From contig JACZKE010000052.1 of NCBI GenBank assembly GCA_014860225.1, positions 248,001 to 312,000 of the forward strand: a DNA stretch of 64,000 nt, read 5' to 3'. The position numbers were made by a program, and so were the translations under genes. The DNA comes from Desulfuromonadales bacterium. Lineage in GTDB: Bacteria; Desulfobacterota; Desulfuromonadia; Desulfuromonadales; BM103. Below the pieces are notes generated by a model. It ran no database searches and had not been told where the DNA came from. It saw only the letters and a program-made list of their open reading frames with translations. Shown one piece after another: positions 1-64,000 of the stretch (within the stretch, counting starts at the first letter, position 1; the number at the start of each line of letters is the position of its first letter).

Positions 1-702
1 AAGATTGTTCTCTCCAACGACGCGAATTTGCTGGAAGTTCTGAAAAACTCTTTTTTCCAGAGAGAGGGCTTTGGGATGGTTCTGGTGCAGGACAGTCAAA
101 CCGGTTTTCAGGCTGTGGAGGCTGAAGCACCGACACTGGCAGTATTCGATCTTGAACATCTGGGTGATCAGGCACTGGAATGTTGCCGGGCAATCAAAAA
201 TGATGCGTTGCTGGCTGCAACACCTGTGCTGCTTCTGCTTCCGGAAGCTACGGCAGAAGAGCTGACTGATACCTGTTGGAATGCTGGCTGCGATGCTGTT
301 GTCCGGCGGCCTTTGACTGCTGAAAGTATCCTTGATGCGGCCTGCAGTCTGCTTGGCATCTCCCGCCGCCTGGAAAGGCGTTTCCCGGTTAACTTTCAAC
401 TGGCGCTGCTTGACAGTACACAGAAGAAGCACATTGGCCGTTGTGTGAATCTAAATGCTGGCGGCATGTTTCTGGCAACCGAAAAACTTTTCCCGGTTGA
501 CACGCGTCTGGCCGTCGAATTTACCTTGCCAGGATCCCAAAGCTCACTGCACTGTACGGTGCGGGTTGCGTGGGTCAATCATCCGGAATGGCGCAAGAAA
601 AGCTCCACGCCATGTGGTCTTGGCCTGCAGTTCGAAAACCCCGGCCAGGTAGTCAACTTTGCCCTCCAGAAATTTCTGGGCAGCCTGAAGATCGAAGACT
701 GA
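1..702 (+). CDS. Receiver-like/PilZ domain protein, 5' end cut by window
   Basis: The frame is open from base 1, so the true start lies outside the window; a TTG at 28 is only an internal codon. The visible 233 residues hold a response-regulator-like fold (about 1-120) with an acidic site in VFDLEHLG and a trailing RRPL where receivers normally have KP. A PilZ domain follows (about 122-230), beginning at RRLERRF and containing NLNAGGMF. PilZ proteins bind cyclic di-GMP through RxxxR and D/NxSxxG; here the Ser position is Asn, so binding is plausible but not certain. The protein likely links signalling to motility or surface behaviour in the cytoplasm. It faces the convergent ion-channel gene. 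Confidence 0.8.
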   Translation, partial: KIVLSNDANLLEVLKNSFFQREGFGMVLVQDSQTGFQAVEAEAPTLAVFDLEHLGDQALECCRAIKNDALLAATPVLLLLPEATAEELTDTCWNAGCDAVVRRPLTAESILDAACSLLGISRRLERRFPVNFQLALLDSTQKKHIGRCVNLNAGGMFLATEKLFPVDTRLAVEFTLPGSQSSLHCTVRVAWVNHPEWRKKSSTPCGLGLQFENPGQVVNFALQKFLGSLKIED

Positions 703-721
703 GCCATCGGCAGCCTGTCAA

Positions 722-1591
722 TCAGTCAGGATTCAGCTCGGATCCGCAAGACTTGCAGTAGCGAGCATCGTAGCTGTGCTTCTCTGCACCACAAACGGGA
801 CAGGCTTGAGTCGAAACCTTCCCGGTGATCGGTGCTACCAACTCTGCCGTAACAATCCCTGTAGGTACAGCAATCACTCCATAACCCATGACCATAATAA
901 TACTGGCAACTGCGCGACCGAGTGGCGATTGTGGTGAGATGTCACCGTAGCCAACAGTCGTCAAGGTGGTGATGGCCCAGTAACATGAGATGCCGATTGA
1001 GGTGAAGCCACTTTCACCTCCCTCAATCAGATACAGGAGTGAGCCGAAAATCAGCACCATGGTCATAACTGCAAAAAGGAAGATCGCAATTTTACGAAAG
1101 CTGGCGCGTAGCGCTTTGATCAGGATTTCGGTTTCGTTAAGATACTGTGCCAGCTTGAGGATTCTGAAAATCCTCAGCAGACGCAGTACCCTGATGGTCA
1201 TCAGGTACTGCGATCCGGGAACCAGCAGGCTGAGGTAAGTTGGCAGGACAGAGATGAAATCAACGAGACCGTAGAAGCTCCGCGCGTATCTCGCCGGATT
1301 CCCTAGAGACACGATCCTCAGCAGGTACTCAACACTGAAGAGGATAGTGAAAAACCATTCAATGATGTAAAGGGCCCCACCATACTGCGCACGGATCCCG
1401 GCAACACTGTCCAACATAACAGTGATAACACTCATGAAGATGGCAAAGATCAGCAGGATGTCGAAGAGTTTACCGGCTGGGGTATCTGCTTCAAAAATGA
1501 TTTCGTGAAGACGCAACTGCCAGGGCGCAAGTTTGCGGTCGACTGGTGGTCGAGGGTTGGAACGCTGGTCGGGATTGGGGGCTGTGCTCAC
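722..1591 (-). CDS. Voltage-gated-type K+ channel with C-terminal zinc ribbon
   Basis: A 289-residue six-helix ion channel of the Kv superfamily in the inner membrane. S1 starts near residue 45, S4 carries regularly spaced arginines (RVLRLLRIFRIL), and the selectivity filter is TTVGYGD in the pore loop before S6. The last 26 residues form a CPVC...CKSC zinc-ribbon knuckle (Cys 264, 267, 279, 282), which is unusual for small bacterial Kv channels and may be a cytoplasmic ligand or redox sensor or an assembly domain. The start is GTG at 1591, with AGGT just upstream. It is convergent with the PilZ gene and stands alone, with no operon partner. Ion selectivity is inferred from the filter; the role of the ribbon is unknown. 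Confidence 0.87.
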   Translation of the reverse strand: MSTAPNPDQRSNPRPPVDRKLAPWQLRLHEIIFEADTPAGKLFDILLIFAIFMSVITVMLDSVAGIRAQYGGALYIIEWFFTILFSVEYLLRIVSLGNPARYARSFYGLVDFISVLPTYLSLLVPGSQYLMTIRVLRLLRIFRILKLAQYLNETEILIKALRASFRKIAIFLFAVMTMVLIFGSLLYLIEGGESGFTSIGISCYWAITTLTTVGYGDISPQSPLGRAVASIIMVMGYGVIAVPTGIVTAELVAPITGKVSTQACPVCGAEKHSYDARYCKSCGSELNPD

Positions 1592-1723
1592 GCTGACCTG
1601 TCTTTCCGGAGATTAATGGAATATCAGGACAATCTGCCATTTGCCGGTTAAATGGTCAACCACCAAACGATCTTGTTAAGCTTGTTGCCAGTGCGTGACG
1701 GTCCCTGGGAATATCGCATGGCA

Positions 1724-1766
1724 GACACAAAGGCTAAGATTGAACGCAAAGCCGCAAGGAGATAAA
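1724..1766. repeat. GCAAAG-type intergenic repeat, half element
   Basis: The stretch between the channel gene and the desulfoferrodoxin terminator holds GACACAAAGG and AACGCAAAGCCGCAAGG. These resemble one arm of the GCAAAG-rich inverted repeats seen near 10.2, 18.1, 19.9 and 34.75 kb. No opposite arm is visible here. Nothing else is seen between 1592 and 1796. Confidence 0.4.
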
Positions 1767-1796
1767 AAGAGATAGAGCTTGTACGATTAAGATACG

Positions 1797-1829
1797 CAAA
1801 AAGAAGGCCCTTGATTCAAGGGCCTTCTT
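1797..1829 (-). terminator. Rho-independent terminator of dfx
   Basis: A perfect 12-bp stem (AAGAAGGCCCTT with AAGGGCCTTCTT) around a 5-nt loop. On the minus strand it ends in CTTCTTTTTG, directly after the desulfoferrodoxin stop codon. Confidence 0.85.
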
Positions 1830-1840
1830 TCTGTAACGGA

Positions 1841-2221
1841 TTAACTTTTAGCAGACCAGAGTCCATGCAGATTGCAGTACTCGCGCGCAGTCACCTGCTG
1901 GGCGATCACCGGGAAGGACGCTTCCGGGGCTGCACCTGGCTGCAGGTTCTGACGATAGACCTTGCCATCGGCAAGCAGCTCGATCCACTCGATGTAGTGC
2001 TCTTCCGTCATGGGATGAGGAACGCTGCCGATCTTGACGGTGATGCTGTCGGCCTTGATCTCAATCACGGGTACATGCTTTTCCTTAGCGGCATCGACAG
2101 TGTTCTCCGTGAACAGAACCATCTTTTCGCCGCAGCAGACCAGGGCTCCAGAGCCACCATGTACGAGTTCGACAATGTTGCCGCACTGTTCACACTTGTA
2201 GACTTCGTTTAATTTGGGCAT
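1841..2221 (-). CDS. dfx: Desulfoferrodoxin (class I superoxide reductase)
   Basis: 126 residues. It reduces superoxide to hydrogen peroxide without making O2, a defence typical of anaerobes, in the cytoplasm. The N-terminal desulforedoxin-like domain has Cys10, Cys13, Cys29 and Cys30 for a rubredoxin-type Fe centre. The C-terminal superoxide reductase domain shows KEKHVP (Glu47, His49), [11 protein letters not shown], and CNLHG, giving the four His and one Cys ligands of the catalytic iron. The frame is open further upstream to 2365, but the ATG at 2221 has AAGGAG at the right distance and matches the family N-terminus, so the upstream part is leader. It is a single-gene unit with its own terminator and a promoter candidate near 2401-2428. 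Confidence 0.95.
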
Positions 2222-2400
2222 TTTTTTCTCCTTGGTTAGCAGTCGTTGCTCGGGTTGTCTGAAAATGTGCCAAAGAGTGGGCACAGATAGGGCAGCAATC
2301 AGGCGCTCTTGTCGTTTCGTATTGGCAGATGCCTTAGCAGGAACACCAGTCCATCGGTTACTCACGTTGCATAAAGTTAAGGATTTTTTGGTAAAGTGGA

Positions 2401-2428
2401 ATTATAGCACAATGTATAGGTTCTGCAA
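2401..2428 (-). promoter_or_regulatory. Candidate sigma-70 promoter for dfx
   Basis: On the minus strand TTGCAG, a 16-nt spacer, and a perfect TATAAT. It lies about 175 nt before the dfx start, which would give a long leader. The -10 is strong, the -35 only partial. Confidence 0.5.
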
Positions 2429-2448
2429 TTATGGCCAAACAGGTCTTT

Positions 2449-2611
2449 AGTACCCTGTAACCCATAAACTATCGCATCTTGCTAGTTCTTTGCCGCGTCA
2501 GCGGCGTTGCGCCTTCAGCTGGGTAGCTACGGCTGGGCAGCTGAAGGCGCGCCTTGCTGACACGACAAATCCCTGCGCAATCTTGCGAAATCCTACAGGT
2601 TTCAGGGTACT
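2449..2611. repeat. 163-bp palindromic repeat element, copy 1
   Basis: A nearly symmetrical element with ends AGTACCCTG and CAGGGTACT. Further inner arms pair (TCGCA/TGCGA, GTCAGC/GCTGAC, CCTTCAGCTG/CAGCTGAAGG) around a loop containing TAGCTACGGCTGGG. A second copy of the same length (8783-8945) is about 90 percent identical by eye. It has no coding capacity. The outermost TA on each side would fit a TA target duplication, but a true duplication cannot be proven from two copies. It is probably a MITE-like or structured REP-type element. Confidence 0.85.
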
Positions 2612-2652
2612 GGGACAAATCTTCCTGTGGTCATGCTGAATGCAGCTTCAAT

Positions 2653-2683
2653 AAAAAAAGCCTCCCGTAAAGGGAGGCTTTGA
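2653..2683 (-). terminator. Terminator of the cytochrome c7 gene
   Basis: AAAGCCTCCC pairs with GGGAGGCTTT around a 4-5 nt loop. On the minus strand it is followed by a run of seven T. It lies 20 nt after the cytochrome stop. Confidence 0.85.
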
Positions 2684-2702
2684 GGATCGCAGAAGGTGTG
2701 GT

Positions 2703-2969
2703 TTATTTTTTGTGGCAGTCGTTGCACTTGGTAGGGCCGCCATCTTTTTTGTGGCAGTCTTTGCAGACAGCCCCGTGCGCCGCGTCTTTGTCGACAACGA
2801 TCTTGGCAGGGGTACCTTCATGGCATGCCGCGCAGTCCATCTTCTCGCTGTGAACTTTGTGATTGAAGGTGACCGTGCCTTTCGAGTTCTCATAAGTCAC
2901 GGTGTCGGCGGCGTAGGCCACAGCGAAGGTGAAAGCGACCAGCATCATAGCAACTATCAGTTTCTTCAT
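2703..2969 (-). CDS. ppcA: Periplasmic triheme cytochrome c7 (PpcA family)
   Basis: 88 residues with a signal peptide cut near AYA-A (20/21), leaving about 68 residues, the size of the c7 family. Three haem-binding motifs are present: CAACH (46-50), CKDCH (69-73) and CNDCH (82-86). Free histidines at 37, 40 and 65 serve as distal ligands, giving bis-His haems. In Geobacter and Desulfuromonas, such proteins shuttle electrons in the periplasm from inner-membrane quinol oxidation towards outer-membrane cytochromes for metal or sulfur reduction. SD AAGGAG precedes the ATG. It is a single gene with its own promoter and terminator. Which PpcA paralogue it represents cannot be decided here. Confidence 0.93.
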   Translation of the reverse strand: MKKLIVAMMLVAFTFAVAYAADTVTYENSKGTVTFNHKVHSEKMDCAACHEGTPAKIVVDKDAAHGAVCKDCHKKDGGPTKCNDCHKK

Positions 2970-3011
2970 AGTTCTCTCCTTGTCGTTGGTGGTTAATAAT
3001 AAGCAAGGGCT

Positions 3012-3040
3012 AATTTAGGAGATTCCACTCTGAAGGTCAA
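3012..3040 (-). promoter_or_regulatory. Sigma-70 promoter of the cytochrome c7 gene
   Basis: On the minus strand TTGACC, a 17-nt spacer, then TAAATT, about 40 nt before the start codon. Confidence 0.6.
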
Positions 3041-3106
3041 GCTTTTTTTACTGGCTGATGCTGCTGGAACGGCTTTGTTTATGCAGCTTTTAATTGCTGG
3101 TGGGGA

Positions 3107-3115
3107 TGTTATAAT
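3107..3115 (+). promoter_or_regulatory. Extended -10 promoter for the small lipoprotein
   Basis: TGTTATAAT is a perfect extended -10 (TGN-TATAAT) about 55 nt before the lipoprotein start. No good -35 is seen, which is usual for this promoter type. Confidence 0.5.
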
Positions 3116-3169
3116 GTTTTCCAGCTCCGGGTTTAAGTGCGAATGCAATCATCAAATAGGGGGTGGGCC

Positions 3170-3418
3170 ATGTTACGTTGGGTTTTGATTGGTTTCCTGG
3201 TGTTTTTTCTGAGTGGCTGTGCTTCCCGTTGGGAGCATTCAACCAAGCGTTCTTCTGAGTTTTATGCGGATGACAGGTATTGCCAGGCAGAAGCAGGTGG
3301 TGCTTCCAAAAGTATTGAGCCGGGTCAGGAGCGAGTGAGCTACGAAAGTTGTATGTGGGATCTGGGGTGGCACAAGAAACAAACTATCTGGTTCTTTGAT
3401 CCCGTCAGCAAGGAGTAG
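3170..3418 (+). CDS. Small predicted lipoprotein, unknown function
   Basis: 82 residues from the ATG at 3170, chosen because it directly precedes a lipoprotein signal (hydrophobic stretch WVLIGFLVFFLSGC) and has a G-rich SD (AGGGGG). An upstream in-frame start at 3137 would add 11 residues before the signal. The lipobox LSGC makes Cys17 the lipidated residue, with Ala at +2, so outer-membrane sorting is possible by the Asp+2 rule. The mature part has two further cysteines (YCQAE, YESCMW) that could form a disulfide. I do not recognise a family. It is monocistronic between an extended -10 promoter and a bidirectional terminator. Confidence 0.7.
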   Translation: MLRWVLIGFLVFFLSGCASRWEHSTKRSSEFYADDRYCQAEAGGASKSIEPGQERVSYESCMWDLGWHKKQTIWFFDPVSKE

Positions 3419-3434
3419 AGTGCTGAGACATTAC

Positions 3435-3474
3435 AAAGAAAACGGGCGGGCAGATTTGCCGGCCCGTTTTCTTT
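3435..3474. terminator. Bidirectional terminator between lipoprotein and CBS/DUF294 gene
   Basis: AAAGAAAACGGGC pairs with GCCCGTTTTCTTT around a small loop. The A/T ends give a T tract on both strands, and it lies between the convergent stops at 3418 and 3490. Confidence 0.8.
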
Positions 3475-3489
3475 GTTGTGCCCTGTTGA

Positions 3490-4947
3490 TCAACGGGATA
3501 TGGAGTCGAGCCGGTAGTGGTCGCGGATAATGCGCAAAAATTGGTTGACGCCCCGCAATGCTTCGCGCAAACGTTTTTGTGATTTTTCGGGGAGGCGCAG
3601 TGGATCGATAGCATTGCTTGGTTTGTTACCTGCGGCCAGGTCACTTAATTGGCGTTGCAGACGAAGCTTGACCAGTTGCGAGAAGGAATCACTGAGTGTT
3701 TCGCTGACCTTGGTCGAAAGAACGCCCATTTGTCCCAGCTTTTCAAGTTTGTCCCAGGTTGTCCCTTTGTCGACATTGTTCTCCAGTGCGAGCAGGCTGG
3801 CTCCCTCTGTTATGGCAAAGATGCCGGCCTTTTTGAGTTCAACCTTGCCTCGATTTTTCCCCCTGCGTTCAACCTTGATGCGGCCAAACATACCCAGCGG
3901 TGCAGGGAAGCGGACAATGTTTTTGGCGGCATAGGGGAAGAAAAGCATGTTTCTCCGGGTGGCTGCATAAATAAATTCATGCAGGTTGTTTTCCAGAGAG
4001 ACATCTCCATGAATGGTGCGGAAATCCTGGAACATGCCGAAGTTGACCATGCGCTCTCCAGTCGGCACGGAGATCCACTGTTCAAGGAGTTGTTGCCATT
4101 CACTGAGGCTGTGCTGCCATTGAGGATTGCTTGCCATGGTGTTGCCGGGGCAGCGGGGAATGCCGACATACTCGAGAGCATCAACCAGTCTGCTCGCGAA
4201 ACGCTGGCAGGCGTCCCGTTCTGCAGTGGAAATGTCATCTGCATAGATCAAGGCGCTGTCCTGGTCGGTACGTAATGTCTGTTCACCGCGTCCCTCGCTG
4301 CCAAGGGCAAGATATGCTGCCCTGGACGGGAGAGTGATCCCCTCCTGGTTCTCCATGATGGTGATGATTCGTTGCGTAAATCCGTCGTTGAAGTGGGCAA
4401 TCAGCTGGACAAGGCTTCTGGTCTCGGCACCAGCGCTCATGGCACTTCTCACCATCTCAAGAATGCGACTGTTGATCGCCTTGAGCTCCTCGATCGACTC
4501 GGCTGCTTCCATCTCTTGTGTCAGGTAAAGCGGGCTGCGGGTTTGCTGGCTGAGCAGGTCGATGGCATTGATAATTCCAACCAGCTTTTGCTCATCGTTG
4601 ACAACGGGCAGGTGATGAATGTTGTTTTTAGCCATTTTAAAGATGGCCTCGAAAACATACGCCTGACTGCGAACCGTTGTTACCCCGGCATGCATGATAT
4701 CGCAGACTTTGTAGCCCGCCAGATTTTCACCGGCAGTAGCAATCAGGTCGCGCAAGTCACGCACAGAAAGGATGCCGATTGGTTTTTCCCCCTCAACAAT
4801 CACGAGTCCGGCAATGTTGTGCTCACGCATCAGGCGAGCGGCTTCAATCACGCTGATATGCGGAGTGCAGGTGAGCGCGGGGCTGCGGCAGACGCTGCCG
4901 ATGTGCAGGAAAAAAAAACTTTCCTCGCTAAAGTTGCTGTCAGGCAC
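3490..4947 (-). CDS. CBS-pair, DUF294 nucleotidyltransferase-like protein
   Basis: 485 residues. Two CBS motifs (about 20-140) form an adenosyl-ligand sensing module. They are followed by a DUF294 nucleotidyltransferase-like domain with GSEGRGEQTLRTDQDSAL, the GlnD-type signature including the Asp pair, and a DUF294_C helical domain (about 340-480). Relatives often sit beside acetate/solute symporters, as here, where the DUF4212-symporter pair is divergently placed 590 bp away; a role in controlling that transporter by nucleotide sensing or protein nucleotidylation is inferred. The start is GTG at 4947, with GGAG five bases upstream. It is soluble, with no membrane segment. The reaction and target are unproven. 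Confidence 0.85.
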   Translation of the reverse strand: MPDSNFSEESFFFLHIGSVCRSPALTCTPHISVIEAARLMREHNIAGLVIVEGEKPIGILSVRDLRDLIATAGENLAGYKVCDIMHAGVTTVRSQAYVFEAIFKMAKNNIHHLPVVNDEQKLVGIINAIDLLSQQTRSPLYLTQEMEAAESIEELKAINSRILEMVRSAMSAGAETRSLVQLIAHFNDGFTQRIITIMENQEGITLPSRAAYLALGSEGRGEQTLRTDQDSALIYADDISTAERDACQRFASRLVDALEYVGIPRCPGNTMASNPQWQHSLSEWQQLLEQWISVPTGERMVNFGMFQDFRTIHGDVSLENNLHEFIYAATRRNMLFFPYAAKNIVRFPAPLGMFGRIKVERRGKNRGKVELKKAGIFAITEGASLLALENNVDKGTTWDKLEKLGQMGVLSTKVSETLSDSFSQLVKLRLQRQLSDLAAGNKPSNAIDPLRLPEKSQKRLREALRGVNQFLRIIRDHYRLDSISR

Positions 4948-5199
4948 GTGAGCTCCATGAAAATACGATAATAAATTGGCTTATTGTCTACGCTTTTAAG
5001 GTCAGATGCAACCGTTCGTTGCCGCTGGTAAATTTAGTAAAACTAGATGAATGAAAAGCAAAACGGCACATCTGCTACCAAACATGTGTTTTGCTGCTAT
5101 ACTTGTTACAAAGATAAATCGTGAACCCTGGAAACAACGATTTTTACAAAGACCTTGATAGGTATAATCGTCAAAACGAAACAACGTTATATTTTTTTA

Positions 5200-5229
5200 T
5201 TGACTCGGCCGGAAGACTCAAGCTATCTT
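5200..5229 (+). promoter_or_regulatory. Candidate promoter of the DUF4212-symporter operon
   Basis: TTGACT, an 18-nt spacer, then TATCTT. It lies about 310 nt before the first ATG, so transcription from here would give a long structured leader. No better promoter is seen nearer the gene. Confidence 0.4.
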
Positions 5230-5386
5230 CTGCTTCAACCTCTATATCTTTGAGGTTTCTAACGGCCTCAGGAAGAGAACAATGGTTAAATTCTGAGTGA
5301 TTTGGTCTTTAAAACGTCTGGTCTGGCCAGTTTTGGGGTTTGATTCCAGGCACACATATCAAACGAAGTAACGGTGAATTTAAAAC

Positions 5387-5524
5387 TTTGTCTCCTTAGC
5401 TGCCCGCCTAGCAGCAAAGAGACCAAAACGGCATCGGAGTTATCCTCAATATCTTCCGGGCAAGGTTAAGGAGGTGGTTAGAAAGTTCAAGTCTGGCAAT
5501 GATGCATAGTTTTTTTATCTAACC
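5387..5524 (+). promoter_or_regulatory. Structured 5' leader of the symporter operon
   Basis: Two possible hairpins. In the first, TTTGTCTC (5387-5394) pairs with GAGACCAAA (5419-5427), enclosing GCTGC/GCAGC. In the second, GGTTAGA (5476-5482) pairs with TCTAACC (5518-5524), ending three bases before the SD AAGGAGG. No known riboswitch class is recognised. Confidence 0.35.
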
Positions 5525-5538
5525 TGAAGGAGGTTATT

Positions 5539-5793
5539 ATGGACAAAAGTGGTAAAGCTTATTGGAAAGCAGTATTAACTCTGGTGGCCCAGGTCCTCTT
5601 GGTCTGGTTCCTTGTCTCTTATGGCGCGGGGATCATTTTCGCCGGCCCGCTCAACAACATCATGCTGGGTGGCTATCCGCTGGGCTTCTGGTTCGCGCAT
5701 CAGGGTTCGATGTACATCTTCGTCGCCCTGATCTTTATCTATGCGTGGCGCATGGGCAAAATCGACCAAAAATTTGACGTTCACGAAGAGTGA
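5539..5793 (+). CDS. DUF4212 small subunit of Na+/solute symporter
   Basis: 84 residues with two transmembrane helices (about 10-32 and 50-70) separated by a loop with GGYPLGFWFAHQGS, and a short charged cytoplasmic tail. This is the DUF4212 family, always encoded directly before an SSS-family symporter and thought to be its accessory subunit in the inner membrane. SD AAGGAGG is six bases before the ATG. The next gene starts 14 bases after the stop, so the two are co-transcribed. The role as obligate partner is known only from gene pairing. Confidence 0.92.
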   Translation: MDKSGKAYWKAVLTLVAQVLLVWFLVSYGAGIIFAGPLNNIMLGGYPLGFWFAHQGSMYIFVALIFIYAWRMGKIDQKFDVHEE

Positions 5794-5807
5794 GGAGGAG
5801 CTAAATA

Positions 5808-7613
5808 ATGAGTCTTCAAGCAATTACCTATCTCGTTGTTGGTGCTACCTTTGCTCTCTACATCGGTATCGCCATCTGGGCCCGTGCGGGCAGCACCAGT
5901 GAATTCTACGTCGCCGGTGGCGGAGTTCACCCCATTGTAAACGGTATGGCGACTGGGGCTGACTGGATGTCCGCAGCGTCCTTCATCTCCATGGCTGGCC
6001 TGATCTCCAACATGGGCTATGGTGGCGGTCTTTTCCTGATGGGCTGGACCGGCGGCTACGTTCTGCTGGCCATGCTGCTGGCACCCTACCTGCGCAAGTT
6101 TGGCAAGTTCACCGTGCCGCAGTTCGTCGGTGACCGCTTCTATTCCAAGGGCGCCAGTGCGGTGGCGGTTCTCTGCCTGATCACCGCATCGGTTACCTAC
6201 ATCATCGGTCAGATGACCGGGGTCGGCGTTGCTTTCTCACGCTTCCTCGGTGTTTCCAATACCACCGGTATTTTCGTCGGTATGGCCATCGTCTTCATGT
6301 ATGCGGTGTTCGGCGGCATGAAGGGGATCACCTACACCCAGGTAGCCCAGTACTGCGTGCTGATCCTGGCCTACACTATCCCGGCAATCTTCATCTCGCT
6401 GCAGCTGACCGGCAATCCGATCCCGCAGCTCGGACTCGGTTCCGACTTGGTCGGCGGCGATGTCTCACTGCTCTCCAAGCTGGACGTGATCGTCCAGGAA
6501 CTCGGTTTCAGTAAGTACACCACGGCTCTGCCTGGCAGCAAACTCAACTATTTTGTTTACACCGTGTCGCTGATGATCGGCACTGCCGGTCTGCCGCACG
6601 TTATCGTGCGTTTCTTCACAGTACCCAAGGTCAAGGACGCGCGTGCCTCTGCCGGCTGGGCGCTGGTTTTCATCGCCATCCTCTACACCACCGCCCCGGC
6701 GGTTGCCGCGATGGCGAAGATAAACCTGTTCAGAACACTTAACCCGGGCCTCGTAAGCTCCGCCAATTACGATGTAACCGCTCCGGACGCGCAAATCAGT
6801 TATGACGAACGTCCCGACTGGATGAAGCGCTGGGAAGTCACCGGCCTGTTGAAATTTGAAGACAAGAACGGCGACGGCCGCATTCAGTACTACAACGACA
6901 AGAGCAAGGATCCCAAATTCGCTGCCGCGGGCTGGGCCGGCAACGAACTGACTGTTAATGCCGATATTATCGTTCTCGCTAACCCGGAAATCGCACTGCT
7001 GCCCAACTGGGTTATTGCTCTGGTGGCCGCAGGTGGCCTGGCAGCCGCTCTCTCCACCGCGGCAGGTCTGTTGCTGGCGATCTCTTCGGCGATCTCCCAT
7101 GACCTTATGAAAAACATCTTTGCGCCCGACATGAGTGAGAAGGGCGAACTGATGGCCGGCAAGATCGCCATGGCCTGTTCAATCGTGGTCGCCGGTTATC
7201 TCGGCCTCAACCCGCCCGGTTTCGCCGCCGGAACCGTGGCCCTGGCTTTCGGTATTGCTGCAAGTTCCATCTTCCCGGCCCTGATGATGGGCATCTTCAA
7301 CAAGAAGATGAACAAGGAAGGTGCCATTGCAGGTATGCTCTCCGGCCTATTTGTCACGCTGTTCTACGTTTTCGCCCACAAGGGCCTGTTCTTCATCAAG
7401 GGGACTGATTATCTCGGTCTGATCGGTGGAGCCAACTCGTTCTTCGGTATCACTCCGGAAGCCTTCGGTGCCATCGGCGCCCTGGTGAACTTCGCAGTGG
7501 CCTACGTAGTGAGCAAGATCACCCCGGAATGCCCCGAGCATATCCAACACCTGGTGGAAAACGTGCGTATCCCGCGCGGTGCCAAGGCTGTGGACGGTTC
7601 CCACGCTCACTAA
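5808..7613 (+). CDS. actP: Na+/solute symporter (acetate-type, VC_2705 subfamily)
   Basis: 601 residues with about 13 transmembrane helices, a member of the sodium:solute symporter family. It probably imports acetate or a related short carboxylate, fitting an acetate-oxidising organism; the symbol is by analogy with ActP. The early helices contain GADWMSAASFISMAG, the conserved Na+-site region. A periplasmic or cytoplasmic loop near residues 330-375 carries DKNGDGRIQYYN (352-363), which fits an EF-hand calcium loop and is an insert relative to E. coli ActP. SD GAGGAG precedes the ATG; the DUF4212 subunit lies immediately upstream and two terminator hairpins follow. Substrate is inferred, not shown. 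Confidence 0.88.
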   Translation: MSLQAITYLVVGATFALYIGIAIWARAGSTSEFYVAGGGVHPIVNGMATGADWMSAASFISMAGLISNMGYGGGLFLMGWTGGYVLLAMLLAPYLRKFGKFTVPQFVGDRFYSKGASAVAVLCLITASVTYIIGQMTGVGVAFSRFLGVSNTTGIFVGMAIVFMYAVFGGMKGITYTQVAQYCVLILAYTIPAIFISLQLTGNPIPQLGLGSDLVGGDVSLLSKLDVIVQELGFSKYTTALPGSKLNYFVYTVSLMIGTAGLPHVIVRFFTVPKVKDARASAGWALVFIAILYTTAPAVAAMAKINLFRTLNPGLVSSANYDVTAPDAQISYDERPDWMKRWEVTGLLKFEDKNGDGRIQYYNDKSKDPKFAAAGWAGNELTVNADIIVLANPEIALLPNWVIALVAAGGLAAALSTAAGLLLAISSAISHDLMKNIFAPDMSEKGELMAGKIAMACSIVVAGYLGLNPPGFAAGTVALAFGIAASSIFPALMMGIFNKKMNKEGAIAGMLSGLFVTLFYVFAHKGLFFIKGTDYLGLIGGANSFFGITPEAFGAIGALVNFAVAYVVSKITPECPEHIQHLVENVRIPRGAKAVDGSHAH

Positions 7614-7627
7614 TCTTTAATCAAATG

Positions 7628-7686
7628 CTGATCAGGGTTATGCCTGATCACCTGACCCCGCCAGCCAGTCTGGCGGGGTTTTTTTA
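7628..7686 (+). terminator. Double hairpin terminator of the symporter operon
   Basis: A first perfect stem TGATCAGG/CCTGATCA (7628-7649) is followed by ACCCCGCCA/TGGCGGGGT (7655-7680) and a run of seven T. Confidence 0.85.
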
Positions 7687-7799
7687 CAAGTTTATATTGC
7701 CTGGTCACGCTTCATCAGGTACAAGGTATTTCAGCTTTACCTGGTTTCCGGCTGTAAACTGTTTATCGCCCTGTCACCGCAGGGCACCGGGAGTTTTGC

Positions 7800-8168
7800 A
7801 TGGTTTTTGACATAAGTATTGCTATCACCTGGATCTTGTTCATCGCTCTTTTTCCCATGGCCTTTATCTGGCTGCGTCGGGCATGGCGAATCTTCGTCAA
7901 ACGTGATTACTCCGAAGTCGCCCTGAAGCGAGGCGAGGGCCCAGCCAACCCTGGGAAATGGGCTCCTGCCACCGGTATCATTAACCTGGCAGCGGGAACT
8001 ACCGCGCTTGTGACCATTGTCGGTGTTCTGCTCGCATTGTTTCCATACAAGACCTGGAGCGCCATAGCCGGCATGACGCTCTGGATGAAAATTTTTGCTG
8101 ATTTTATTGTGAGCCGTCAGGCTCATTCATTTGAACTTGGCAGAAAGAAAGATAAAGAGAAGGAGTGA
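7800..8168 (+). CDS. Small membrane protein of unknown function
   Basis: 122 residues with hydrophobic segments at about 5-25, 62-84 and 90-108, separated by a charged loop (RRAWRIFVKRDYSEVALKRG) and ending in a lysine/glutamate-rich tail. I do not recognise the family. The ATG at 7800 has GGGAG seven bases upstream. The stop at 8168 is two bases before the glyoxalase ATG, so the two genes are translationally coupled and share a terminator. Confidence 0.7.
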   Translation: MVFDISIAITWILFIALFPMAFIWLRRAWRIFVKRDYSEVALKRGEGPANPGKWAPATGIINLAAGTTALVTIVGVLLALFPYKTWSAIAGMTLWMKIFADFIVSRQAHSFELGRKKDKEKE

Positions 8169-8170
8169 CC

Positions 8171-8551
8171 ATGTCTTACCAGATGATCCATTCCTGCATC
8201 CGGGTTTTAAACCTCGAGAAGTCAGAACAATTCTATCAGGATGCTCTTGGCTTCAAAGTCGTCCGTCGCAAGGATTTTCCCGAACAGAAGTTCGCCCTCA
8301 GCTATTTACGTTCTAGCGGCAGCGATTTTGAGCTTGAGCTGACCTGGAATCAGGATCAAGCTGAACCGTATGAACTCGGCAATGGCTATTCACACCTGGC
8401 CGTTGGTGTCGCAGATCTCGAAGCTTCGCATAAAAGGCATGCAGAGATGGGTCTCGCGCCGAAGCCGCTTAAAGGCTTGCCGGGCCAGGGTGCCCGCTTC
8501 TATTTTCTTGCCGATCCGGATGGCTATCTGATCGAGGTTGTGAAAGTCTGA
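8171..8551 (+). CDS. gloA: Lactoylglutathione lyase-like VOC protein
   Basis: 126 residues of the vicinal oxygen chelate superfamily, close in size and motifs to glyoxalase I, which isomerises the methylglyoxal-glutathione hemithioacetal to lactoylglutathione. The four metal ligands are visible: His7, Glu56 (FELELTWN), His75 (SHLAVGV) and Glu122 (YLIEVV). The ATG at 8171 is preferred over an in-frame GTG at 8165 because AGGAG at 8161-8165 is correctly spaced from it. It overlaps closely with the upstream membrane gene and is followed by a perfect terminator palindrome. Many anaerobes lack glutathione, so the thiol cofactor may differ. Confidence 0.87.
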   Translation: MSYQMIHSCIRVLNLEKSEQFYQDALGFKVVRRKDFPEQKFALSYLRSSGSDFELELTWNQDQAEPYELGNGYSHLAVGVADLEASHKRHAEMGLAPKPLKGLPGQGARFYFLADPDGYLIEVVKV

Positions 8552-8597
8552 AGATTCTGAGTGAACATACAAAAACTCACGAGATGGTGATGCCATC

Positions 8598-8637
8598 AAA
8601 AAAGCAGGTCCTGTCAATTGACAGGACCTGCTTTTTT
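8598..8637. terminator. Bidirectional terminator (gloA and tRNA-Thr)
   Basis: A perfect 40-nt palindrome, AAAAAAGCAGGTCCTGTCAA and its complement, giving a T6 tract on either strand. It ends gloA transcription on plus and tRNA-Thr transcription on minus. Confidence 0.92.
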
Positions 8638-8638
8638 C

Positions 8639-8714
8639 TGGAGCCGTTGATCCGAATCGAACGGACGACCTGCTCATTACGAGTGAGCTGCTCTACCGAC
8701 TGAGCTACAACGGC
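8639..8714 (-). tRNA. tRNA-Thr (anticodon CGU)
   Basis: 76 nt folding into a full cloverleaf on the minus strand: acceptor GCCGTTG/CAACGGC, D arm GCTC/GAGC, anticodon arm GCTCA/TGAGC with loop CTCGTAA, variable AGGTC, T arm GTCCG/CGGAT with TTCGATT. The anticodon is CGT, reading ACG threonine codons. Discriminator T and a genome-encoded CCA complete the 3' end. A terminator palindrome follows immediately. Confidence 0.96.
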
Positions 8715-8782
8715 AAATTTTGATAAGATTCAGTTGTTTAGCATAAACGTCCTTGTCTTTCAATCAATTTCACACTCAAACC

Positions 8783-8945
8783 AGTAACCTGTAACCCATA
8801 AACTTTCGCATCTTGCTGGTTCTTTGCCGCGTCAGCTGCCTTGCACCTTCATCTGAGTAGCTACGGCTGGGCAGATGAAGTCACGCCTTGCTGACACGCC
8901 AAATTCCTGCGCAAGCTTGCGAAATCCTATAGGTTACAGGGTACT
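8783..8945. repeat. 163-bp palindromic repeat element, copy 2
   Basis: Same length and structure as the copy at 2449-2611, with ends AGTAACCTG and CAGGGTACT. The inner stem shows TTCATCTG/CAGATGAA where copy 1 has TTCAGCTG/CAGCTGAA, a compensatory pair. It lies between tRNA-Thr and the metC-like gene and overlaps the last codons and stop of that gene. Confidence 0.85.
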
Positions 8946-10084
8946 AGTCCCGTCTCTAAATCTTCCCAGAGATCCTCAACATCTTCAAGCCCGACCGAGA
9001 TACGCAGCAGGTTTTTTGTAATCCCCTGACGTAGTTTGTCTGGCGCCGGAATTGCAGCGTGCGACATCGACCAGCAATGCGTGAGGATGGTTTCCACACC
9101 ACCGAGACTGGGGGCAATGATCGGTAGTTTGATGCTTTCGAGGAGTTTCTTGACCTGTGGCTCTTCTTTGAGTTCAAAAGAGAGCACCGCTCCGGCACCG
9201 CTGGCCTGAGAGAAATGCAGCTCTCGGCCTGAAAAATCGACAAGACCCGGGAACCAGACGCGAGCAACAGCAGGATGCTCTGTGAGCCTCTCAGCAAGAG
9301 CCTGTGCGCTGGCCTGGCCCGCCTGCAGGCGTACCTTGAGGGTCTTGATTCCCCGTGAGAGAAGGAACGATTCGAAGGGCGAAAGCACGGCTCCAAAAGC
9401 ATTCTGAAAATATTTCAAACGCTTTGCGAGCTGCGCATCTGCAGTAGTGACCAGGCCGGCAAGGATGTCGCTGTGGCCGCCAAGAAACTTGGTGGCACTG
9501 TGGATGGTCACATCAATGCCAAGGTCAAGGGGTCGCTGCAGCAGCGGCGTCATAAAGGTGTTGTCGAGCATGGTGATCAGGCCGTTGTCCCTGGCGATTG
9601 CCACCATGGCCCGCAGATCGGTGATTTTAAACAGCGGGTTGGACGGGGTCTCAAGAAAAAGCGCCCGGGTTTGCGGAGTAATGGCCGCTGTTACGGCCTC
9701 AGTATCGGAGGTGTCAACCAGGCTGATGGATATTCCCTGCTGTGGCAGAACACCGGTGATGAAACGCCAGGAGCCGCCATACAGGTCGGAGGAAGCGATC
9801 AGGTGATCGCCACTTTTCAGCAGAGAAAGCGTGCTGCCGATAGCGGCCATTCCTGAAGCGTAAGCGAAGCCACGGACACCGCCTTCAAGCAGGGCAATGG
9901 CTTCTTCGACCTGCTCGCGACTGGGGTTGCCGCTGCGGACATAATCATAAACACCGGAGGTGCCGCCCTCGTGATGGTAAGTCGATGCCTGGTAAATCGG
10001 CACGGTTGCGGCGCCGGTTGCCGGGTCGCGGTCTTTGCCCTGGTGAACGAGCAGGGTCGCCGGTCGATACTTTGAATGTGTCAT
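8927..10084 (-). CDS. metC: Trans-sulfuration enzyme, cystathionine beta-lyase-like
   Basis: About 385 residues of the Cys/Met-metabolism PLP family. Conserved blocks: YDYVRSGNP, ASGMAAI, SDLYGGS, ETPSNP, DNTF, and the PLP-lysine block SATKFLGGHSD. It resembles Gram-positive MetC, which splits cystathionine to homocysteine, pyruvate and ammonia; gamma-lyase activity cannot be excluded from sequence. The ATG at 10084 is chosen over a TTG at 10099 because TTGGAG stands nine bases before it. It lies 200 bp downstream of the metI-like gene on the same strand, so both may be under the SAM riboswitch. Its final residues VPCNL and the stop are encoded by a palindromic repeat. Confidence 0.85.
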   Translation of the reverse strand: MTHSKYRPATLLVHQGKDRDPATGAATVPIYQASTYHHEGGTSGVYDYVRSGNPSREQVEEAIALLEGGVRGFAYASGMAAIGSTLSLLKSGDHLIASSDLYGGSWRFITGVLPQQGISISLVDTSDTEAVTAAITPQTRALFLETPSNPLFKITDLRAMVAIARDNGLITMLDNTFMTPLLQRPLDLGIDVTIHSATKFLGGHSDILAGLVTTADAQLAKRLKYFQNAFGAVLSPFESFLLSRGIKTLKVRLQAGQASAQALAERLTEHPAVARVWFPGLVDFSGRELHFSQASGAGAVLSFELKEEPQVKKLLESIKLPIIAPSLGGVETILTHCWSMSHAAIPAPDKLRQGITKNLLRISVGLEDVEDLWEDLETGLVPCNL

Positions 10085-10144
10085 GTTGCAATGCTCCAAG
10101 GGGACTGAACGGTTAATTTAACGGTTCTATAACCCAAAAGAAGG

Positions 10145-10240
10145 TTTAACGCGTAGACGCAGAAGCCGCAGAGTAAAAAAATATTATGAAGGCAACATGA
10201 CTGACACCTTGGGCACTTTTCTCAGTGTCTCCGCGTTAAT
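10145..10240. repeat. GCAGA/GCAAAG-type inverted repeat between met genes
   Basis: TTTAACGCGTAGACGCAGAAG at the left faces CTCAGTGTCTCCGCGTTAA at the right, so TTAACGCG/CGCGTTAA arms enclose AT-rich sequence. It belongs to the same loose class as the GCAAAG elements elsewhere in the window. Confidence 0.5.
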
Positions 10241-10288
10241 TATTGTTGTTTCTGTTTCGAAAGCCTTTATTAAAAAACATCCTCAAAC

Positions 10289-11440
10289 TCACTCCAGGGC
10301 CTGTTCAAGATCAGCGATGATGTCTTCCACCGATTCGGTGCCGACTGAAAGGCGCAACAGGCTCTCACAGATGCCAAGGCGCTTGCGCTCGGCTTCCGGA
10401 ATGTCGCCGTGGGTCTGCACGGCCGGCAAGGTCATCAATGACTCAACTCCACCAAGACTTTCGGCAAAAGAGATCAAGCGTAGACGCTTGAGAACGGTCC
10501 TGGCCACTTCGTCACTTTTCACCCGGAAAGAAAGCATACCGCCAAAACCGCTGGCTTGTCTGCATGATAGCTCGTGGCCGGGATGTTTTTCCAGCCCGGG
10601 GTAATAGATATCGGTAACTTTGGGGTGCTGCTCCAGCCAGCGTGCCACCAACATGGCGTTCTTGCCGTGTCGTTCGATGCGCAAGGTCAAGGTCTTGAGG
10701 CTGCGCAGCAGCAACCAGCAGTCGAGGGGGGGCAGAATGGCTCCGGTTGAGTTCTGTAGAAAATAAAGCCGTTCGCCAAGGTCTACTTCGCGGGCAACCA
10801 GGATGCCGGCACAGAGATCGTTGTGACCGCCGAGATACTTGGTGGCGCTGTAGATGACGACATCAGCTCCGAAATCAAAGGGACGTTGCAAAATCGGGCT
10901 CAAAAAGGTGTTGTCGACAGCAAAGATCAAATTGCGCTTGCGGCAGAGTTGGCCAAGTGCGGCAAGGTCGGCGATTCCGAGCAGCGGGTTGCCCGGAGTC
11001 TCAACCAGCAGGGCTTTGGTCTGGTCGGTAATTGCCTTTGCAACTGCGACAGTATCTGTCGTGTCGACATAGGTGACAGAGAGACCGAAGTTGGCAAAGA
11101 TCTGGTCGAGAACCCGATAGGTGCCGCCATAAAGATCCTCGCTGACAACCAGGTGGTCACCCTGGGAAAAATGCAGAAAGAAGGTGGTCAGAGCCGCCAT
11201 TCCGGAAGAAAAGGCAAGAGCGCGGTTGCCCCCCTCAAGTTTTGCCAAACCCTCTTCCAGGACCTGCCTGGTGGGGTTCCCTGATCGGGTGTAATCGTAG
11301 CCGGTCGATTCGCCGACGCCGGGATGTCGGTAGGTCGCGCTCAGATGAATCGGGACGCTGATTGCTCCGGTCCGCTCGTCAAGGCCGACACCCAGTTGCA
11401 CTAAGTTGGTTTCTTGTGAATATACTGGTTTTGGTTCCAT
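10289..11440 (-). CDS. metI: Cystathionine gamma-synthase/O-acetylhomoserine thiolyase-like
   Basis: 383 residues of the Cys/Met-metabolism PLP family, most like Bacillus MetI, which condenses an activated homoserine with cysteine or sulfide. Visible blocks: LSATYRHPGVGESTGYDY, SSGMAALTT, EDLYGGTYR, ETPGNP, DNTF, and the PLP lysine in SATKYLGGHND. The ATG at 11440 has AGGAGG six bases upstream; the frame stays open through the riboswitch to 11677, but that part is leader. The gene sits directly behind a SAM-I riboswitch with terminator, so it is shut off when SAM is plentiful, placing it in methionine synthesis. Choice of acyl donor (acetyl or succinyl) is not readable. Confidence 0.88.
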   Translation of the reverse strand: MEPKPVYSQETNLVQLGVGLDERTGAISVPIHLSATYRHPGVGESTGYDYTRSGNPTRQVLEEGLAKLEGGNRALAFSSGMAALTTFFLHFSQGDHLVVSEDLYGGTYRVLDQIFANFGLSVTYVDTTDTVAVAKAITDQTKALLVETPGNPLLGIADLAALGQLCRKRNLIFAVDNTFLSPILQRPFDFGADVVIYSATKYLGGHNDLCAGILVAREVDLGERLYFLQNSTGAILPPLDCWLLLRSLKTLTLRIERHGKNAMLVARWLEQHPKVTDIYYPGLEKHPGHELSCRQASGFGGMLSFRVKSDEVARTVLKRLRLISFAESLGGVESLMTLPAVQTHGDIPEAERKRLGICESLLRLSVGTESVEDIIADLEQALE

Positions 11441-11465
11441 CTTTCCTCCTCGGCTGGTGAGAAAG

Positions 11466-11502
11466 GAACAAAAAGCCCCTTCTCGGCTTCTTGAGAAGGG
11501 GC
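11466..11502 (-). terminator. Riboswitch-controlled terminator
   Basis: GCCCCTTCTC pairs with GAGAAGGGGC around an 8-nt loop, followed by TTTTTGTT on the minus strand, 25 nt before the metI start. This is the expression platform of the SAM-I aptamer. Confidence 0.9.
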
Positions 11503-11537
11503 CTGGAGAGACAATGATAGCCGTCCTCTGAGCTCCG

Positions 11538-11664
11538 TCCCCATCTTCCCCCGGAAATCCGGGGCAGGAATTAGCACCTGACACCCACCTTCGCTTTAAG
11601 CTATGGCAGATCGGTTGCTGTGGCTTCGCAGGGCCTGTCCCTCCACCACTCTTGATAAAGACGC
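11538..11664 (-). promoter_or_regulatory. SAM-I (S-box) riboswitch aptamer
   Basis: On the minus strand the leader contains the S-box core in order: TATCAAGAGTGGTGGAGGGA, GGCCCTGCGAAGCC, CAGCAACC, AGGTGCTAATTCCTGCC, and GGAAGATGGGGA closing P1. These are the conserved SAM-contacting and kink-turn segments of SAM-I. It precedes an intrinsic terminator and the metI-like gene, so SAM binding should cause premature termination. Confidence 0.95.
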
Positions 11665-11772
11665 TGCTGTTAAGCAACTATGTGACTACAGAGATAAAGA
11701 ATCACAAAACGAAAGTCAACCAAAAAAAGGATGATTAAAGTCCGTAAATCCCGGTGGTCTTGTAGGGATACC

Positions 11773-12729
11773 TTAAACCAACCCTTCGTAAAGAACGCTT
11801 GAAAGATAGCGTTCTCCTGAATCCGGCAGGATTACGACGATTGTTTTTCCCTTGAACTCCGGTTGTGCAGCCAGCCTTACCGCAACGGCTGCGGCGGCAC
11901 CACAGGAGATGCCGACGAGGAGCCCTTCCTCGCGGGCCAGGCGGCGGGCGAATTCAATGGACTCGTCATTGCTGACCTGTTCAACGCGGTCAACCATGTC
12001 CAGGTCGAGCGTGTCAGGAATAAAGCCGGCACCGATGCCCTGAATCTTGTGTGGGCCGGGTTGCAGGGCTTCGCCGGCAAGTCTTTGGGTAATCACCGGA
12101 CTGTCCTCCGGTTCCACTGCCACTGCCATGATCTGCTTATTGCGGACTTGTTTGAAATAACGGGCAATGCCGGTGATCGTGCCGCCGGTGCCGACCCCGG
12201 AGACGAGGACGTCGACCTGGCCATCGGTATCATCCCAGATTTCCGGTCCAGTTGTCTTCATGTGAATGGCAGGATTAGCCGGGTTCTTAAACTGATGCGG
12301 CAGAAAATAACGGTCCGGATCACCTGCAGCAATGGCTTCCGCCTCAGCGATCGCTCCGGACATGCCCTTCGCACCAGGCGTCAAAACCAGATTGGCACCG
12401 AAAGCTTTCAGAACCTTGCGGCGCTCCAGGCTCATGGTCTCCGGCATGGTTAAAGTAATCGGGATACCGCGGGCAGCCGCAACAAAAGCGAGGGCGATCC
12501 CGGTGTTGCCGCTGGTCGGTTCGATCAGTTCCTTACCGGGGCCGAGCAGCCCTTTTTCTTCAGCATCCCAGATCATCGAGGCGCCGATGCGGCATTTAAC
12601 GGAATAGGCAGGATTGCGTCCCTCGATTTTAGCGAGGATGGTAGCGCCTCCCTCTGCAACGACGCGATTCAGGCGCACCAGAGGGGTGCGTCCGATTGAG
12701 AACGAGTTGTCTTTGTATATCTGACTCAT
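11773..12729 (-). CDS. cysK: Cysteine synthase A (O-acetylserine sulfhydrylase)
   Basis: 318 residues of the fold-type II PLP enzymes. It makes cysteine from O-acetylserine and sulfide in the cytoplasm. The PLP lysine is in YSVKCRIG (about residue 44), the substrate loop is PTSGNTG, the phosphate-binding loop is GVGTGGT, and the C-terminal PDSGERY supplies the serine near the pyridine nitrogen. SD AAAGGAG precedes the ATG. It is the last gene of the minus-strand cys operon, 37 bp after the sulfite reductase, so sulfide is made and used by one transcript. The SAM riboswitch unit begins about 110 bp downstream. Confidence 0.95.
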
Positions 12730-12766
12730 GGCAAGCTCCTTTTGAATTGGATGAGTGTTAACATTT

Positions 12767-14059
12767 TCAGTTTAATCCATCTGTAAATTTATGCACCTCT
12801 GCCAAAGTGAGATTCTCCAGGATGATCTGTCCCAGACTCGATGCATCGTTCCTTTGTACTATGTCGAAGCGTGGGCTGCGGGTACCGTCCTCTTTGCTGA
12901 CCAGTCGTCTGCTGATGATGCCGTGATCGGCCAGTTGCGGCTGGGAACAACTATTTGAACAACCGGAAACAGCCCATTTTCGGTTTCTGCCGTTCTCGCC
13001 CATGCCGGCAATCAGATCTCGGGCGATATCTCGAGTCGCTACCAGACCCATGCGGCATTCATGGTTGCCGGGACAGATGCGAAAACAAACCTTTGCTTGA
13101 GCGTTGTTGAAGAACCCTTGTGCTTCAAGTTGTTTGCGGATCTCGCTGCAATTCTGACCTGCCAAGAGCGGCAGAGCTATATTCTGGTCGGCAGTGACTG
13201 CCAGAAAACCCGTTGCCGCATCTCTGGCGATAAGCGCGAGACGCAACAGTGCTGCAGCTTGCAGCTCTCCGGCAAATATCGGGACATTGATAATCTCGCC
13301 GCCCGACGCAACGGTCGGACCATCCAGAGTGCTCTGCACTTGTGGCTGTGGGCGATGTTGCCGATCCATATACAACAACTTGCGAAACTCGGTTTCGCCT
13401 ACCTGGTTGACCAGATATTTCAGTCGCTTGGGTGGCGGGGTGTTGTCCCGGTAAACCTGAACGATTGCCTCAATCAGCGGAATCAACCCGCTTTCAGGGG
13501 TACCCTGCTCCAGGAGGAATGCGGCCTGAGGTTCGCGGCCAAGACCGCCGGCACACCAGATATCAAAGCAGGGCTGGTCATCCTGGGAGCCGACAAGCAC
13601 CAGGCCAACATCCTGGATCAGATGCCGGGATTGATCGTAGCCGGAATCGACTCCAATCTTGAATTTCTTCGGCAGCCCCTCAAAGTACGGGTTGCCCATG
13701 AAATGCCGGTTAAGCTTGCGAGCGACGTTCTGCATCAGGGGAAAGTCATGAGTGAACGTCGTGCTGCAAGAAATGCCACGGACAGCACCACCGCAGGCAC
13801 CACGACTGCTCAGACCGACTGCTGCGAGTTGTCGGAAGATTTCTGCAAGCATGTCATGCTTGAGCCAGTGAAATTCGATGCTGCCACGGCAGGTCAGATG
13901 CAGGATGCCGTTGGAGTAACGCTCCGAAAGGTCGCAGATGGCTTCGGCCTGGGTCGAGGAAAGGACTCCGGCCGGGACTTTGACGCGCAGCATCAAATGC
14001 CCTTCCTTATCCTGTTGGTAGAGGCCGTCCAGGCGTAGTTTCTGGTAATCGATAGTCAT
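12767..14059 (-). CDS. Assimilatory sulfite reductase (siroheme/4Fe-4S)
   Basis: 430 residues of the ferredoxin-type nitrite/sulfite reductase family. N-terminal ferredoxin-like half (about 15-80) and repeated siroheme domains. The cluster/siroheme cysteines appear as CPGNHEC (C-x5-C) and GCSNSCSQP (C-x3-C). Its place between cysN and cysK argues for sulfite to sulfide reduction rather than nitrite reduction. The ATG at 14059 is preferred because AAGGG is six bases upstream; two earlier in-frame starts lack a spaced SD. It is shorter than E. coli CysI (570) and similar in length to compact sulfite reductases of anaerobes. No CysJ flavoprotein is nearby, so ferredoxin or a similar donor is inferred. 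Confidence 0.85.
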
Positions 14060-14103
14060 TAACATCCCTTGGGTTTTTAACTTTAATGTTCGTGTCAGCA
14101 TAG

Positions 14104-14138
14104 CTAGTTTTCGTCCGGAGTTTCCGGATGGAAACTAG
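14104..14138. repeat. 35-bp TCCGGA palindromic repeat
   Basis: CTAGTTTTCGTCCGGA and TCCGGATGGAAACTAG form an almost perfect palindrome with a 3-nt centre, between cysN and the sulfite reductase gene. Both halves recur at 42852-43032, split by about 150 bp. Confidence 0.8.
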
Positions 14139-14165
14139 TCATCCTAACAAAAAACCAGCTCTCTG

Positions 14166-15914
14166 CTAATGGAAATAATGACGAACAATCTGCTCGGCCT
14201 GCTCCTCTGTCTGGGACAGTACGCTGGATGCACTTTCGAATTGATCCGATTTAATAGGCACAGACGTAATATCCTGATCTGCCGGAACTTGCAGGCAAGT
14301 GTTAACCAGAACGATCAGGCCGGCATCAGCACAAATTTGTGCTGTTGCCAGTAGGCGGCGTTGTTCCTCACTGTGGTTCTCCGCTCGAGAACCAAGGTCG
14401 CTGTTCAGGCTCTGACGTAATTCATCACTGTCGAGCAGATAGGTATGTCTGCCGAGCGCATGGAGCTTCTGTTCGATCAGAGTGACCAGATTTGTTGCCG
14501 TTTCTCCAGGTGGAGGGCTGAACCAGAAAATGCGTGATTCCTGGCCCTTGAGTGCCGCTCTTGCCTGCCGATCGACAATACATTCACGGTTATGTGCAAC
14601 AACAGTTGTCAGGAGTGGTTCTCTAATCATACCGGCACCAACGGTGGCATTGGTCATCCGGTCAATCAGAATAAAACTGCCGCTCGCCCGGTTGTCGTGA
14701 TAACTGTCAAAGGAGATTGCACGACTGATGTTGAGTGAACAGAAACCGACTTCGTTGAGATCAAGCTTGTCACCTGTCTCCTGCTGCAGAGTGTTGACGT
14801 TGATCTTGTAACTCAACTCTTCAATTCTGGCCGGAGCAGTCGAGGCTCCGGCCTTGAGAAGATAGCTACGGCCAGGCTGCATGGGTTCTTCATGCAGCCA
14901 TACAAGTTTTGCCGAGAAGCGCTCGTTGTGAGCGGGGCACTTGCCTGCTGTCGACAGCAGATCGCCGCGGCTGATGTCGATTTCATCTTCGAGCGTCAAA
15001 GTAACCGCTTGACCGGCGATCGCTTCGTCAAGATCGCCATCCATGCTGACAATGCGCGCCACCCGGCTGGTCTGCCCTGACGAGGTGACCAGAACATCAT
15101 CGCCGGGACGAATACTTCCCGAGGCAATGGTGCCGCAGAAACCGCGAAAGTCCAGGTTGGGCCGGTTTACCCATTGGACGCGCATGCGAAACGGCTTGCC
15201 GGCGGCAGTGTCAGCGACCTCCACGGTTTCTAGGTGCTCCATAAGCGATGGCCCACTGTACCATGGCGTCTTGATGCTTGGCTCAATGATGTTGTCGCCG
15301 TTGAGGGCAGAGATGGGAATGGCGGTAATTTCGCCAAAACCGAGTTGCGCCGCAAACAGTTCGTACTCCTTGCGGATCGCTTCAAAGCGCGAAGCACTAT
15401 AGTCAACCAGGTCCATCTTGTTGATGGCCAGCAGAACATGACGAATGCCAACCAGCGAAACCAGATAGCTGTGACGGCGGGTCTGGGTCAGGATTCCTTT
15501 GCGTGCATCAATAAGGATGATCGCCACCTGGGCGTTGGACGCCCCGGTGACCATGTTGCGGGTGTACTGCTCATGACCGGGGGTATCGGCAACGATAAAT
15601 TTGCGTTTGTCGGTTGAGAAGAAACGATAGGCCACATCGATAGTAATACCTTGCTCGCGCTCGGCCTGGAGGCCATCGAGCAGCAGGGCGTAATCGATTT
15701 CTTCCCCCTGGGTGCCGACGCGCTTGCTGTCGGTCTTAAGGGCTGCCAACTGGTCTTCGAAGATCATCTTGGAGTCCCAGAGCAGGCGGCCGATGAGGGT
15801 GCTCTTGCCATCATCAACGCTGCCGCATGTAATAAAGCGCAGCAGCGACTTTTCTTCCTGTGACTTGAGATAAGCGTGGATATCTTCGGCGATCAGCGTT
15901 GATTGGTGAGCCAT
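14166..15914 (-). CDS. cysN: Sulfate adenylyltransferase GTPase subunit with degenerate APS-kinase tail
   Basis: 582 residues. The N-terminal 460 are CysN, the EF-Tu-like GTPase that drives ATP sulfurylase (CysD): G1 GSVDDGKST, G2 GITIDVAYR, G3 DTPGHEQY, G4 NKMD, G5 ISAL, then two beta-barrel domains. Residues 465-582 resemble APS kinase CysC (ALGRHTYLLDSDELRQSLN, DAGLIVLVNT), but the Walker A GLSGSGKS is replaced by SPPPGETATN and the domain stops about 70 residues short of a full CysC. The tail therefore cannot be an active kinase. This fits the APS-type CysH in the same operon, which needs no PAPS. SD AGGAG precedes the ATG; cysD ends 11 bp upstream. Confidence 0.92.
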   Translation of the reverse strand: MAHQSTLIAEDIHAYLKSQEEKSLLRFITCGSVDDGKSTLIGRLLWDSKMIFEDQLAALKTDSKRVGTQGEEIDYALLLDGLQAEREQGITIDVAYRFFSTDKRKFIVADTPGHEQYTRNMVTGASNAQVAIILIDARKGILTQTRRHSYLVSLVGIRHVLLAINKMDLVDYSASRFEAIRKEYELFAAQLGFGEITAIPISALNGDNIIEPSIKTPWYSGPSLMEHLETVEVADTAAGKPFRMRVQWVNRPNLDFRGFCGTIASGSIRPGDDVLVTSSGQTSRVARIVSMDGDLDEAIAGQAVTLTLEDEIDISRGDLLSTAGKCPAHNERFSAKLVWLHEEPMQPGRSYLLKAGASTAPARIEELSYKINVNTLQQETGDKLDLNEVGFCSLNISRAISFDSYHDNRASGSFILIDRMTNATVGAGMIREPLLTTVVAHNRECIVDRQARAALKGQESRIFWFSPPPGETATNLVTLIEQKLHALGRHTYLLDSDELRQSLNSDLGSRAENHSEEQRRLLATAQICADAGLIVLVNTCLQVPADQDITSVPIKSDQFESASSVLSQTEEQAEQIVRHYFH

Positions 15915-15925
15915 TTTGAAATCTC

Positions 15926-16831
15926 CTAAAAATATCCATCTTGTTTTTTCTTCTCCATCGACCCGGCCTGATCGTGATCGATCATTCGTCCCTGGCGTTC
16001 GGAGGTGCGTGTCAGCAGCATTTCCTGGATGATCTCCGGAAGCGTGTCAGCGGTCGATTCGACCGCACCTGTGAGCGGGTAGCAGCCGAGGGTCCGGAAA
16101 CGCACCGATTTCATCTGGACCTGCTCCCCGGGTTGCAGCTGCAAACGATTGTCATCGACCAGGATCAGCATGCCGTCGCGTTCCACAACCGGTCGTTGCT
16201 TGGCGTAGTAGAGTGGGACAATGGGGATCTGCTCAAGGTAGATATACTGCCAGACATCCAGTTCGGTCCAGTTCGAGAGCGGGAATGCACGAATGCTCTC
16301 GCCGGGATGTACCCTGGCATTATAGATATTCCATAGCTCCGGGCGCTGGCTTTTCGGATCCCAGCGGTGATTGGCCGAGCGAAAGGAGAAGATCCGCTCC
16401 TTGGCGCGCGATTTTTCCTCGTCGCGCCGAGCTCCGCCGAAAGCGGCATCAAACTTATATTTTTCAAGCGCCTGTTTAAGTCCTTCAGTTTTCATGATGT
16501 CGGTATATAGCGCTGAGCCGTGAGTAAAGGGAGTGACGCCCTGCTGCACCCCTTCCTCGTTGGTGTGGATCAGCAGGTCGAAACCGCACTCATGAGCTGT
16601 ACGGTCACGGAATTCGATCATCTCCCGGAACTTCCAGGTGGTGTCGACGTGCATCAATGGAAAGGGTGGCTTCGCCGGATAGAAGGCTTTGCGGGCAAGA
16701 TGCAGCATGACTGCAGAATCCTTACCGATCGAATAGAGCATCACCGGGTTATCAAATTCTGCGACAACCTCACGGATGATGTGAATGCTTTCAGCTTCCA
16801 GCTGGCTTAAATGGGTCAGGGCGCGGCTCAT
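15926..16831 (-). CDS. cysD: Sulfate adenylyltransferase subunit 2
   Basis: 301 residues, the length of standard CysD. It transfers AMP from ATP to sulfate, forming APS, in complex with the GTPase CysN. The PP-loop [10 protein letters not shown] is near residue 35, followed by the PAPS-reductase-fold blocks [29 protein letters not shown] and [15 protein letters not shown]. The start ATG at 16831 has a weak AGAGAG SD. It sits between cysH (47 bp upstream) and cysN (11 bp downstream), in one operon. Confidence 0.96.
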
Positions 16832-16878
16832 AAATAACTCTCTTTATCTGGAGATAAGGGGTCTGTGACAAAAGGTGC

Positions 16879-17589
16879 TTATTTTCTGTGCAGTCCACAC
16901 TCACGATGTTCCGGGTCCTCCCACCACCAACGCCCTGCACGTACATCTTCGTCAGGTTGTGTCGCCCTTGTGCAAGGTGCGCAGCCGATTGATGTATATC
17001 CATTGTGATAGAGGGTGTTAACCGGAAGCTGATGCTCCCTGGTGTAATCCCACAACTGATTTTCTGTCCAGTAGGTCAATGGGTTGATCTTCAGCAAGCC
17101 GCCATTGACATGATCAATCTCGAATGGTTGCTGATCTGAACGGGTCACGCTCTGTTCCCTGCGCATTCCGGTGATCCATCCGGAGGTTCCGTTGATTGCC
17201 CGTTGCAAAGGTTCCAGCTTGCGGATGTGACAACACTCTTTGCGGTTCTCCAGGCTGCTGCGAAAAGAAAAGAGGCCTTTCTCTCTTTCGAGTTTTTCCA
17301 CGGCTTCTTTTTTGGGGAAGTACCATTCGATCCTGACGTCGTATCTCTGAGCGACCTTGTCGGCGATTTCATAGGTCTCTTCCTTATGTCGGCCGGTGTC
17401 GATAGCAAAAATCGTAAATTCAGCGAAATATTTGCTTAACAGGTCAAGCAGAGCGACATCCTCTATGCTGAAAGAACATGCCATGGTTAACGGTCCTCCG
17501 GAAATATCTCTCCCAATGCGATAGATTTCTTCGGGATGAGTGCCGGCATTGATATTTGGTAATTCTGACAGTGTTCTGGCAGTGCTCAT
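16879..17589 (-). CDS. cysH: Assimilatory APS reductase
   Basis: 236 residues. It reduces APS to sulfite and AMP with thioredoxin. The [4Fe-4S] signature that separates APS from PAPS reductases is present: CC (119-120) and CAPC (203, 206). The catalytic C-terminal cysteine is in ECGLH (231). The nucleotide loop is CSFSIEDV. SD AAGGGG stands before the ATG at 17589. As the cluster type uses APS directly, the pathway skips PAPS, consistent with the missing APS kinase. It follows DUF2061 by 9 bp and precedes cysD. Confidence 0.94.
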   Translation of the reverse strand: MSTARTLSELPNINAGTHPEEIYRIGRDISGGPLTMACSFSIEDVALLDLLSKYFAEFTIFAIDTGRHKEETYEIADKVAQRYDVRIEWYFPKKEAVEKLEREKGLFSFRSSLENRKECCHIRKLEPLQRAINGTSGWITGMRREQSVTRSDQQPFEIDHVNGGLLKINPLTYWTENQLWDYTREHQLPVNTLYHNGYTSIGCAPCTRATQPDEDVRAGRWWWEDPEHRECGLHRK

Positions 17590-17598
17590 GTGAACCCC

Positions 17599-17823
17599 TT
17601 AGATGAAATATTCTGGTTGCTTCTGCTCTCGACCAAAGTCGATGCGGTTCCAGGTGCGTTCATGGGCAAAGTAGATAAAAAACTTCACAATTGTGTCAGT
17701 CAGACCGATCGCTGCAGCAAGTTCCCACTGGTCCGTTATGCCCAGAGCGATGGATGCCGTGATGACAGTTGCCAGAAGGCGCCAGGAAATTGATTTTGCA
17801 ATGCTGCGTTTTGTAGATTCCAT
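17599..17823 (-). CDS. DUF2061 membrane protein
   Basis: 74 residues with a short amphipathic start (TKRSIAKSISWRLLATVIT), one or two hydrophobic segments, and the family ending FAHERTWNRIDFG. DUF2061 proteins are small inner-membrane proteins often found with cys genes and cysNC; a role in sulfate uptake or in scaffolding the enzymes is speculative. It is the first gene of the cys operon, 9 bp before cysH, and no other sulfate transporter gene is in the window. An AGGGG SD is ten bases upstream. Confidence 0.88.
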   Translation of the reverse strand: MESTKRSIAKSISWRLLATVITASIALGITDQWELAAAIGLTDTIVKFFIYFAHERTWNRIDFGREQKQPEYFI

Positions 17824-17857
17824 GAATTGCGATGCCCCTGAGATATAGTACTTAAAG

Positions 17858-17900
17858 CTGAAGTGCTTCAGACAATACTAAAATACGTCACAGCAGTCAA
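17858..17900 (-). promoter_or_regulatory. Sigma-70 promoter and start-site palindrome of the cys operon
   Basis: On the minus strand TTGACT (17895-17900), a 17-nt spacer and TATTGT (17872-17877). Immediately after the -10 is CTGAAGTGCTTCAG (17858-17871), a perfect 14-bp inverted repeat overlapping the expected transcription start. It could be a repressor operator or the first hairpin of the transcript. Confidence 0.65.
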
Positions 17901-18064
17901 GTACAAATAATGTTTTTATTTTATAAAGTACGGCAATTAATGTGTGTATGGTCTGGCGGTGATATGTGGAATGGATTGAATAATTGGTTTTTTTACGTCC
18001 TGGCGACGTCAGGGCAGATTGACTATTAAGTTGTAAATACAAAAAATAATGGACCTATAATTTA

Positions 18065-18197
18065 AGCAAAGGCTAACGCAAAGGCTAACGCAAAGGCGCA
18101 AAGGATAGGGGCAAGTCGCAAAGTAAAATCAAAAATAACACCACAGATGAGAAAGGTTTTCTTTGCGTCTTTCTTTGTCCTTTGCGTCTTTGCGCTA
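18065..18197. repeat. GCAAAG inverted repeat element
   Basis: Left arm: three tandem GCTAACGCAAAG-like units ending CGCAAAGGCGCAAAGGA. Right arm: CTTTGTCCTTTGCGTCTTTG. The arms are complementary and could form a long stem. It occupies the 540-bp gap between the divergent-side cys promoter and the end of livF; the remaining AT-rich sequence (17901-18060 and 18200-18360) shows no gene. Confidence 0.65.
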
Positions 18198-18360
18198 GTT
18201 TTTTCTCTTCGCATATTATGACATTGACAACAAACAATAAGACCTTTGTCCGAATGGAGAGAACAAGTTTTTTTGTATTGCGATGTGGCGTCGGGACAGT
18301 TGATGGTCTGTATGGGAGAAATGCAGAAATGGTGAGTTTTAGAACGGGGAAAAGGTGTAA

Positions 18361-19086
18361 TCAGCCTCCCAGGTATGCTTTTTTGACATCGGGGTTCCCC
18401 AGCAAATCTTTACTGGAGCCTGCAGCGGCAAGCTTTCCGGTGTCCAGAACATAACCGCGGTGAGCCAGGTGCAAAGCCAGGTGAGCATTCTGTTCGACAA
18501 GCAGGATGGTCATGCCCTCTTCGTTAAGTTTCTTGAGAGTACGAAAGAGGTCGTATTTAAGGCGGGGGGCCAGACCCATAGAGGGTTCGTCGAGCAGCAG
18601 GAAGTTGCAGCCGGTCATCATTGCGCGACCGACGGCAAGCATCTGCTGCTCGCCGCCGGACAGGGATTCGCTGCGCTGCTTGCGACGTTCGTGCAGGCGC
18701 GGGAATAGATCAAAAATCCTTTGGTATTCAGTTTTTAGATCGGCATCCCGCTCACGGGAATAGGTGGCCAGCTCAAGATTTTCCATGACAGTCAGGTTGC
18801 CGAAGATGTGCCTGCCTTCCGGGACCAGGGCCATCTTCAGTTTTTTTACCACATCGCTGGGACGGGTTTTCAGGATCGATTCGCCGCGAAATTTGATGTC
18901 GCCGGCGATCACCCGCGGTGCCTCTGGAGGCGCCAAGCGACAGATGCTGTACAGGCTGGTGGTTTTACCAGCACCGTTAGCGCCGATCAGAGTGACGATT
19001 TCACCCTCATTGACATGGAAACTGATGCCATGCAGCGGCTGGATGTTGCCGTACTTGACCTCAAGATTTTCGACGGACAGCAGCAT
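18361..19086 (-). CDS. livF: Branched-chain amino acid ABC transporter ATPase LivF
   Basis: 241 residues. One of two cytoplasmic ATPases of the HAAT importer. Walker A GANGAGKTT, signature LSGGEQQML, Walker B FLLLDEPSMGL, and H-loop region LLVEQNAHLAL. Its ATG overlaps the livG stop by one base (TGATG), so translation is coupled. It is the last gene of livKHMGF. No clear terminator follows before the repeat-rich gap. Confidence 0.95.
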   Translation of the reverse strand: MLLSVENLEVKYGNIQPLHGISFHVNEGEIVTLIGANGAGKTTSLYSICRLAPPEAPRVIAGDIKFRGESILKTRPSDVVKKLKMALVPEGRHIFGNLTVMENLELATYSRERDADLKTEYQRIFDLFPRLHERRKQRSESLSGGEQQMLAVGRAMMTGCNFLLLDEPSMGLAPRLKYDLFRTLKKLNEEGMTILLVEQNAHLALHLAHRGYVLDTGKLAAAGSSKDLLGNPDVKKAYLGG

Positions 19087-19883
19087 CAGATAATCTCGTC
19101 TCCCAAATAAGCGGTAATAACGGCCGGGTGATTGCGAATCTCTTCTGGAATTCCCTCGGCGATGGTCTCACCAAAGTCGATGACCTTGATATGCGTGCAG
19201 AGTTCCATCATAACGTCCATGTGGTGCTCAATCATCCAGATAGTGACGTCGAAATGACCATGGATCCAACGCACCAGGCGGATCAGTTCACGTATGTCAG
19301 ATGAATTCAAGCCGGCAGCAGGTTCGTCGAGCAGCAGCAGGCTCGGTTTACTGGAGAGGGCTCTGGCGATTTCCAGCTTGCGCTGTGTGCCGTAAGCGAG
19401 ATTCTTGGGATACTCGTCGGCGAAATCCTGAAGATCAAATACCTCCAGCAGCTCACGGGCCTCCTGCTCGATCTGGCTCTCACGCGTCTGGTAGTGAGCG
19501 CTGCGGGCAATTGCATGAAAGAAGCCGTACTGCAGTTTACCGTGCTGTGCGACGCGGATATTGTCGAGTACCGACATGTCGTTCCACAGGCGAATGTTCT
19601 GAAAGGTTCGTGCCACACCCAGGCCGGTCACCTGATGGGGTTTCATACCTGCCGTATCGACGCCGTTGACCAGAATTGCACCACTGGTCGGCTGGTAGAA
19701 GCCACTCACCAGATTGAAAACCGTGGTCTTGCCGGCACCATTGGGACCGATCAGACCGATCAGGCCGCCCGGTTTCATGCATACATTAAAGTCGGAAACC
19801 GCTCTCAGTCCACCGAATTGCTGGGTCAGGTTCCTGATCTCAAGGACCGGTGCTGATTCTCTGTTTTTAACTGTTTCTGTCAT
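19086..19883 (-). CDS. livG: Branched-chain amino acid ABC transporter ATPase LivG
   Basis: 265 residues from the ATG at 19883; a TTG eight codons earlier lies inside a repeat and lacks an SD. Walker A GPNGAGKTT, the family-specific signature AYGTQRKLEIARAL (a degenerate LSGGQ), Walker B LLLLDEPAAGLN, and H-loop MIEHHMDVMM. LivG pairs with LivF as a heterodimer under LivH/LivM. About 140 bp with two repeat elements separates it from livM. Confidence 0.94.
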   Translation of the reverse strand: MTETVKNRESAPVLEIRNLTQQFGGLRAVSDFNVCMKPGGLIGLIGPNGAGKTTVFNLVSGFYQPTSGAILVNGVDTAGMKPHQVTGLGVARTFQNIRLWNDMSVLDNIRVAQHGKLQYGFFHAIARSAHYQTRESQIEQEARELLEVFDLQDFADEYPKNLAYGTQRKLEIARALSSKPSLLLLDEPAAGLNSSDIRELIRLVRWIHGHFDVTIWMIEHHMDVMMELCTHIKVIDFGETIAEGIPEEIRNHPAVITAYLGDEII

Positions 19884-19892
19884 ATCTCTTTT

Positions 19893-19984
19893 GCCACCGA
19901 GGCACAAAGACTCAAAGAAAAAAAAGGAACATTAGTTGGTTAAAACAAAAAGCAACAGATATTGTGTCTGCGTGTCTTTGTGGC
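19893..19984. repeat. GCACAAAG inverted repeat between livM and livG
   Basis: GCCACCGAGGCACAAAGAC at the left faces GTCTGCGTGTCTTTGTGGC at the right. The arms are complementary with small interruptions. Same style as the GCAAAG elements elsewhere. Confidence 0.6.
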
Positions 19985-20021
19985 TAGCAGCTTGTCGGAC
20001 TATCCATGAGCCGGCTGCTAG
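19984..20021. repeat. CTAGCAGC palindromic repeat (short form)
   Basis: CTAGCAGC and GCTGCTAG enclose TTGTCGGACTATCCATGAGCCG. The inner GGACTATCCATG matches the complement of part of the element at 31191-31264. It lies five bases after the livM stop. Confidence 0.65.
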
Positions 20022-20026
20022 TAGTT

Positions 20027-21043
20027 CTACTTAAATCGATAGAATCGTTTCAGCCACGGGAAAATGTCTGATAACTCCCGGTTGCCCATGATGCCCTCGG
20101 GACGGAACTGCATAACGATGATCAGCAGCAGCGGTACAACAATCCATTTGATGATCTGTAGTGGACGCAGAGCTTCGAGCAAGAGGGTGAAGAGAATCGC
20201 CGAGAGGACCGAACCGCTCAATGAAGCCATGCCACCGAGGTAGACCATGACCATCACTTCAGTTGATTTCAAGATGTTGAAAGAGCCGGGGTTGACGTAG
20301 CCAATGATGTAGGCAAAGAGACCTCCGCCAATCCCGGCCAAACCTGACGAAACCATGAAGGTGACAGTCTTGATCTTGTTTGTATTGACACTCATGATTT
20401 CTGCTGCTACTTCGTCCTGGCAGATGGCATTGACCCCCTTGCCAAAGGTCGAGGAAACATAGCGGCGAATTGCCCAGACGCAGAAGATGGTAAACACAAA
20501 GACCCAGATCGGCATCCAGGGGAGGTAGACAACGTCTTCCATCGCTGAGATCACTTGTTTCATCCCCATAAAACCGCGTGAGCCACCTATTACACCAAGA
20601 TTCTCGATGGCGCTGATTACGATGTAATTGGCGGCAATGGTAATAATCGCCAGATAGTCGCCACGGGTCTTGTAAGACGGGATGGCGACCAGCAGGCCGG
20701 CGAATGCGGCAGCAACTCCGCCCACAAGTATTATAAAGGGGAAGGCATAAATAGCCCATTCTGGGTCTAGTAGTGGCACGCCAAAGACCTTGTCCTTGGT
20801 AAAGAGCCAGACTCCGAGTACCGAGGAAACATAAGCGCCGACACACATGAAGCCGGCATGGCCACAGGAGAATTCCCCCATATTGCCGTTGACCAGGTTG
20901 AGGCTGGAGGAGAGGATTATATTGACCCCCATGAACATCAGCACTGAGAGCGTGTAAAGGCTGAGGAGTTCCTCGTAGGCAACATAGGTCAACAAACCGC
21001 CGCAGGCAATCAGGATCAATTGTATGGAATAACGTCTCAACAT
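20027..21043 (-). CDS. livM: Branched-chain amino acid ABC transporter permease LivM
   Basis: 338 residues with about nine transmembrane helices. The permease motif GDYLAIITIAANYIV (the EAA-like loop) and GFMGMKQ are typical of LivM. It forms the heterodimeric channel with LivH. The N-terminal extra helices account for its being longer than LivH. SD is weak; the ATG at 21043 is the only plausible start. It lies 89 bp after livH. Confidence 0.94.
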   Translation of the reverse strand: MLRRYSIQLILIACGGLLTYVAYEELLSLYTLSVLMFMGVNIILSSSLNLVNGNMGEFSCGHAGFMCVGAYVSSVLGVWLFTKDKVFGVPLLDPEWAIYAFPFIILVGGVAAAFAGLLVAIPSYKTRGDYLAIITIAANYIVISAIENLGVIGGSRGFMGMKQVISAMEDVVYLPWMPIWVFVFTIFCVWAIRRYVSSTFGKGVNAICQDEVAAEIMSVNTNKIKTVTFMVSSGLAGIGGGLFAYIIGYVNPGSFNILKSTEVMVMVYLGGMASLSGSVLSAILFTLLLEALRPLQIIKWIVVPLLLIIVMQFRPEGIMGNRELSDIFPWLKRFYRFK

Positions 21044-21132
21044 AAAGTCATATATTCAATAGCTGAAAATGAAATATAGGCGTTGATCTTTTTAAGGGTC
21101 AATGCTTCTGCTCTTCCCTGTAATGACACGCC

Positions 21133-22044
21133 TTAAATTTTAGTCGTCTTGGCCACTCCGAACAGTCCTGTTGGTCTGAACGCAAGGATGACCAGCAAAA
21201 CAGTGAAGGCAATCAGATCCCGGAATGTCGACGGGAAGAAGGCAACCACCAGAATCTCTACGGCGCCGAGCAGGAAGCCGCCGAGGAAAGCTCCACGAAT
21301 ATCGCCAATACCGCCGACCACGGCGGCAATAAACGCCTTCCAGCCGATCAGGGCTCCCATGTAGGGTTCGAGAATCGGGTAGGACATTGCGAACATGATG
21401 CCTGCCAGGCCGGCCATACCTGAACCGAGCACGAAGGTGATGACAATGATGTTATCCATAGGGATGCCCATCAAGGGCACAGCGAACTTGTCGTAGGAAA
21501 TTGCCCGCATCGCCATCCCGACCCTGGTTTTTGTGACGATTTTATGCAGTACAAAAAAAGCCAGAATGGTCGTCACAATAACCGCGATCTTTAGATCGGT
21601 GAAAATGACGCCACCAATATTGTAAACATGCTCTGTGATCATCGGCGGAAAGGCTTTACGGCTGGCGCCGAGCAGGGCCAGATTGGCGTTTTCGAGAATC
21701 AGGCCGCACATCAGGGCGGTTATGACGACATAAAGCCGGTTTGCGCCCTTGCGTCTCAACGGCCGGTAGGCAACTCGCTCCAGAGCTACACCGACCATCG
21801 AGGTCAGGATCATGGTCAGCGGAATGGTCAGCGCAAGGGCTGCCCAGCCGGGCAGCTCAGCCGTGGTGAGAAAAAAGGTCGCCACAAAGAAAGCAATGTA
21901 AGCTCCGACCATGAAAATGTCGCCGTGGGCAAAGTTGATCAGGGTCAGTACGCCGTATACCAGGGTGTAGCCAAGGGCGATCAGGGCGTAGAAGCTCCCC
22001 CACTGCAGGGCATTGATCAGATTCTGAATGATTGTTGCAAGCAC
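21133..22044 (-). CDS. livH: Branched-chain amino acid ABC transporter permease LivH
   Basis: 303 residues from GTG at 22044, chosen because AGGA lies nine bases upstream, the length matches LivH, and the earlier TTG at 22110 falls inside a hairpin. About eight transmembrane helices; family blocks ALQWGSFYALIALGYTLVYG, INFAHGDIFMVGAY and GFLLGAVEIL. It pairs with LivM. It is separated from livK by a strong hairpin. Confidence 0.92.
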   Translation of the reverse strand: MLATIIQNLINALQWGSFYALIALGYTLVYGVLTLINFAHGDIFMVGAYIAFFVATFFLTTAELPGWAALALTIPLTMILTSMVGVALERVAYRPLRRKGANRLYVVITALMCGLILENANLALLGASRKAFPPMITEHVYNIGGVIFTDLKIAVIVTTILAFFVLHKIVTKTRVGMAMRAISYDKFAVPLMGIPMDNIIVITFVLGSGMAGLAGIMFAMSYPILEPYMGALIGWKAFIAAVVGGIGDIRGAFLGGFLLGAVEILVVAFFPSTFRDLIAFTVLLVILAFRPTGLFGVAKTTKI

Positions 22045-22078
22045 TGGGTTAAATCCTGAGAAGTGTTGGCGAAGTAAA

Positions 22079-22108
22079 TGACAGGCTGGAACTGAGCTCC
22101 AGCCTGTC
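22079..22108 (-). terminator. Intercistronic hairpin between livK and livH
   Basis: ACAGGCTGGA pairs with TCCAGCCTGT around a 9-10 nt loop, with no T tract after it. Such hairpins protect the upstream message or partly terminate, raising binding protein over permease. Confidence 0.55.
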
Positions 22109-22155
22109 AAGTTGTAGCTTGATCCGGTTATCTAAGCAACCGGTGAATTCCCATA

Positions 22156-23319
22156 TTATGGACAGACCGATTTGGTGAACTCAAATGTTCCAGTGTCACT
22201 GATCTTGACAACCACGGCACATTTGATCGGGTCGCCCTGCTCGTCGAACTTCATCGAGCCAGTGATCCCCTCGAAACTGGTAATGGCAGCCATGCCTTCA
22301 CGAACAGCTTTGCGGTCTTTTTTCAGTTTCCCGGTCAGATTTCCGGCATTTTGAATGGCCAGTAAGACGACGCGAGTCGCATCCCAGGTCAGGGCGGCGA
22401 CGTCGTCTGGAACCACCCCGTACTTGGCGTTGAAGCGGTCGATGAACTCCTTGGTGGCGCCGGTAGCGCCGGCTGCGGCGTAGTGAGTGGAGAAGTAGAG
22501 GCCCTTGCAGCTGTCGCCGCATAGAGTCATCAGTTCGGCGGAGCCCCAGGAGTCCGAGCCCATGAACTGTCCCTTGTATCCCAGTTTGCGAGCTTGGGGT
22601 ACGATCAACGCGACCTGGTTGTAGTTGTCGGGGACGAAGATGAAATCGGGCTTGGTAGCGATAATCGTGGTCAGCTGGGCGGAAAAATCCTGGTCCTTGG
22701 TGCCGTGGCTTTCGAAGGCAAGGATGGTATTTGGTCCCATTTTCTTTTCGAACTCGTCCTTGAAGATCTCGGCCAGGCCCTTGGAGTAATCATTGGAGAG
22801 ATCATAGAGCACGGCTGCGGTCTTGGCGTCGAAGGTCTCGACCGCAAAGTTCACGGCCACCGGGCCCTGGAAGGGGTCGAGGAAGGCAGCACGGAACACC
22901 CATGGACGATCCTTGGTGGTGTCGGGGTTGGTCGACCAGGGGGTGACCATGACGGTCTCGTTGTCGTTGGCCACCTGGCCGGCCGGAACGGCTTGTTTCG
23001 AGGAGTTGGGGCCGATCATCGCCAGGACTTCGTCCTTCTCGATCAGCTTGAGGGCCGTAGTGACAGCCGATTCGGCCTTGGCCTCGTTGTCCTCATAGAT
23101 GAACTCGAGCATGTATTTCTTGTCGCCGACTTCGAGGCCGCCGGCGCTATTGATGTCAGCCTTGAGCATTTCCGCGGATTGTTTCGACATTTCTCCAACC
23201 TTGGGAATGTCTCCGGTCATCGGGATGTTGAAACCGATTTTAATGGTGTCAGCAGCGAGGGCGGGAGTCGCAAACAGAGCGACCAGGGACAACAGCACAA
23301 GAAGTCTCAGTTTTTTCAT
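22156..23319 (-). CDS. livK: Branched-chain amino acid-binding protein
   Basis: 387 residues with a signal peptide (MKKLRLLVLLSLVALFATPALAA, cleavage near residue 23). The periplasmic-binding type I fold begins DTIKIGFNIPMTG, with MIGPNSSKQAVPAGQV as the ligand-site segment and MGSDSWGS, WDATRV later. The ATG at 23319 has GGAGGAG upstream; an earlier in-frame start would add a non-signal leader. It is the first gene of the liv operon, behind a good promoter. Ligand is inferred as leucine/isoleucine/valine; related proteins bind amides or other amino acids. Confidence 0.92.
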   Translation of the reverse strand: MKKLRLLVLLSLVALFATPALAADTIKIGFNIPMTGDIPKVGEMSKQSAEMLKADINSAGGLEVGDKKYMLEFIYEDNEAKAESAVTTALKLIEKDEVLAMIGPNSSKQAVPAGQVANDNETVMVTPWSTNPDTTKDRPWVFRAAFLDPFQGPVAVNFAVETFDAKTAAVLYDLSNDYSKGLAEIFKDEFEKKMGPNTILAFESHGTKDQDFSAQLTTIIATKPDFIFVPDNYNQVALIVPQARKLGYKGQFMGSDSWGSAELMTLCGDSCKGLYFSTHYAAAGATGATKEFIDRFNAKYGVVPDDVAALTWDATRVVLLAIQNAGNLTGKLKKDRKAVREGMAAITSFEGITGSMKFDEQGDPIKCAVVVKISDTGTFEFTKSVCP

Positions 23320-23422
23320 TGGTCTCCTCCACAGGTTGAATGGAACAAGAAACGTTATGCGCCACGGGATGTGGAGCATAAATGGTTATTGCTAGTATTT
23401 GCCCTGTAAAACCAAATGCTTA

Positions 23423-23451
23423 ACTACACCAGTAAGAAGCCTGTTTGTCAA
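23423..23451 (-). promoter_or_regulatory. Sigma-70 promoter of the liv operon
   Basis: On the minus strand a consensus TTGACA, a 17-nt spacer and TGTAGT, about 105 nt before the livK start. Confidence 0.7.
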
Positions 23452-23507
23452 GCGAAAGTACATGCTTTAATTGCTGGCTTGAGACAAAAAAACTTGCGGA
23501 AAGATTG

Positions 23508-24500
23508 TTATGATTGTTTTCTGCAGCCTGCTGGCCATTTGTTGACCCTCACCGCATCTATCTGGTGCGTGGTGTCCAGACGCAGAACCAGATTTGCCCG
23601 TTCGGGCATTTCAGCAAGGATATGACGGGTCAGTCGCTCATAATGCATGATAAAGCGATGCAGTGCTGCCTCGTCCATAAGTTTTGAGGATCGGGTCCGC
23701 TGCGACTGCGCCGCCAGCTTTTTCTCCTGCAAGCCGCGCCAGGAAAATACGCACTCCATGTCGGGAATCGCCAGCATGATCAGCAGATCGAGCTCAGCAA
23801 ACAGGCGGCTATAGTCACCGGCAAGCTGTGCATTGACATGCCTCCGCCATATGCCTTGAGGGTCTTCGTCCTTTTCAAGGGTGTTAACCGGTTCCTGCAG
23901 GGCTTCGGGGGCTTGCGGGCGCGCTCCGACACACCAGCCTTCGAAGAGAACAATGTCGATCGGCGTTTCTACAACCCGCCATGCGGATCGGGGAGAACGA
24001 TCATCCCGGGCTTTGTCGAAAACCGGTATAATGACCTGTCGGCCAGCGTCAGCAGCAGACAATTCTGTCAGCAGGTGTAATCCCGTCTCGACGTCATGAG
24101 TCCCCGGTACGCCGCGGGTCGTAAAAAGTGGATGCAGGCTACGGCCAAGCATGCTGCGTTCGGCATGGGTCTTATAGAGATCATCAATGGACAAGCTGGC
24201 AACATGCAAACCGAAACCGCTCTCCAGAAGCACGGACAGAATGCTGCAGAGGGTGGTTTTCCCTGAGCCCTGGGCACCGTTTAGGCCGACGACCAGTGTG
24301 CCCGTCTTCGCCTTTGCCGCTTTTGCCAGCGCCGCAGCCAGGGGCAGGTAGATGCTCTGCAAAAGTGTGTCCGTCACAGAATCAATCTGCAGGTTTGCCA
24401 GGACATGCCGAAAAGGTTCTCTGAGCTGTGTGCACAGGATGCTCAACTCTTGATCGGTCAGCCCATGGATCTCACTCGGAAAGGTGCTGCGATAAGCCAT
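23508..24500 (-). CDS. Glycerate-kinase-like P-loop kinase
   Basis: 330 residues of the phosphoribulokinase/uridine kinase-like group that includes plant D-glycerate 3-kinase and yeast Tda10. Walker A GLNGAQGSGKTTL near residue 75, then SIDDLYKTHAER, the substrate block TRGVPGTHDVETG, and VLFEGWCVGARPQ. These are the family signatures. It would make 3-phosphoglycerate from glycerate in the cytoplasm, though the true substrate in bacteria is often unknown. It starts 14 bp after the stop of the sensor-exonuclease gene, so both may be one operon. Confidence 0.8.
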   Translation of the reverse strand: MAYRSTFPSEIHGLTDQELSILCTQLREPFRHVLANLQIDSVTDTLLQSIYLPLAAALAKAAKAKTGTLVVGLNGAQGSGKTTLCSILSVLLESGFGLHVASLSIDDLYKTHAERSMLGRSLHPLFTTRGVPGTHDVETGLHLLTELSAADAGRQVIIPVFDKARDDRSPRSAWRVVETPIDIVLFEGWCVGARPQAPEALQEPVNTLEKDEDPQGIWRRHVNAQLAGDYSRLFAELDLLIMLAIPDMECVFSWRGLQEKKLAAQSQRTRSSKLMDEAALHRFIMHYERLTRHILAEMPERANLVLRLDTTHQIDAVRVNKWPAGCRKQS

Positions 24501-24514
24501 GGCTCAGGTCTCGC

Positions 24515-26686
24515 TCAGTACTTGATTTTTACATAGGATGATTTGATCGATGCACGCAGAGCCTCTTCAAGGGTGTGAATCCCCTGGGCTTCCAGCAGCG
24601 GGATGAGTCTCAATAAGATCTCGGCGGTGACCAGTGCATCTCCCAGAGCAGTGTGCCGGCCGACGATGGTGATATTGAAGCGCTCGGCAATCGCATCCAG
24701 CGAATGCCCTTCCTGATTTGGATGGACCACGGATGATAGGAGCAGGGTGTCGAGTACCGGGTTGTCGAAAGAGACTCCCGAGGCCTGCTCTTTAAGTTGC
24801 AGGAAACGCATATCGAAGGCCGCATTGTGGGCAACCAGCACGGAATCGACGGCAAAGGCATGAAAGACTGGTAAAACCCGGGTAATAACGGGTTGTGATG
24901 GCAGCAGCTCCGGGTCGATGCCGTGAATTGCTACCGATGATTTTGGTACTGGCCGCTGCGGATTGACCAGCTGATCAAAGCATTCATTGTGCAGCAGGCG
25001 GCCGTTGACGATGCGAACCGCACCGAGTTGAACGATTTCGTCTCCCTCGGAGGGATTCAGCCCGGTTGTCTCAGTGTCGAAGGCCACGTAGGTCAGCTTG
25101 CGCAGCGATATCTTGCCAAGAGTGTCTTGTCCTGGCTGGTGGAAGAGATCGAATTCATAGGAGACTGGACGAGGCGCAACCGGGGAATGCAATTGAGCCG
25201 TTTCCTCGTCAAGGGCCTTCGGCAAGGTCACGCTGATGCCATTGCAGAAGATCTCGTCAGCCTGCGCAATGGTAATGTCGCCGCCATGTGCGTTGACAAT
25301 GGTATCGGGGGAGTCTGAAGTGCCGTCGCTGTCCATGAAGAGTGGGGCGGTCTGCCAGTCGTCTCGGATGGCCTGACCGGGTACGGCTTGATCTGACCAC
25401 TTAATTGTGAGCGTTGCCAGGGACCCGCTGCTGCTATCGATCTGTAATGTTATGGCAGAAATGCCATATTCGGCTTTCAGGAGTCCGGCCAGGGTTGTAA
25501 TTGTCTGTACGATGGCATAGCTGTCCAACTTCAACCAGATAGTTTTATTCACATGCGTTTCAGACTGTACGGCAAAGCGTTCCTCAAGGTTTTTGGCGAT
25601 CAGCATCATGAGGGTGTCAGCCAGCACATTCTCGCGGTTTCCGTAGGCTCGACGATGTTCACTGTAGAGCTTTCTGGCCAGGGCCAGTTGTTCCTCAAGA
25701 TCGTTGGTGACCAGTGAAATCTCCATCCGGTGGAGTTCACAGGCTTTATCTCCTGAATCGGGAAGATTGCAGATAGCATTGATCCCTCTGTGCAGTTTGC
25801 CAAGTGAATTCTGTACAGCATCGACCATGCCCTGCAGTAATCGGTCGCGTTCGTTATCGGCTTCAATTTCACCGGTAATGTCTTCCAGTGAAAGAACGAA
25901 CCCGGAGATAAAGCGCGCGTCCTCTTCATTGCCCGTGACCGGTGCCATATTCACGCGAATAAAACGCGTACCACACAATTTGGTCATCAAGCCAAGCGCC
26001 GGTTTGGCCTGATCCAGGGTGAAGGCATGGTTCATGACTTGCAGAGCGTGTACCAGCGGATCTCTCTCCAGAACCCCGAATATAGATCGGCCCAAACCGA
26101 TGGCGCCGCCACCTTCCTGGTTACCGTCTGCCGGTTGCAGCATCTCCTGTGCCAGGCGGCTATACAGCAGGATTCTGCCATCCTGATTGCAGACCACAAC
26201 GCCGTAGGGAAGTTCCGACATCAGGGCTGCCAGTCGGTTGCGCTCTTCTTTGAGGGCAAGGTTCGACAGGCGGATTTTATTCTCAACTTCGCTTTGCAAC
26301 TCCTGGAAAGCATCCGCAGACTCATTGATAACGTCAGCCAACATGACCAGTTCACGGGCACCCTCGGCGGTGATGCGATAGTCCGGATTTGCGGTGGTTA
26401 TCAGTCGGGTCTGCTCAGCCATACTCAGGACCGGTATTATGTAGTAACGAAACAGCAGGCTGACCATGGTACAGATGAACGCAACCAGTATGATCGATCC
26501 GATAAAAGGGAAGGGGATCAGTCTGTCAAAGAGCTTGTCAAAAACAGCCTGATCTTCGGCTGACAGATTCAGATATGACGCAATAAAGCTGCCGAAAATG
26601 ACTGTAAAGGTAACAGTAATAATCCCGGTCAGAAAAATCCAGTATTTGACTGCAGGTGACAGGCTGTCGCCAAAACGATTCTGCAA
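24515..26686 (-). CDS. Membrane PAS/pseudo-histidine-kinase fused to DnaQ-like 3'-5' exonuclease
   Basis: 723 residues. Two membrane helices (14-39, 59-81), HAMP-like linker (82-135), coiled coil, PAS domain (about 152-275, LPYGVVVCNQDGRILLYS). Residues 276-500 follow the layout of a sensor kinase core, but no phospho-histidine HELRTP block or intact N-box exists; remnants such as VNAHGGDITI and GISVTLPKA mark a decayed ATPase. Residues 532-723 form a DEDDh exonuclease: FDTETTG (Asp537, Glu539), HNAAFD, and HTALGD (His678, Asp683) are all intact. The start is TTG, with AGGAG six bases upstream. Function is unknown; a membrane signal controlling nuclease action on DNA, RNA or a nucleotide is inferred. 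Confidence 0.85.
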   Translation of the reverse strand: MQNRFGDSLSPAVKYWIFLTGIITVTFTVIFGSFIASYLNLSAEDQAVFDKLFDRLIPFPFIGSIILVAFICTMVSLLFRYYIIPVLSMAEQTRLITTANPDYRITAEGARELVMLADVINESADAFQELQSEVENKIRLSNLALKEERNRLAALMSELPYGVVVCNQDGRILLYSRLAQEMLQPADGNQEGGGAIGLGRSIFGVLERDPLVHALQVMNHAFTLDQAKPALGLMTKLCGTRFIRVNMAPVTGNEEDARFISGFVLSLEDITGEIEADNERDRLLQGMVDAVQNSLGKLHRGINAICNLPDSGDKACELHRMEISLVTNDLEEQLALARKLYSEHRRAYGNRENVLADTLMMLIAKNLEERFAVQSETHVNKTIWLKLDSYAIVQTITTLAGLLKAEYGISAITLQIDSSSGSLATLTIKWSDQAVPGQAIRDDWQTAPLFMDSDGTSDSPDTIVNAHGGDITIAQADEIFCNGISVTLPKALDEETAQLHSPVAPRPVSYEFDLFHQPGQDTLGKISLRKLTYVAFDTETTGLNPSEGDEIVQLGAVRIVNGRLLHNECFDQLVNPQRPVPKSSVAIHGIDPELLPSQPVITRVLPVFHAFAVDSVLVAHNAAFDMRFLQLKEQASGVSFDNPVLDTLLLSSVVHPNQEGHSLDAIAERFNITIVGRHTALGDALVTAEILLRLIPLLEAQGIHTLEEALRASIKSSYVKIKY

Positions 26687-26760
26687 AGCTTGCTCCTGTA
26701 TGATGGGAACCTCTTTAACCGCAAGAATCCCAAATGGGGATCAAGAGAATAATATGCGAT

Positions 26761-27807
26761 TTATGGGTGAAGGTACAGCGAAGAGCATAATTCCCGACGG
26801 CCTGCATTCGTTGCTTCAAGCAGAATCGTGATCAATTCAGCAGTCTCATGCACGGGATTGTAGCGATCCGGGTCGGGGCAGGAAAGCCGCTGACGCTTCT
26901 CCCGTTTGCAAAGCTGCAGAGCATATTGGACGAACTCTGTCTCATTGTCATAGAGCAGTCCGTTGATATTGTGTCTGACCACCGTGGCATTGCCGGGGAT
27001 ATTACGGGCCAGAATCGGAACACCGAGGGCTGCTGCTTCCAATAAGGTGTTCGCAAGGCCTTCCGCTTGCGAATTGTTGAGAATGACATCGGTACCACGC
27101 ATGGCGTTTGCCATGGCCTCCACCGGGATGGTGCCGAGATAGCTGGACCATGGGCGTTTTTCTATCGCGGCCAGGAAACGGCTGCCATAGTTTTCATCCA
27201 GTATGGGGCCACAAAAGGCAAGCTGGCAGGTTGAGCTTTCGGCGGCCACCCGGTCGAACATCTCCAGCAGTTCCATCACCCCCTTGATGGGTCGCAGGCC
27301 GGCCGGGCAGAGAAAAAGTGTCTTCTCTTTTGCAAGGTCATGTATTTTGTGCAGGTCATAGGGCGCCGAGCCCAGAATGATCCCCGGCTTAACCAGGCGC
27401 AAGTTCATTGTCAACTCCGGATGGCTGGCTGAGAGTTCGGCCGCAATCAGAGGATTCTGCAGGATGACAAACTCGGCCTGTTGCGAAAGTATGCGGATGA
27501 TGTCGCTCTGCTCGGGATCGTTCAGACCTTGATTGACATCAGTGCCGGTCAGCTGAGCCACGCAGGGGATATCCAGGCCAGCCGCCTCTTCCAGCCAAGG
27601 TTTTCCTGACCGGTAGGCATGCAGCAGCAAGGCAATATCGGGGTTGAAATCGTGCAGTTGTTGGCGCAATCCGCCCTGGGGTTGCAGAGAAGTGGCATAC
27701 AGGGCGACCTGGTGCCCCTGGTCCTCCAGGCCGTGCTTGAACCGACCGGCAGTGATCCAGTTGCCGCTGATGCGATCCTGGCTCGGGACAACGATCAGGA
27801 CGCGCAT
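26761..27807 (-). CDS. GT4-type glycosyltransferase
   Basis: 348 residues from the ATG at 27807, with GGAG five bases upstream. Two Rossmann-like halves: MRVLIVVPSQDRISGNW at the start, and the C-terminal donor-site block NSQAEGLANTLLEAAALGVP with the family EX7E glutamates. PAGLRPIKGVMELL is the usual nucleotide-sugar loop. It is cytoplasmic or membrane-associated. It overlaps the end of the HpnK-like deacetylase gene by 13 bases, so the two probably act on one glycolipid or polysaccharide. Substrate is unknown. Confidence 0.83.
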   Translation of the reverse strand: MRVLIVVPSQDRISGNWITAGRFKHGLEDQGHQVALYATSLQPQGGLRQQLHDFNPDIALLLHAYRSGKPWLEEAAGLDIPCVAQLTGTDVNQGLNDPEQSDIIRILSQQAEFVILQNPLIAAELSASHPELTMNLRLVKPGIILGSAPYDLHKIHDLAKEKTLFLCPAGLRPIKGVMELLEMFDRVAAESSTCQLAFCGPILDENYGSRFLAAIEKRPWSSYLGTIPVEAMANAMRGTDVILNNSQAEGLANTLLEAAALGVPILARNIPGNATVVRHNINGLLYDNETEFVQYALQLCKREKRQRLSCPDPDRYNPVHETAELITILLEATNAGRRELCSSLYLHP

Positions 27808-28628
27808 GGTAGCTCCGCAAAAGTGCACAGCCGGATGCGGCGGCGTGTCACAACCTCCCGGGCCTCGGCAGAAAGCAGGGCGCGTAATTCGACCTGGCGC
27901 TGTGGTCCTTCAAACGGTCGGCCCTGTCTGCAGGGGTAGCCGGGATGGGTCATAAGTTCCCAGCAGCCCTTGGGAAGGTTTTCCAGAAGACGACAAAGGC
28001 GGGTCGTATCGAGGCTGTGCAGCAGCGGCATCCCCCAGAGCCCCTGCGGCGCCTTGATGCCGGCAGCGATAATCGTGGCATGCGCCCTGGCACCGAGGCG
28101 TCGGTAGAGGGTCATGTCCTCGGCCAGGGACCCTTGTGCTTCTTCGTCGCCAGCTTCCGCGGGTAGGGATGAGCGCATGGCGTTTAGGCCGTATTGTCGT
28201 GCCAACTCGGTGATCATGGTTGTCAGGTGCGGGTAGCTTTGACAATGCTGATGTCCGTCGAGGTGGTCGGGTTGCAACCCGGCCTGCAGCACATGTGCAA
28301 TCTGGGCGGACAGCTCAGCGCGGATCGCTGCCAGGTCACAGTCATCGCCGGCGAGGCGCTCTCGCAGCCATTGTTTGCCCGGCAAGTTGCCCAGAGTGTC
28401 GGTCAACCCTGCAATCGTGCCGGTCAGGGCCCGGCCATCGGAAAGATTGAGATGGACGCCGACCGGCAAGCCAGCGGTCTTGACCTGTTCGACAGCCGTG
28501 TCGAAGGACGGACCGTTGGCCAGCAAGGAGGCATTGGTGACGATGCCATGCCGGAAGGCCTCCAGGATGCCCCGGTCGCGTTCTGAATTGATGCCGAGAT
28601 CGTCCGCGTTAATAATTAATGAGATCAT
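27795..28628 (-). CDS. ChbG/HpnK (YdjC) family deacetylase
   Basis: 277 residues. The YdjC fold is marked by NADDLGINSERDRGILEA (metal Asp pair), GVHLNLSDGRAL, DHLDGHQHCQSYP (metal His), and LMTHPGYP near the end. The family removes acetyl groups from amino sugars, e.g. chitooligosaccharides (ChbG) or hopanoid-linked glucosamine (HpnK). Pairing with a glycosyltransferase favours a lipid- or polysaccharide-linked substrate. No other hopanoid genes are nearby. The SD is poor. Confidence 0.85.
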   Translation of the reverse strand: MISLIINADDLGINSERDRGILEAFRHGIVTNASLLANGPSFDTAVEQVKTAGLPVGVHLNLSDGRALTGTIAGLTDTLGNLPGKQWLRERLAGDDCDLAAIRAELSAQIAHVLQAGLQPDHLDGHQHCQSYPHLTTMITELARQYGLNAMRSSLPAEAGDEEAQGSLAEDMTLYRRLGARAHATIIAAGIKAPQGLWGMPLLHSLDTTRLCRLLENLPKGCWELMTHPGYPCRQGRPFEGPQRQVELRALLSAEAREVVTRRRIRLCTFAELPCAS

Positions 28629-28720
28629 AGGATACGAATAGTAATGCAGGTTGACTTTGCGGGCAAAAGCTTTACAGGCAAAAAGATAAAAATCTTTACA
28701 GACGACATCAGCACAGAACT

Positions 28721-29344
28721 TTATGGCTCCGGCAAATGCTCCGGCTTTTGGGGTCTGAAAAACCTTCGTAATGCGTCATAGATTCCCCTGATACCCCGAT
28801 AAAGGATCGGCAGCAGCCAGATCATCAGCAACAGGAAGATCGCCAAAAATATGAGAAATAGCAAGGGGTAATGCAGTGCAGCCCACAGGCCGCCAATTGC
28901 CAGGGCATCTTCTGCCAGGGAAATGCCGATATTGCTGAATGGCTCCGGTGAAGTATTCACCAGTAGGCGGGAACTCGTCTTGGTCAGATGGGTCCCTGCT
29001 GTCAAGCCGCCGCCAACCAGGGCGGCTGCTATTGCCAGCGAGGGTTCGACTTCAGCGATCGCCGTTGCGGCCAGCACTGCACCGGCAGGAATACGGATGA
29101 ATGTGTGCAATGTGTCCCAGGCGTTGTCTACTCCCGGTATCTTGTCGGCAAAGAACTCGATGAAATACATGAGTCCGGCAACGCCGATGACCAGTGGGTT
29201 CTGCAGGGCTTGCAGGGCTTCCGGCAGGGGCATGTTACCCGAAGAACCGAGCAGGCCAAGCACCAGTATTGCCGCATACAGGTTGATCCCGCTTGCCCAG
29301 GCAACCCCCATGGAGAGTGCGATGTAAGCTAACATTTCATGCAT
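28721..29344 (-). CDS. DUF4126 membrane protein
   Basis: 207 residues with about five hydrophobic segments. The family blocks GINLYAAILVLGLLG, FFADKIPGVDNAWD and AGTHLTKTSSRLLVN match DUF4126. Function is unknown. Start at the ATG 29344; an alternative lies three codons on. The frame is open to 29563, but that part has no membrane character and no SD. It diverges from the MFS gene. Confidence 0.8.
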   Translation of the reverse strand: MHEMLAYIALSMGVAWASGINLYAAILVLGLLGSSGNMPLPEALQALQNPLVIGVAGLMYFIEFFADKIPGVDNAWDTLHTFIRIPAGAVLAATAIAEVEPSLAIAAALVGGGLTAGTHLTKTSSRLLVNTSPEPFSNIGISLAEDALAIGGLWAALHYPLLFLIFLAIFLLLMIWLLPILYRGIRGIYDALRRFFRPQKPEHLPEP

Positions 29345-29591
29345 GCTGAATCTTTCCCGGTTTTCTATGAGCCTGTCTGGCGATCCATGACTCGTAAATC
29401 CTGGAACACTTACAATATAACCCTGCCGGGAGATGGGGTCAAAGGAGATCAGCCCGCGAAGAAACGGATTCCACAAGGCCTTATTTATTGATATCTTTTT
29501 GCAAAGCGGGTAGCCTCTTTTAATCCTCAGTGGTTTTTCCATTAAATGCCAGGACGCCCGCACCGTTAGCGGTTCTGTCCAATGGAGTCTT

Positions 29592-30842
29592 ATGCCGCAA
29601 TCAGATCAAGCCCACCCCCCGATGTCATTAAAAGGCCTGCATTACGGCTGGGTAGTCGTTTTCGTCGGGACTCTGACAATTTTTGCCTGCCTCGGTCTGG
29701 CGCGTTTCGCTTTTGGCATGCTCCTGCCTTCGATGCGCGATGCTCTGAGCCTGTCGTACGATGAGATGGGGTTTCTCGGTACCGTGAATTTTGCCGGCTA
29801 TCTGGTAGCGGTCGCCCTGTGCCCTTTTCTATTGCGTCGTTTCAGTCCACGTCAGCTGATCGCATTTGGCCTGTTCCTCATTGCCCTGTGTATGCTCGGT
29901 ATTGCCGCGGGCGGCAGTTATCTTCTGATCCTGCTGCTTTACACCAGTGTCGGCGTCGGCAGCGGCTTGGCCAATATCCCGATCATGGTACTCGTTTCAT
30001 ACTGGTTTCGACGGGAAAAACGCGGTCAAGCTGCGGGGTTGATTGTCATCGGTAGCGGTTTCGCCATCATTTTCTCCGGGTTTATCATCCCCGTTCTCAA
30101 TGCAAATTTTGGTCAGAATGGCTGGAGGGTGAGTTGGGTGCTGCTGGCTCTGATAGTTCTGCTGGTTGCCGTGATCGCGGCATTGCTGATCCGTAATGAT
30201 CCTGCTGAAAAGGGCCTGGAACCGGTTGGAAAGACACAAGCCCTTGAGTATGACCCATCTGCAAGCCGGGGGAATTTCAGCACGGTACAGATTTTATCTC
30301 ACCTGGGGGTTCTCTATTTCATCTTCGGTGCGACCTACGTGATTTATGGCACTTTTATTGTCACAACCATGGTTGAAGAATACAACTTTGCAGAGATCAG
30401 CGCAGGATATTTCTGGTCCTGGGTAGGATTCTTCAGCCTTTTCTCGGGAACCCTCTTCGGCCTGCTCTCGGACAAAGTTGGTCGCAAGAGTGGTTTAATG
30501 ACCGTTTTCGGCGTGCAGACCCTGGCTTACCTGTTGGCCGGTTCCCGTTTTGGAACCATGGCATTGTTCGCTTCGGTCGTTTTGTATGGAGTCGCGGTCT
30601 TTGCCATTCCGGCAATTATGGCTGCCGCAGTTGGCGATTACCTCGGCAAGGCCAGAGCGGCGGCCGCCTTTTCGATCATTACGTTTTGCTTCGCTATCGG
30701 TCAGACAATTGGACCGGCAGTGGCCGGTATTGTTGCGGAAGCAACCGGAACATTCACCGGATCTTATCTGGCTTCTGCGGTTTTAACCGGCATTGCGGTG
30801 ATCTGGACGAGGTTTCTGCCGGCTCCTGAGCCGGCAGCTTAA
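29592..30842 (+). CDS. MFS transporter (YbfB-like)
   Basis: 416 residues with 12 transmembrane helices. The first helix GWVVVFVGTLTIFACLGLARF and the ARFAFGMLLPSM block resemble YbfB/YjiJ-type members. Conserved loop 2-3 is LLRRFSPRQ and loop 8-9 is GLLSDKVGRKSG, the usual MFS motifs. The substrate cannot be read. The ATG at 29592 has TGGAG close upstream. It is monocistronic. Confidence 0.88.
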   Translation: MPQSDQAHPPMSLKGLHYGWVVVFVGTLTIFACLGLARFAFGMLLPSMRDALSLSYDEMGFLGTVNFAGYLVAVALCPFLLRRFSPRQLIAFGLFLIALCMLGIAAGGSYLLILLLYTSVGVGSGLANIPIMVLVSYWFRREKRGQAAGLIVIGSGFAIIFSGFIIPVLNANFGQNGWRVSWVLLALIVLLVAVIAALLIRNDPAEKGLEPVGKTQALEYDPSASRGNFSTVQILSHLGVLYFIFGATYVIYGTFIVTTMVEEYNFAEISAGYFWSWVGFFSLFSGTLFGLLSDKVGRKSGLMTVFGVQTLAYLLAGSRFGTMALFASVVLYGVAVFAIPAIMAAAVGDYLGKARAAAAFSIITFCFAIGQTIGPAVAGIVAEATGTFTGSYLASAVLTGIAVIWTRFLPAPEPAA

Positions 30843-30871
30843 ACTTTGATCGCTGTTTTGTTGATATTGCC

Positions 30872-30903
30872 AAAAAAATGGGGCCTCATAACAGCGAGAC
30901 CCC
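30872..30903 (-). terminator. Minus-strand terminator downstream of a small ORF
   Basis: GGGGTCTC pairs with GAGGCCCC (one mismatch) around an 8-nt loop, then ATTTTTTT on the minus strand. It faces the MFS gene end, and no long gene on minus ends here, only the small frame at 30934-31038. Confidence 0.6.
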
Positions 30904-30933
30904 GGAGGCAACTTTTTAGATGGTGAGACATTG

Positions 30934-31038
30934 TCAGGATTGTTCAATCGTGATCGTCCAATCCAAGTCATCCCAGAGTGGTATGCCACATGAACGGGAT
31001 AAAAACTGTTCAAGGGCTCTGGGGGCGATAACCTGCAT
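30934..31038 (-). CDS. Possible small protein, 34 residues
   Basis: A frame of 34 codons, MQVIAPRALEQFLSRSCGIP followed by an acidic stretch WDDLDWTITIEQ. It looks protein-like in composition and is followed 31 bases on by a minus-strand terminator that otherwise has no gene. However, no good SD precedes the ATG, and an in-frame stop is two codons upstream. The rest of 30843-31307 holds a palindromic repeat and AT-rich sequence. Confidence 0.35.
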   Translation of the reverse strand: MQVIAPRALEQFLSRSCGIPLWDDLDWTITIEQS

Positions 31039-31190
31039 CAGTGGTCATTTTATGTGCTTTATGTCATGATTTAGCTGCGCACTGACCATCTGTGGCATGT
31101 CATGGTTTGCACTCTAGAGGATCGGGCGTGACAGGAGCGTGTAAAAAATGTGAAAAAAATGTGAAGAGTGATTTATTTTAAAAATCGCAG

Positions 31191-31264
31191 CTAGGAGTCT
31201 GTGGACTATACGGACCGAACAGCCGAATTTGCAGCCTGTTCATGGATAGTCCGCAGCCCCCTAG
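31191..31264. repeat. CTAG/GGACTAT palindromic repeat (long form)
   Basis: Ends CTAGGAGTCTGTGGACTAT and ATAGTCCGCAGCCCCCTAG are inverted repeats. The centre holds GAACAGCCGAATTTGCAGCC, a smaller imperfect palindrome. Parts recur at 19984-20021 and 61667-61699. It follows the histidine kinase stop and could act as its terminator. Confidence 0.7.
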
Positions 31265-31307
31265 TCGAAAGAGTTGTGCAACAAGAGGTTGTGCAGGCTG
31301 CCAAGTT

Positions 31308-32582
31308 TCAACTGAGGTCCCCGGATTTATTGAGGGTTACGCTGAAACAGCAGCCAACGGGGGTATTGTCACTGACGGTAATAGACCATTGCTCCCGTTG
31401 ACAGATGCGCTGTACCAGGGAAAGCCCGAGTCCCAGTCCGTTCCGGCTTCCGGATTCTCCGCGGTAAAAAGGCTTGAAGATAGATTGTTTGTCGGAGGTG
31501 GAAATTCCCGGACCAGTATCGCAAATCTCGAATCCTGTAGGGTGGACAACCAGTGTGATCTCGCCTTCTGCAGTATGGTGAATTGCATTCCGGACCAGGT
31601 TGTTGAGTACTGTGCGCAACATGGCCACTGGAAACAGTTTGTTACGATCCTCTTGTCCCGTCGTTTGATCTTGCAGAGAAAAACAGATGCCCTTCGCTTC
31701 TGACTGCTGCTGCCACCCCCCGAGATCTCCCTGAATGATGCTTGCGATTGTTGCACGGGCCTGCTCAGTAGCATTGCCGCGAGCCAGAGTCAGAAAAGCA
31801 TCCACCAACTCCTGGATCTCCCTGGCAGCTTTGCTGATAGTGTTGATTCGCTGTCTGGAATATTCATCGAGTTGATTCTTTTCAATCAGCAGGTCACAGG
31901 AGCTTTTGATAACCATCAGGGGCGTGCGTAATTCATGGCTGACATCGCTGGTGAAGAGAGTCTCGCGTTGCAGGGACTGCTGGAGCATGCTGATGGTCCG
32001 GTCGAAGGATGTCGCCAGGCGGCCGACTTCGTCGTTGGCATAACCGGAGGATAACGGTGGGGCATCGAGAAGAAGTTTCTCGCGGTTGTTTACCTGATCG
32101 GTCAGTTTTCGCACGGGGGCTATGATTCTTCTCGACATCATTAAACCGAGAATCAGAGAGGCGGCGACACTCAAGAAAAAGCCGGCGACGACTGTGATCT
32201 CCAATATATTCTCATGCCGCTCAAGGTTTGTCTGTTCCTGAACAAGATAGAATGGTATCTCCTTCTCCTTCTGCATCATTACATGGAAGGAACTCCGTTC
32301 AGCCTCCACTTCGCTGAATCCGGGTTTCAGATCACGCAGATAATAAGGCAGGTCCTCTGTGCCGCTGTAAAACTGGGTCCCGTAGTCAAGTTGCGGACTA
32401 TGCCCCTGTCTGTAGTCGACCAGTATATTGGGGAATTTCCTGTTGAGCTCAGCCGTGACCAGATCTTCTTCGACCATGTTGATAGCTGCCATGATGCCGA
32501 AGCTGAAGAGACTGCTCACAACTGTCGTCAGCAGAACGAACGAAAAGATAATCCTCTGCGACAGGGGGGATTTAAATTCCAT
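31308..32582 (-). CDS. Sensor histidine kinase
   Basis: 424 residues: membrane helix near 10-30, periplasmic sensor of about 130 residues, second helix near 145-165, HAMP (RRIIAPVRKLTDQVNNREK), HisKA with FTSDVSHELRTPLMVIKSS, and HATPase with N-box NLVRNAIHHT, G1 DTGPGIS and G2 GLGLGLSLVQ. It is an inner-membrane kinase for the regulator encoded just upstream, whose frame it overlaps by 11 bases. The stimulus is unknown. A palindromic repeat follows. Confidence 0.92.
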   Translation of the reverse strand: MEFKSPLSQRIIFSFVLLTTVVSSLFSFGIMAAINMVEEDLVTAELNRKFPNILVDYRQGHSPQLDYGTQFYSGTEDLPYYLRDLKPGFSEVEAERSSFHVMMQKEKEIPFYLVQEQTNLERHENILEITVVAGFFLSVAASLILGLMMSRRIIAPVRKLTDQVNNREKLLLDAPPLSSGYANDEVGRLATSFDRTISMLQQSLQRETLFTSDVSHELRTPLMVIKSSCDLLIEKNQLDEYSRQRINTISKAAREIQELVDAFLTLARGNATEQARATIASIIQGDLGGWQQQSEAKGICFSLQDQTTGQEDRNKLFPVAMLRTVLNNLVRNAIHHTAEGEITLVVHPTGFEICDTGPGISTSDKQSIFKPFYRGESGSRNGLGLGLSLVQRICQREQWSITVSDNTPVGCCFSVTLNKSGDLS

Positions 32583-33255
32583 GATCTGTTGCTTTCAGGC
32601 AGTAGCCGATACCATGTACCGTGTGCAGCAAGGGGGATTTGAACGGTTTGTCGATCGCCTGGCGCAAGATGTGAATATGGCTGCGCAGGCTGTCGCTTCC
32701 CGGAAGGTCTTCTCCCCACAAAAGTTCCTCAAGGACTTCACGTCTGACCACATGGGGACTTCTCTTCATCAGCATTTCCAGCAATTTGAGGCCGATCGGG
32801 CTGAGTTTCAGGAGCTTTTCCTGACGTGTAACTTCCAGGCTGTTCATATCAAAATGCAGATCACCGACCTCTAACACGTTTTGCAGCCCGGTCTGTCCAC
32901 GACGCAGGACAGCTTCCACCCGAGCGTGTAGTTCCGGAAGGGAAAATGGCTTGACGAGATAATCGTCAGCACCTGCCCGGAATCCGGTCAGTTTGTCATC
33001 GACACTGTCTCTGGCCGTAAGCATGATGATTGGGGTCTGTAAGCGGGCGTCCTGACGCAGGCGTTGGCAAAGAGTGATGCCGTCCATTCCCGGCAGCATG
33101 AGATCGAGGATAATCAGGTCAAAGGACTGGGTAATAGCCAGGTGAAGGCCGCCCAGGCCATCGTATGCGCAGTCCACCAGGTAACCTTTCAACTCAAGGT
33201 AGTCAGCGATATTCTGCAGGATCTCAGGCTGATCCTCGATAATCAGTATGCGCAT
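32572..33255 (-). CDS. OmpR-family response regulator
   Basis: 227 residues. Receiver domain with acidic pocket EDQ, phospho-acceptor in LIILDLMLPGMDG, Thr in MLTAR, Lys in VKPFS. A winged-helix DNA-binding domain covers about 130-220 (LSPIGLKLLEMLMKRSPHVVRRE). It is partner of the overlapping sensor kinase. QseB/PmrA-type by layout, but targets are unknown. It lies 50 bp after gltD on the same strand. Confidence 0.93.
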   Translation of the reverse strand: MRILIIEDQPEILQNIADYLELKGYLVDCAYDGLGGLHLAITQSFDLIILDLMLPGMDGITLCQRLRQDARLQTPIIMLTARDSVDDKLTGFRAGADDYLVKPFSLPELHARVEAVLRRGQTGLQNVLEVGDLHFDMNSLEVTRQEKLLKLSPIGLKLLEMLMKRSPHVVRREVLEELLWGEDLPGSDSLRSHIHILRQAIDKPFKSPLLHTVHGIGYCLKATDHGI

Positions 33256-33305
33256 TCAGGGTTCTTCCCAAGGTCAGGTTCTAGCATAACGAGTGTCCAT
33301 TCACG

Positions 33306-34694
33306 TCAACCAAGTAACTGTTCCATGATCGCCAGTGCGGCTTTTCTGCCGTCAGCCGCCGCTGTTACCACCAGGTCTGCTCCGCGGTTGCAATCTCCCC
33401 CAGCGTAAACTTTAGGGTTAGTGCTCCTGCCGGTCGCCTGATCGATAACGACCTCTCCCCATTTACCGAGTTCGACGCCGGCATCAACCAGCCAGGGGAA
33501 ACCTTCCATATCGAAACCGAGCGCCATGATAACGACATCAGCCGGTACGCAACGTTCTGTCCCCGGGATCTCTTCGGCCCGCTGCCGGCCACTTGCATCT
33601 GCTTCGCCGAGTTGCATGCGAATCGCATCGATGCCGACCAGTACGCCGTCTTCATCGACGACGATGCGCTGCGGTGCTTCGGTGAAAAGAAAGATAACGC
33701 CCTCTTCGACAGCATTATGATATTCCTTGCGGCTGCCGGGCATGTTCTTTTCGTCGCGCCGGTAGAGGCAGGTAACGCTTTCTGCCCCCTCGCGCACCGC
33801 AGTGCGCACACAGTCCATGGCGGTATCGCCGCCGCCGACCACGACGACCCGTTTGCCTAGCACACCGAAGCGATCCATCCACGATTTGCCGTGCAGATGC
33901 CGCTGGATATTGGTGAGGAACTCCATGGCAAGAAAGACATGGTCATGTTCCTCATTGTCGATGTCGGATAATTTGCCGTTAGTGGCACCGAGGCCGAGGA
34001 ACACAGCATCGTAGTTGTCAAGCAGCTCCGGGAAAGGGTTCTCATGGCCGATCTCGGCGTTCAGGTGCAAGCTGAGTCCGGCTTCCTGGAGGATCCGGAA
34101 ACGGTGCTCCACGGTTTTTTTCTCCAGCTTGAAGCCCGGGATGCCATAGGCCAGAAGACCACCTGGAACATCGGCACGCTCAAACATATCAACCTTGATG
34201 CCGGCACGCAGCAGAAAATGGGCACAACTCATACTGGCTGGTCCGGAGCCGACCACTGCCACCTGCTTGTCGCTGGTGATCCCCGGAAAGGGTAGAGTGT
34301 AGCCTGCCTCGAATGCAAGGTCTGTGATCGATGCTTCAATCGGACCGATGGTGATGGCCCCATAGCCATCATCGAGGGTGCAGGCGCCTTCACAGAGATA
34401 GTTATGTGGGCAGATTCGGCCGAGGATCTCCGGGAAGGGCGAGGTCTCGTTGGAGAGCAGGAAGGCTTTCTCCAGATCCTTCTCGGCAATTGCCTCAAGC
34501 CATTGCGGGATAAGGTTGCCGAGCGGACAGCCGATAGTGGTGCAGAAGGGGTCGCCGCACTGCACGCAACGTTCGGCCTGACGCGCGACTTTGATGTCAC
34601 TGAAGAAACGGTAGATTTCTTCAAAACTCCGCAACCGCCGACTAACGTCTTCTTTGAACGGTTCTTCTCGGTTGGTCTCAACAAAGCTTTGCAT
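33306..34694 (-). CDS. gltD: Glutamate synthase small subunit
   Basis: 462 residues. It oxidises NAD(P)H and feeds electrons to GltB for glutamate formation. N-terminal Cys pattern CVQCGDPFCTTIGCPLGN binds the [4Fe-4S] clusters; FAD site VAVVGSGPASMSCAHFL and NADPH site VVVVGGGDTAMDCVRTA follow. The ATG at 34694 has AGGA upstream. It follows gltB by 135 bp, containing a GCAAAG repeat, and is probably co-transcribed. Confidence 0.95.
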   Translation of the reverse strand: MQSFVETNREEPFKEDVSRRLRSFEEIYRFFSDIKVARQAERCVQCGDPFCTTIGCPLGNLIPQWLEAIAEKDLEKAFLLSNETSPFPEILGRICPHNYLCEGACTLDDGYGAITIGPIEASITDLAFEAGYTLPFPGITSDKQVAVVGSGPASMSCAHFLLRAGIKVDMFERADVPGGLLAYGIPGFKLEKKTVEHRFRILQEAGLSLHLNAEIGHENPFPELLDNYDAVFLGLGATNGKLSDIDNEEHDHVFLAMEFLTNIQRHLHGKSWMDRFGVLGKRVVVVGGGDTAMDCVRTAVREGAESVTCLYRRDEKNMPGSRKEYHNAVEEGVIFLFTEAPQRIVVDEDGVLVGIDAIRMQLGEADASGRQRAEEIPGTERCVPADVVIMALGFDMEGFPWLVDAGVELGKWGEVVIDQATGRSTNPKVYAGGDCNRGADLVVTAAADGRKAALAIMEQLLG

Positions 34695-34717
34695 AAAAAA
34701 TCCTGTTAGAAAAAGCA

Positions 34718-34804
34718 TTCAACGCAAAGAGGAAAAAAAGAAGCAAAGTAAAATCAAGTTTCAGGAAATTCAAAACTAACCGCTTTCTTTGCTTCAAAGC
34801 TTTA
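34718..34804. repeat. GCAAAG inverted repeat between gltB and gltD
   Basis: AACGCAAAGAGG and AAGAAGCAAAG at the left face CTTTCTTTGCTTCAAAGC at the right, able to pair imperfectly. It is the fifth locus of this style in the window, again inside an operon. Confidence 0.55.
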
Positions 34805-34829
34805 TTCTACTCCTCACGTCCCCAGGCTG

Positions 34830-39247
<4,418 letters not shown>

Positions 39248-39251
<4 letters not shown>

Positions 39252-41704
39252 TCGGTGGGTCCTTGAGGTTCACTTGGACTCTTTTCTGAGAGATCCCCTG
39301 GTAACGGTTCCAGCTTAGATTCAATGCTGCGCAAATGCAAGTCACGCTGCGGGAAGGGAATGGTGATATTCTCTTCGCGAAAGGCGCTGTCGATCGCGAG
39401 CCCCAGCTCGCTTTTTATTCTGAGGCGCTTATTGATGTCGGAAACCCAGACGCGCAGTTCAAAGTCGATGGAGCTGTCGCCGAAACCGGTGAAAATTGCC
39501 GAAGACTCCGGGTCGTTGAGAATGTCGGGATGCTCTTGTGCCACTCGCATAAGAATCCCCAGGACCTTACCCAGCGGGCTGCCATAGGCGACGCCGACTT
39601 TCAATACAATACGGGAAATGTGGGTTGTGAAGGTCCAGTTGATGACTTTCTGCGAGATCAGCTCAGAATTCGGGACGATAATCTCGGCACGGTCAAGGGT
39701 CTCGAAAATCGTTGAGCGCAGGCCGATACGGGTGATGGTTCCCCATTGATCGTCGATATTGATGGTGTCACCCACCTTGACCGGGCGTTCGAAGAGCAGG
39801 ATCAGGCCGCTGACAAAGTTGTTGACGATGTTCTGCAGGCCGAAGCCGATGCCGACACCGAGAGCGCCGGCGATGATGGCGAACTTCTGCAGCTCGAGTC
39901 CGGCCATGCTGACAGCAATGAAAAAGCCGACGCTGAAGAGGGCATAGTGCAGCAGTCTTTTCATGGCGGTTTTAACGCCGAAATCCATCTTGCGTGGCGA
40001 CATGTAGTGAGCATCGGCAAGAGCCTGCAAAATCCATGAGACCAGGTTGGTCAGATAGATGACCAGCGCGACCATCACGACCATGTAGACCGAGATGCTG
40101 AATTCGCCGATGGTGTATTTAAGGCCCAGGATGCCGGCCATGACTTCATCGACGCTATTATAGAGGTTCCATACGACCGGCAGGAAGAGGCCGGCATTGG
40201 CCAGGATGAAAATGCGTGCCAGAGTTTTCATCCGCTCGGCAGTGCTGACGCCGAGAAGCCTGATGAACGTGCGCTCTTGGACCCAGTTCAGGTACAAAAG
40301 CTCATTGATGCCGCCGTCTGCCAGATGGATCGACATCCTTACCATGAACAGCAGGATGATCGTCCCGAGCACGGCATCGACCAGCTGGATGGAGAGCGTG
40401 GAGAATCCCAGCAATGCCGTGACCAGGCCGATCAGGGCGAACAGGCTGATCAGGTAGAGTGAGACGACGTAAAACCCGAAACGATCCGGTTGCTGACGCC
40501 GACGGTTCTGGGCGAGCCAGAAGCACATCGGAGCAGCGACCGCGCAGAGGATAACCTCGTACAGCTGATACGCGGGCGTTGGCAGACCACTGACCTTGAG
40601 CGCCTCCGAAAGCAGGTAGATCACGGCCAGCGCCCTGATCAGCCGTCTGCGTCGGGGTATTTCGATCATCGCTACGACCAGGATCGTGCCGGCAATCGTG
40701 GCCGAGGTCAGCATGAGCCAGCTCCATGAGGGGGGAGGGTTGGTGTAGAAGGTGCTGGTTGCTGCAATCGTAACGAAGGTTGCGCCGGCAATGGGATGCT
40801 GAAAAAAGAAGCGCCACTCGGGACTGATCAGTTCAGGAGACCGCCTGTGTCGAAAGAGGATTCTTGTGATAAATAAGGCGATGAATAACTGGAGTATGAC
40901 GATCCAGCCCTGACGCGACCAGAATTCATCGGGAAGCTTGACGGTTGATCTGATGTTGTCGCGGTATTCGTTGAACAGCGCCCGGGTGAATTGTTGATAA
41001 AAATCAAGACTGAACAAAGAGTAAGCATTACGTCGGAAAGTTTCATGCCGCAGCTGATCAAGGGTGGCATCTATCAGGTTGAGCCGGCTGGCGAGGAGTT
41101 CCTGGCTCTGAGCAAATTCCTCCTGTTTTTTGACCAGCTGCGCAGAAGCCTCGGCTATCCGTTTTAACAGAGCATCAATGCTTTGTTGGGCTTTGATGAA
41201 GGTCTCTTCAGGGATATCTACCTGTTTCTGCCGAAGGGATTCCCGCCATTCCTGCCAATATGCTTTTTCCTCTGTCCATTTCACCCGAAGATCTTCGATG
41301 TCTTCGAGTTTTGCGGAAAGCTCTTTAAACAAAACTTCCTGTTTCTGGTTGATCTCAGAATAACTGGCCTGCGCTGACATCAGACGGTTCAGCGGCCAGT
41401 TGACGGCCTCTTCCCAATTTGTAAACCGCTCTTCCAGTCGCTTGAGTTTATCGGTCAGTTCCGCAAGTTGCCGGTAGACAATGTCTAATGAATCCAACTG
41501 GGAGAGGATCGCATTTGCCTCGGTTATTCCGGCGGCGACAGTCGTCGCCTTCGGGACCACTTCATTAAGACCCGGGAAAGAATTTTTCGCCGCAGGGGTC
41601 TCTTCAGCTCTGACCGGAGCGACGGCGAGGATGGAGAAAAACAGGCTCAGGCAGGTGACCAGCCTGATGGTGAACCAGGTCGTTGATCGTCTCTGCAGGC
41701 TCAT
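39248..41704 (-). CDS. Large MscS-family mechanosensitive channel
   Basis: 818 residues. Signal peptide (residues 8-32, ending PVRAEE), a periplasmic coiled-coil domain to about 290, roughly eleven membrane helices, and the MscS pore and beta domain (GALGVGIGFGLQNIVNNFVSG, ERPVKVGDTI, IVPNSELISQKVINWT). It resembles MscK/YbdG-like multi-domain channels that release solutes on hypo-osmotic stress. The ATG at 41704 is in an ATGA overlap with corA, and its stop overlaps gltB the same way. Confidence 0.9.
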
Positions 41705-42819
41705 AGCCACTTGTTCCTTTTGAAATAGATGACCATACCGATGGCGCAGCCCGCCATCAATCCCCAGGCCATGAAATACCCTCCGCGCCATTTGAGCTCG
41801 GGCATGTACTCGAAATTCATGCCGTAGACACCGGCAATGAAGGTCAGCGGGATGAAGATCGAGGCCATGATGGTCAGAACCTTCATAATCTCGTTCATGC
41901 GGTTGCTGACCGACGACATGTAAAGGTCCTGCAGGCCTGTGATGGTATCGCGGAAAATCTCCAGGGTGTCGATGACCTGGACCGAGTGGTCATACAGGTC
42001 GCGCAGGTAGATCTGGGTGTCCTCACTGATCAGGGGGGAGGTTTCCTTATGCATTTGGCTGACCACTTCCCGCAACGGCCAGACCGATTTGCGCAGCAGG
42101 AGAAGTTCGCGCTTGTAGTGATGAATCGTCGCCAGCATCGACGCGTCGGGGTTGCTGATCAGCTGGTCCTCAAGTTGCACCAGTTTGTCGCCGACTTTTT
42201 CCAGGATGTGAAAATAGCTGTCAACAATCGAATCGATCAGGGCATAAGCCAGATAGTCGGGGCCGCGCTGGCGGATCCGGCCGCTGCTGCGCTGCAGGCG
42301 GTCACGGACACCGTCGAAGACATCCCCCTCGAGCTCCTGGAAGGAGATAACATAATGCTGGCCGAGCAGCAGGCTGATCTGCTCAGTCTCAAGGGTCTGC
42401 ATCTCTTCGTCGAAAAACAGCATCTTGAGGATGATCAGGCAGAAGCCCTCGTGTTCATCCAGCTTGGGGCGGTGGTGGGTGTTGAGGATGTCCTCGAGAG
42501 CCAGGGGGTGGATGTCGAAACGTTTGCCGAATTCTTCAATCAGTTTGACATCATGAATGCCGCTCAGGTTGATCCAACTGACCGAAGTAGTTTCTCTGCA
42601 TGCCACAACTTCGTCGAGACTGATGTCCGTAAAGGTTTCGAAGTGTGTCTGATCATAGTCGATAAGGTTGATGACCGGCTTCTCGGCCTTCTGCTTGCCA
42701 ACATGGATCAAAGAACCCGGCGGTAGGCCTACTCCCTTCGCCTTGACCTGGAACAATTCCCTGTTTATCGGTATTTTGAGCAAGCCGAAAGGGATTAATC
42801 GTTTCTTCGCCATATTCAT
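41701..42819 (-). CDS. corA: CorA-family Mg2+/Co2+ transporter
   Basis: 372 residues. A large cytoplasmic N-terminal domain, a long stalk helix, and two C-terminal membrane helices with the signature YGMNFEYMPEL between them, then a basic end. Forms a pentameric Mg2+ channel in the inner membrane. The ATG at 42819 has GGAG four bases upstream; a second ATG two codons on is possible. First gene of the corA-mscS-gltB-gltD array. Confidence 0.94.
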   Translation of the reverse strand: MNMAKKRLIPFGLLKIPINRELFQVKAKGVGLPPGSLIHVGKQKAEKPVINLIDYDQTHFETFTDISLDEVVACRETTSVSWINLSGIHDVKLIEEFGKRFDIHPLALEDILNTHHRPKLDEHEGFCLIILKMLFFDEEMQTLETEQISLLLGQHYVISFQELEGDVFDGVRDRLQRSSGRIRQRGPDYLAYALIDSIVDSYFHILEKVGDKLVQLEDQLISNPDASMLATIHHYKRELLLLRKSVWPLREVVSQMHKETSPLISEDTQIYLRDLYDHSVQVIDTLEIFRDTITGLQDLYMSSVSNRMNEIMKVLTIMASIFIPLTFIAGVYGMNFEYMPELKWRGGYFMAWGLMAGCAIGMVIYFKRNKWL

Positions 42820-42851
42820 TGCGCTCCGTGACTCTCAGTGTGAGCCGGGCC

Positions 42852-43032
42852 CTAGTTTTCGTCCGGAAACGGCCCTTTTCCGCAATCTCTGCGTCAATCG
42901 GCGGATTTGATTGTGCGGCGTAACGGACTACGCCTCCGCTCAAATCCTTGATTTCCTTGACCTTGCGAAAAATTGCTCGTTTCCAGATCGAAAACGGTGC
43001 TTATGTTGTCCGGAGTTTCCGGATGGAAACTA
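42852..43032. repeat. Composite nested palindrome (TCCGGA family)
   Basis: The left end CTAGTTTTCGTCCGGAAAC and the right end GTCCGGAGTTTCCGGATGGA match the two halves of the 35-bp palindrome at 14104-14138. Between them is a second hairpin sequence: GGATTTGA/TCAAATCC, GGCGTA/TACGCC and TTTTCCGCAA/TTGCGAAAAA arms. It separates corA from the aspartoacylase-like gene and has no coding potential. Confidence 0.7.
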
Positions 43033-43040
43033 TCTATATT

Positions 43041-44072
43041 TTAACGCTCCAGGCCGAAATCTTCCTCCGTCAGAGAGGATGCGTAATCATCGAGGGCCTC
43101 TTCCGCTTCGCCGTGATCATCTACGTGCGCCAGGTTCACCAGGGCGTCGCCCTCATGAACCAGTGGCAGGGTGAGTTGGCCGATGACGACCCCTGTGAAC
43201 GGTGCGCGGATGCTCTCTCCCTGGTCGCCGAGAGGATCGTTGATAATCCCCAGCAGTTCGCCTTTGCGGACAAGTGTACCAAGAGTCGCCTGTTTGTAGA
43301 AGACCCCGCTTTTGGAGGCTCTTACCCAGCTGGTCTTGCGGGAAATGAGAGGTTCCTGGTTGCGGGGCTTGCGATCTTTCGGCAACATGTCAATGGCTCG
43401 CATGACATTGATAACTCCGCGAACCCCGGAACGGATCGCGGACTCGTTGAAATACAGGGCTTCGCCGGCCTCGTAGAGCAGAACCGGGATGCCCTGGTCG
43501 GCAACGGCTTCGCGTAGCGAGCCGTCCCTGATCTCGGAGTGTATGATCATGGGCGCACCGAACGCCCTGGCCAGCCGCAGATTCTCCTCGTTGTCAAGCG
43601 AGGTTCTGACCTGCGGCAGGTTGCTGCGATAATTCGAGCCGGTGTGGATGTCGATGCCGTGGGTCGAGCGGCAAACGATCTCCTGCATGAACAGATGGGC
43701 GATGCGTCCGGCCAGCGAACCTTTCGGAGTGCCGGGGAAGGAGCGATTCAGGTCACGTCGATCCGGAAGATAACGTGAACGCTGGATGAATCCGTACGGA
43801 TTGACGACCGGTGCTGCAAGCAGGGTTCCTTTTAAGCGGGTCATGGCTTTGTTCCGTAGAAGTCTCCGTATGATCTCTACTCCGTTGATCTCGTCGCCGT
43901 GGATGGCAGCGCAGAGGAAGAGGGTCGGCCCCGCCTGCCTGCCATGAATCACATGGACCGGCAGGGTGATTTTCGAATGTGTGTAGAGCCGGGCCATCGG
44001 CAGCTCAATCGTGATGCGTTCGCCGGCGACGACTTCTGTGCCGCCCAGAGTGAAGGATGCTTGTTGTTTCAT
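43041..44072 (-). CDS. Succinylglutamate desuccinylase/aspartoacylase family protein
   Basis: 343 residues of the AstE/AspA zinc-carboxypeptidase-like family. Zinc ligands in [10 protein letters not shown] and the later [11 protein letters not shown]; the substrate-arginine block [10 protein letters not shown] is intact. The C-terminal 90 residues look like a biotinyl/lipoyl-type barrel ([21 protein letters not shown]). The enzyme would hydrolyse an N-acyl amino acid or an isopeptide-like bond. Its start overlaps the rimK stop, and with the retropepsin-like gene it forms a three-gene operon; removal of RimK-added residues is an inference. Confidence 0.85.
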
Positions 44073-44974
44073 CCTTTGCCCCGGGTCTTGGTTTTGCCTG
44101 GTTTGGCTTGTCTTTCGATAAAATCGATGATCATGCCGGCAACATTCTTTTCGGTGGATTTTTCAATCCCCTCGAGGCCTGGTGAAGAGTTGACCTCCAT
44201 CACCACCGGGCCATGGTTGGAACGCAGCAGGTCGACACCGGCCACGTTCAGTCCCATGATCTTTGCGGCTCGCACCGCAGTCAAACGCTCTTGCGGAGTC
44301 AGTCTGGCAAGCGTTGCGTTGCCGCCGCGATGCAGGTTGGAGCGGAATTCACCTTCACCAGCCTGGCGTTTCATGGATGCCACCACCTTGTCGCCGATCA
44401 CGAAACAGCGGATATCAGCGCCTCCGGCTTCTTTGATGAACTCCTGGACCAGAATATTCTCTTTCAGTCCACGGAACGCCTCGATAACACTCTCGGCGGC
44501 CTTGTCGGTTTCGGTCAGAACCACGCCGATTCCCTGGGTCCCTTCCAAGAGCTTAATGACCAGCGGGGCTCCGCCGACGAGCGTGATCAGATCCTTGGTG
44601 AAATTGGTCGAATGAGCGAAGCCGGTGACCGGCAGGCCGATCCCCTTGCGGGCCAGGAGCTGCAGACTACGAAGTTTGTCGCGCGACCGGCTGATCGCCA
44701 CCGATTCGTTGATACTGTAGACACCCATCATCTCGAACTGTCGGACGACAGCAGTCCCGTAAAAGGTGATCGATGCACCGATCCGTGGGATGATTGCATC
44801 AAACCCGGTGAGCTCCTCACCTTTGTAATGAATCGTCGGGCGCTGGCTGGCGATCGTCATGTAACAGCGGAGTGGATCGATGACGCGAACTTCATGCCCG
44901 CCGGCAACGGCTTCCTCAACCATGCGACGGGTTGAATAAAGCTTGGAATTTCTGGAGATAATTGCAATGTTCAT
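44069..44974 (-). CDS. rimK: RimK-family ATP-grasp amide ligase
   Basis: 301 residues, the length of RimK. ATP-grasp fold with [22 protein letters not shown] (nucleotide lysine), [21 protein letters not shown], and metal-binding [15 protein letters not shown]. RimK adds glutamate residues to the C-terminus of ribosomal protein S6; relatives make poly-glutamate or modify other peptides. Flanked by an aspartoacylase-like hydrolase (4-base overlap) and a retropepsin-like protein, the set known from other RimK loci. Target is not readable. Confidence 0.92.
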
Positions 44975-44992
44975 AATGGCTTCATTCTCATT

Positions 44993-45430
44993 TCAATATT
45001 TGTGTTTCTTGCGACCCAACAGGTAGGATCGATCAGGGGCAACCAGAAGCCCGGCTAATGCAGTACGGCCGAGCAACATGCGGAATTTCATGTTGTCGCG
45101 ATTGGTCAGGGTAATCTCGATGCGCCTGGAAAGCTGACCCATGAGAATCTCGGTTTCTATGACATAACGCATCTCTCGGTGCCCGCCGGAATCACTGACT
45201 TCACGAAAATCCTTGACCGGTGCTTCGCAGAAAATTTCCAGGTCCAGTCGCCTCTGCAGCGGATGGACGCCGAAACGAACCATTTGCAGACTGTTCGATT
45301 CGTAAGGTTCAACCGAGAAAGCATGCAAAGCCGAGGTCCTGGCTCCGGTGTCTATTTTTGCCTTGATGGCCGGAATAGGGAGGCCCGGCAAAGCCAGCCA
45401 CTCGCGCCAGCCGATGGTGAAATTATCCAT
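44993..45430 (-). CDS. Retropepsin-like Zn_protease family protein (RimB-like)
   Basis: 145 residues from the ATG at 45430; an ATG 11 codons upstream is possible, and neither has a good SD. The family block GWREWLALPGL is followed by the aspartic-protease-like KIDTGARTSALHA, then LLGRTALAGLLVAPDRSYLLG. PF05618 members are called ATP-dependent zinc proteases but have a retropepsin fold with a single DTGA. They are usually next to RimK. First gene of the three-gene minus-strand set. Confidence 0.85.
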   Translation of the reverse strand: MDNFTIGWREWLALPGLPIPAIKAKIDTGARTSALHAFSVEPYESNSLQMVRFGVHPLQRRLDLEIFCEAPVKDFREVSDSGGHREMRYVIETEILMGQLSRRIEITLTNRDNMKFRMLLGRTALAGLLVAPDRSYLLGRKKHKY

Positions 45431-45573
45431 GATTATGTTTTCCGGGGTATCATCATTTTGCATTCTAACGTATTTACTGAGTTATTCATACCATCGTCAG
45501 TCTTTACGGCTGTTTAGGCCGTGAACTGAAAGGCGCGTCATAATAAGTAAACACCTTTCAGAAAGGAAGTAAA

Positions 45574-45669
45574 ATGAAGCTGCGATTCCAGATTGCAGTC
45601 GTTTGTTGCTTGCCGGTAAGTGAAGATCCTGGAAGATTACAGTTTACAATTCAAAAAAACCTGCAATGA
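45574..45669 (+). CDS. Possible 31-residue ORF, perhaps decayed
   Basis: An ATG with a good SD (AAAGGAAG) opens MKLRFQIAVVCCLPVS, which looks like a signal peptide, but the frame ends after 31 codons. A second frame (GTG at 45620 to 45826) continues with KILEDYSLQFKKTCN. Together they could be one small exported protein broken by a frameshift. The rest of 45464-45866 holds no other gene; a CTGAAAGG/CCTTTCAG stem at about 45524-45560 covers the leader. Confidence 0.25.
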   Translation: MKLRFQIAVVCCLPVSEDPGRLQFTIQKNLQ

Positions 45670-45866
45670 TAGTGCCTTGAAGGTTGACTTGAAAGCCCTG
45701 AACAAGCGAATAGGTCACTATTCGGCACATAAGCGAGTGCATGTGGTCTGCAGCCATTGCCTGCGTCCAACGTTGTCACTTAACTTCCCGCAAGCAACAG
45801 CTGCAGCCCACATGCTGTGCCGTTGAGTAAGTGAGCTGAATAGTTAGACGAACAGAGAGGATCTGT

Positions 45867-46379
45867 ATGAGCAGTGAAAAAGTCGAGATTGTCGCACAAC
45901 TGGAAATCCGGGATATGACGATTGATGATTTCGCCACGGTATTTCATCTCGGTGAGCGGTTATTTACTGCCGAGTGTTCCGCCAGTATGTACCGCACCTG
46001 GGACGAGTATGAGATTACCACACTTTACAATTCCGACAGCGAACTCTGTATCGTCGCCGAAATCGACAGCGAGGTTGTCGGCTTCGCGCTTGGTACGACT
46101 GTCGAGAAAAGCAACTCGTCCTGGAAGTACGGTTATCTGGTCTGGATCGGCGTCCGGCCTGGACTGCAGAAAAAAGGCGTTGGTGACAGTCTGTTTCACG
46201 AGATCAAGAAGCGCATGATCAAGCAGGGCGTGCGTATGGTCATCATTGATACTGATGCCGATAACGAGGCTGGCATCAACTTCTTTGAAAAGCACGGTTT
46301 CAACAATATCCAGAAGCATGTCTACATGACCCTCAACCTGGCGAAGAAGACGCGCGGCCGCAAGAGGCGCAAGGAATGA
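45867..46379 (+). CDS. GNAT-family N-acetyltransferase
   Basis: 170 residues. Acetyl-CoA fold with motif A VWIGVRPGLQKKGVGDSLFHE (R/Q-x-x-G-x-G/A loop), and the RimI-like C-terminus NFFEKHGF. It ends in a strongly basic tail KKTRGRKRRKE. SD GAGAGGA precedes the ATG. The stop overlaps the M20 peptidase ATG (ATGA), so acetylation and deacylation are likely coupled on one substrate. It diverges from the RimK set by 400 bp. Confidence 0.87.
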   Translation: MSSEKVEIVAQLEIRDMTIDDFATVFHLGERLFTAECSASMYRTWDEYEITTLYNSDSELCIVAEIDSEVVGFALGTTVEKSNSSWKYGYLVWIGVRPGLQKKGVGDSLFHEIKKRMIKQGVRMVIIDTDADNEAGINFFEKHGFNNIQKHVYMTLNLAKKTRGRKRRKE

Positions 46380-47509
46380 ACCAGGCTCTGATCGAAAAAC
46401 TCTGGGACGACATCGATGTCGACCGTTTGCGCCAGACCCTGATCGACATGGTCGACATTTATTCACCTTCCGGCAAGGAAGAGGATATTCAACTCTATAT
46501 CGAAGACCGGCTCGTGAGTGCCGGCATCGCTGTCACGAGGCAGGAGGTTGACGAGGATCGTTACAACCTCCTGGCCACCATGGGGCAGGGCGAGCCGCAA
46601 CTCTACCTGGTCGGCCATGTTGACACGGTACCTGCCTGGGATCTCGAAGAGTATTGCGCGACGGAAGAGTGGGGCGTCGTCCGCGGGCTTGGGACGGCAG
46701 ACATGAAAGGTGGCTGCGCGGCGATGTTGGAGGCCTGGCTGGCCTTGGCGAGCCTGCCGCAAGAGCAACAGCCTTCAGTCGGCATATTGTTCGTCGTTGG
46801 CGAAGAGGAGAACGGCGATGGCAGTGCCAAATTTCTTGAAACCGCCCGTCCGCCGTGGGTCATAATCGGTGAGCCGACCTCATTATCACCCTGTTTCAGT
46901 CATTACGGATATCTGGAAGTCGCCCTGACCACCCAGGGGCGCCGCATTCACTCCTCATTGCCGGAGCTGGGCCACAACGCCGTTGAATCGATGCTGCGTT
47001 TCCTGCTGCTGCTCGGCAAGGATGCGCTCTTCGATCGGAAGAATCCGCAGCTGGTCTACTCGATACGGGAGATGAGCTCTTCCCGTGCCGGCTTCGTGGT
47101 TCCGGATCAGTGCGAAACCTATATTGATCTACACCTGCATCCGGGCGGCTCTCCGGAGAAGGTCCAGAAAGTCCTGAAAGCCTGTGTCGCCAAGGCGGCA
47201 GCGTCGATTCCGGGTTTGAAACTCGATATCCGTTTCGATTTTTCATCGCAGGGGTACGAACTGCAGGAAAACGACTATCTTGTGGAGTTGTTTGAAAACC
47301 TCTATCCGCGACTTAATCTGCCGTTACAGTTCAACCCGTTCCGCTCTCATTCGGATGGCAACCTGTTTTTCGGTGCCGGGTGCAAGCCGTTGATCCTCGG
47401 CCCGGGTTCTCTGGAGACAGCCCATACCGCAGACGAACAGACGTCGTTGTCCGAGGTCGAGTCGGCAGCACGCATCTATGCGGCTCTCTGTCTGAATGGC
47501 TTTGTCTGA
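46376..47509 (+). CDS. M20-family metallo-deacylase/peptidase
   Basis: 377 residues of the ArgE/DapE/CPG2 group. Metal ligands GHVDTVPAW, GTADMKGG, the catalytic Glu pair VGEEENGDG, GEPT, and HTADEQTS near the C-terminus are visible, with the dimerisation domain between. It hydrolyses an amide bond of an N-acyl amino acid or dipeptide; acetylornithine deacetylase is one option, but there are no arginine genes here. Translationally coupled to the GNAT gene. Confidence 0.87.
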   Translation: MNQALIEKLWDDIDVDRLRQTLIDMVDIYSPSGKEEDIQLYIEDRLVSAGIAVTRQEVDEDRYNLLATMGQGEPQLYLVGHVDTVPAWDLEEYCATEEWGVVRGLGTADMKGGCAAMLEAWLALASLPQEQQPSVGILFVVGEEENGDGSAKFLETARPPWVIIGEPTSLSPCFSHYGYLEVALTTQGRRIHSSLPELGHNAVESMLRFLLLLGKDALFDRKNPQLVYSIREMSSSRAGFVVPDQCETYIDLHLHPGGSPEKVQKVLKACVAKAAASIPGLKLDIRFDFSSQGYELQENDYLVELFENLYPRLNLPLQFNPFRSHSDGNLFFGAGCKPLILGPGSLETAHTADEQTSLSEVESAARIYAALCLNGFV

Positions 47510-47613
47510 TCACTGGCAAAGATAGCGCGGGGTTCGCAAAACAGCAAAGACAGGATCCCTTCCTCAGAAAAATCCCGTTGTCATTGGCTGTTGCACGGGC
47601 GTAATATGGATTG

Positions 47614-47644
47614 CAGCTGCTCCATCAAGGAGCAGCTGTTTCTC
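47614..47644 (+). terminator. Terminator of the GNAT-M20 operon
   Basis: CAGCTGCTCC pairs with GGAGCAGCTG around a 5-nt loop, followed by TTTCTC. The T tract is short. Confidence 0.6.
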
Positions 47645-47660
47645 GTTGTGGAGGATATTA

Positions 47661-48002
47661 ATGTCAGCCCTGTTCCAAACCTCGCTGTTACTGATTGCAT
47701 CCAATGTTTTCATGACCTTCGCCTGGTACGGCCACCTTAAAAACCTTAACCACCGGGCCTGGTTTGTTGCTGCCCTGCTGAGCTGGGGAATTGCCCTGTT
47801 CGAATACCTGTTGCAGGTCCCTGCCAACAGGATCGGTTACGGTACCCTGTCACTTGGGCAGCTCAAGGTGCTGCAGGAAATCATCACCTTGTCGGTATTC
47901 GTTCCTTTTACCTTCTTCTACATGCAGGAACCACTCAAGCTCGACTATCTCTGGGCCGGACTTTGTCTCCTTGGCGCGGTCTATTTCATTTTCCGTAGTT
48001 GA
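47661..48002 (+). CDS. DUF486 small multidrug-like membrane protein
   Basis: 113 residues with four membrane helices and the DMT-like pattern FMTFAWYGHLK, LSWGIALFEYLLQVPANR, LKVLQEIITL and WAGLCLLGAVYFIF. DUF486 proteins resemble one half of drug/metabolite transporters, as EmrE does, and may work as dimers. GGAGG is six bases before the ATG at 47661; a GTG five codons upstream is less likely. Monocistronic. Confidence 0.87.
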   Translation: MSALFQTSLLLIASNVFMTFAWYGHLKNLNHRAWFVAALLSWGIALFEYLLQVPANRIGYGTLSLGQLKVLQEIITLSVFVPFTFFYMQEPLKLDYLWAGLCLLGAVYFIFRS

Positions 48003-48073
48003 ATGAAGGAACGTGCTGATGCGTGTGAAACAGTGCGTCGCATATGTCAGATTCAGGTGAGCGGGAACAAGCT

Positions 48074-48113
48074 TGTCATGGCGGACCGGATTGTGTTCCG
48101 GCCCGCCATGACA
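48074..48113. terminator. Hairpin between DUF486 and yegP-like genes
   Basis: TGTCATGGCGG pairs with CCGCCATGACA, with further CCGG pairing inside. There is no T tract, so termination is uncertain. Confidence 0.5.
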
Positions 48114-48131
48114 CTGCGGCAGCTGTAACTC

Positions 48132-48467
48132 TCAGATGGTTGTGTCGTCAACCTTGGCATCAGGTGCGTTCTTTTTGACCGATGCAATGCCATTTTCCAA
48201 CGCGGCATTGCCGGAATAATATTCGCTCCGCCCGATCTCCTGGCCATTGGTCGCCTTGAGGATGAAGTACGGTTCGCCCTTGGCATTGGTCCTGGTTTCA
48301 AATGCCCCCTCACGACCGGCATTCTTGCGGACCGATTCAATGCCGTTTTCGGCGCTCGATTTCTGCTTGTACAGTTCGCTGGTCAGGATCACCTGTCCGT
48401 TCGACGCTTTCAGGTTGAACATGAACTGTCCGTCCTTTGCCTTCTTCAACTCGAATTTTCCAGCCAT
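48132..48467 (-). CDS. YegP-like DUF1508 protein
   Basis: 111 residues made of two DUF1508 repeats (about 5-52 and 56-103), each with the pattern GEPYFILKATNGQEIGRSEYY...ENGIASVKKNA. Relatives (E. coli YegP) are small soluble proteins of unknown role, strongly expressed in some stress conditions. SD AGGAG precedes the ATG. It is encoded 45 bp downstream of the HerA-like gene. Confidence 0.9.
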   Translation of the reverse strand: MAGKFELKKAKDGQFMFNLKASNGQVILTSELYKQKSSAENGIESVRKNAGREGAFETRTNAKGEPYFILKATNGQEIGRSEYYSGNAALENGIASVKKNAPDAKVDDTTI

Positions 48468-48512
48468 GACAACATCTCCTTTCCTGATCGGCCCTAATTG
48501 GCCATTCTGAAC

Positions 48513-49961
48513 TCAACGCTTTCCGAAGAGCGATCCCAGCAAGCCACGCATGATTTGGCGGCCGACCTGTGTGCCGATCGAGCGGGCAGCGCTTTTGGCG
48601 GCGGCTCCGAACAGATCCTCGGCCGAACTGGTTTGCCGCGAACGGCTGCGACTGGCCGGTTGCTCCGCTTGTTCCTGCTGCCGGGCCCGTGCTGTTAACA
48701 GCTCATACGCCGATTCACGGTCACTCTCCCGGTCATAGACCGTGCCGACGATAGATTGGGAGCGCACCTGGTCGCGCTCCTGAAAATCGAGAGGGCGCAT
48801 GCGACTCGCCGGTGGGCAGATCAGTGCCCGTTCCACCGGGGTGGGTCTCCCCTTGTCGTCGAGGCAGGAAACCAGGGCTTCGCCAACACCGAGTTCGGTA
48901 ATCGCCTGTTCGACGTCCAGAGATGGATTCGGCCGGAAAGTCTGCGCTGCGGCGCGTACCGCCTTCTGATCGCGCGGTGTGAAAGCGCGCAGCGCATGCT
49001 GCACCCGGTTGCCCAATTGGCCGAGGATGACATCCGGTACATCAAGGGGATTCTGGGTGACAAAATAGATGCCGACCCCCTTGGAACGTATCAGCCGCAC
49101 GACCTGCTCAATTTTGTCGAGCAGGGCTTCGGGGGGGTCATCAAAGAGGAGATGGGCTTCGTCGAAAAAAAATACAATGCGCGGTTTGGCGGGATCGCCG
49201 ACCTCGGGAAGTTTTTCAAAGAGCTCAGCGATCAGCCAGAGCAGGAAGGTCGCATAAATTTTCGGCGTCTGGATCAGGCGGTCAGCGGCGAGGATGTTGA
49301 TCACGCCGAGACCGCCGGGGGCCGTCTGCATCAGGTCGTCAAGGTTCAGGGCCGGTTCGCCGAAGAAGATTTCCGCGTCCTGCTGTTCAAGTGTCAGCAA
49401 GGCCCGCTGGATGGTGCCGATGCTGGCCGTGGAAATGTTGCCGTAGGCCGTGCGGAAGTCCTTGGCATTGTCGCCGACGAAACGCACCATGGCCTGCAGG
49501 TCCTTGAGGTCGAGCAACAGCATCCCCTGGTCATCGGCGACCTTGAACACCAGAGTGAGAATGCCGCTCTGGGTCGGGTTCAGATCGAGCAGGCGGGCAA
49601 GCAGCAAAGGGCCCATTTCCGAGACGGTGGTGCGGACCGGATGGCCCTGCTCACCAAACAGATCCCAGAAGACCACGGGAAATCCCTGCGGCACGAAATC
49701 CGCAAGACCAAGGGTCGCAACGCGCTCCATTATTTTGGGGTGGTCACCCCCAACCCTGGCCAGTCCGGACAGGTCGCCTTTGACGTCTGCCATAAAGACC
49801 GGTACGCCGATGCGGCTGAAATGCTCGGCGAGAACGCGCAGAGTAACGGTCTTGCCGGTGCCGGTGGCTCCGGCGATCAGGCCGTGGCGGTTGGCCATGC
49901 GGGGAAGAATGCCGAGGAAATTATCGGTTTTGGCAATTGGCAGGGGGTCAAGTTGGCTCAT
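48513..49961 (-). CDS. HerA-like DUF853 ATPase
   Basis: 482 residues of the HerA/FtsK-like P-loop group, YjgR subfamily (DUF853). Walker [12 protein letters not shown], Walker [13 protein letters not shown], and a C-terminal glycine/arginine-rich tail with RSRSRQTSS and [15 protein letters not shown]. Related ATPases pump DNA or act with nucleases, but YjgR has no known task. No NurA nuclease is near. SD AGAGGAA. It stands alone between the phoU terminator and the yegP-like gene. Confidence 0.88.
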
Positions 49962-50143
49962 GGGTTCCTCTTAAAGGATGATCTCTGGTCAAACTTACGC
50001 ATCAAGCATAGCATTTGAATCGTAAGTGGAAAGTGCCGCACCCTATATTTTGAACCTTTTATTCAGAGCAAAGAGTGCATCGCCGTCGCAGAGAGTCTCT
50101 TGCCTGTGTGCTAAAACCTTTTTTCGGTTACCGACAAGAAACT

Positions 50144-50174
50144 CAAAAGCCCATGCTGTCTGCATGGGCTTTTG
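50144..50174 (-). terminator. Terminator of the pst-phoU operon
   Basis: CAAAAGCCCATGC pairs with GCATGGGCTTTTG around a 5-nt loop. It lies 20 nt after the phoU stop on the minus strand. Confidence 0.8.
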
Positions 50175-50194
50175 AATTGAGGATGGGTTCAGGA

Positions 50195-50851
50195 TCAGGC
50201 GATCGTATGCCGCACAATCGTCCCTTCATTGAGGTAAATGACGTCTTCGGCGATGTTGGTGGCCAAGTCGGCGATGCGCTCCAGGTAGCGGGAGACAGTC
50301 AGGTAGTTCAAAACCGAGTCGACGGTGTCCGGGTGCTGGCGAACATAATCCTTGAACGCCTGGTAGTTCTGGCTGTGTATCGTGTCGACTTCATCATCGA
50401 GATCCAGGACGGTGCGTGCCAGTTTGAGGTCGGCGTTAACCAGCGAGTCGAGAGCCTTTTCCAGCATGTCAATCACCTTGTCGGCCATCAGGTCAAGCTC
50501 CAGCGGGCAGATTGTCTGCGGCGACTCGCTTACGGCCAACGCGCGTTCGCAGATGTTGGCGGCCTGGTCGGCGATCCGCTCGAGATCGTTGTTAATTTTC
50601 AATATTGCCACGATCATGCGCAGGTCATTGGCAACCGGCTGGTGCAGGGCCAGGACCTTCAGGCACTCTTCTTCGAGATCGACCTCGAGGCGATTGATCT
50701 GCTTATCGTTGTCAATCACTTGCCGCGCCAGCTCACGGTCATGACCGGCGAGGGCCTTGATGGCCTGCTGAACACTTTCTTCGACGACAGCCGACAGCGT
50801 GAGTAGTTGTTTTTCGAGTCGATCGAGTTCTTGTCTGATCAGGTGAGCCAT
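50195..50851 (-). CDS. phoU: Phosphate-specific transport regulator PhoU
   Basis: 218 residues, all helical, with two PhoU repeats, each with a metal-binding (D/E)xxxD-type helix (NNDLERIADQAANICER and VSRYLERIADLATNIAED). It links the Pst transporter to PhoR and keeps the pho response off when phosphate is sufficient. SD AAGGGGG is seven bases before the ATG. Last gene of pstSCAB-phoU. Confidence 0.95.
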   Translation of the reverse strand: MAHLIRQELDRLEKQLLTLSAVVEESVQQAIKALAGHDRELARQVIDNDKQINRLEVDLEEECLKVLALHQPVANDLRMIVAILKINNDLERIADQAANICERALAVSESPQTICPLELDLMADKVIDMLEKALDSLVNADLKLARTVLDLDDEVDTIHSQNYQAFKDYVRQHPDTVDSVLNYLTVSRYLERIADLATNIAEDVIYLNEGTIVRHTIA

Positions 50852-50863
50852 ATATTTTCCCCC

Positions 50864-51646
50864 TTAGCCGAACCGGCCCGTGATGTAGTCTTCAGTTTGT
50901 TTCTTTTGTGGTTTCATGAACATTTTGTTGGTCAGGCCGAACTCGACGAGGACGCCTTCGTAGAGGAAGGCGGTGAAGTCGGAGACCCGTGCAGCCTGCT
51001 GCATGTTGTTGGTGACGATGATGATGGTGTATTCATTGCTCAGTTCGCCGATCAGTTCCTCGACCCGGGCGGTCGATTTGGGATCAAGGGCGCTGCACGG
51101 TTCGTCCATCAGGATGACCTCCGGATTGACAGCGATCGCCCGCGCGATGCAGAGGCGCTGCATCTGCCCTCCGGAGAGGCCAAGCGCCGAGGTGTGCAGG
51201 CGGTCCTTGACTTCATCCCAGAGGGCGGCCCCCTTAAGGCTGCGTTCAACGGTTTCATCAAGAATCGCCTTGTTCTTGACCCCCGCGATGCGCAGGCCGA
51301 AGACGACATTCTCGTAGATCGACTTGGGGAAGGGGTTCGATTTCTGGAAGACCATGCCGACACGGCGGCGCAATTCGATGACGTCCATCGAAGCAGCATA
51401 GACGTCGGCGCCGTTGAGCAGAATATTGCCGGTCACTGCGCTGATGTCGATCAGGTCGTTCATGCGATTGAAACAACGCAGCAGGGTCGACTTGCCGCAA
51501 CCGGACGGGCCGATCAGGGCCGTGACCTGGCGCCGCGGGAATCTGAGGTTGATGCCGTGCAGGGCCTTGGCCTTGCCGTAATAGAAGTCGAGGTTGTCCA
51601 CCGCGATGATCGGGTCTTCAATCTGTAGGGTTGCTGCAGTTTGCAT
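50864..51646 (-). CDS. pstB: Phosphate ABC transporter ATPase
   Basis: 260 residues. Walker [10 protein letters not shown], signature [14 protein letters not shown], Walker [14 protein letters not shown], and the PstB C-terminus with [10 protein letters not shown]. It powers phosphate import through PstC/PstA. It starts 14 bp after pstA and ends 12 bp before phoU. Confidence 0.96.
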
Positions 51647-51660
51647 GCAATATCATCCTT

Positions 51661-53247
51661 CTAGAAGGTGCTGAAAGTATAGCGTTTCTTCATACGGTTA
51701 CGCAGATAGATGGCGACGCTGCTCATGGTCAGGACGATCAGCACCAGCAGCAAGGTGGTGACGAAAACCATCGGTTTGGCCGCCTCGACGTTCGGCGATT
51801 GGAAGCCGATGTCGAAGATATGGAATCCGAGGTGCATAAACTTGCGGTCGAGATGCAGAAACGGAAAGTTGCCGTCGATCGGCAGCGACGGCGCCAGCTT
51901 GACCACGCCGGTGATCATCAGCGGTGCGACCTCGCCGGCAGCGCGTGCCATGGACAGGATCAAACCGGTCATGATGCCCGGCGACGCCATCGGCAGCAGG
52001 ATGCGCATCAGGGTCTGGAATTTGGTCGAGCCGAGAGCCAGGGAGCCTTCGCGGATCTCGCGCGGGATTGCCCCAAGGGCTTCTTCGGTCGAAACGATCA
52101 CCACCGGTACGGTCAGCAAAGCCAGGGTCAGGCTGGCCCAGAGGATACCGCCGGTGCCGAAGGTCGGCGTCGGCAGGGTTTCGGGAAAGAACATCTGGTC
52201 GATGCTGCTGCCGACGCCGTAGATGAAGAAGCCGAGGCCGAAGATGCCGTAGACGATAGACGGAATCCCGGCCAGATTGTTAACAGCGATCCGTACCAGG
52301 CGCACGATCATCCCTTCTTTGGCATACTCGCGCAGGTAGATGGCGGCGATCACACCGAGCGGGAAGCTGAACAGGCTCATAATGAAGATCAGCATGATGG
52401 TGCCGAAAATCGCCGGGAAGAGACCGCCTTCAGTGTTCGATTCGCGCGGCTCGCCGACGAACAGCTCCTTGAGGCGGTGCAGGTAGACGCCGGCCTTCTC
52501 GACCAGACTCATCTGGTTGGGGCCGTAGATGGCGACGATGTCGGCCAGCGCAATCTCTCGCTCGCGGCCGTTGACATCGGCAAAGATTGCCTTGCGGGCG
52601 CGCATGTCGGCTGCCGCCTGGTTCTGCCTTGCCACCAGATGGGAGAAGTCGTCCTGCAGTATTGCCTGGTTGCGCTTGATCTCGAGGATCTTCGGATGGT
52701 CGGGGCCCAACCCCTGGTATTCCGCCTTCAGCAGGTTGCGGCGAAGGCGGTCAAGTTGATAGCTGAGGCGGGAGATTTCTTCGTTCATCCCCCGCACCAG
52801 GGCCTTCTCGGCCATGACCTCGGCGTGGCTGTTGCGCAAGGCGCCGAGCATATCACCCCCGGCGCCCCCGTCTTCAAAGCGGTTGAGAAAACCGTAGAAG
52901 TTACCGTACTCCTCGCGTTCCAGCAACAGGGCGTCGGACGGTTGGCTGACAGCCAGGATGTCCGCTTCGTCGACCCATCGGAAATCGAGGCCGTAGAGAT
53001 CGCGGTTGCCCACCTTGTACTGCCGGCGGAACTCTTCGCCTTCATGGACGGTTTCACGTTGCGTCAGTTCACCCAGAAGCGCCGAACCGTCCTTGAGCTC
53101 AAGCTTTTCGATGGCGGCCGGCCAGAAGACGCCGAGCCCGTTGACCATGACTACGACAATCAGGGTCGCTGCGATCAGCAGGGTCACGGCCAGCGCCGCG
53201 CCGGTTCCCCACACACAGGGTTCGCCTGTACGCCAGTATTTTTTCAT
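51661..53247 (-). CDS. pstA: Phosphate ABC transporter permease with large periplasmic insert
   Basis: 528 residues. The frame continues upstream inside pstC, but the real start is the ATG at 53247, two bases after the pstC stop. After the first helix (about 14-36) comes a periplasmic insert of roughly 190 residues with a coiled coil (VRGMNEEISRLSYQLDRLRR). The six-helix PstA core follows, with its cytoplasmic EAA loop REGSLALGSTKFQTLMRILLP. Ordinary PstA is about 290 residues; the enlarged form is known from other proteobacteria with two-part pst systems. Confidence 0.92.
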   Translation of the reverse strand: MKKYWRTGEPCVWGTGAALAVTLLIAATLIVVVMVNGLGVFWPAAIEKLELKDGSALLGELTQRETVHEGEEFRRQYKVGNRDLYGLDFRWVDEADILAVSQPSDALLLEREEYGNFYGFLNRFEDGGAGGDMLGALRNSHAEVMAEKALVRGMNEEISRLSYQLDRLRRNLLKAEYQGLGPDHPKILEIKRNQAILQDDFSHLVARQNQAAADMRARKAIFADVNGREREIALADIVAIYGPNQMSLVEKAGVYLHRLKELFVGEPRESNTEGGLFPAIFGTIMLIFIMSLFSFPLGVIAAIYLREYAKEGMIVRLVRIAVNNLAGIPSIVYGIFGLGFFIYGVGSSIDQMFFPETLPTPTFGTGGILWASLTLALLTVPVVIVSTEEALGAIPREIREGSLALGSTKFQTLMRILLPMASPGIMTGLILSMARAAGEVAPLMITGVVKLAPSLPIDGNFPFLHLDRKFMHLGFHIFDIGFQSPNVEAAKPMVFVTTLLLVLIVLTMSSVAIYLRNRMKKRYTFSTF

Positions 53248-53249
53248 AA

Positions 53250-55481
53250 TCAGAACCGTCCGTATTTCTTGCGCAGCCGCTGACGGATGACCTCGGCCGC
53301 AGTATTGACCACAAAGGTCATCAAAAACAGGATCACCGCCGACAAAAACAGCGTCCGGTAGAGGGTGCCGCCATGGGGCGCCTCGGGGATTTCGACGGCG
53401 ATGTTGGCGGACAGCGGCCGCATGCCGTTGAAGATGCTCAAGTCCATGATCGCCGTGTTGCCGGTGGCCATCAGCACGATCATGGTTTCGCCGACCGCGC
53501 GGCCGAAGCCGATCATGCTGCCGGCAAAGATCCCCGGGCTGGCCGAGGGCAGGATCACCCGCCAGACCGTCTGCCAGCGACTGGCGCCGCAGGCCAGCGA
53601 GGCGGCCCTGAGGGCCGGCGGCACGTTGGACAGCGCGTCCTCGGCGATGGTGAAGATGAGCGGAATGACGGCGAAGCCCATGCCGAAGGCAATGATGATG
53701 CAGTTGCGCGGATCGTAACGGGTTCCCATTTCGGTGAACAGCCACTGTTTGAGGTTGCCGTCGAACAGCAGGTTCTCGGCGAGCGGACCCAGGGTGATGG
53801 CGATGGCCAGGGAGAGAATGATGACCGGAATCACGGCGAGGAACTCGTAGCCGCGTTCGATGCGCTTGAGGGGTTCATGCCTGCGCAGGGTCTGCCAGAT
53901 GATGACGGCAATGATCAGCCCGACCGGGATGAAGACGATGGACATGAAGACCGCACCGAGGGATTTCTCGACCAGCGGCGCCAGCCAGAGGGCGGCCAGG
54001 AAGCCGATGATGACCGTGGGAATGGCCGCCATGATTTCGATGGCCGGCTTGATGATGCCGCGCAGGCGAGGCCGGCAGAACTGGCTGGTATAGATGGCGC
54101 CGAGCAGGGCCAGCGGCACCGCGAACAGCATGGCATAGAAAGTCCCCTTGAGGGTGCCGAAGATCAGCGGGGTCAGGCTGAGCTTCGGTTCGAAATCGTC
54201 GTTGCCCGAGGAGGACTGCCAGACGAACTCCGGCGCATCGTAGCCCTCATACCAGGTTTTGCCGAACAGTGTCCCCCAGCTGACTTCCGGGTGGGGATTG
54301 TCGAGTCGCCAGATGATGGCGCGGTGATCGCTGGTCATGGCGATGATGCCGTCGCTGCGCGTGGAGAAATTATAGTGAGTCAGCGGCTCGTGATTGCCAA
54401 GCTCCAGCAGATGGCGCTCGCTGGTCATGTGGTCGAGGCGCAGCAGCCCCTGCTCGCTGAGGCTGAGCAGCGACTTGTCGCGCAGCGAGGGGCGGATCAT
54501 GACCACCGTGCCGTTGTGGCTGGAGAGGTCGTGGATGCGCTGCAGCTGTTTGCCGGCGCGATTTTCTTCGATCCGTACCGGGAACCAGGTGGTCACTTCA
54601 CCCCGGTCGTCTCCCACGGCGAGGGAATAGTCGCCGAAGACCAGGGTCAGAGCAGTGATGGTCCGTTGGTCGTCAAAGGCCCGCAGGTCATCGAGCAGCT
54701 CCGCCGTGCCGGGCTCGGCCAGGGACCAGCGCAGCAGGCGTCCGCTACTGGTACCGGCGTAGAGCTTGGTCCCGTCGCTGCTCAAGGCCATGGCTGTCAG
54801 CGAAGCTCCGGCGGGAACAACGACGGATTCGCTGAAAGATTCCTCCTCGGGGTCGCCGAACAGCGATTCGCTGACAGCGACCTGGTTGATCAGCAGCTGA
54901 CCGTTGGTCAGCAGGTCCACGCGGGTTTTGCGTCCCCCCTCGGCGACGCGGCCCATGGACTGTACCGGCAGACCGGTTGTGGTCGCCGGGAAGAAGGCAT
55001 CTCTTTCCAGGGTATGTTCGATGGAGCGCCGGTTCCCCCTGGCTTCGTCGAAGAAGGGTTTGTAAACGACCCGTTCCAGGCTCAGGCTGCCATCTTCCCA
55101 GAGCAGGCCGAACTGCATGCGACCGAAGCTTTCCAGCTTAAGTACTTTGATGCCATCACCGGGAGGCTGGGCCGCCATCTGGTCGGAGGCTAGCCCCTGC
55201 TGGTTTTCGAAGAAATTGAAGCGCCCCTGGCGGTCGATGAAAAAGCCGGTTTCCAGGTATTCGTCGACGCCCAAGGCCAGGACCTCCTGGGTTGGCTCTT
55301 TCGGCAGCGGAAATTTGGCGAATATCTCTGCCCGCGGAGCTTTGAACAATGGCAGGGTGGTTCCGGCGATCAACACCAGGATCAGGATGACGCTGCAGAT
55401 TACCAGCATGCCGCCGAGGGTGATCATCCATTGAGCGATGCGGTCATTGCGTTTGGCTCGTATGCGGAACTTTTCATTCAT
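53250..55481 (-). CDS. pstC: Phosphate ABC transporter permease with beta-propeller-like insert
   Basis: 743 residues, more than twice the normal PstC. Helix 1 is at about 18-42. A periplasmic domain of about 370 residues shows repeated blades such as AMALSSDGTKLYAGTSSGRL and SLAVGDDRGEVTTWF, typical of a WD40-like propeller. The core permease starts near residue 440 (LTPLIFGTLKGTFYAMLFAV), with EAA loop RAASLACGASRWQTVWRVIL. The insert matches in size and place the insert of its partner PstA. SD is weak. Confidence 0.92.
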   Translation of the reverse strand: MNEKFRIRAKRNDRIAQWMITLGGMLVICSVILILVLIAGTTLPLFKAPRAEIFAKFPLPKEPTQEVLALGVDEYLETGFFIDRQGRFNFFENQQGLASDQMAAQPPGDGIKVLKLESFGRMQFGLLWEDGSLSLERVVYKPFFDEARGNRRSIEHTLERDAFFPATTTGLPVQSMGRVAEGGRKTRVDLLTNGQLLINQVAVSESLFGDPEEESFSESVVVPAGASLTAMALSSDGTKLYAGTSSGRLLRWSLAEPGTAELLDDLRAFDDQRTITALTLVFGDYSLAVGDDRGEVTTWFPVRIEENRAGKQLQRIHDLSSHNGTVVMIRPSLRDKSLLSLSEQGLLRLDHMTSERHLLELGNHEPLTHYNFSTRSDGIIAMTSDHRAIIWRLDNPHPEVSWGTLFGKTWYEGYDAPEFVWQSSSGNDDFEPKLSLTPLIFGTLKGTFYAMLFAVPLALLGAIYTSQFCRPRLRGIIKPAIEIMAAIPTVIIGFLAALWLAPLVEKSLGAVFMSIVFIPVGLIIAVIIWQTLRRHEPLKRIERGYEFLAVIPVIILSLAIAITLGPLAENLLFDGNLKQWLFTEMGTRYDPRNCIIIAFGMGFAVIPLIFTIAEDALSNVPPALRAASLACGASRWQTVWRVILPSASPGIFAGSMIGFGRAVGETMIVLMATGNTAIMDLSIFNGMRPLSANIAVEIPEAPHGGTLYRTLFLSAVILFLMTFVVNTAAEVIRQRLRKKYGRF

Positions 55482-55508
55482 TGAGCACGTCCAGTTAAAG
55501 TCATAAAC

Positions 55509-55545
55509 GAGATCCCGTCGCGCTCTTGCGAGCCGACGGGATCTC
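55509..55545 (-). terminator. Intercistronic hairpin between pstS and pstC
   Basis: GAGATCCCGTCG pairs perfectly with CGACGGGATCTC around a 13-nt loop, in the 115-bp gap after pstS. It has no T tract; it probably stabilises pstS message or partly terminates. Confidence 0.65.
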
Positions 55546-55596
55546 TTTGGTCAAATGCGGATTGTCCGTAGAGGAACTTCAGCTCGGATGCAATCC

Positions 55597-56583
55597 TCAA
55601 TCGAGCAGCGCCAGTTGCTTGGCTGCCAGTTCCGCAGTCAGCGGAAGATACCCGTCCTTGACGACGACTTCCTGGCCTTCCTTGGAGAGTGCGAATTTCA
55701 TGAACTCCTTGACCAGCGTCGGCAGCGGCTTGTTGGGCTCCTTGGCGACGTAGATGTAGAGCAGGCGACCGAGGGGGTACTTGCCGCTGAGCACATTTTC
55801 ATAGTTCGGCTCATAGGCCTCACCACCCTTCTTCGATAAAGCGATCGCTTTGACTCCGGACGTCTTGTAGCCGATGCCCGAGTAACCGATGCCGTTGAGG
55901 TCTTCGGTCACCCCGAGCACCACCGAGGCCGAACCTGGCTGCTCCTTGACGGTATCTTTGTAATCACCCTTGAAGAGCGCCGTTTCTTTGAAGTAGCCGT
56001 AGGTTCCGGAGGCGCTGTTGCGGCCATAGAGGCTGATCGGCTTGCCGGCCCAGTTGCCGGAGAGGCCGGCCTGGCCCCAGGTGGAGATATCGGCCGCCGC
56101 GCCACCCTTGCGGGTCTTGGAGAAGATCGCGTCAACTTCGGCCAGGTCAAGTTTTTCGATGGGGTTATCCTTGTTGACATAGACAGCCAGGGAGTCGAGA
56201 GCCACGCCGATCATGGTCGGCTTGTAGCCGTACTTGGCTTCGAACGCTTCGATTTCCTGATCCTTCATCTTGCGCGACATGGGACCGAGTTGAGCGGTGC
56301 CTTCGATCAACGCCGGTGGCGCGGTACTGGAGCCTTTGCCTTCGATCTGAATATTGACATTGGGATACTGCTTGCGGAACGACTCGGCCCAGAAGGTCAT
56401 CAGGTTGTTGAGGGTGTCGGAACCGATACTGTTGAGGTTGCCGGCCACGCCCTGGACCTTGACATAGTCATTCAGGTTGACGTCGACCTTGATCTGCTCG
56501 GCGAGGCTGGTGGTGGCCACCAGGGTAAGGGCCATCAGGCTGAGGCCGACCGAGAGGGCCAGTTTTGTCATGCGATTGTCCAT
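55597..56583 (-). CDS. pstS: Phosphate-binding periplasmic protein
   Basis: 328 residues with a signal peptide ([21 protein letters not shown], cleavage near 28). The phosphate-binding blocks are [35 protein letters not shown], and [15 protein letters not shown], with Ser/Arg/Asp ligands. AAGGAG precedes the ATG. First gene of the pst operon, behind a Pho-box candidate at 56796-56828, with about 300 bp of leader region otherwise without genes. Confidence 0.95.
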
Positions 56584-56795
56584 CTGTTTTTCTCCTTTGC
56601 TAACGAACGATGCGGACGATAGTCTCTGCCGGGACCGTCCCGGACGTGCTGTCGTTTATGAACTGGGTGCAAGTATCGTCATCGTCTGTTAGGAATGTAT
56701 TAGTAGTAAGTAAGGAGTCGGTAAAACCTTGTCTCGGCGCCAACGGACGGTCTCTGTGCAGCCTGTACGTTCTTCATTCAGGGTCTGTTTAACCG

Positions 56796-56828
56796 GTGAG
56801 TGTTAGGATTGTGTCAGGGAGATGTTAA
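56796..56828 (-). promoter_or_regulatory. Pho box upstream of pstS
   Basis: Three consecutive 11-bp units on the minus strand: TTAACATCTCC, CTGACACAATC, CTAACACTCAC. They share a CTNACA core at 11-bp spacing, the arrangement bound by PhoB dimers. Confidence 0.7.
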
Positions 56829-56889
56829 TAAAAGATGAGAGGGCGGGTTTGCCTGGGTCCCTTCAGAGCAGGTGGTCCGCATAATTCAG

Positions 56890-58665
56890 CTAAGCGAGCG
56901 GAAGATGCACAGTGAAGGTACTCCCCTTGCCGGGGGTACTTTCGACGTTAATCTGACCATTGTGAGCCTGCACAATGTGTTTGGCAATCGCCAGACCGAG
57001 TCCTGTGCCGCCCAACTTGCGGCTGCGGGCCTTGTCGACCCGATAGAAACGTTCGAACAGTCTGGGGAGATGCTCCTGTGGAATGCCGCTGCCCCAATCC
57101 TGGACCTTGATGGCGATCGAAGAGGTTTCTCGGCATGCGTTGATCAGTACCTGTCCTTTCATTGGACTGTACTTGATGGCATTGTCAATCAGGTTGATCA
57201 ACGCCTGTTCGAGCAGGGCGGCATTGATGTTTGCTTCGAGGTCGTCCGGACAATCCATCTCAAGAGTGATCCCCTTGCTCTGGGCCTTGACGTGACAGGC
57301 TTGCATTGAGTTCAGAAAAACATCGCGCAGCCGGGTACGCTGCAATGCGATACCAGCCTGCTCTTCATCCTGTTCAATGCGCGACAGCGCCAACAGATCT
57401 TCAATAATGGCGTTGAGCCGGTCTGATTGCCGGGCAATGATATCCAGAAAACGTTGCGCGCTTTCCTTGTCGTCGACGGCACCGTCCAGCAGCGTTTCAA
57501 CCGACCCCTTGATCGCCGTGATCGGGGTTTTCAGTTCATGGGAAACATTGGCGACAAAATCGCGGCGGATGTTCTCCAGGCGCTGCAGGCGGGTCATGTC
57601 ATTGAGAACCACCAGGGCGCCGATGTCCTGCCCTTTGGAATCACGCAACGGCGTGCCGTGAGCCTGAAGGAACAGGCTCTCACCTCGGATAACCAGGGTG
57701 ATATCGGCTTCAATCCGCTGCCGGCTCTGTAGAGCCTGAGCGATGAATTTCTGCAGGACCGGTTTGCGCACCACTTCCTGGATGCGGCGTCCCACCGCGG
57801 CCCCGGGATCAACGTTGAGCAGCTCGGCGGCGCTGTGGTTGATGCGCAGGATCCTCTCTGTGCTGTCCACCGCCAGCACACCCTCAAGCATGCTGGTCAG
57901 AACCGCCTCCTGCTCATTGCGCTGGCGGACCACCGTACGGATGCGGTCATCGAGTTGCGCGGCCATCTGGTTCATTGCATCGGCCAGTCCACCCATTTCT
58001 TCGCCTTTGTAGTCAGGAAGCCGACCTTCCAGCTCGCCGCGGGCAAAACGCTCGGCGCCGCGCTTCATCTCTTCGAGGGGGCGACTGATGCGACGGGTCA
58101 GCCAGAGGCTGATCAGGGCGGCGATCAGGGCGATCGTCAGGCCGCTGTTGATCACCGGGTAGAGTGCTGATTCGAGGGTATCTCTTAAAGTCCTGAGCGG
58201 TAGCGCGGCGCGTACGCAGCCGATGATCTGCTTCTCTTTAAACATCGGCAAAGCAACATACATCATGTTCTTCTGCAGGGTATTGCTGTAGCGGGTGGCG
58301 ACGCCGCGCCGGGCCTGCAAAGCTTCGATGACCTCCGGACGGTCGGCATGGTTATCCATGTGCCGGGGGTCTTCTTCGGAATCAGCAAGCACCTTGCCGT
58401 CCGGAAGGATTATGGTAAGGCGGGTGTGTGATTGTTCGCCCAGCCTTTTGCTCAGGGCGTCAAGATGGCTTGCCTGGTTGTCCTGCAGGTCGTTTTGTAC
58501 CTGGGGAATGACCAGCTGAACCCGTGCTTCCAGATCGTTCTGGGTTTCCCGGCTCTGGAAATTGTCGAGCGAGCGGGAGAAAACCCAGGTGACAGCCAGC
58601 AGGGCCATCAGGATGATCAGCAGGAACGGCGGATAGATCTGCCAGATAAGACGTTTGCGGGACAT
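56890..58665 (-). CDS. phoR: Phosphate regulon sensor kinase PhoR
   Basis: 591 residues from the ATG at 58665 (AAAGGA upstream). Two membrane helices around a periplasmic domain of about 130 residues, HAMP (RRISRPLEEMKRGAERFARG), PAS (about 240-340), HisKA with FVANVSHELKTPITAIKGS, and HATPase with N-box LINLIDNAIKYSP, G1 DWGSGIP and G2 GGTGLGLAIAKHI. The long periplasmic sensor differs from E. coli PhoR. It lies between phoB and pstS on one strand. Confidence 0.93.
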   Translation of the reverse strand: MSRKRLIWQIYPPFLLIILMALLAVTWVFSRSLDNFQSRETQNDLEARVQLVIPQVQNDLQDNQASHLDALSKRLGEQSHTRLTIILPDGKVLADSEEDPRHMDNHADRPEVIEALQARRGVATRYSNTLQKNMMYVALPMFKEKQIIGCVRAALPLRTLRDTLESALYPVINSGLTIALIAALISLWLTRRISRPLEEMKRGAERFARGELEGRLPDYKGEEMGGLADAMNQMAAQLDDRIRTVVRQRNEQEAVLTSMLEGVLAVDSTERILRINHSAAELLNVDPGAAVGRRIQEVVRKPVLQKFIAQALQSRQRIEADITLVIRGESLFLQAHGTPLRDSKGQDIGALVVLNDMTRLQRLENIRRDFVANVSHELKTPITAIKGSVETLLDGAVDDKESAQRFLDIIARQSDRLNAIIEDLLALSRIEQDEEQAGIALQRTRLRDVFLNSMQACHVKAQSKGITLEMDCPDDLEANINAALLEQALINLIDNAIKYSPMKGQVLINACRETSSIAIKVQDWGSGIPQEHLPRLFERFYRVDKARSRKLGGTGLGLAIAKHIVQAHNGQINVESTPGKGSTFTVHLPLA

Positions 58666-58779
58666 AAAATCCTTTAAAGCCCGGCTCAAGGCTGGAGGTT
58701 TGAGGTTGGACGAAAAATCACGAAACCATGTCCAGGTCGACTTTGATCCTGTTCATCAGACCGGAGAGCATAGCTTATA

Positions 58780-58814
58780 CCAGTCACCAGTCACCAGTCA
58801 CCAGTCACCAGTTA
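58780..58814. repeat. 7-bp tandem repeat, phoB-phoR junction
   Basis: Four perfect CCAGTCA units and a fifth CCAGTTA in a row. On the minus strand the run starts at the phoB stop codon (58812-58814) and continues into the 146-bp gap before phoR. Slippage-prone. Confidence 0.9.
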
Positions 58815-59504
58815 TTCCTTAAACCGGTAGCCGATTCCGCGAACCGTTTCAATGTACTCGCCGCAGGACCCGAGTTTTTTTCGCAGGCCGACGATCTGAA
58901 CGTCAACGGCCCGGTCGGTCACGGCGTATCCCTCACTGTGCACCGCATCGATGATCTGCGTACGGTTGAAGACCCATCCGGGACGTGTGGCCAGAAGTGT
59001 GAGTATCTTGAACTCGCTGAGGGTCAGCTCGACAGTCTCGCCGGCGGCGACAACCTTATTCCGCCCTGGGTGGATATAGAGATCGTGGATTTCGATCGGG
59101 CTGCCCTGGTCGGGCTGGTTGTCCGGCTGTGTGCGCCGCCGCATGACGGCCCTGACCCTGGCGAGCAGCACCTGGGGGCTGAACGGCTTGGTGATGTAGT
59201 CATCGGCGCCCAGTTCCAGCCCCTTGACGATGTCGTGCTCCTCGCCTTTGGCCGTCAGCATGATGATCGGACAGTCCTTGGTTTCAGGGGCCTGGCGGAG
59301 CCTGTTGCAGACTTCGAGGCCGTCCATGCCCGGCAGCATCAGATCAAGCAGGATCAAATCGGGTTTGTAGTCACGGGCTTTCTTGTAACCTTCCTCGCCG
59401 GTCGTGGCACATTCCACGCGCAAACCTGCCTTGATCAGATTGAAATGGATCAGCGCCAGGATGTCTTCTTCGTCTTCGATGACCAGTATCAGTTTTTTAC
59501 TCAT
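58812..59504 (-). CDS. phoB: Phosphate regulon response regulator PhoB
   Basis: 230 residues. Receiver with EDEED pocket, phospho-acceptor in LILLDLMLPGMDG, Thr in MLTAK, Lys in TKPFSP, then winged-helix domain (LTLSEFKILTLLATRPGWVFNRTQI; RAVDVQIVGLRKKLG recognition helix). Identity as PhoB rests on the phoR-pst neighbourhood and on close similarity of the recognition helix. A Pho-box candidate 32 bp before its ATG suggests autoregulation. Confidence 0.94.
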   Translation of the reverse strand: MSKKLILVIEDEEDILALIHFNLIKAGLRVECATTGEEGYKKARDYKPDLILLDLMLPGMDGLEVCNRLRQAPETKDCPIIMLTAKGEEHDIVKGLELGADDYITKPFSPQVLLARVRAVMRRRTQPDNQPDQGSPIEIHDLYIHPGRNKVVAAGETVELTLSEFKILTLLATRPGWVFNRTQIIDAVHSEGYAVTDRAVDVQIVGLRKKLGSCGEYIETVRGIGYRFKE

Positions 59505-59535
59505 CTGTTTTGCCTTTGAGAGTCGGTTGCTTTTT

Positions 59536-59568
59536 GTAGATACCAGTCAAATGTTAGGATTTCATTAA
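59536..59568 (-). promoter_or_regulatory. Pho box upstream of phoB
   Basis: 11-bp units on the minus strand: TTAATGAAATC, CTAACATTTGA, CTGGTATCTAC. Only the middle one is a full CTNACA match. Confidence 0.5.
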
Positions 59569-59643
59569 AAGGTTCGCAAATACATGTTTTTCCGGTGAAC
59601 AGATGAGCGTGAAATTCGTAAAAATCTGCTTTGTTATAGAAAA

Positions 59644-59676
59644 ATAACAGAGAGCTTACAGGTTGTTAACAGAATA
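59644..59676 (+). promoter_or_regulatory. Pho box upstream of the Cys-rich small protein
   Basis: 11-bp units on the plus strand: ATAACAGAGAG, CTTACAGGTTG, TTAACAGAATA, in register and all sharing TNACAG. It lies 54 bp before the ATG at 59730. Confidence 0.65.
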
Positions 59677-59729
59677 CTGGGCAAAGTGCTCAAAATAATT
59701 CATCTAGACGAAATGGAGAAGAAACCAAA

Positions 59730-59975
59730 ATGCTCAAAGACTATTTTCATTCACCCCAGTGGCAAAGGCTGATTCAGAGGACCTGTCCGGACTACGATTG
59801 CAACAACCAGGTTTGCCTGGCTTCGAGCAGCCGCATGATCCCTGGTCGCAAACAGCAGATCCGTTATTGCGCAACTGACGATTACGACAATTGCCCCATC
59901 TATCTCTGCAAGGCGCTGCGAAGCAGCGCCCCGCAAGGGCTGGATCGTGAAACGCTTGTCGACAGCGGCAAATAA
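59730..59975 (+). CDS. Cys-rich small protein in the pho region
   Basis: 81 residues with six cysteines in two similar groups, C19-x4-C24-x4-C29 and C47-x7-C55-x4-C60, which suggests a metal or Fe-S site. There is no signal peptide, so it is cytoplasmic. GGAG stands upstream of the ATG. I do not recognise the family, though it looks like a conserved hypothetical. It is divergent from phoB, has a strong Pho box in front and its own terminator, so induction on phosphate starvation is predicted. Confidence 0.75.
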   Translation: MLKDYFHSPQWQRLIQRTCPDYDCNNQVCLASSSRMIPGRKQQIRYCATDDYDNCPIYLCKALRSSAPQGLDRETLVDSGK

Positions 59976-59997
59976 CTGTTGGTCAGATAACCCCGAC

Positions 59998-60019
59998 AAG
60001 GCCCGCAAGGGCTTTTTTT
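59998..60019 (+). terminator. Terminator of the Cys-rich small protein gene
   Basis: AAGGCCC pairs with GGGCTTT around GCAA, with a T7 tract. Confidence 0.85.
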
Positions 60020-60093
60020 GTTCTGGCAGACTGCTTTGCTAATCCTTCGCCAATACGGCTCAAACAGGATTCTTTTAGAACTCTAGTCGAGAC

Positions 60094-60126
60094 CTAAAGC
60101 AATGCTAACAGTCGTGAGACAGAATC
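60094..60126 (+). promoter_or_regulatory. Pho box upstream of the OprP-like porin
   Basis: 11-bp units CTAAAGCAATG, CTAACAGTCGT, GAGACAGAATC on the plus strand, about 115 bp before the porin ATG. Confidence 0.5.
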
Positions 60127-60240
60127 TGCATGCTTTCAGGATGGTCGAAAGGAGGAGAATATCAATTGGGCGAAAGTGGTCATCAAGCAGTACTAACGTA
60201 TCTCTGACGAGAAAATTACAAGTGAAGAAGGAGCAATCAA

Positions 60241-61419
60241 ATGAACAAATGTATCAACAAAGCCTTATTCCTCGGATGCCTGCTGCTGGCTGGTCTGTTG
60301 ACCATGCCTGGATCGGGCGAAGCTGCAGGGGTCACAGTGTACAAGGACGGTGACAAGTACGTAAAGATGGGCGGCCGCATCCATTTGCAGTACCTCAACG
60401 AAGACGTGGATGGCGGTGAGACCACTGACGAGCTTTTTTTCCGCCGCCTGCGTCCCTACATTGAGGGAAGTATCCATAAGGACTGGAAAGGCAAGTTCCA
60501 GTGGGACATGGGCAAGGCCGAGGGTGATAATGAGCTGGCCATCAAGGACGCCTACCTGCAGTACAAGGGTTTCGAACCTGTCACGGTCACCCTGGGAAAT
60601 GCCAATTTTCCGTTCTCCCGTGAATTGCTGACCTCTTCCAACAAGCAGCAGCTGGTCGAGCGCACATTCGTCGGTGATCACAATTACGGAACACCTGACC
60701 GCAGTCTCGGTCTGCATCTTTCCGGCGGTGTCATGGAGAACAAGCTCACCTGGGGGGCGTCCGCAACCTCCGCGAGCATCGACCCGGATCACAACAAGCT
60801 TGACTTCGACAGCCCTGTCAACCGGAACAGTGACTTTAATGACGGATGGCTGGTTGGCGGCCGCGTCGATTTCCATCCCATGGGTGAACTGAAAATGGAG
60901 CAGGGCGACTTCAATCGTGACAAAATCAAGGCAACCATTGGAGTCGCGGCTTTCACCTGGAGCAACGACGATGACAACAACACTTATATCGATGCCAATG
61001 GAGTGGCCACAAGTACCAGCAAGGCCGATGTGGACAGCGTGACCGGCTTCGAAATCAGTGGCGCCTTGCGGGCTTACGGGTTTTCCGCCGATGCACAGTA
61101 CAACCTTTTCAATGTCGAAACGACAGATGGCGCCTACACCGGTGGCCTCTACGAAGACGGCGAAACCGAGCTGACCAACATGGCCATCGAAGGCGGCTAC
61201 ATGGTTATTCCGAGTAAGCTCGAACTGGTCGCCGGCTACGAAGTTCAGGATGCCGACCATTATGCTGAAGAGTGGACACGGACTTCCCTCGGTTTGAACT
61301 ACTTCTTCGCGAAACACGATATCAAGCTGCAGACAACCTACCGCATGGGCGAGAACAAGGACGGAGTCAAGGACAACGACCTGGATGAACTGTTCGTACA
61401 GGCCCAGTACGTCTTCTGA
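60241..61419 (+). CDS. oprP: Phosphate-selective porin (OprP/OprO family)
   Basis: 392 residues with a signal peptide ending near GSGEAAG, then alternating beta-strand pattern, and a terminal Phe (YVF) typical of outer-membrane beta-barrels. The conserved start of the mature chain, YVKMGGRIHLQYL, and FPFSRELLTSSN match the OprP/O family, which form anion-selective trimers that let phosphate or polyphosphate in. AAGGAG precedes the ATG. Placement behind a Pho box, beside phoB, agrees. A terminator follows. Confidence 0.9.
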   Translation: MNKCINKALFLGCLLLAGLLTMPGSGEAAGVTVYKDGDKYVKMGGRIHLQYLNEDVDGGETTDELFFRRLRPYIEGSIHKDWKGKFQWDMGKAEGDNELAIKDAYLQYKGFEPVTVTLGNANFPFSRELLTSSNKQQLVERTFVGDHNYGTPDRSLGLHLSGGVMENKLTWGASATSASIDPDHNKLDFDSPVNRNSDFNDGWLVGGRVDFHPMGELKMEQGDFNRDKIKATIGVAAFTWSNDDDNNTYIDANGVATSTSKADVDSVTGFEISGALRAYGFSADAQYNLFNVETTDGAYTGGLYEDGETELTNMAIEGGYMVIPSKLELVAGYEVQDADHYAEEWTRTSLGLNYFFAKHDIKLQTTYRMGENKDGVKDNDLDELFVQAQYVF

Positions 61420-61463
61420 TTGTCACTAAAACTCAATCACCTTCCTGATAGTGAATCTATCTC

Positions 61464-61495
61464 TGCCGGTTCAATATGAACCGGCAACTTTTTTT
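61464..61495 (+). terminator. Terminator of the porin gene
   Basis: TGCCGGTTCA pairs with TGAACCGGCA around a 3-nt loop, then ACTTTTTTT. Confidence 0.92.
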
Positions 61496-61666
61496 GCTCT
61501 ATTGCCCAAAATCGACTGTGCTAGCAACAGGTAGAAGGTACAGAAAAGTGCCCAGGAAACTGTCGAGCCATACGTACCGAAGCGAAAATTTGGTTGTTCG
61601 AGAACAGATTTTAGTTCGTTTGCAGCTCCATAGCCGTAGTTACGGAGCAAGAAGGGGCTGGAATAT

Positions 61667-61699
61667 GGGCCGAACAGCCGAATTTGCAGCCGGTTCATG
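61667..61699. repeat. Partial GAACAGCCGAATTTGCAGCC repeat
   Basis: The 33-bp core GGGCCGAACAGCCGAATTT...GGTTCATG is nearly identical to the centre of the element at 31191-31264. The outer CTAG/GGACTAT arms are missing, so this is a degenerate copy. The rest of 61496-61749 shows no gene. Confidence 0.65.
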
Positions 61700-61749
61700 C
61701 ATAACAGGCGAGCTGGTTTAAGAGGGGCATGAACCTTTTGATAGCGGGA

Positions 61750-62931
61750 TTAGGCGGGCAGGTTGATTCGAAAACGACTGCCATGAGCAGGGCGGCTCTC
61801 AAGCGTGACGTCTCCACCCATGGCTTTAGCCAGAACGCGGACAGCATGCAGGCCGATCCCTGTACCCTGAGGTTTACCCGAAGCATCGCCTGCACGGTAA
61901 TAAGCATCAAAAATCCTCTCTTGCTCCTCCACGGGAATGCCGGGCCCCTGATCAGCCACAATCAGGTCGATTCGGCCTTCGCCTACCTGGCAGCCCAGTG
62001 AGATGGTCTGTCCCGCATGGCCATATTTGAGACTGTTGTCGACCAGCGCAGAAAAGATGATTTTTACAGCCAGTCGACTGAGGTTAACAGTGGCTTGTTT
62101 TGTCGTGACCGAGCAGCGTAATTGCATACATTTCTCACGGGCCGGTGCGCTGTAGACTTTGATAATCTCAGCAATCAGATCCTCAATCGGGAAATGTTCA
62201 TACTCCAGAGACAATCGGCCATCTTCCATCTGGCGGATAAGCAGAACCTCTTCTGCAAGGGTCGACAGGTAGTTTGAGCTTCGAAAGATGGCGTCCATGC
62301 AGATGCCGGCATGCTTGCCGTCAAGGCCTGCGTGCAGAAGATCTGCAAAGCCATTGAGAATCAGCAATTGATTGCGCAGTTCATGGAACATCAGATGATA
62401 CATGTCTGGAAATTGGTTCTCTCTGTTGATCATTGATTTCAAACGAACTTCCAGTGCCACGGTCTGCTGGCGACGACGGACAAGATTGCCAGCGTGCAGT
62501 ATGACTTCACGAATTGAATATGGTTTCGGCAGAAAGATGTCGGCCCCGATTTCGAGGCCACGATATTTGTCTTCTTGTGCACCCAGTGCGGTCAGCATGA
62601 TCACTGGAATGCCGGCAAAGCCGGGATCCGGATGCTGACGCAACAACCGGCAGACCTCCCAGCCGTCGAGGTCCGGCAACATGATGTCGAGGAGGACCAG
62701 ATCGGGCTGTTCGCTGCCAATGATGCGACAGGCCGATAGTCCGTCTTCTGCTCGCAATACACTTAATCCCGCTTTCTGCAGTGAATGCGCGAGCGGTTCC
62801 AGAATTTCCGGTTCATCTTCGACGATTAGGACCTTGCCGGAGTCGTAAATGGCAGCCTCTGGCGGGGCCTGTGTTTCAGTGGTTGCCTGCCCGATGTTCT
62901 CGTTCCCTGCTCTTTGCGAAAGATTATCCAT
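61750..62931 (-). CDS. Soluble hybrid receiver-histidine kinase
   Basis: 393 residues with no membrane segment. An N-terminal receiver (about 32-152; EDEPE pocket, LVLLDIMLPDLDG acceptor, PKPYS) is followed by a HisKA-like helix with HLMFHELRNQLLIL and a HATPase domain (VDNSLKYGH N-box, DQGPGIP, QGTGIGLHAV). The order receiver-then-kinase is that of a kinase controlled by an upstream phospho-relay. Its ATG lies inside the end of a 38-residue membrane peptide gene (8-base overlap). Confidence 0.88.
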   Translation of the reverse strand: MDNLSQRAGNENIGQATTETQAPPEAAIYDSGKVLIVEDEPEILEPLAHSLQKAGLSVLRAEDGLSACRIIGSEQPDLVLLDIMLPDLDGWEVCRLLRQHPDPGFAGIPVIMLTALGAQEDKYRGLEIGADIFLPKPYSIREVILHAGNLVRRRQQTVALEVRLKSMINRENQFPDMYHLMFHELRNQLLILNGFADLLHAGLDGKHAGICMDAIFRSSNYLSTLAEEVLLIRQMEDGRLSLEYEHFPIEDLIAEIIKVYSAPAREKCMQLRCSVTTKQATVNLSRLAVKIIFSALVDNSLKYGHAGQTISLGCQVGEGRIDLIVADQGPGIPVEEQERIFDAYYRAGDASGKPQGTGIGLHAVRVLAKAMGGDVTLESRPAHGSRFRINLPA

Positions 62932-63040
62932 TTTTGAGCATCCCTATAAGCTTGCTGGCTGCATTACAGGTGTGGCGGTAGTTGATGACGCCGATGGCCG
63001 ACAGGCAAGCGATCAGCAGAATGAGCATTATGTAAATCAT
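62924..63040 (-). CDS. Small membrane peptide, 38 residues
   Basis: An ATG with a strong SD (GAGAGGAGG, seven bases upstream) opens MIYIMLILLIACLSAIGVIN, one transmembrane helix, then a basic tail YRHTCNAASKLIGMLKNG. The stop TAA overlaps the start of the hybrid kinase by eight bases (ATGGATAA), so translation is coupled. No family is recognised. It may anchor or signal to the soluble kinase. Confidence 0.7.
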   Translation of the reverse strand: MIYIMLILLIACLSAIGVINYRHTCNAASKLIGMLKNG

Positions 63041-63212
63041 CGTAGAACCTCCTCTCCGGATTTTTCATGTTCCATGATCTTCGGGCGATATTTGGATTTG
63101 ATTAAGGGGGGTTTCTGATTGTGTTAGAGCATGTCCCGCTTAATTTCCCGGATAGACAGGATGCCGTTCCGCAAATGGAGCCCATCGATGTTTGCAGGAA
63201 GCTATCGCCACT

Positions 63213-63234
63213 CTAACCTGGACATAACAGGAAC
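63213..63234 (+). promoter_or_regulatory. Weak Pho box upstream of psiE
   Basis: Two 11-bp units CTAACCTGGAC and ATAACAGGAAC on the plus strand, 53 bp before the PsiE ATG. Confidence 0.45.
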
Positions 63235-63286
63235 GTCTTATCGTGGCATGCAAAGAGATTGAAAAACTCAAGACAAAGGATGAAAT

Positions 63287-63742
63287 ATGTACAAGGACGC
63301 AATAAAAGATGTCACGGGCATCTGTTTCGAAACGGTATGTCGGGCTCTGCTCAGTCTGCTCCTGCTGGTGATTCTTGCCGGCATGGCCTACGGCGTGGCC
63401 CGCACAGCACTGGATCTGTTCTCTGCCACCGGAGATATGCTGACCGGCTCTGGTTTGCATGAAGCCCTGAAGCAATTGGTGGTCAACGTGTTGATGGTTC
63501 TAGCCGTGGTCGAGCTGTTCCGCACGGTTAAAGCGTACTTCAGTGAAGGGCGAGTCAAGGTCACCTATATCATCGATACCGTGCTGGTTGTGGTGATTAC
63601 CGAAATCATGGGGTTCTGGTACATGGAAGTCGAAGTGGAGCGGGTTGGTTTGGCGATTGCCCTGGTCGTGGCGCTGATGGGGGTGCGCATCATGGCCATT
63701 CGGTTTTCGCCAAAAAGGCGCGAGTTGATGGAAGGTCTCTAG
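63287..63742 (+). CDS. psiE: PsiE-family phosphate-starvation membrane protein
   Basis: 151 residues with four membrane helices (about 20-42, 62-83, 95-113, 118-138) and the family block VNVLMVLAVVELFRTVKAYF followed by a charged loop and IDTVLVVVITEIMGFW. PsiE is induced by phosphate starvation in E. coli; its task is unknown. AAGGA is eight bases before the ATG. The pho genes nearby and a weak Pho box support regulation by PhoB. Confidence 0.88.
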   Translation: MYKDAIKDVTGICFETVCRALLSLLLLVILAGMAYGVARTALDLFSATGDMLTGSGLHEALKQLVVNVLMVLAVVELFRTVKAYFSEGRVKVTYIIDTVLVVVITEIMGFWYMEVEVERVGLAIALVVALMGVRIMAIRFSPKRRELMEGL

Positions 63743-63774
63743 CAGTCTTTCGGTCAGGTGACATAATTCTTAAT

Positions 63775-64000
63775 GTGAAGCTGAATTCACATCCTGTGGA
63801 TTTGGGAATATACACCTGGAATTCCCCGTCCATCATTGATGCACTCGCAAAAACTCATGAGATGGCTAAGCAAAAATTTCATCCTACAAGGCTTGGTGTT
63901 TTTTCAGGGGCGAAGGCATACATCTGGTCTGTCGAGGTCCTGAAAAAACGCCATAACGCCGTAGGGAGGACTTTTTGCGACGCCATCATCATTGACAAAC
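63775..64000 (+). CDS. Possible CDS running off the right edge
   Basis: A frame open from at least 63775 (GTG) to the window end encodes about 75 residues, including VDLGIYTWNSPSIIDALAKT and GVFSGAKAYIWSVEVLKKRH. An ATG lies at 63860. No SD is well placed, and I do not recognise the protein. Only the missing continuation can decide. Confidence 0.35.
   Translation, partial: MKLNSHPVDLGIYTWNSPSIIDALAKTHEMAKQKFHPTRLGVFSGAKAYIWSVEVLKKRHNAVGRTFCDAIIIDK

Follow-up and report, generated by a model that had tools for sequence, protein, structure and literature searches.

RESULTS

A single gene encodes a predicted membrane receptor fused to an exonuclease

The window, the whole 64,000-nucleotide (nt) stretch of Desulfuromonadales DNA analyzed here, carries on its minus strand a single open reading frame of 723 residues (24515 to 26686) with no internal stops. 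The gene starts with TTG at 26686, and AGGAG at 26697 to 26693, 6 nt upstream of this start, is a good ribosome-binding site. Promoter and terminator scans gave results no better than those for shuffled sequence. The genome holds a single copy.

The protein, all of whose features lie on the minus strand, begins with two hydrophobic stretches (residues 17 to 35 and 61 to 79) that correspond to the two membrane helices recognized in the preliminary description. The model helix at the first spans residues 11 to 39 (26570 to 26656), and the second membrane helix covers residues 58 to 80 (26447 to 26515); both helices are found in 77 of 81 family members. The loop between them is too short for a periplasmic sensor domain. 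Residues 81 to 131 (26294 to 26446) form a HAMP-like signal module. Pfam matches HAMP in only 1 of 68 family members (E ≤ 0.01), but the family alignment conserves G109..E112...L116....N121, a spacing that we take to be a HAMP pattern, and the model places a helix, connector, and helix here (residues 58 to 98 and 111 to 157); both features fit a HAMP module. A PAS domain follows (residues 146 to 270; 25877 to 26251). Its Pfam match in the window protein is weak and under the cut-off, but PAS_4 is matched in 28 and PAS in 25 of the 68 members, and a PAS-like fold is modeled at residues 162 to 269. The earlier assignment of HAMP and PAS is thereby borne out. Within the PAS domain, a Cys (residue 166; 26187 to 26191) is invariant in 81 of 81 sequences, as are R200 and S201; together these residues are perhaps a ligand or redox site.

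The AlphaFold2 model built from 68 family members (mean pLDDT, 80.6; pTM, 0.66) predicts, in order, two long N-terminal helices, a helix-connector-helix, the PAS-like fold, a hairpin (helices 270 to 306 and 313 to 345), an alpha/beta domain (residues 352 to 490), and an exonuclease (residues 533 to 714). Foldseek matches the receptor part to WalK (486 columns), VicK (430 columns), and LOV-kinases; these are multidomain matches with large rmsd, and we use them for domain order only. The domain check by structure prediction that had been proposed thus yields a pseudo-DHp/CA pair at residues 276 to 346 and 350 to 492 and a PolC-like exonuclease at about residues 531 to 714.

The histidine-kinase core lacks kinase residues

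Pfam (E ≤ 1) gave no HisKA or HATPase_c match in the window protein. Across 68 family members, HisKA was matched in 2, and HATPase_c was absent among the 17 families listed. A profile of residues 270 to 495 was aligned by hhalign with the DHp and CA domains of transporter-histidine kinases encoded beside related genes (see below), over 218 columns (E = 4.4e-13). This alignment and the model delimit a pseudo-DHp helical hairpin (residues 276 to 346; 25649 to 25861) and an ATPase-like pseudo-CA domain (residues 350 to 492; 25211 to 25639). The phospho-His column falls at D289, where the 81 sequences have Glu (41), Asp (28), Ala (5), Gln (3), Arg (2), Asn (1), or Ser (1), and never His. At the column of the second N-box Asn (402), 50 of the 81 have Arg and not one has Asn. 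Trp (W430) occupies the G1 Asp position in 79 of 81, and no G2 motif was seen among the alignment rows listed. The lack of a phospho-His and an N-box, first noticed in the window protein, therefore extends to the family. A kinase core that would prove complete when better aligned was considered and ruled out, as the 218-column alignment is still without the His, Asn, and Asp.

Against the PDB, the profile of the core matched 5c93 and 4u7n over positions 2 to 210 with 28 bits, the most that any PDB kinase reached, in a search where protein A chimaeras, taken as chance helical matches, outscore kinases. The best other match of the core in its own genome reached 27 bits, in the DHp part only. Among the kinases of the related loci, all 41 transporter-kinases scored 23.9 to 42.4 bits and the others 17.8 bits or less, a comparison that rests on only 10 other kinases. 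Judged from these alignments, residues 270 to 495 are a histidine-kinase fold without kinase residues, that is, a predicted pseudo-kinase. With both the N-box Asn and the G1 Asp lost and no G2 motif among the rows listed, ATP binding by the pseudo-CA domain is unlikely, contrary to the earlier suggestion that the dead kinase may still bind ATP.

The exonuclease domain resembles PolC and epsilon

A conserved linker, RPxxYxFDLF (residues 503 to 516; 25139 to 25180), leads to the DEDDh 3'-5' exonuclease domain (residues 531 to 712; 24551 to 25096). RNase_T is matched in the window protein with 120.2 bits against a curated Pfam cut-off of 24 (E = 1.7e-34). The catalytic residues D537, E539, D625, H678, and D683 all align with those of PolC and Escherichia coli epsilon, and each is invariant in 81 of 81 aligned members, a set that was collected with patterns including part of the exonuclease motif and is biased toward intact members. 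Foldseek superposes the domain on PolC (rmsd, 1.5 over 187 columns) and on epsilon (rmsd, about 2; TM, 0.85 by target length). The domain is thus apparently a working exonuclease, and the initial view of the gene, a membrane sensor pseudo-kinase fused to an intact DEDDh exonuclease, stands.

DEDDh enzymes such as Orn degrade dinucleotides, and the preliminary description raised the idea that the nuclease acts on a nucleotide or second messenger, to which the kinase-like gene 14 bp away was taken to point. It named small RNAs as a further conceivable substrate. The neighbor, a P-loop kinase gene (23508 to 24500), and the 14-bp gap are confirmed. We nevertheless find an action on short oligonucleotides or a nucleotide second messenger quite unlikely. 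The closest solved relatives are the exonucleases of PolC, epsilon, and DinG, with no Orn-like chain among the 10 best structure-database matches listed. In addition, the downstream kinase gene lacks conservation: outside the window, its cluster is represented in a single related locus (L002), which rules it out as a partner, and the partners elsewhere are REC, transporter-kinase, DUF294, ActP, and Acs genes. In four further loci (L003, L004, L005, and L007), the next gene encodes a transporter binding protein; the contig of L006 ends too soon to show one.

The fusion recurs outside Desulfuromonadales

A scan for relatives found at least 565, of which the best 80 were kept. In all 80 loci the match is carried by an open frame, and in 78 it starts at or before residue 114 (usually 2 to 95) and ends at or beyond residue 706; the matches in L040 and L073 begin at a contig end. 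The 80 come from Desulfuromonadales/Deltaproteobacteria, beta- and gammaproteobacteria, and a few other taxa. A full receiver cassette also occurs on contigs labeled Chloroflexales and Caldilineaceae in metagenome-assembled genomes (L026 and L047), possibly through misbinning or transfer. A reading of the fusion as a Desulfuromonadales specialty is not supported, since the same full-length protein occurs in beta- and gammaproteobacteria.

At E ≤ 1e-60, the family profile finds a match in 83 of the 136 genomes available for the window's order, including 52 of the 84 of good quality. Together with the best 80 loci elsewhere, this rules out a frameshift or assembly artefact as the origin of the fusion. 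Among the 83, only G057 and G120 have split copies, with both pieces on the same contig in G057 and on separate contigs in G120. One copy in a further genome, G287, has an internal TAA; these broken copies were left unrepaired.

In the class of genome G136, the profile matches 14 of 229 sampled genomes, with four candidates scored per genome, and 11 of these matches extend to the exonuclease end. Genomes G193 and G332 keep the receptor with a decayed exonuclease (19 to 21 bits), as seen in loci L129 (4198 to 6246) and L130 (662 to 2737). In genome G268 (L131, 5448 to 6059), a 203-residue exonuclease of the same type (203 bits) stands alone; its locus also encodes Acs, an SSF permease, CBS-DUF294, a sigma-54-type response regulator, and a protein resembling the transporter-kinases. 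The family therefore includes fused, unfused, and decayed forms.

Because L129 and L130 keep the receptor beside a decayed exonuclease, nuclease activity is not always the point. These two gammaproteobacterial relatives, which lack the catalytic motif, suggest a reading in which the exonuclease fold is mainly a regulated binding module and catalysis is secondary. At L129, moreover, a receiver-like gene (29% identity) overlaps the start of the focal-type gene by 7 nt. Against it stand the catalytic residues, invariant in 81 of 81 members, although that set is biased toward intact ones; we consider this reading highly improbable.

Related genes outside Desulfuromonadia often lie in loci resembling acetate-sensing clusters

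The neighborhood survey proposed earlier was run on the 80 loci, which were sorted from record titles and the match list into 23 Desulfuromonadia-like loci and 57 others. Because simple gene calling did not mark the main gene at several GC-rich loci, neighbors were recounted by tblastn, using as queries six random members per cluster of the same loci plus the window's DUF294 and ActP genes; the counts are of relatives of the query genes, self-matches included. The 57 non-Desulfuromonadia loci contain REC in 51, transporter-kinase in 49, DUF294 in 37, ActP in 30, and Acs in 22, and 54 of them have at least one acetate-locus marker besides REC. In 48 of the 57 (54 offer 700 bases of space), the gene immediately upstream, on the same strand, encodes a single-domain receiver, and in 42 the three genes run in the order transporter-histidine kinase, receiver, focal gene. 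The 23 Desulfuromonadia-like loci contain DUF294 in 2, ActP in 1, Acs in 3, and REC or transporter-kinase in none. The fusion thus recurs, with receiver and transporter-kinase outside Desulfuromonadia, where the gene company resembles an acetate CrbS-type locus.

Of the clustered receivers, all 20 retain the acidic pair, the phosphorylation Asp, and the Lys, and at least 70% retain the Thr position. One transporter-kinase matches PDB 10ed_A ("histidine kinase," 606 residues), perhaps CbrA, over residues 7 to 621 (E = 1.7e-81). The transporter-kinase domains are a weak SSF match (E = 0.0038) and full HisKA and HATPase_c matches, and no NCBIfam full-length model exceeded its cut-off among the 25 listed. 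The matches indicate that the transporter-kinase identity is real. In L013, L015, and L018, a second, stand-alone DEDDh exonuclease lies just downstream of the fused gene and is followed by Acs (acetyl-CoA synthetase).

No receiver or transporter-kinase lies beside the focal gene in the window. The genome's SSF genes (frames of 510, 652, and 602 residues) include no fused transporter-kinase, and its best receiver match has 43% identity; for these reasons we do not claim the receiver step for the window. An acetate-type locus is present at 3490 to 8168. It includes a CBS-DUF294 nucleotidyltransferase gene, assigned by homology (3490 to 4947, minus strand), about 19.6 kb from the focal gene, and, divergent from it and about 16.9 kb from the focal gene, one for an ActP-like sodium:solute symporter, likewise assigned by homology (5808 to 7613, plus strand). 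A small membrane-like open reading frame (7800 to 8168) follows the permease gene. In all, the genome has three CBS-DUF294-type genes and one weak match. The window's DUF294 and ActP genes are only candidate members of one system with the focal gene.

The recurrence of DUF294 raises the possibility of a writer and an eraser tuned to carboxylates, in which CBS-DUF294 would add a nucleotide to a protein or to an RNA 3' end and the DEDDh enzyme would remove it. DUF294 is within reach in 37 of the 57 loci. Of 7 genomes checked, 4 encode a DEDDh exonuclease of one type or another no more than about 1.1 kb from a DUF294 domain (twice each in G136, G137, and G139 and once in G140); the spacing is about 5.5 kb in G138, and none is near in G141 or G142. 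Seven of 25 DUF294 loci of the window's phylum, from other lineages (L104, L105, L106, L108, L113, L114, and L127), have a DEDDh exonuclease within about 1.5 kb, against a background of just 4 nonfocal exonucleases in the 1.21 Mb of the 80 loci, which is not a matched control. In the literature, DUF294 proteins are proposed to act by nucleotidylation (PMC5715377), and another nuclease, RNase Z, is described as a deAMPylase (PMC12663964). The same paper, however, reports that the exonuclease RNase T did not deAMPylate the SelO substrates tested (PMC12663964). DUF294 activity is putative here, and the domain is near the focal gene in just 2 of the 23 Desulfuromonadia loci and distant in the window. 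On balance we regard this reading as unlikely.

Conservation differs between receiver-linked and Desulfuromonadia members

At matched exonuclease divergence, receiver-linked members conserve the pseudo-DHp and pseudo-CA domains more, whereas Desulfuromonadia conserve the membrane helices and HAMP more. For DHp, the first comparison gave 0.435 (receiver-linked) versus 0.276 (Desulfuromonadia), from pairs that are not independent. With representatives only (11 versus 10, or 17 versus 12), the differences in CA, membrane helices, and HAMP hold. That in DHp is not significant (the bootstrap 95% ranges, which ignore ancestry, span zero), and a more conserved DHp in receiver-linked members was dropped as a claim. 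The contrast is suggestive only of two ways of feeding one receptor.

In the family alignment and the matched comparison, the PAS domain and linker are under strong constraint. This bears on a further reading, in which the receptor would be no more than a membrane anchor for a DNA exonuclease that serves repair or replication. The nearest families are indeed DNA exonucleases. Against it count the constraint on PAS and linker and the clustered loci, which hold genes of carbon-source regulation rather than of repair; we consider such a tether very unlikely.

DISCUSSION

A signal that passes through a dead kinase to control a nuclease, as originally proposed, is still the simplest reading of the architecture, even though ATP binding and the clue from the neighboring gene are not supported. 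Our preferred reading, held tentatively and at somewhat less than even confidence, is that a dead-kinase receptor reads a receiver or an input through the membrane helices, HAMP, and PAS and switches a membrane-bound exonuclease that trims RNA. The receptor would be a dimer whose two membrane helices, HAMP, and PAS end in the dead kinase core. Having neither phospho-His nor ATP site, this core would receive signals, much as DivL does for DivK~P.

In Caulobacter, DivL, which to our knowledge has no nuclease, likewise combines PAS with a DHp/CA core that has no kinase function, and it too stands next to a single-domain receiver pathway. A study of DivL describes a dead kinase that reads a lone receiver, DivK~P, through its docking face (PMC4211667). 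Here the output is instead a fused exonuclease, and receiver binding is proposed from gene order.

For most relatives outside Desulfuromonadia, the signal would be the single-domain response regulator whose gene lies immediately upstream. This receiver would be phosphorylated by the SLC5-type transporter-histidine kinase of the acetate or short-carboxylate locus and would dock on the dead DHp hairpin, and the resulting change would pass via the RPxxYxFDLF linker to the DEDDh exonuclease. In Desulfuromonadia, including the window, where the receiver/transporter-kinase pair is absent at the locus, the input would come via the membrane helices, HAMP, and PAS. The exonuclease would trim 3' ends, most likely of RNA, as a posttranscriptional arm of carboxylate use. 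Of this scheme, we observe the architecture, its conservation, the missing kinase residues, and the neighboring genes, and infer the enzyme activity, the docking, which way control runs, and the RNA substrate. The fullest version of this pathway runs from an acetate-sensing transporter-kinase through a lone receiver and the dead kinase to a membrane 3'-5' exonuclease, with DUF294 as an opposing nucleotide adder; as a complete chain it is doubtful.

The nearest known locus type is that of CrbS/CrbR (MxtR/ErdR), which shares a transporter-histidine kinase, ActP, Acs, DUF294, and a DEDDh-type nuclease. According to two reports, CrbS carries a REC domain at its own C terminus and CrbR is a LuxR-type regulator that binds DNA (PMC5715377, PMC9100948), whereas here a single-domain receiver is encoded on its own and the receptor carries the nuclease. 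The CrbS/R-type locus has a separate exonuclease, unlike the fused gene. The nearest studied Pseudomonas case, also a separate gene, is Pseudomonas putida pp_0353, likened to ours from its published description rather than by sequence (PMC9927547). There, the gene encodes a putative exonuclease, shares an operon with a CBS-domain protein gene, and is controlled by MxtR/ErdR; the deletion mutant is slow to grow on pyruvate although not on acetate, and the authors speculate on mRNA decay (PMC9927547). The pp_0353 and pp_0354 deletions are reported there to have no acetate phenotype, which counts against an acetate-linked model (PMC9927547). In Pseudomonas aeruginosa, the PA3232-PA3235 cluster, together with ActP, is reported to increase on propionate (PMC9765439).

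The PolC and DnaQ epsilon exonucleases share the fold and all five catalytic residues, but the enzyme here is fused behind a membrane receptor and is not a polymerase part. Ire1 and RNase L join sensor, (pseudo)kinase, and nuclease in one chain. They do so with a eukaryotic protein-kinase fold and an endonuclease, in contrast to the histidine-kinase fold and DEDDh exonuclease of the present protein, and we claim no homology. The parts of this protein are already known; our searches of open-access literature yielded no paper on a pseudo-kinase/exonuclease fusion and no description of this combination or of its setting within a carboxylate-sensing locus.

Our reading would give a testable role to the DUF294-exonuclease pair that recurs beside acetate genes, and whose deletion phenotypes in P. 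putida are unexplained (PMC9927547). If the fullest version of the pathway is true, it would be a bacterial counterpart of Ire1 and RNase L, assembled from two-component parts. The usual end point of a two-component system is a transcription factor or a second-messenger enzyme; here carbon-source sensing would gain a posttranscriptional output without a transcription factor. A widespread nuclease-ended receptor of this kind would show how a nutrient signal could act directly on RNA or nucleotidylated targets.
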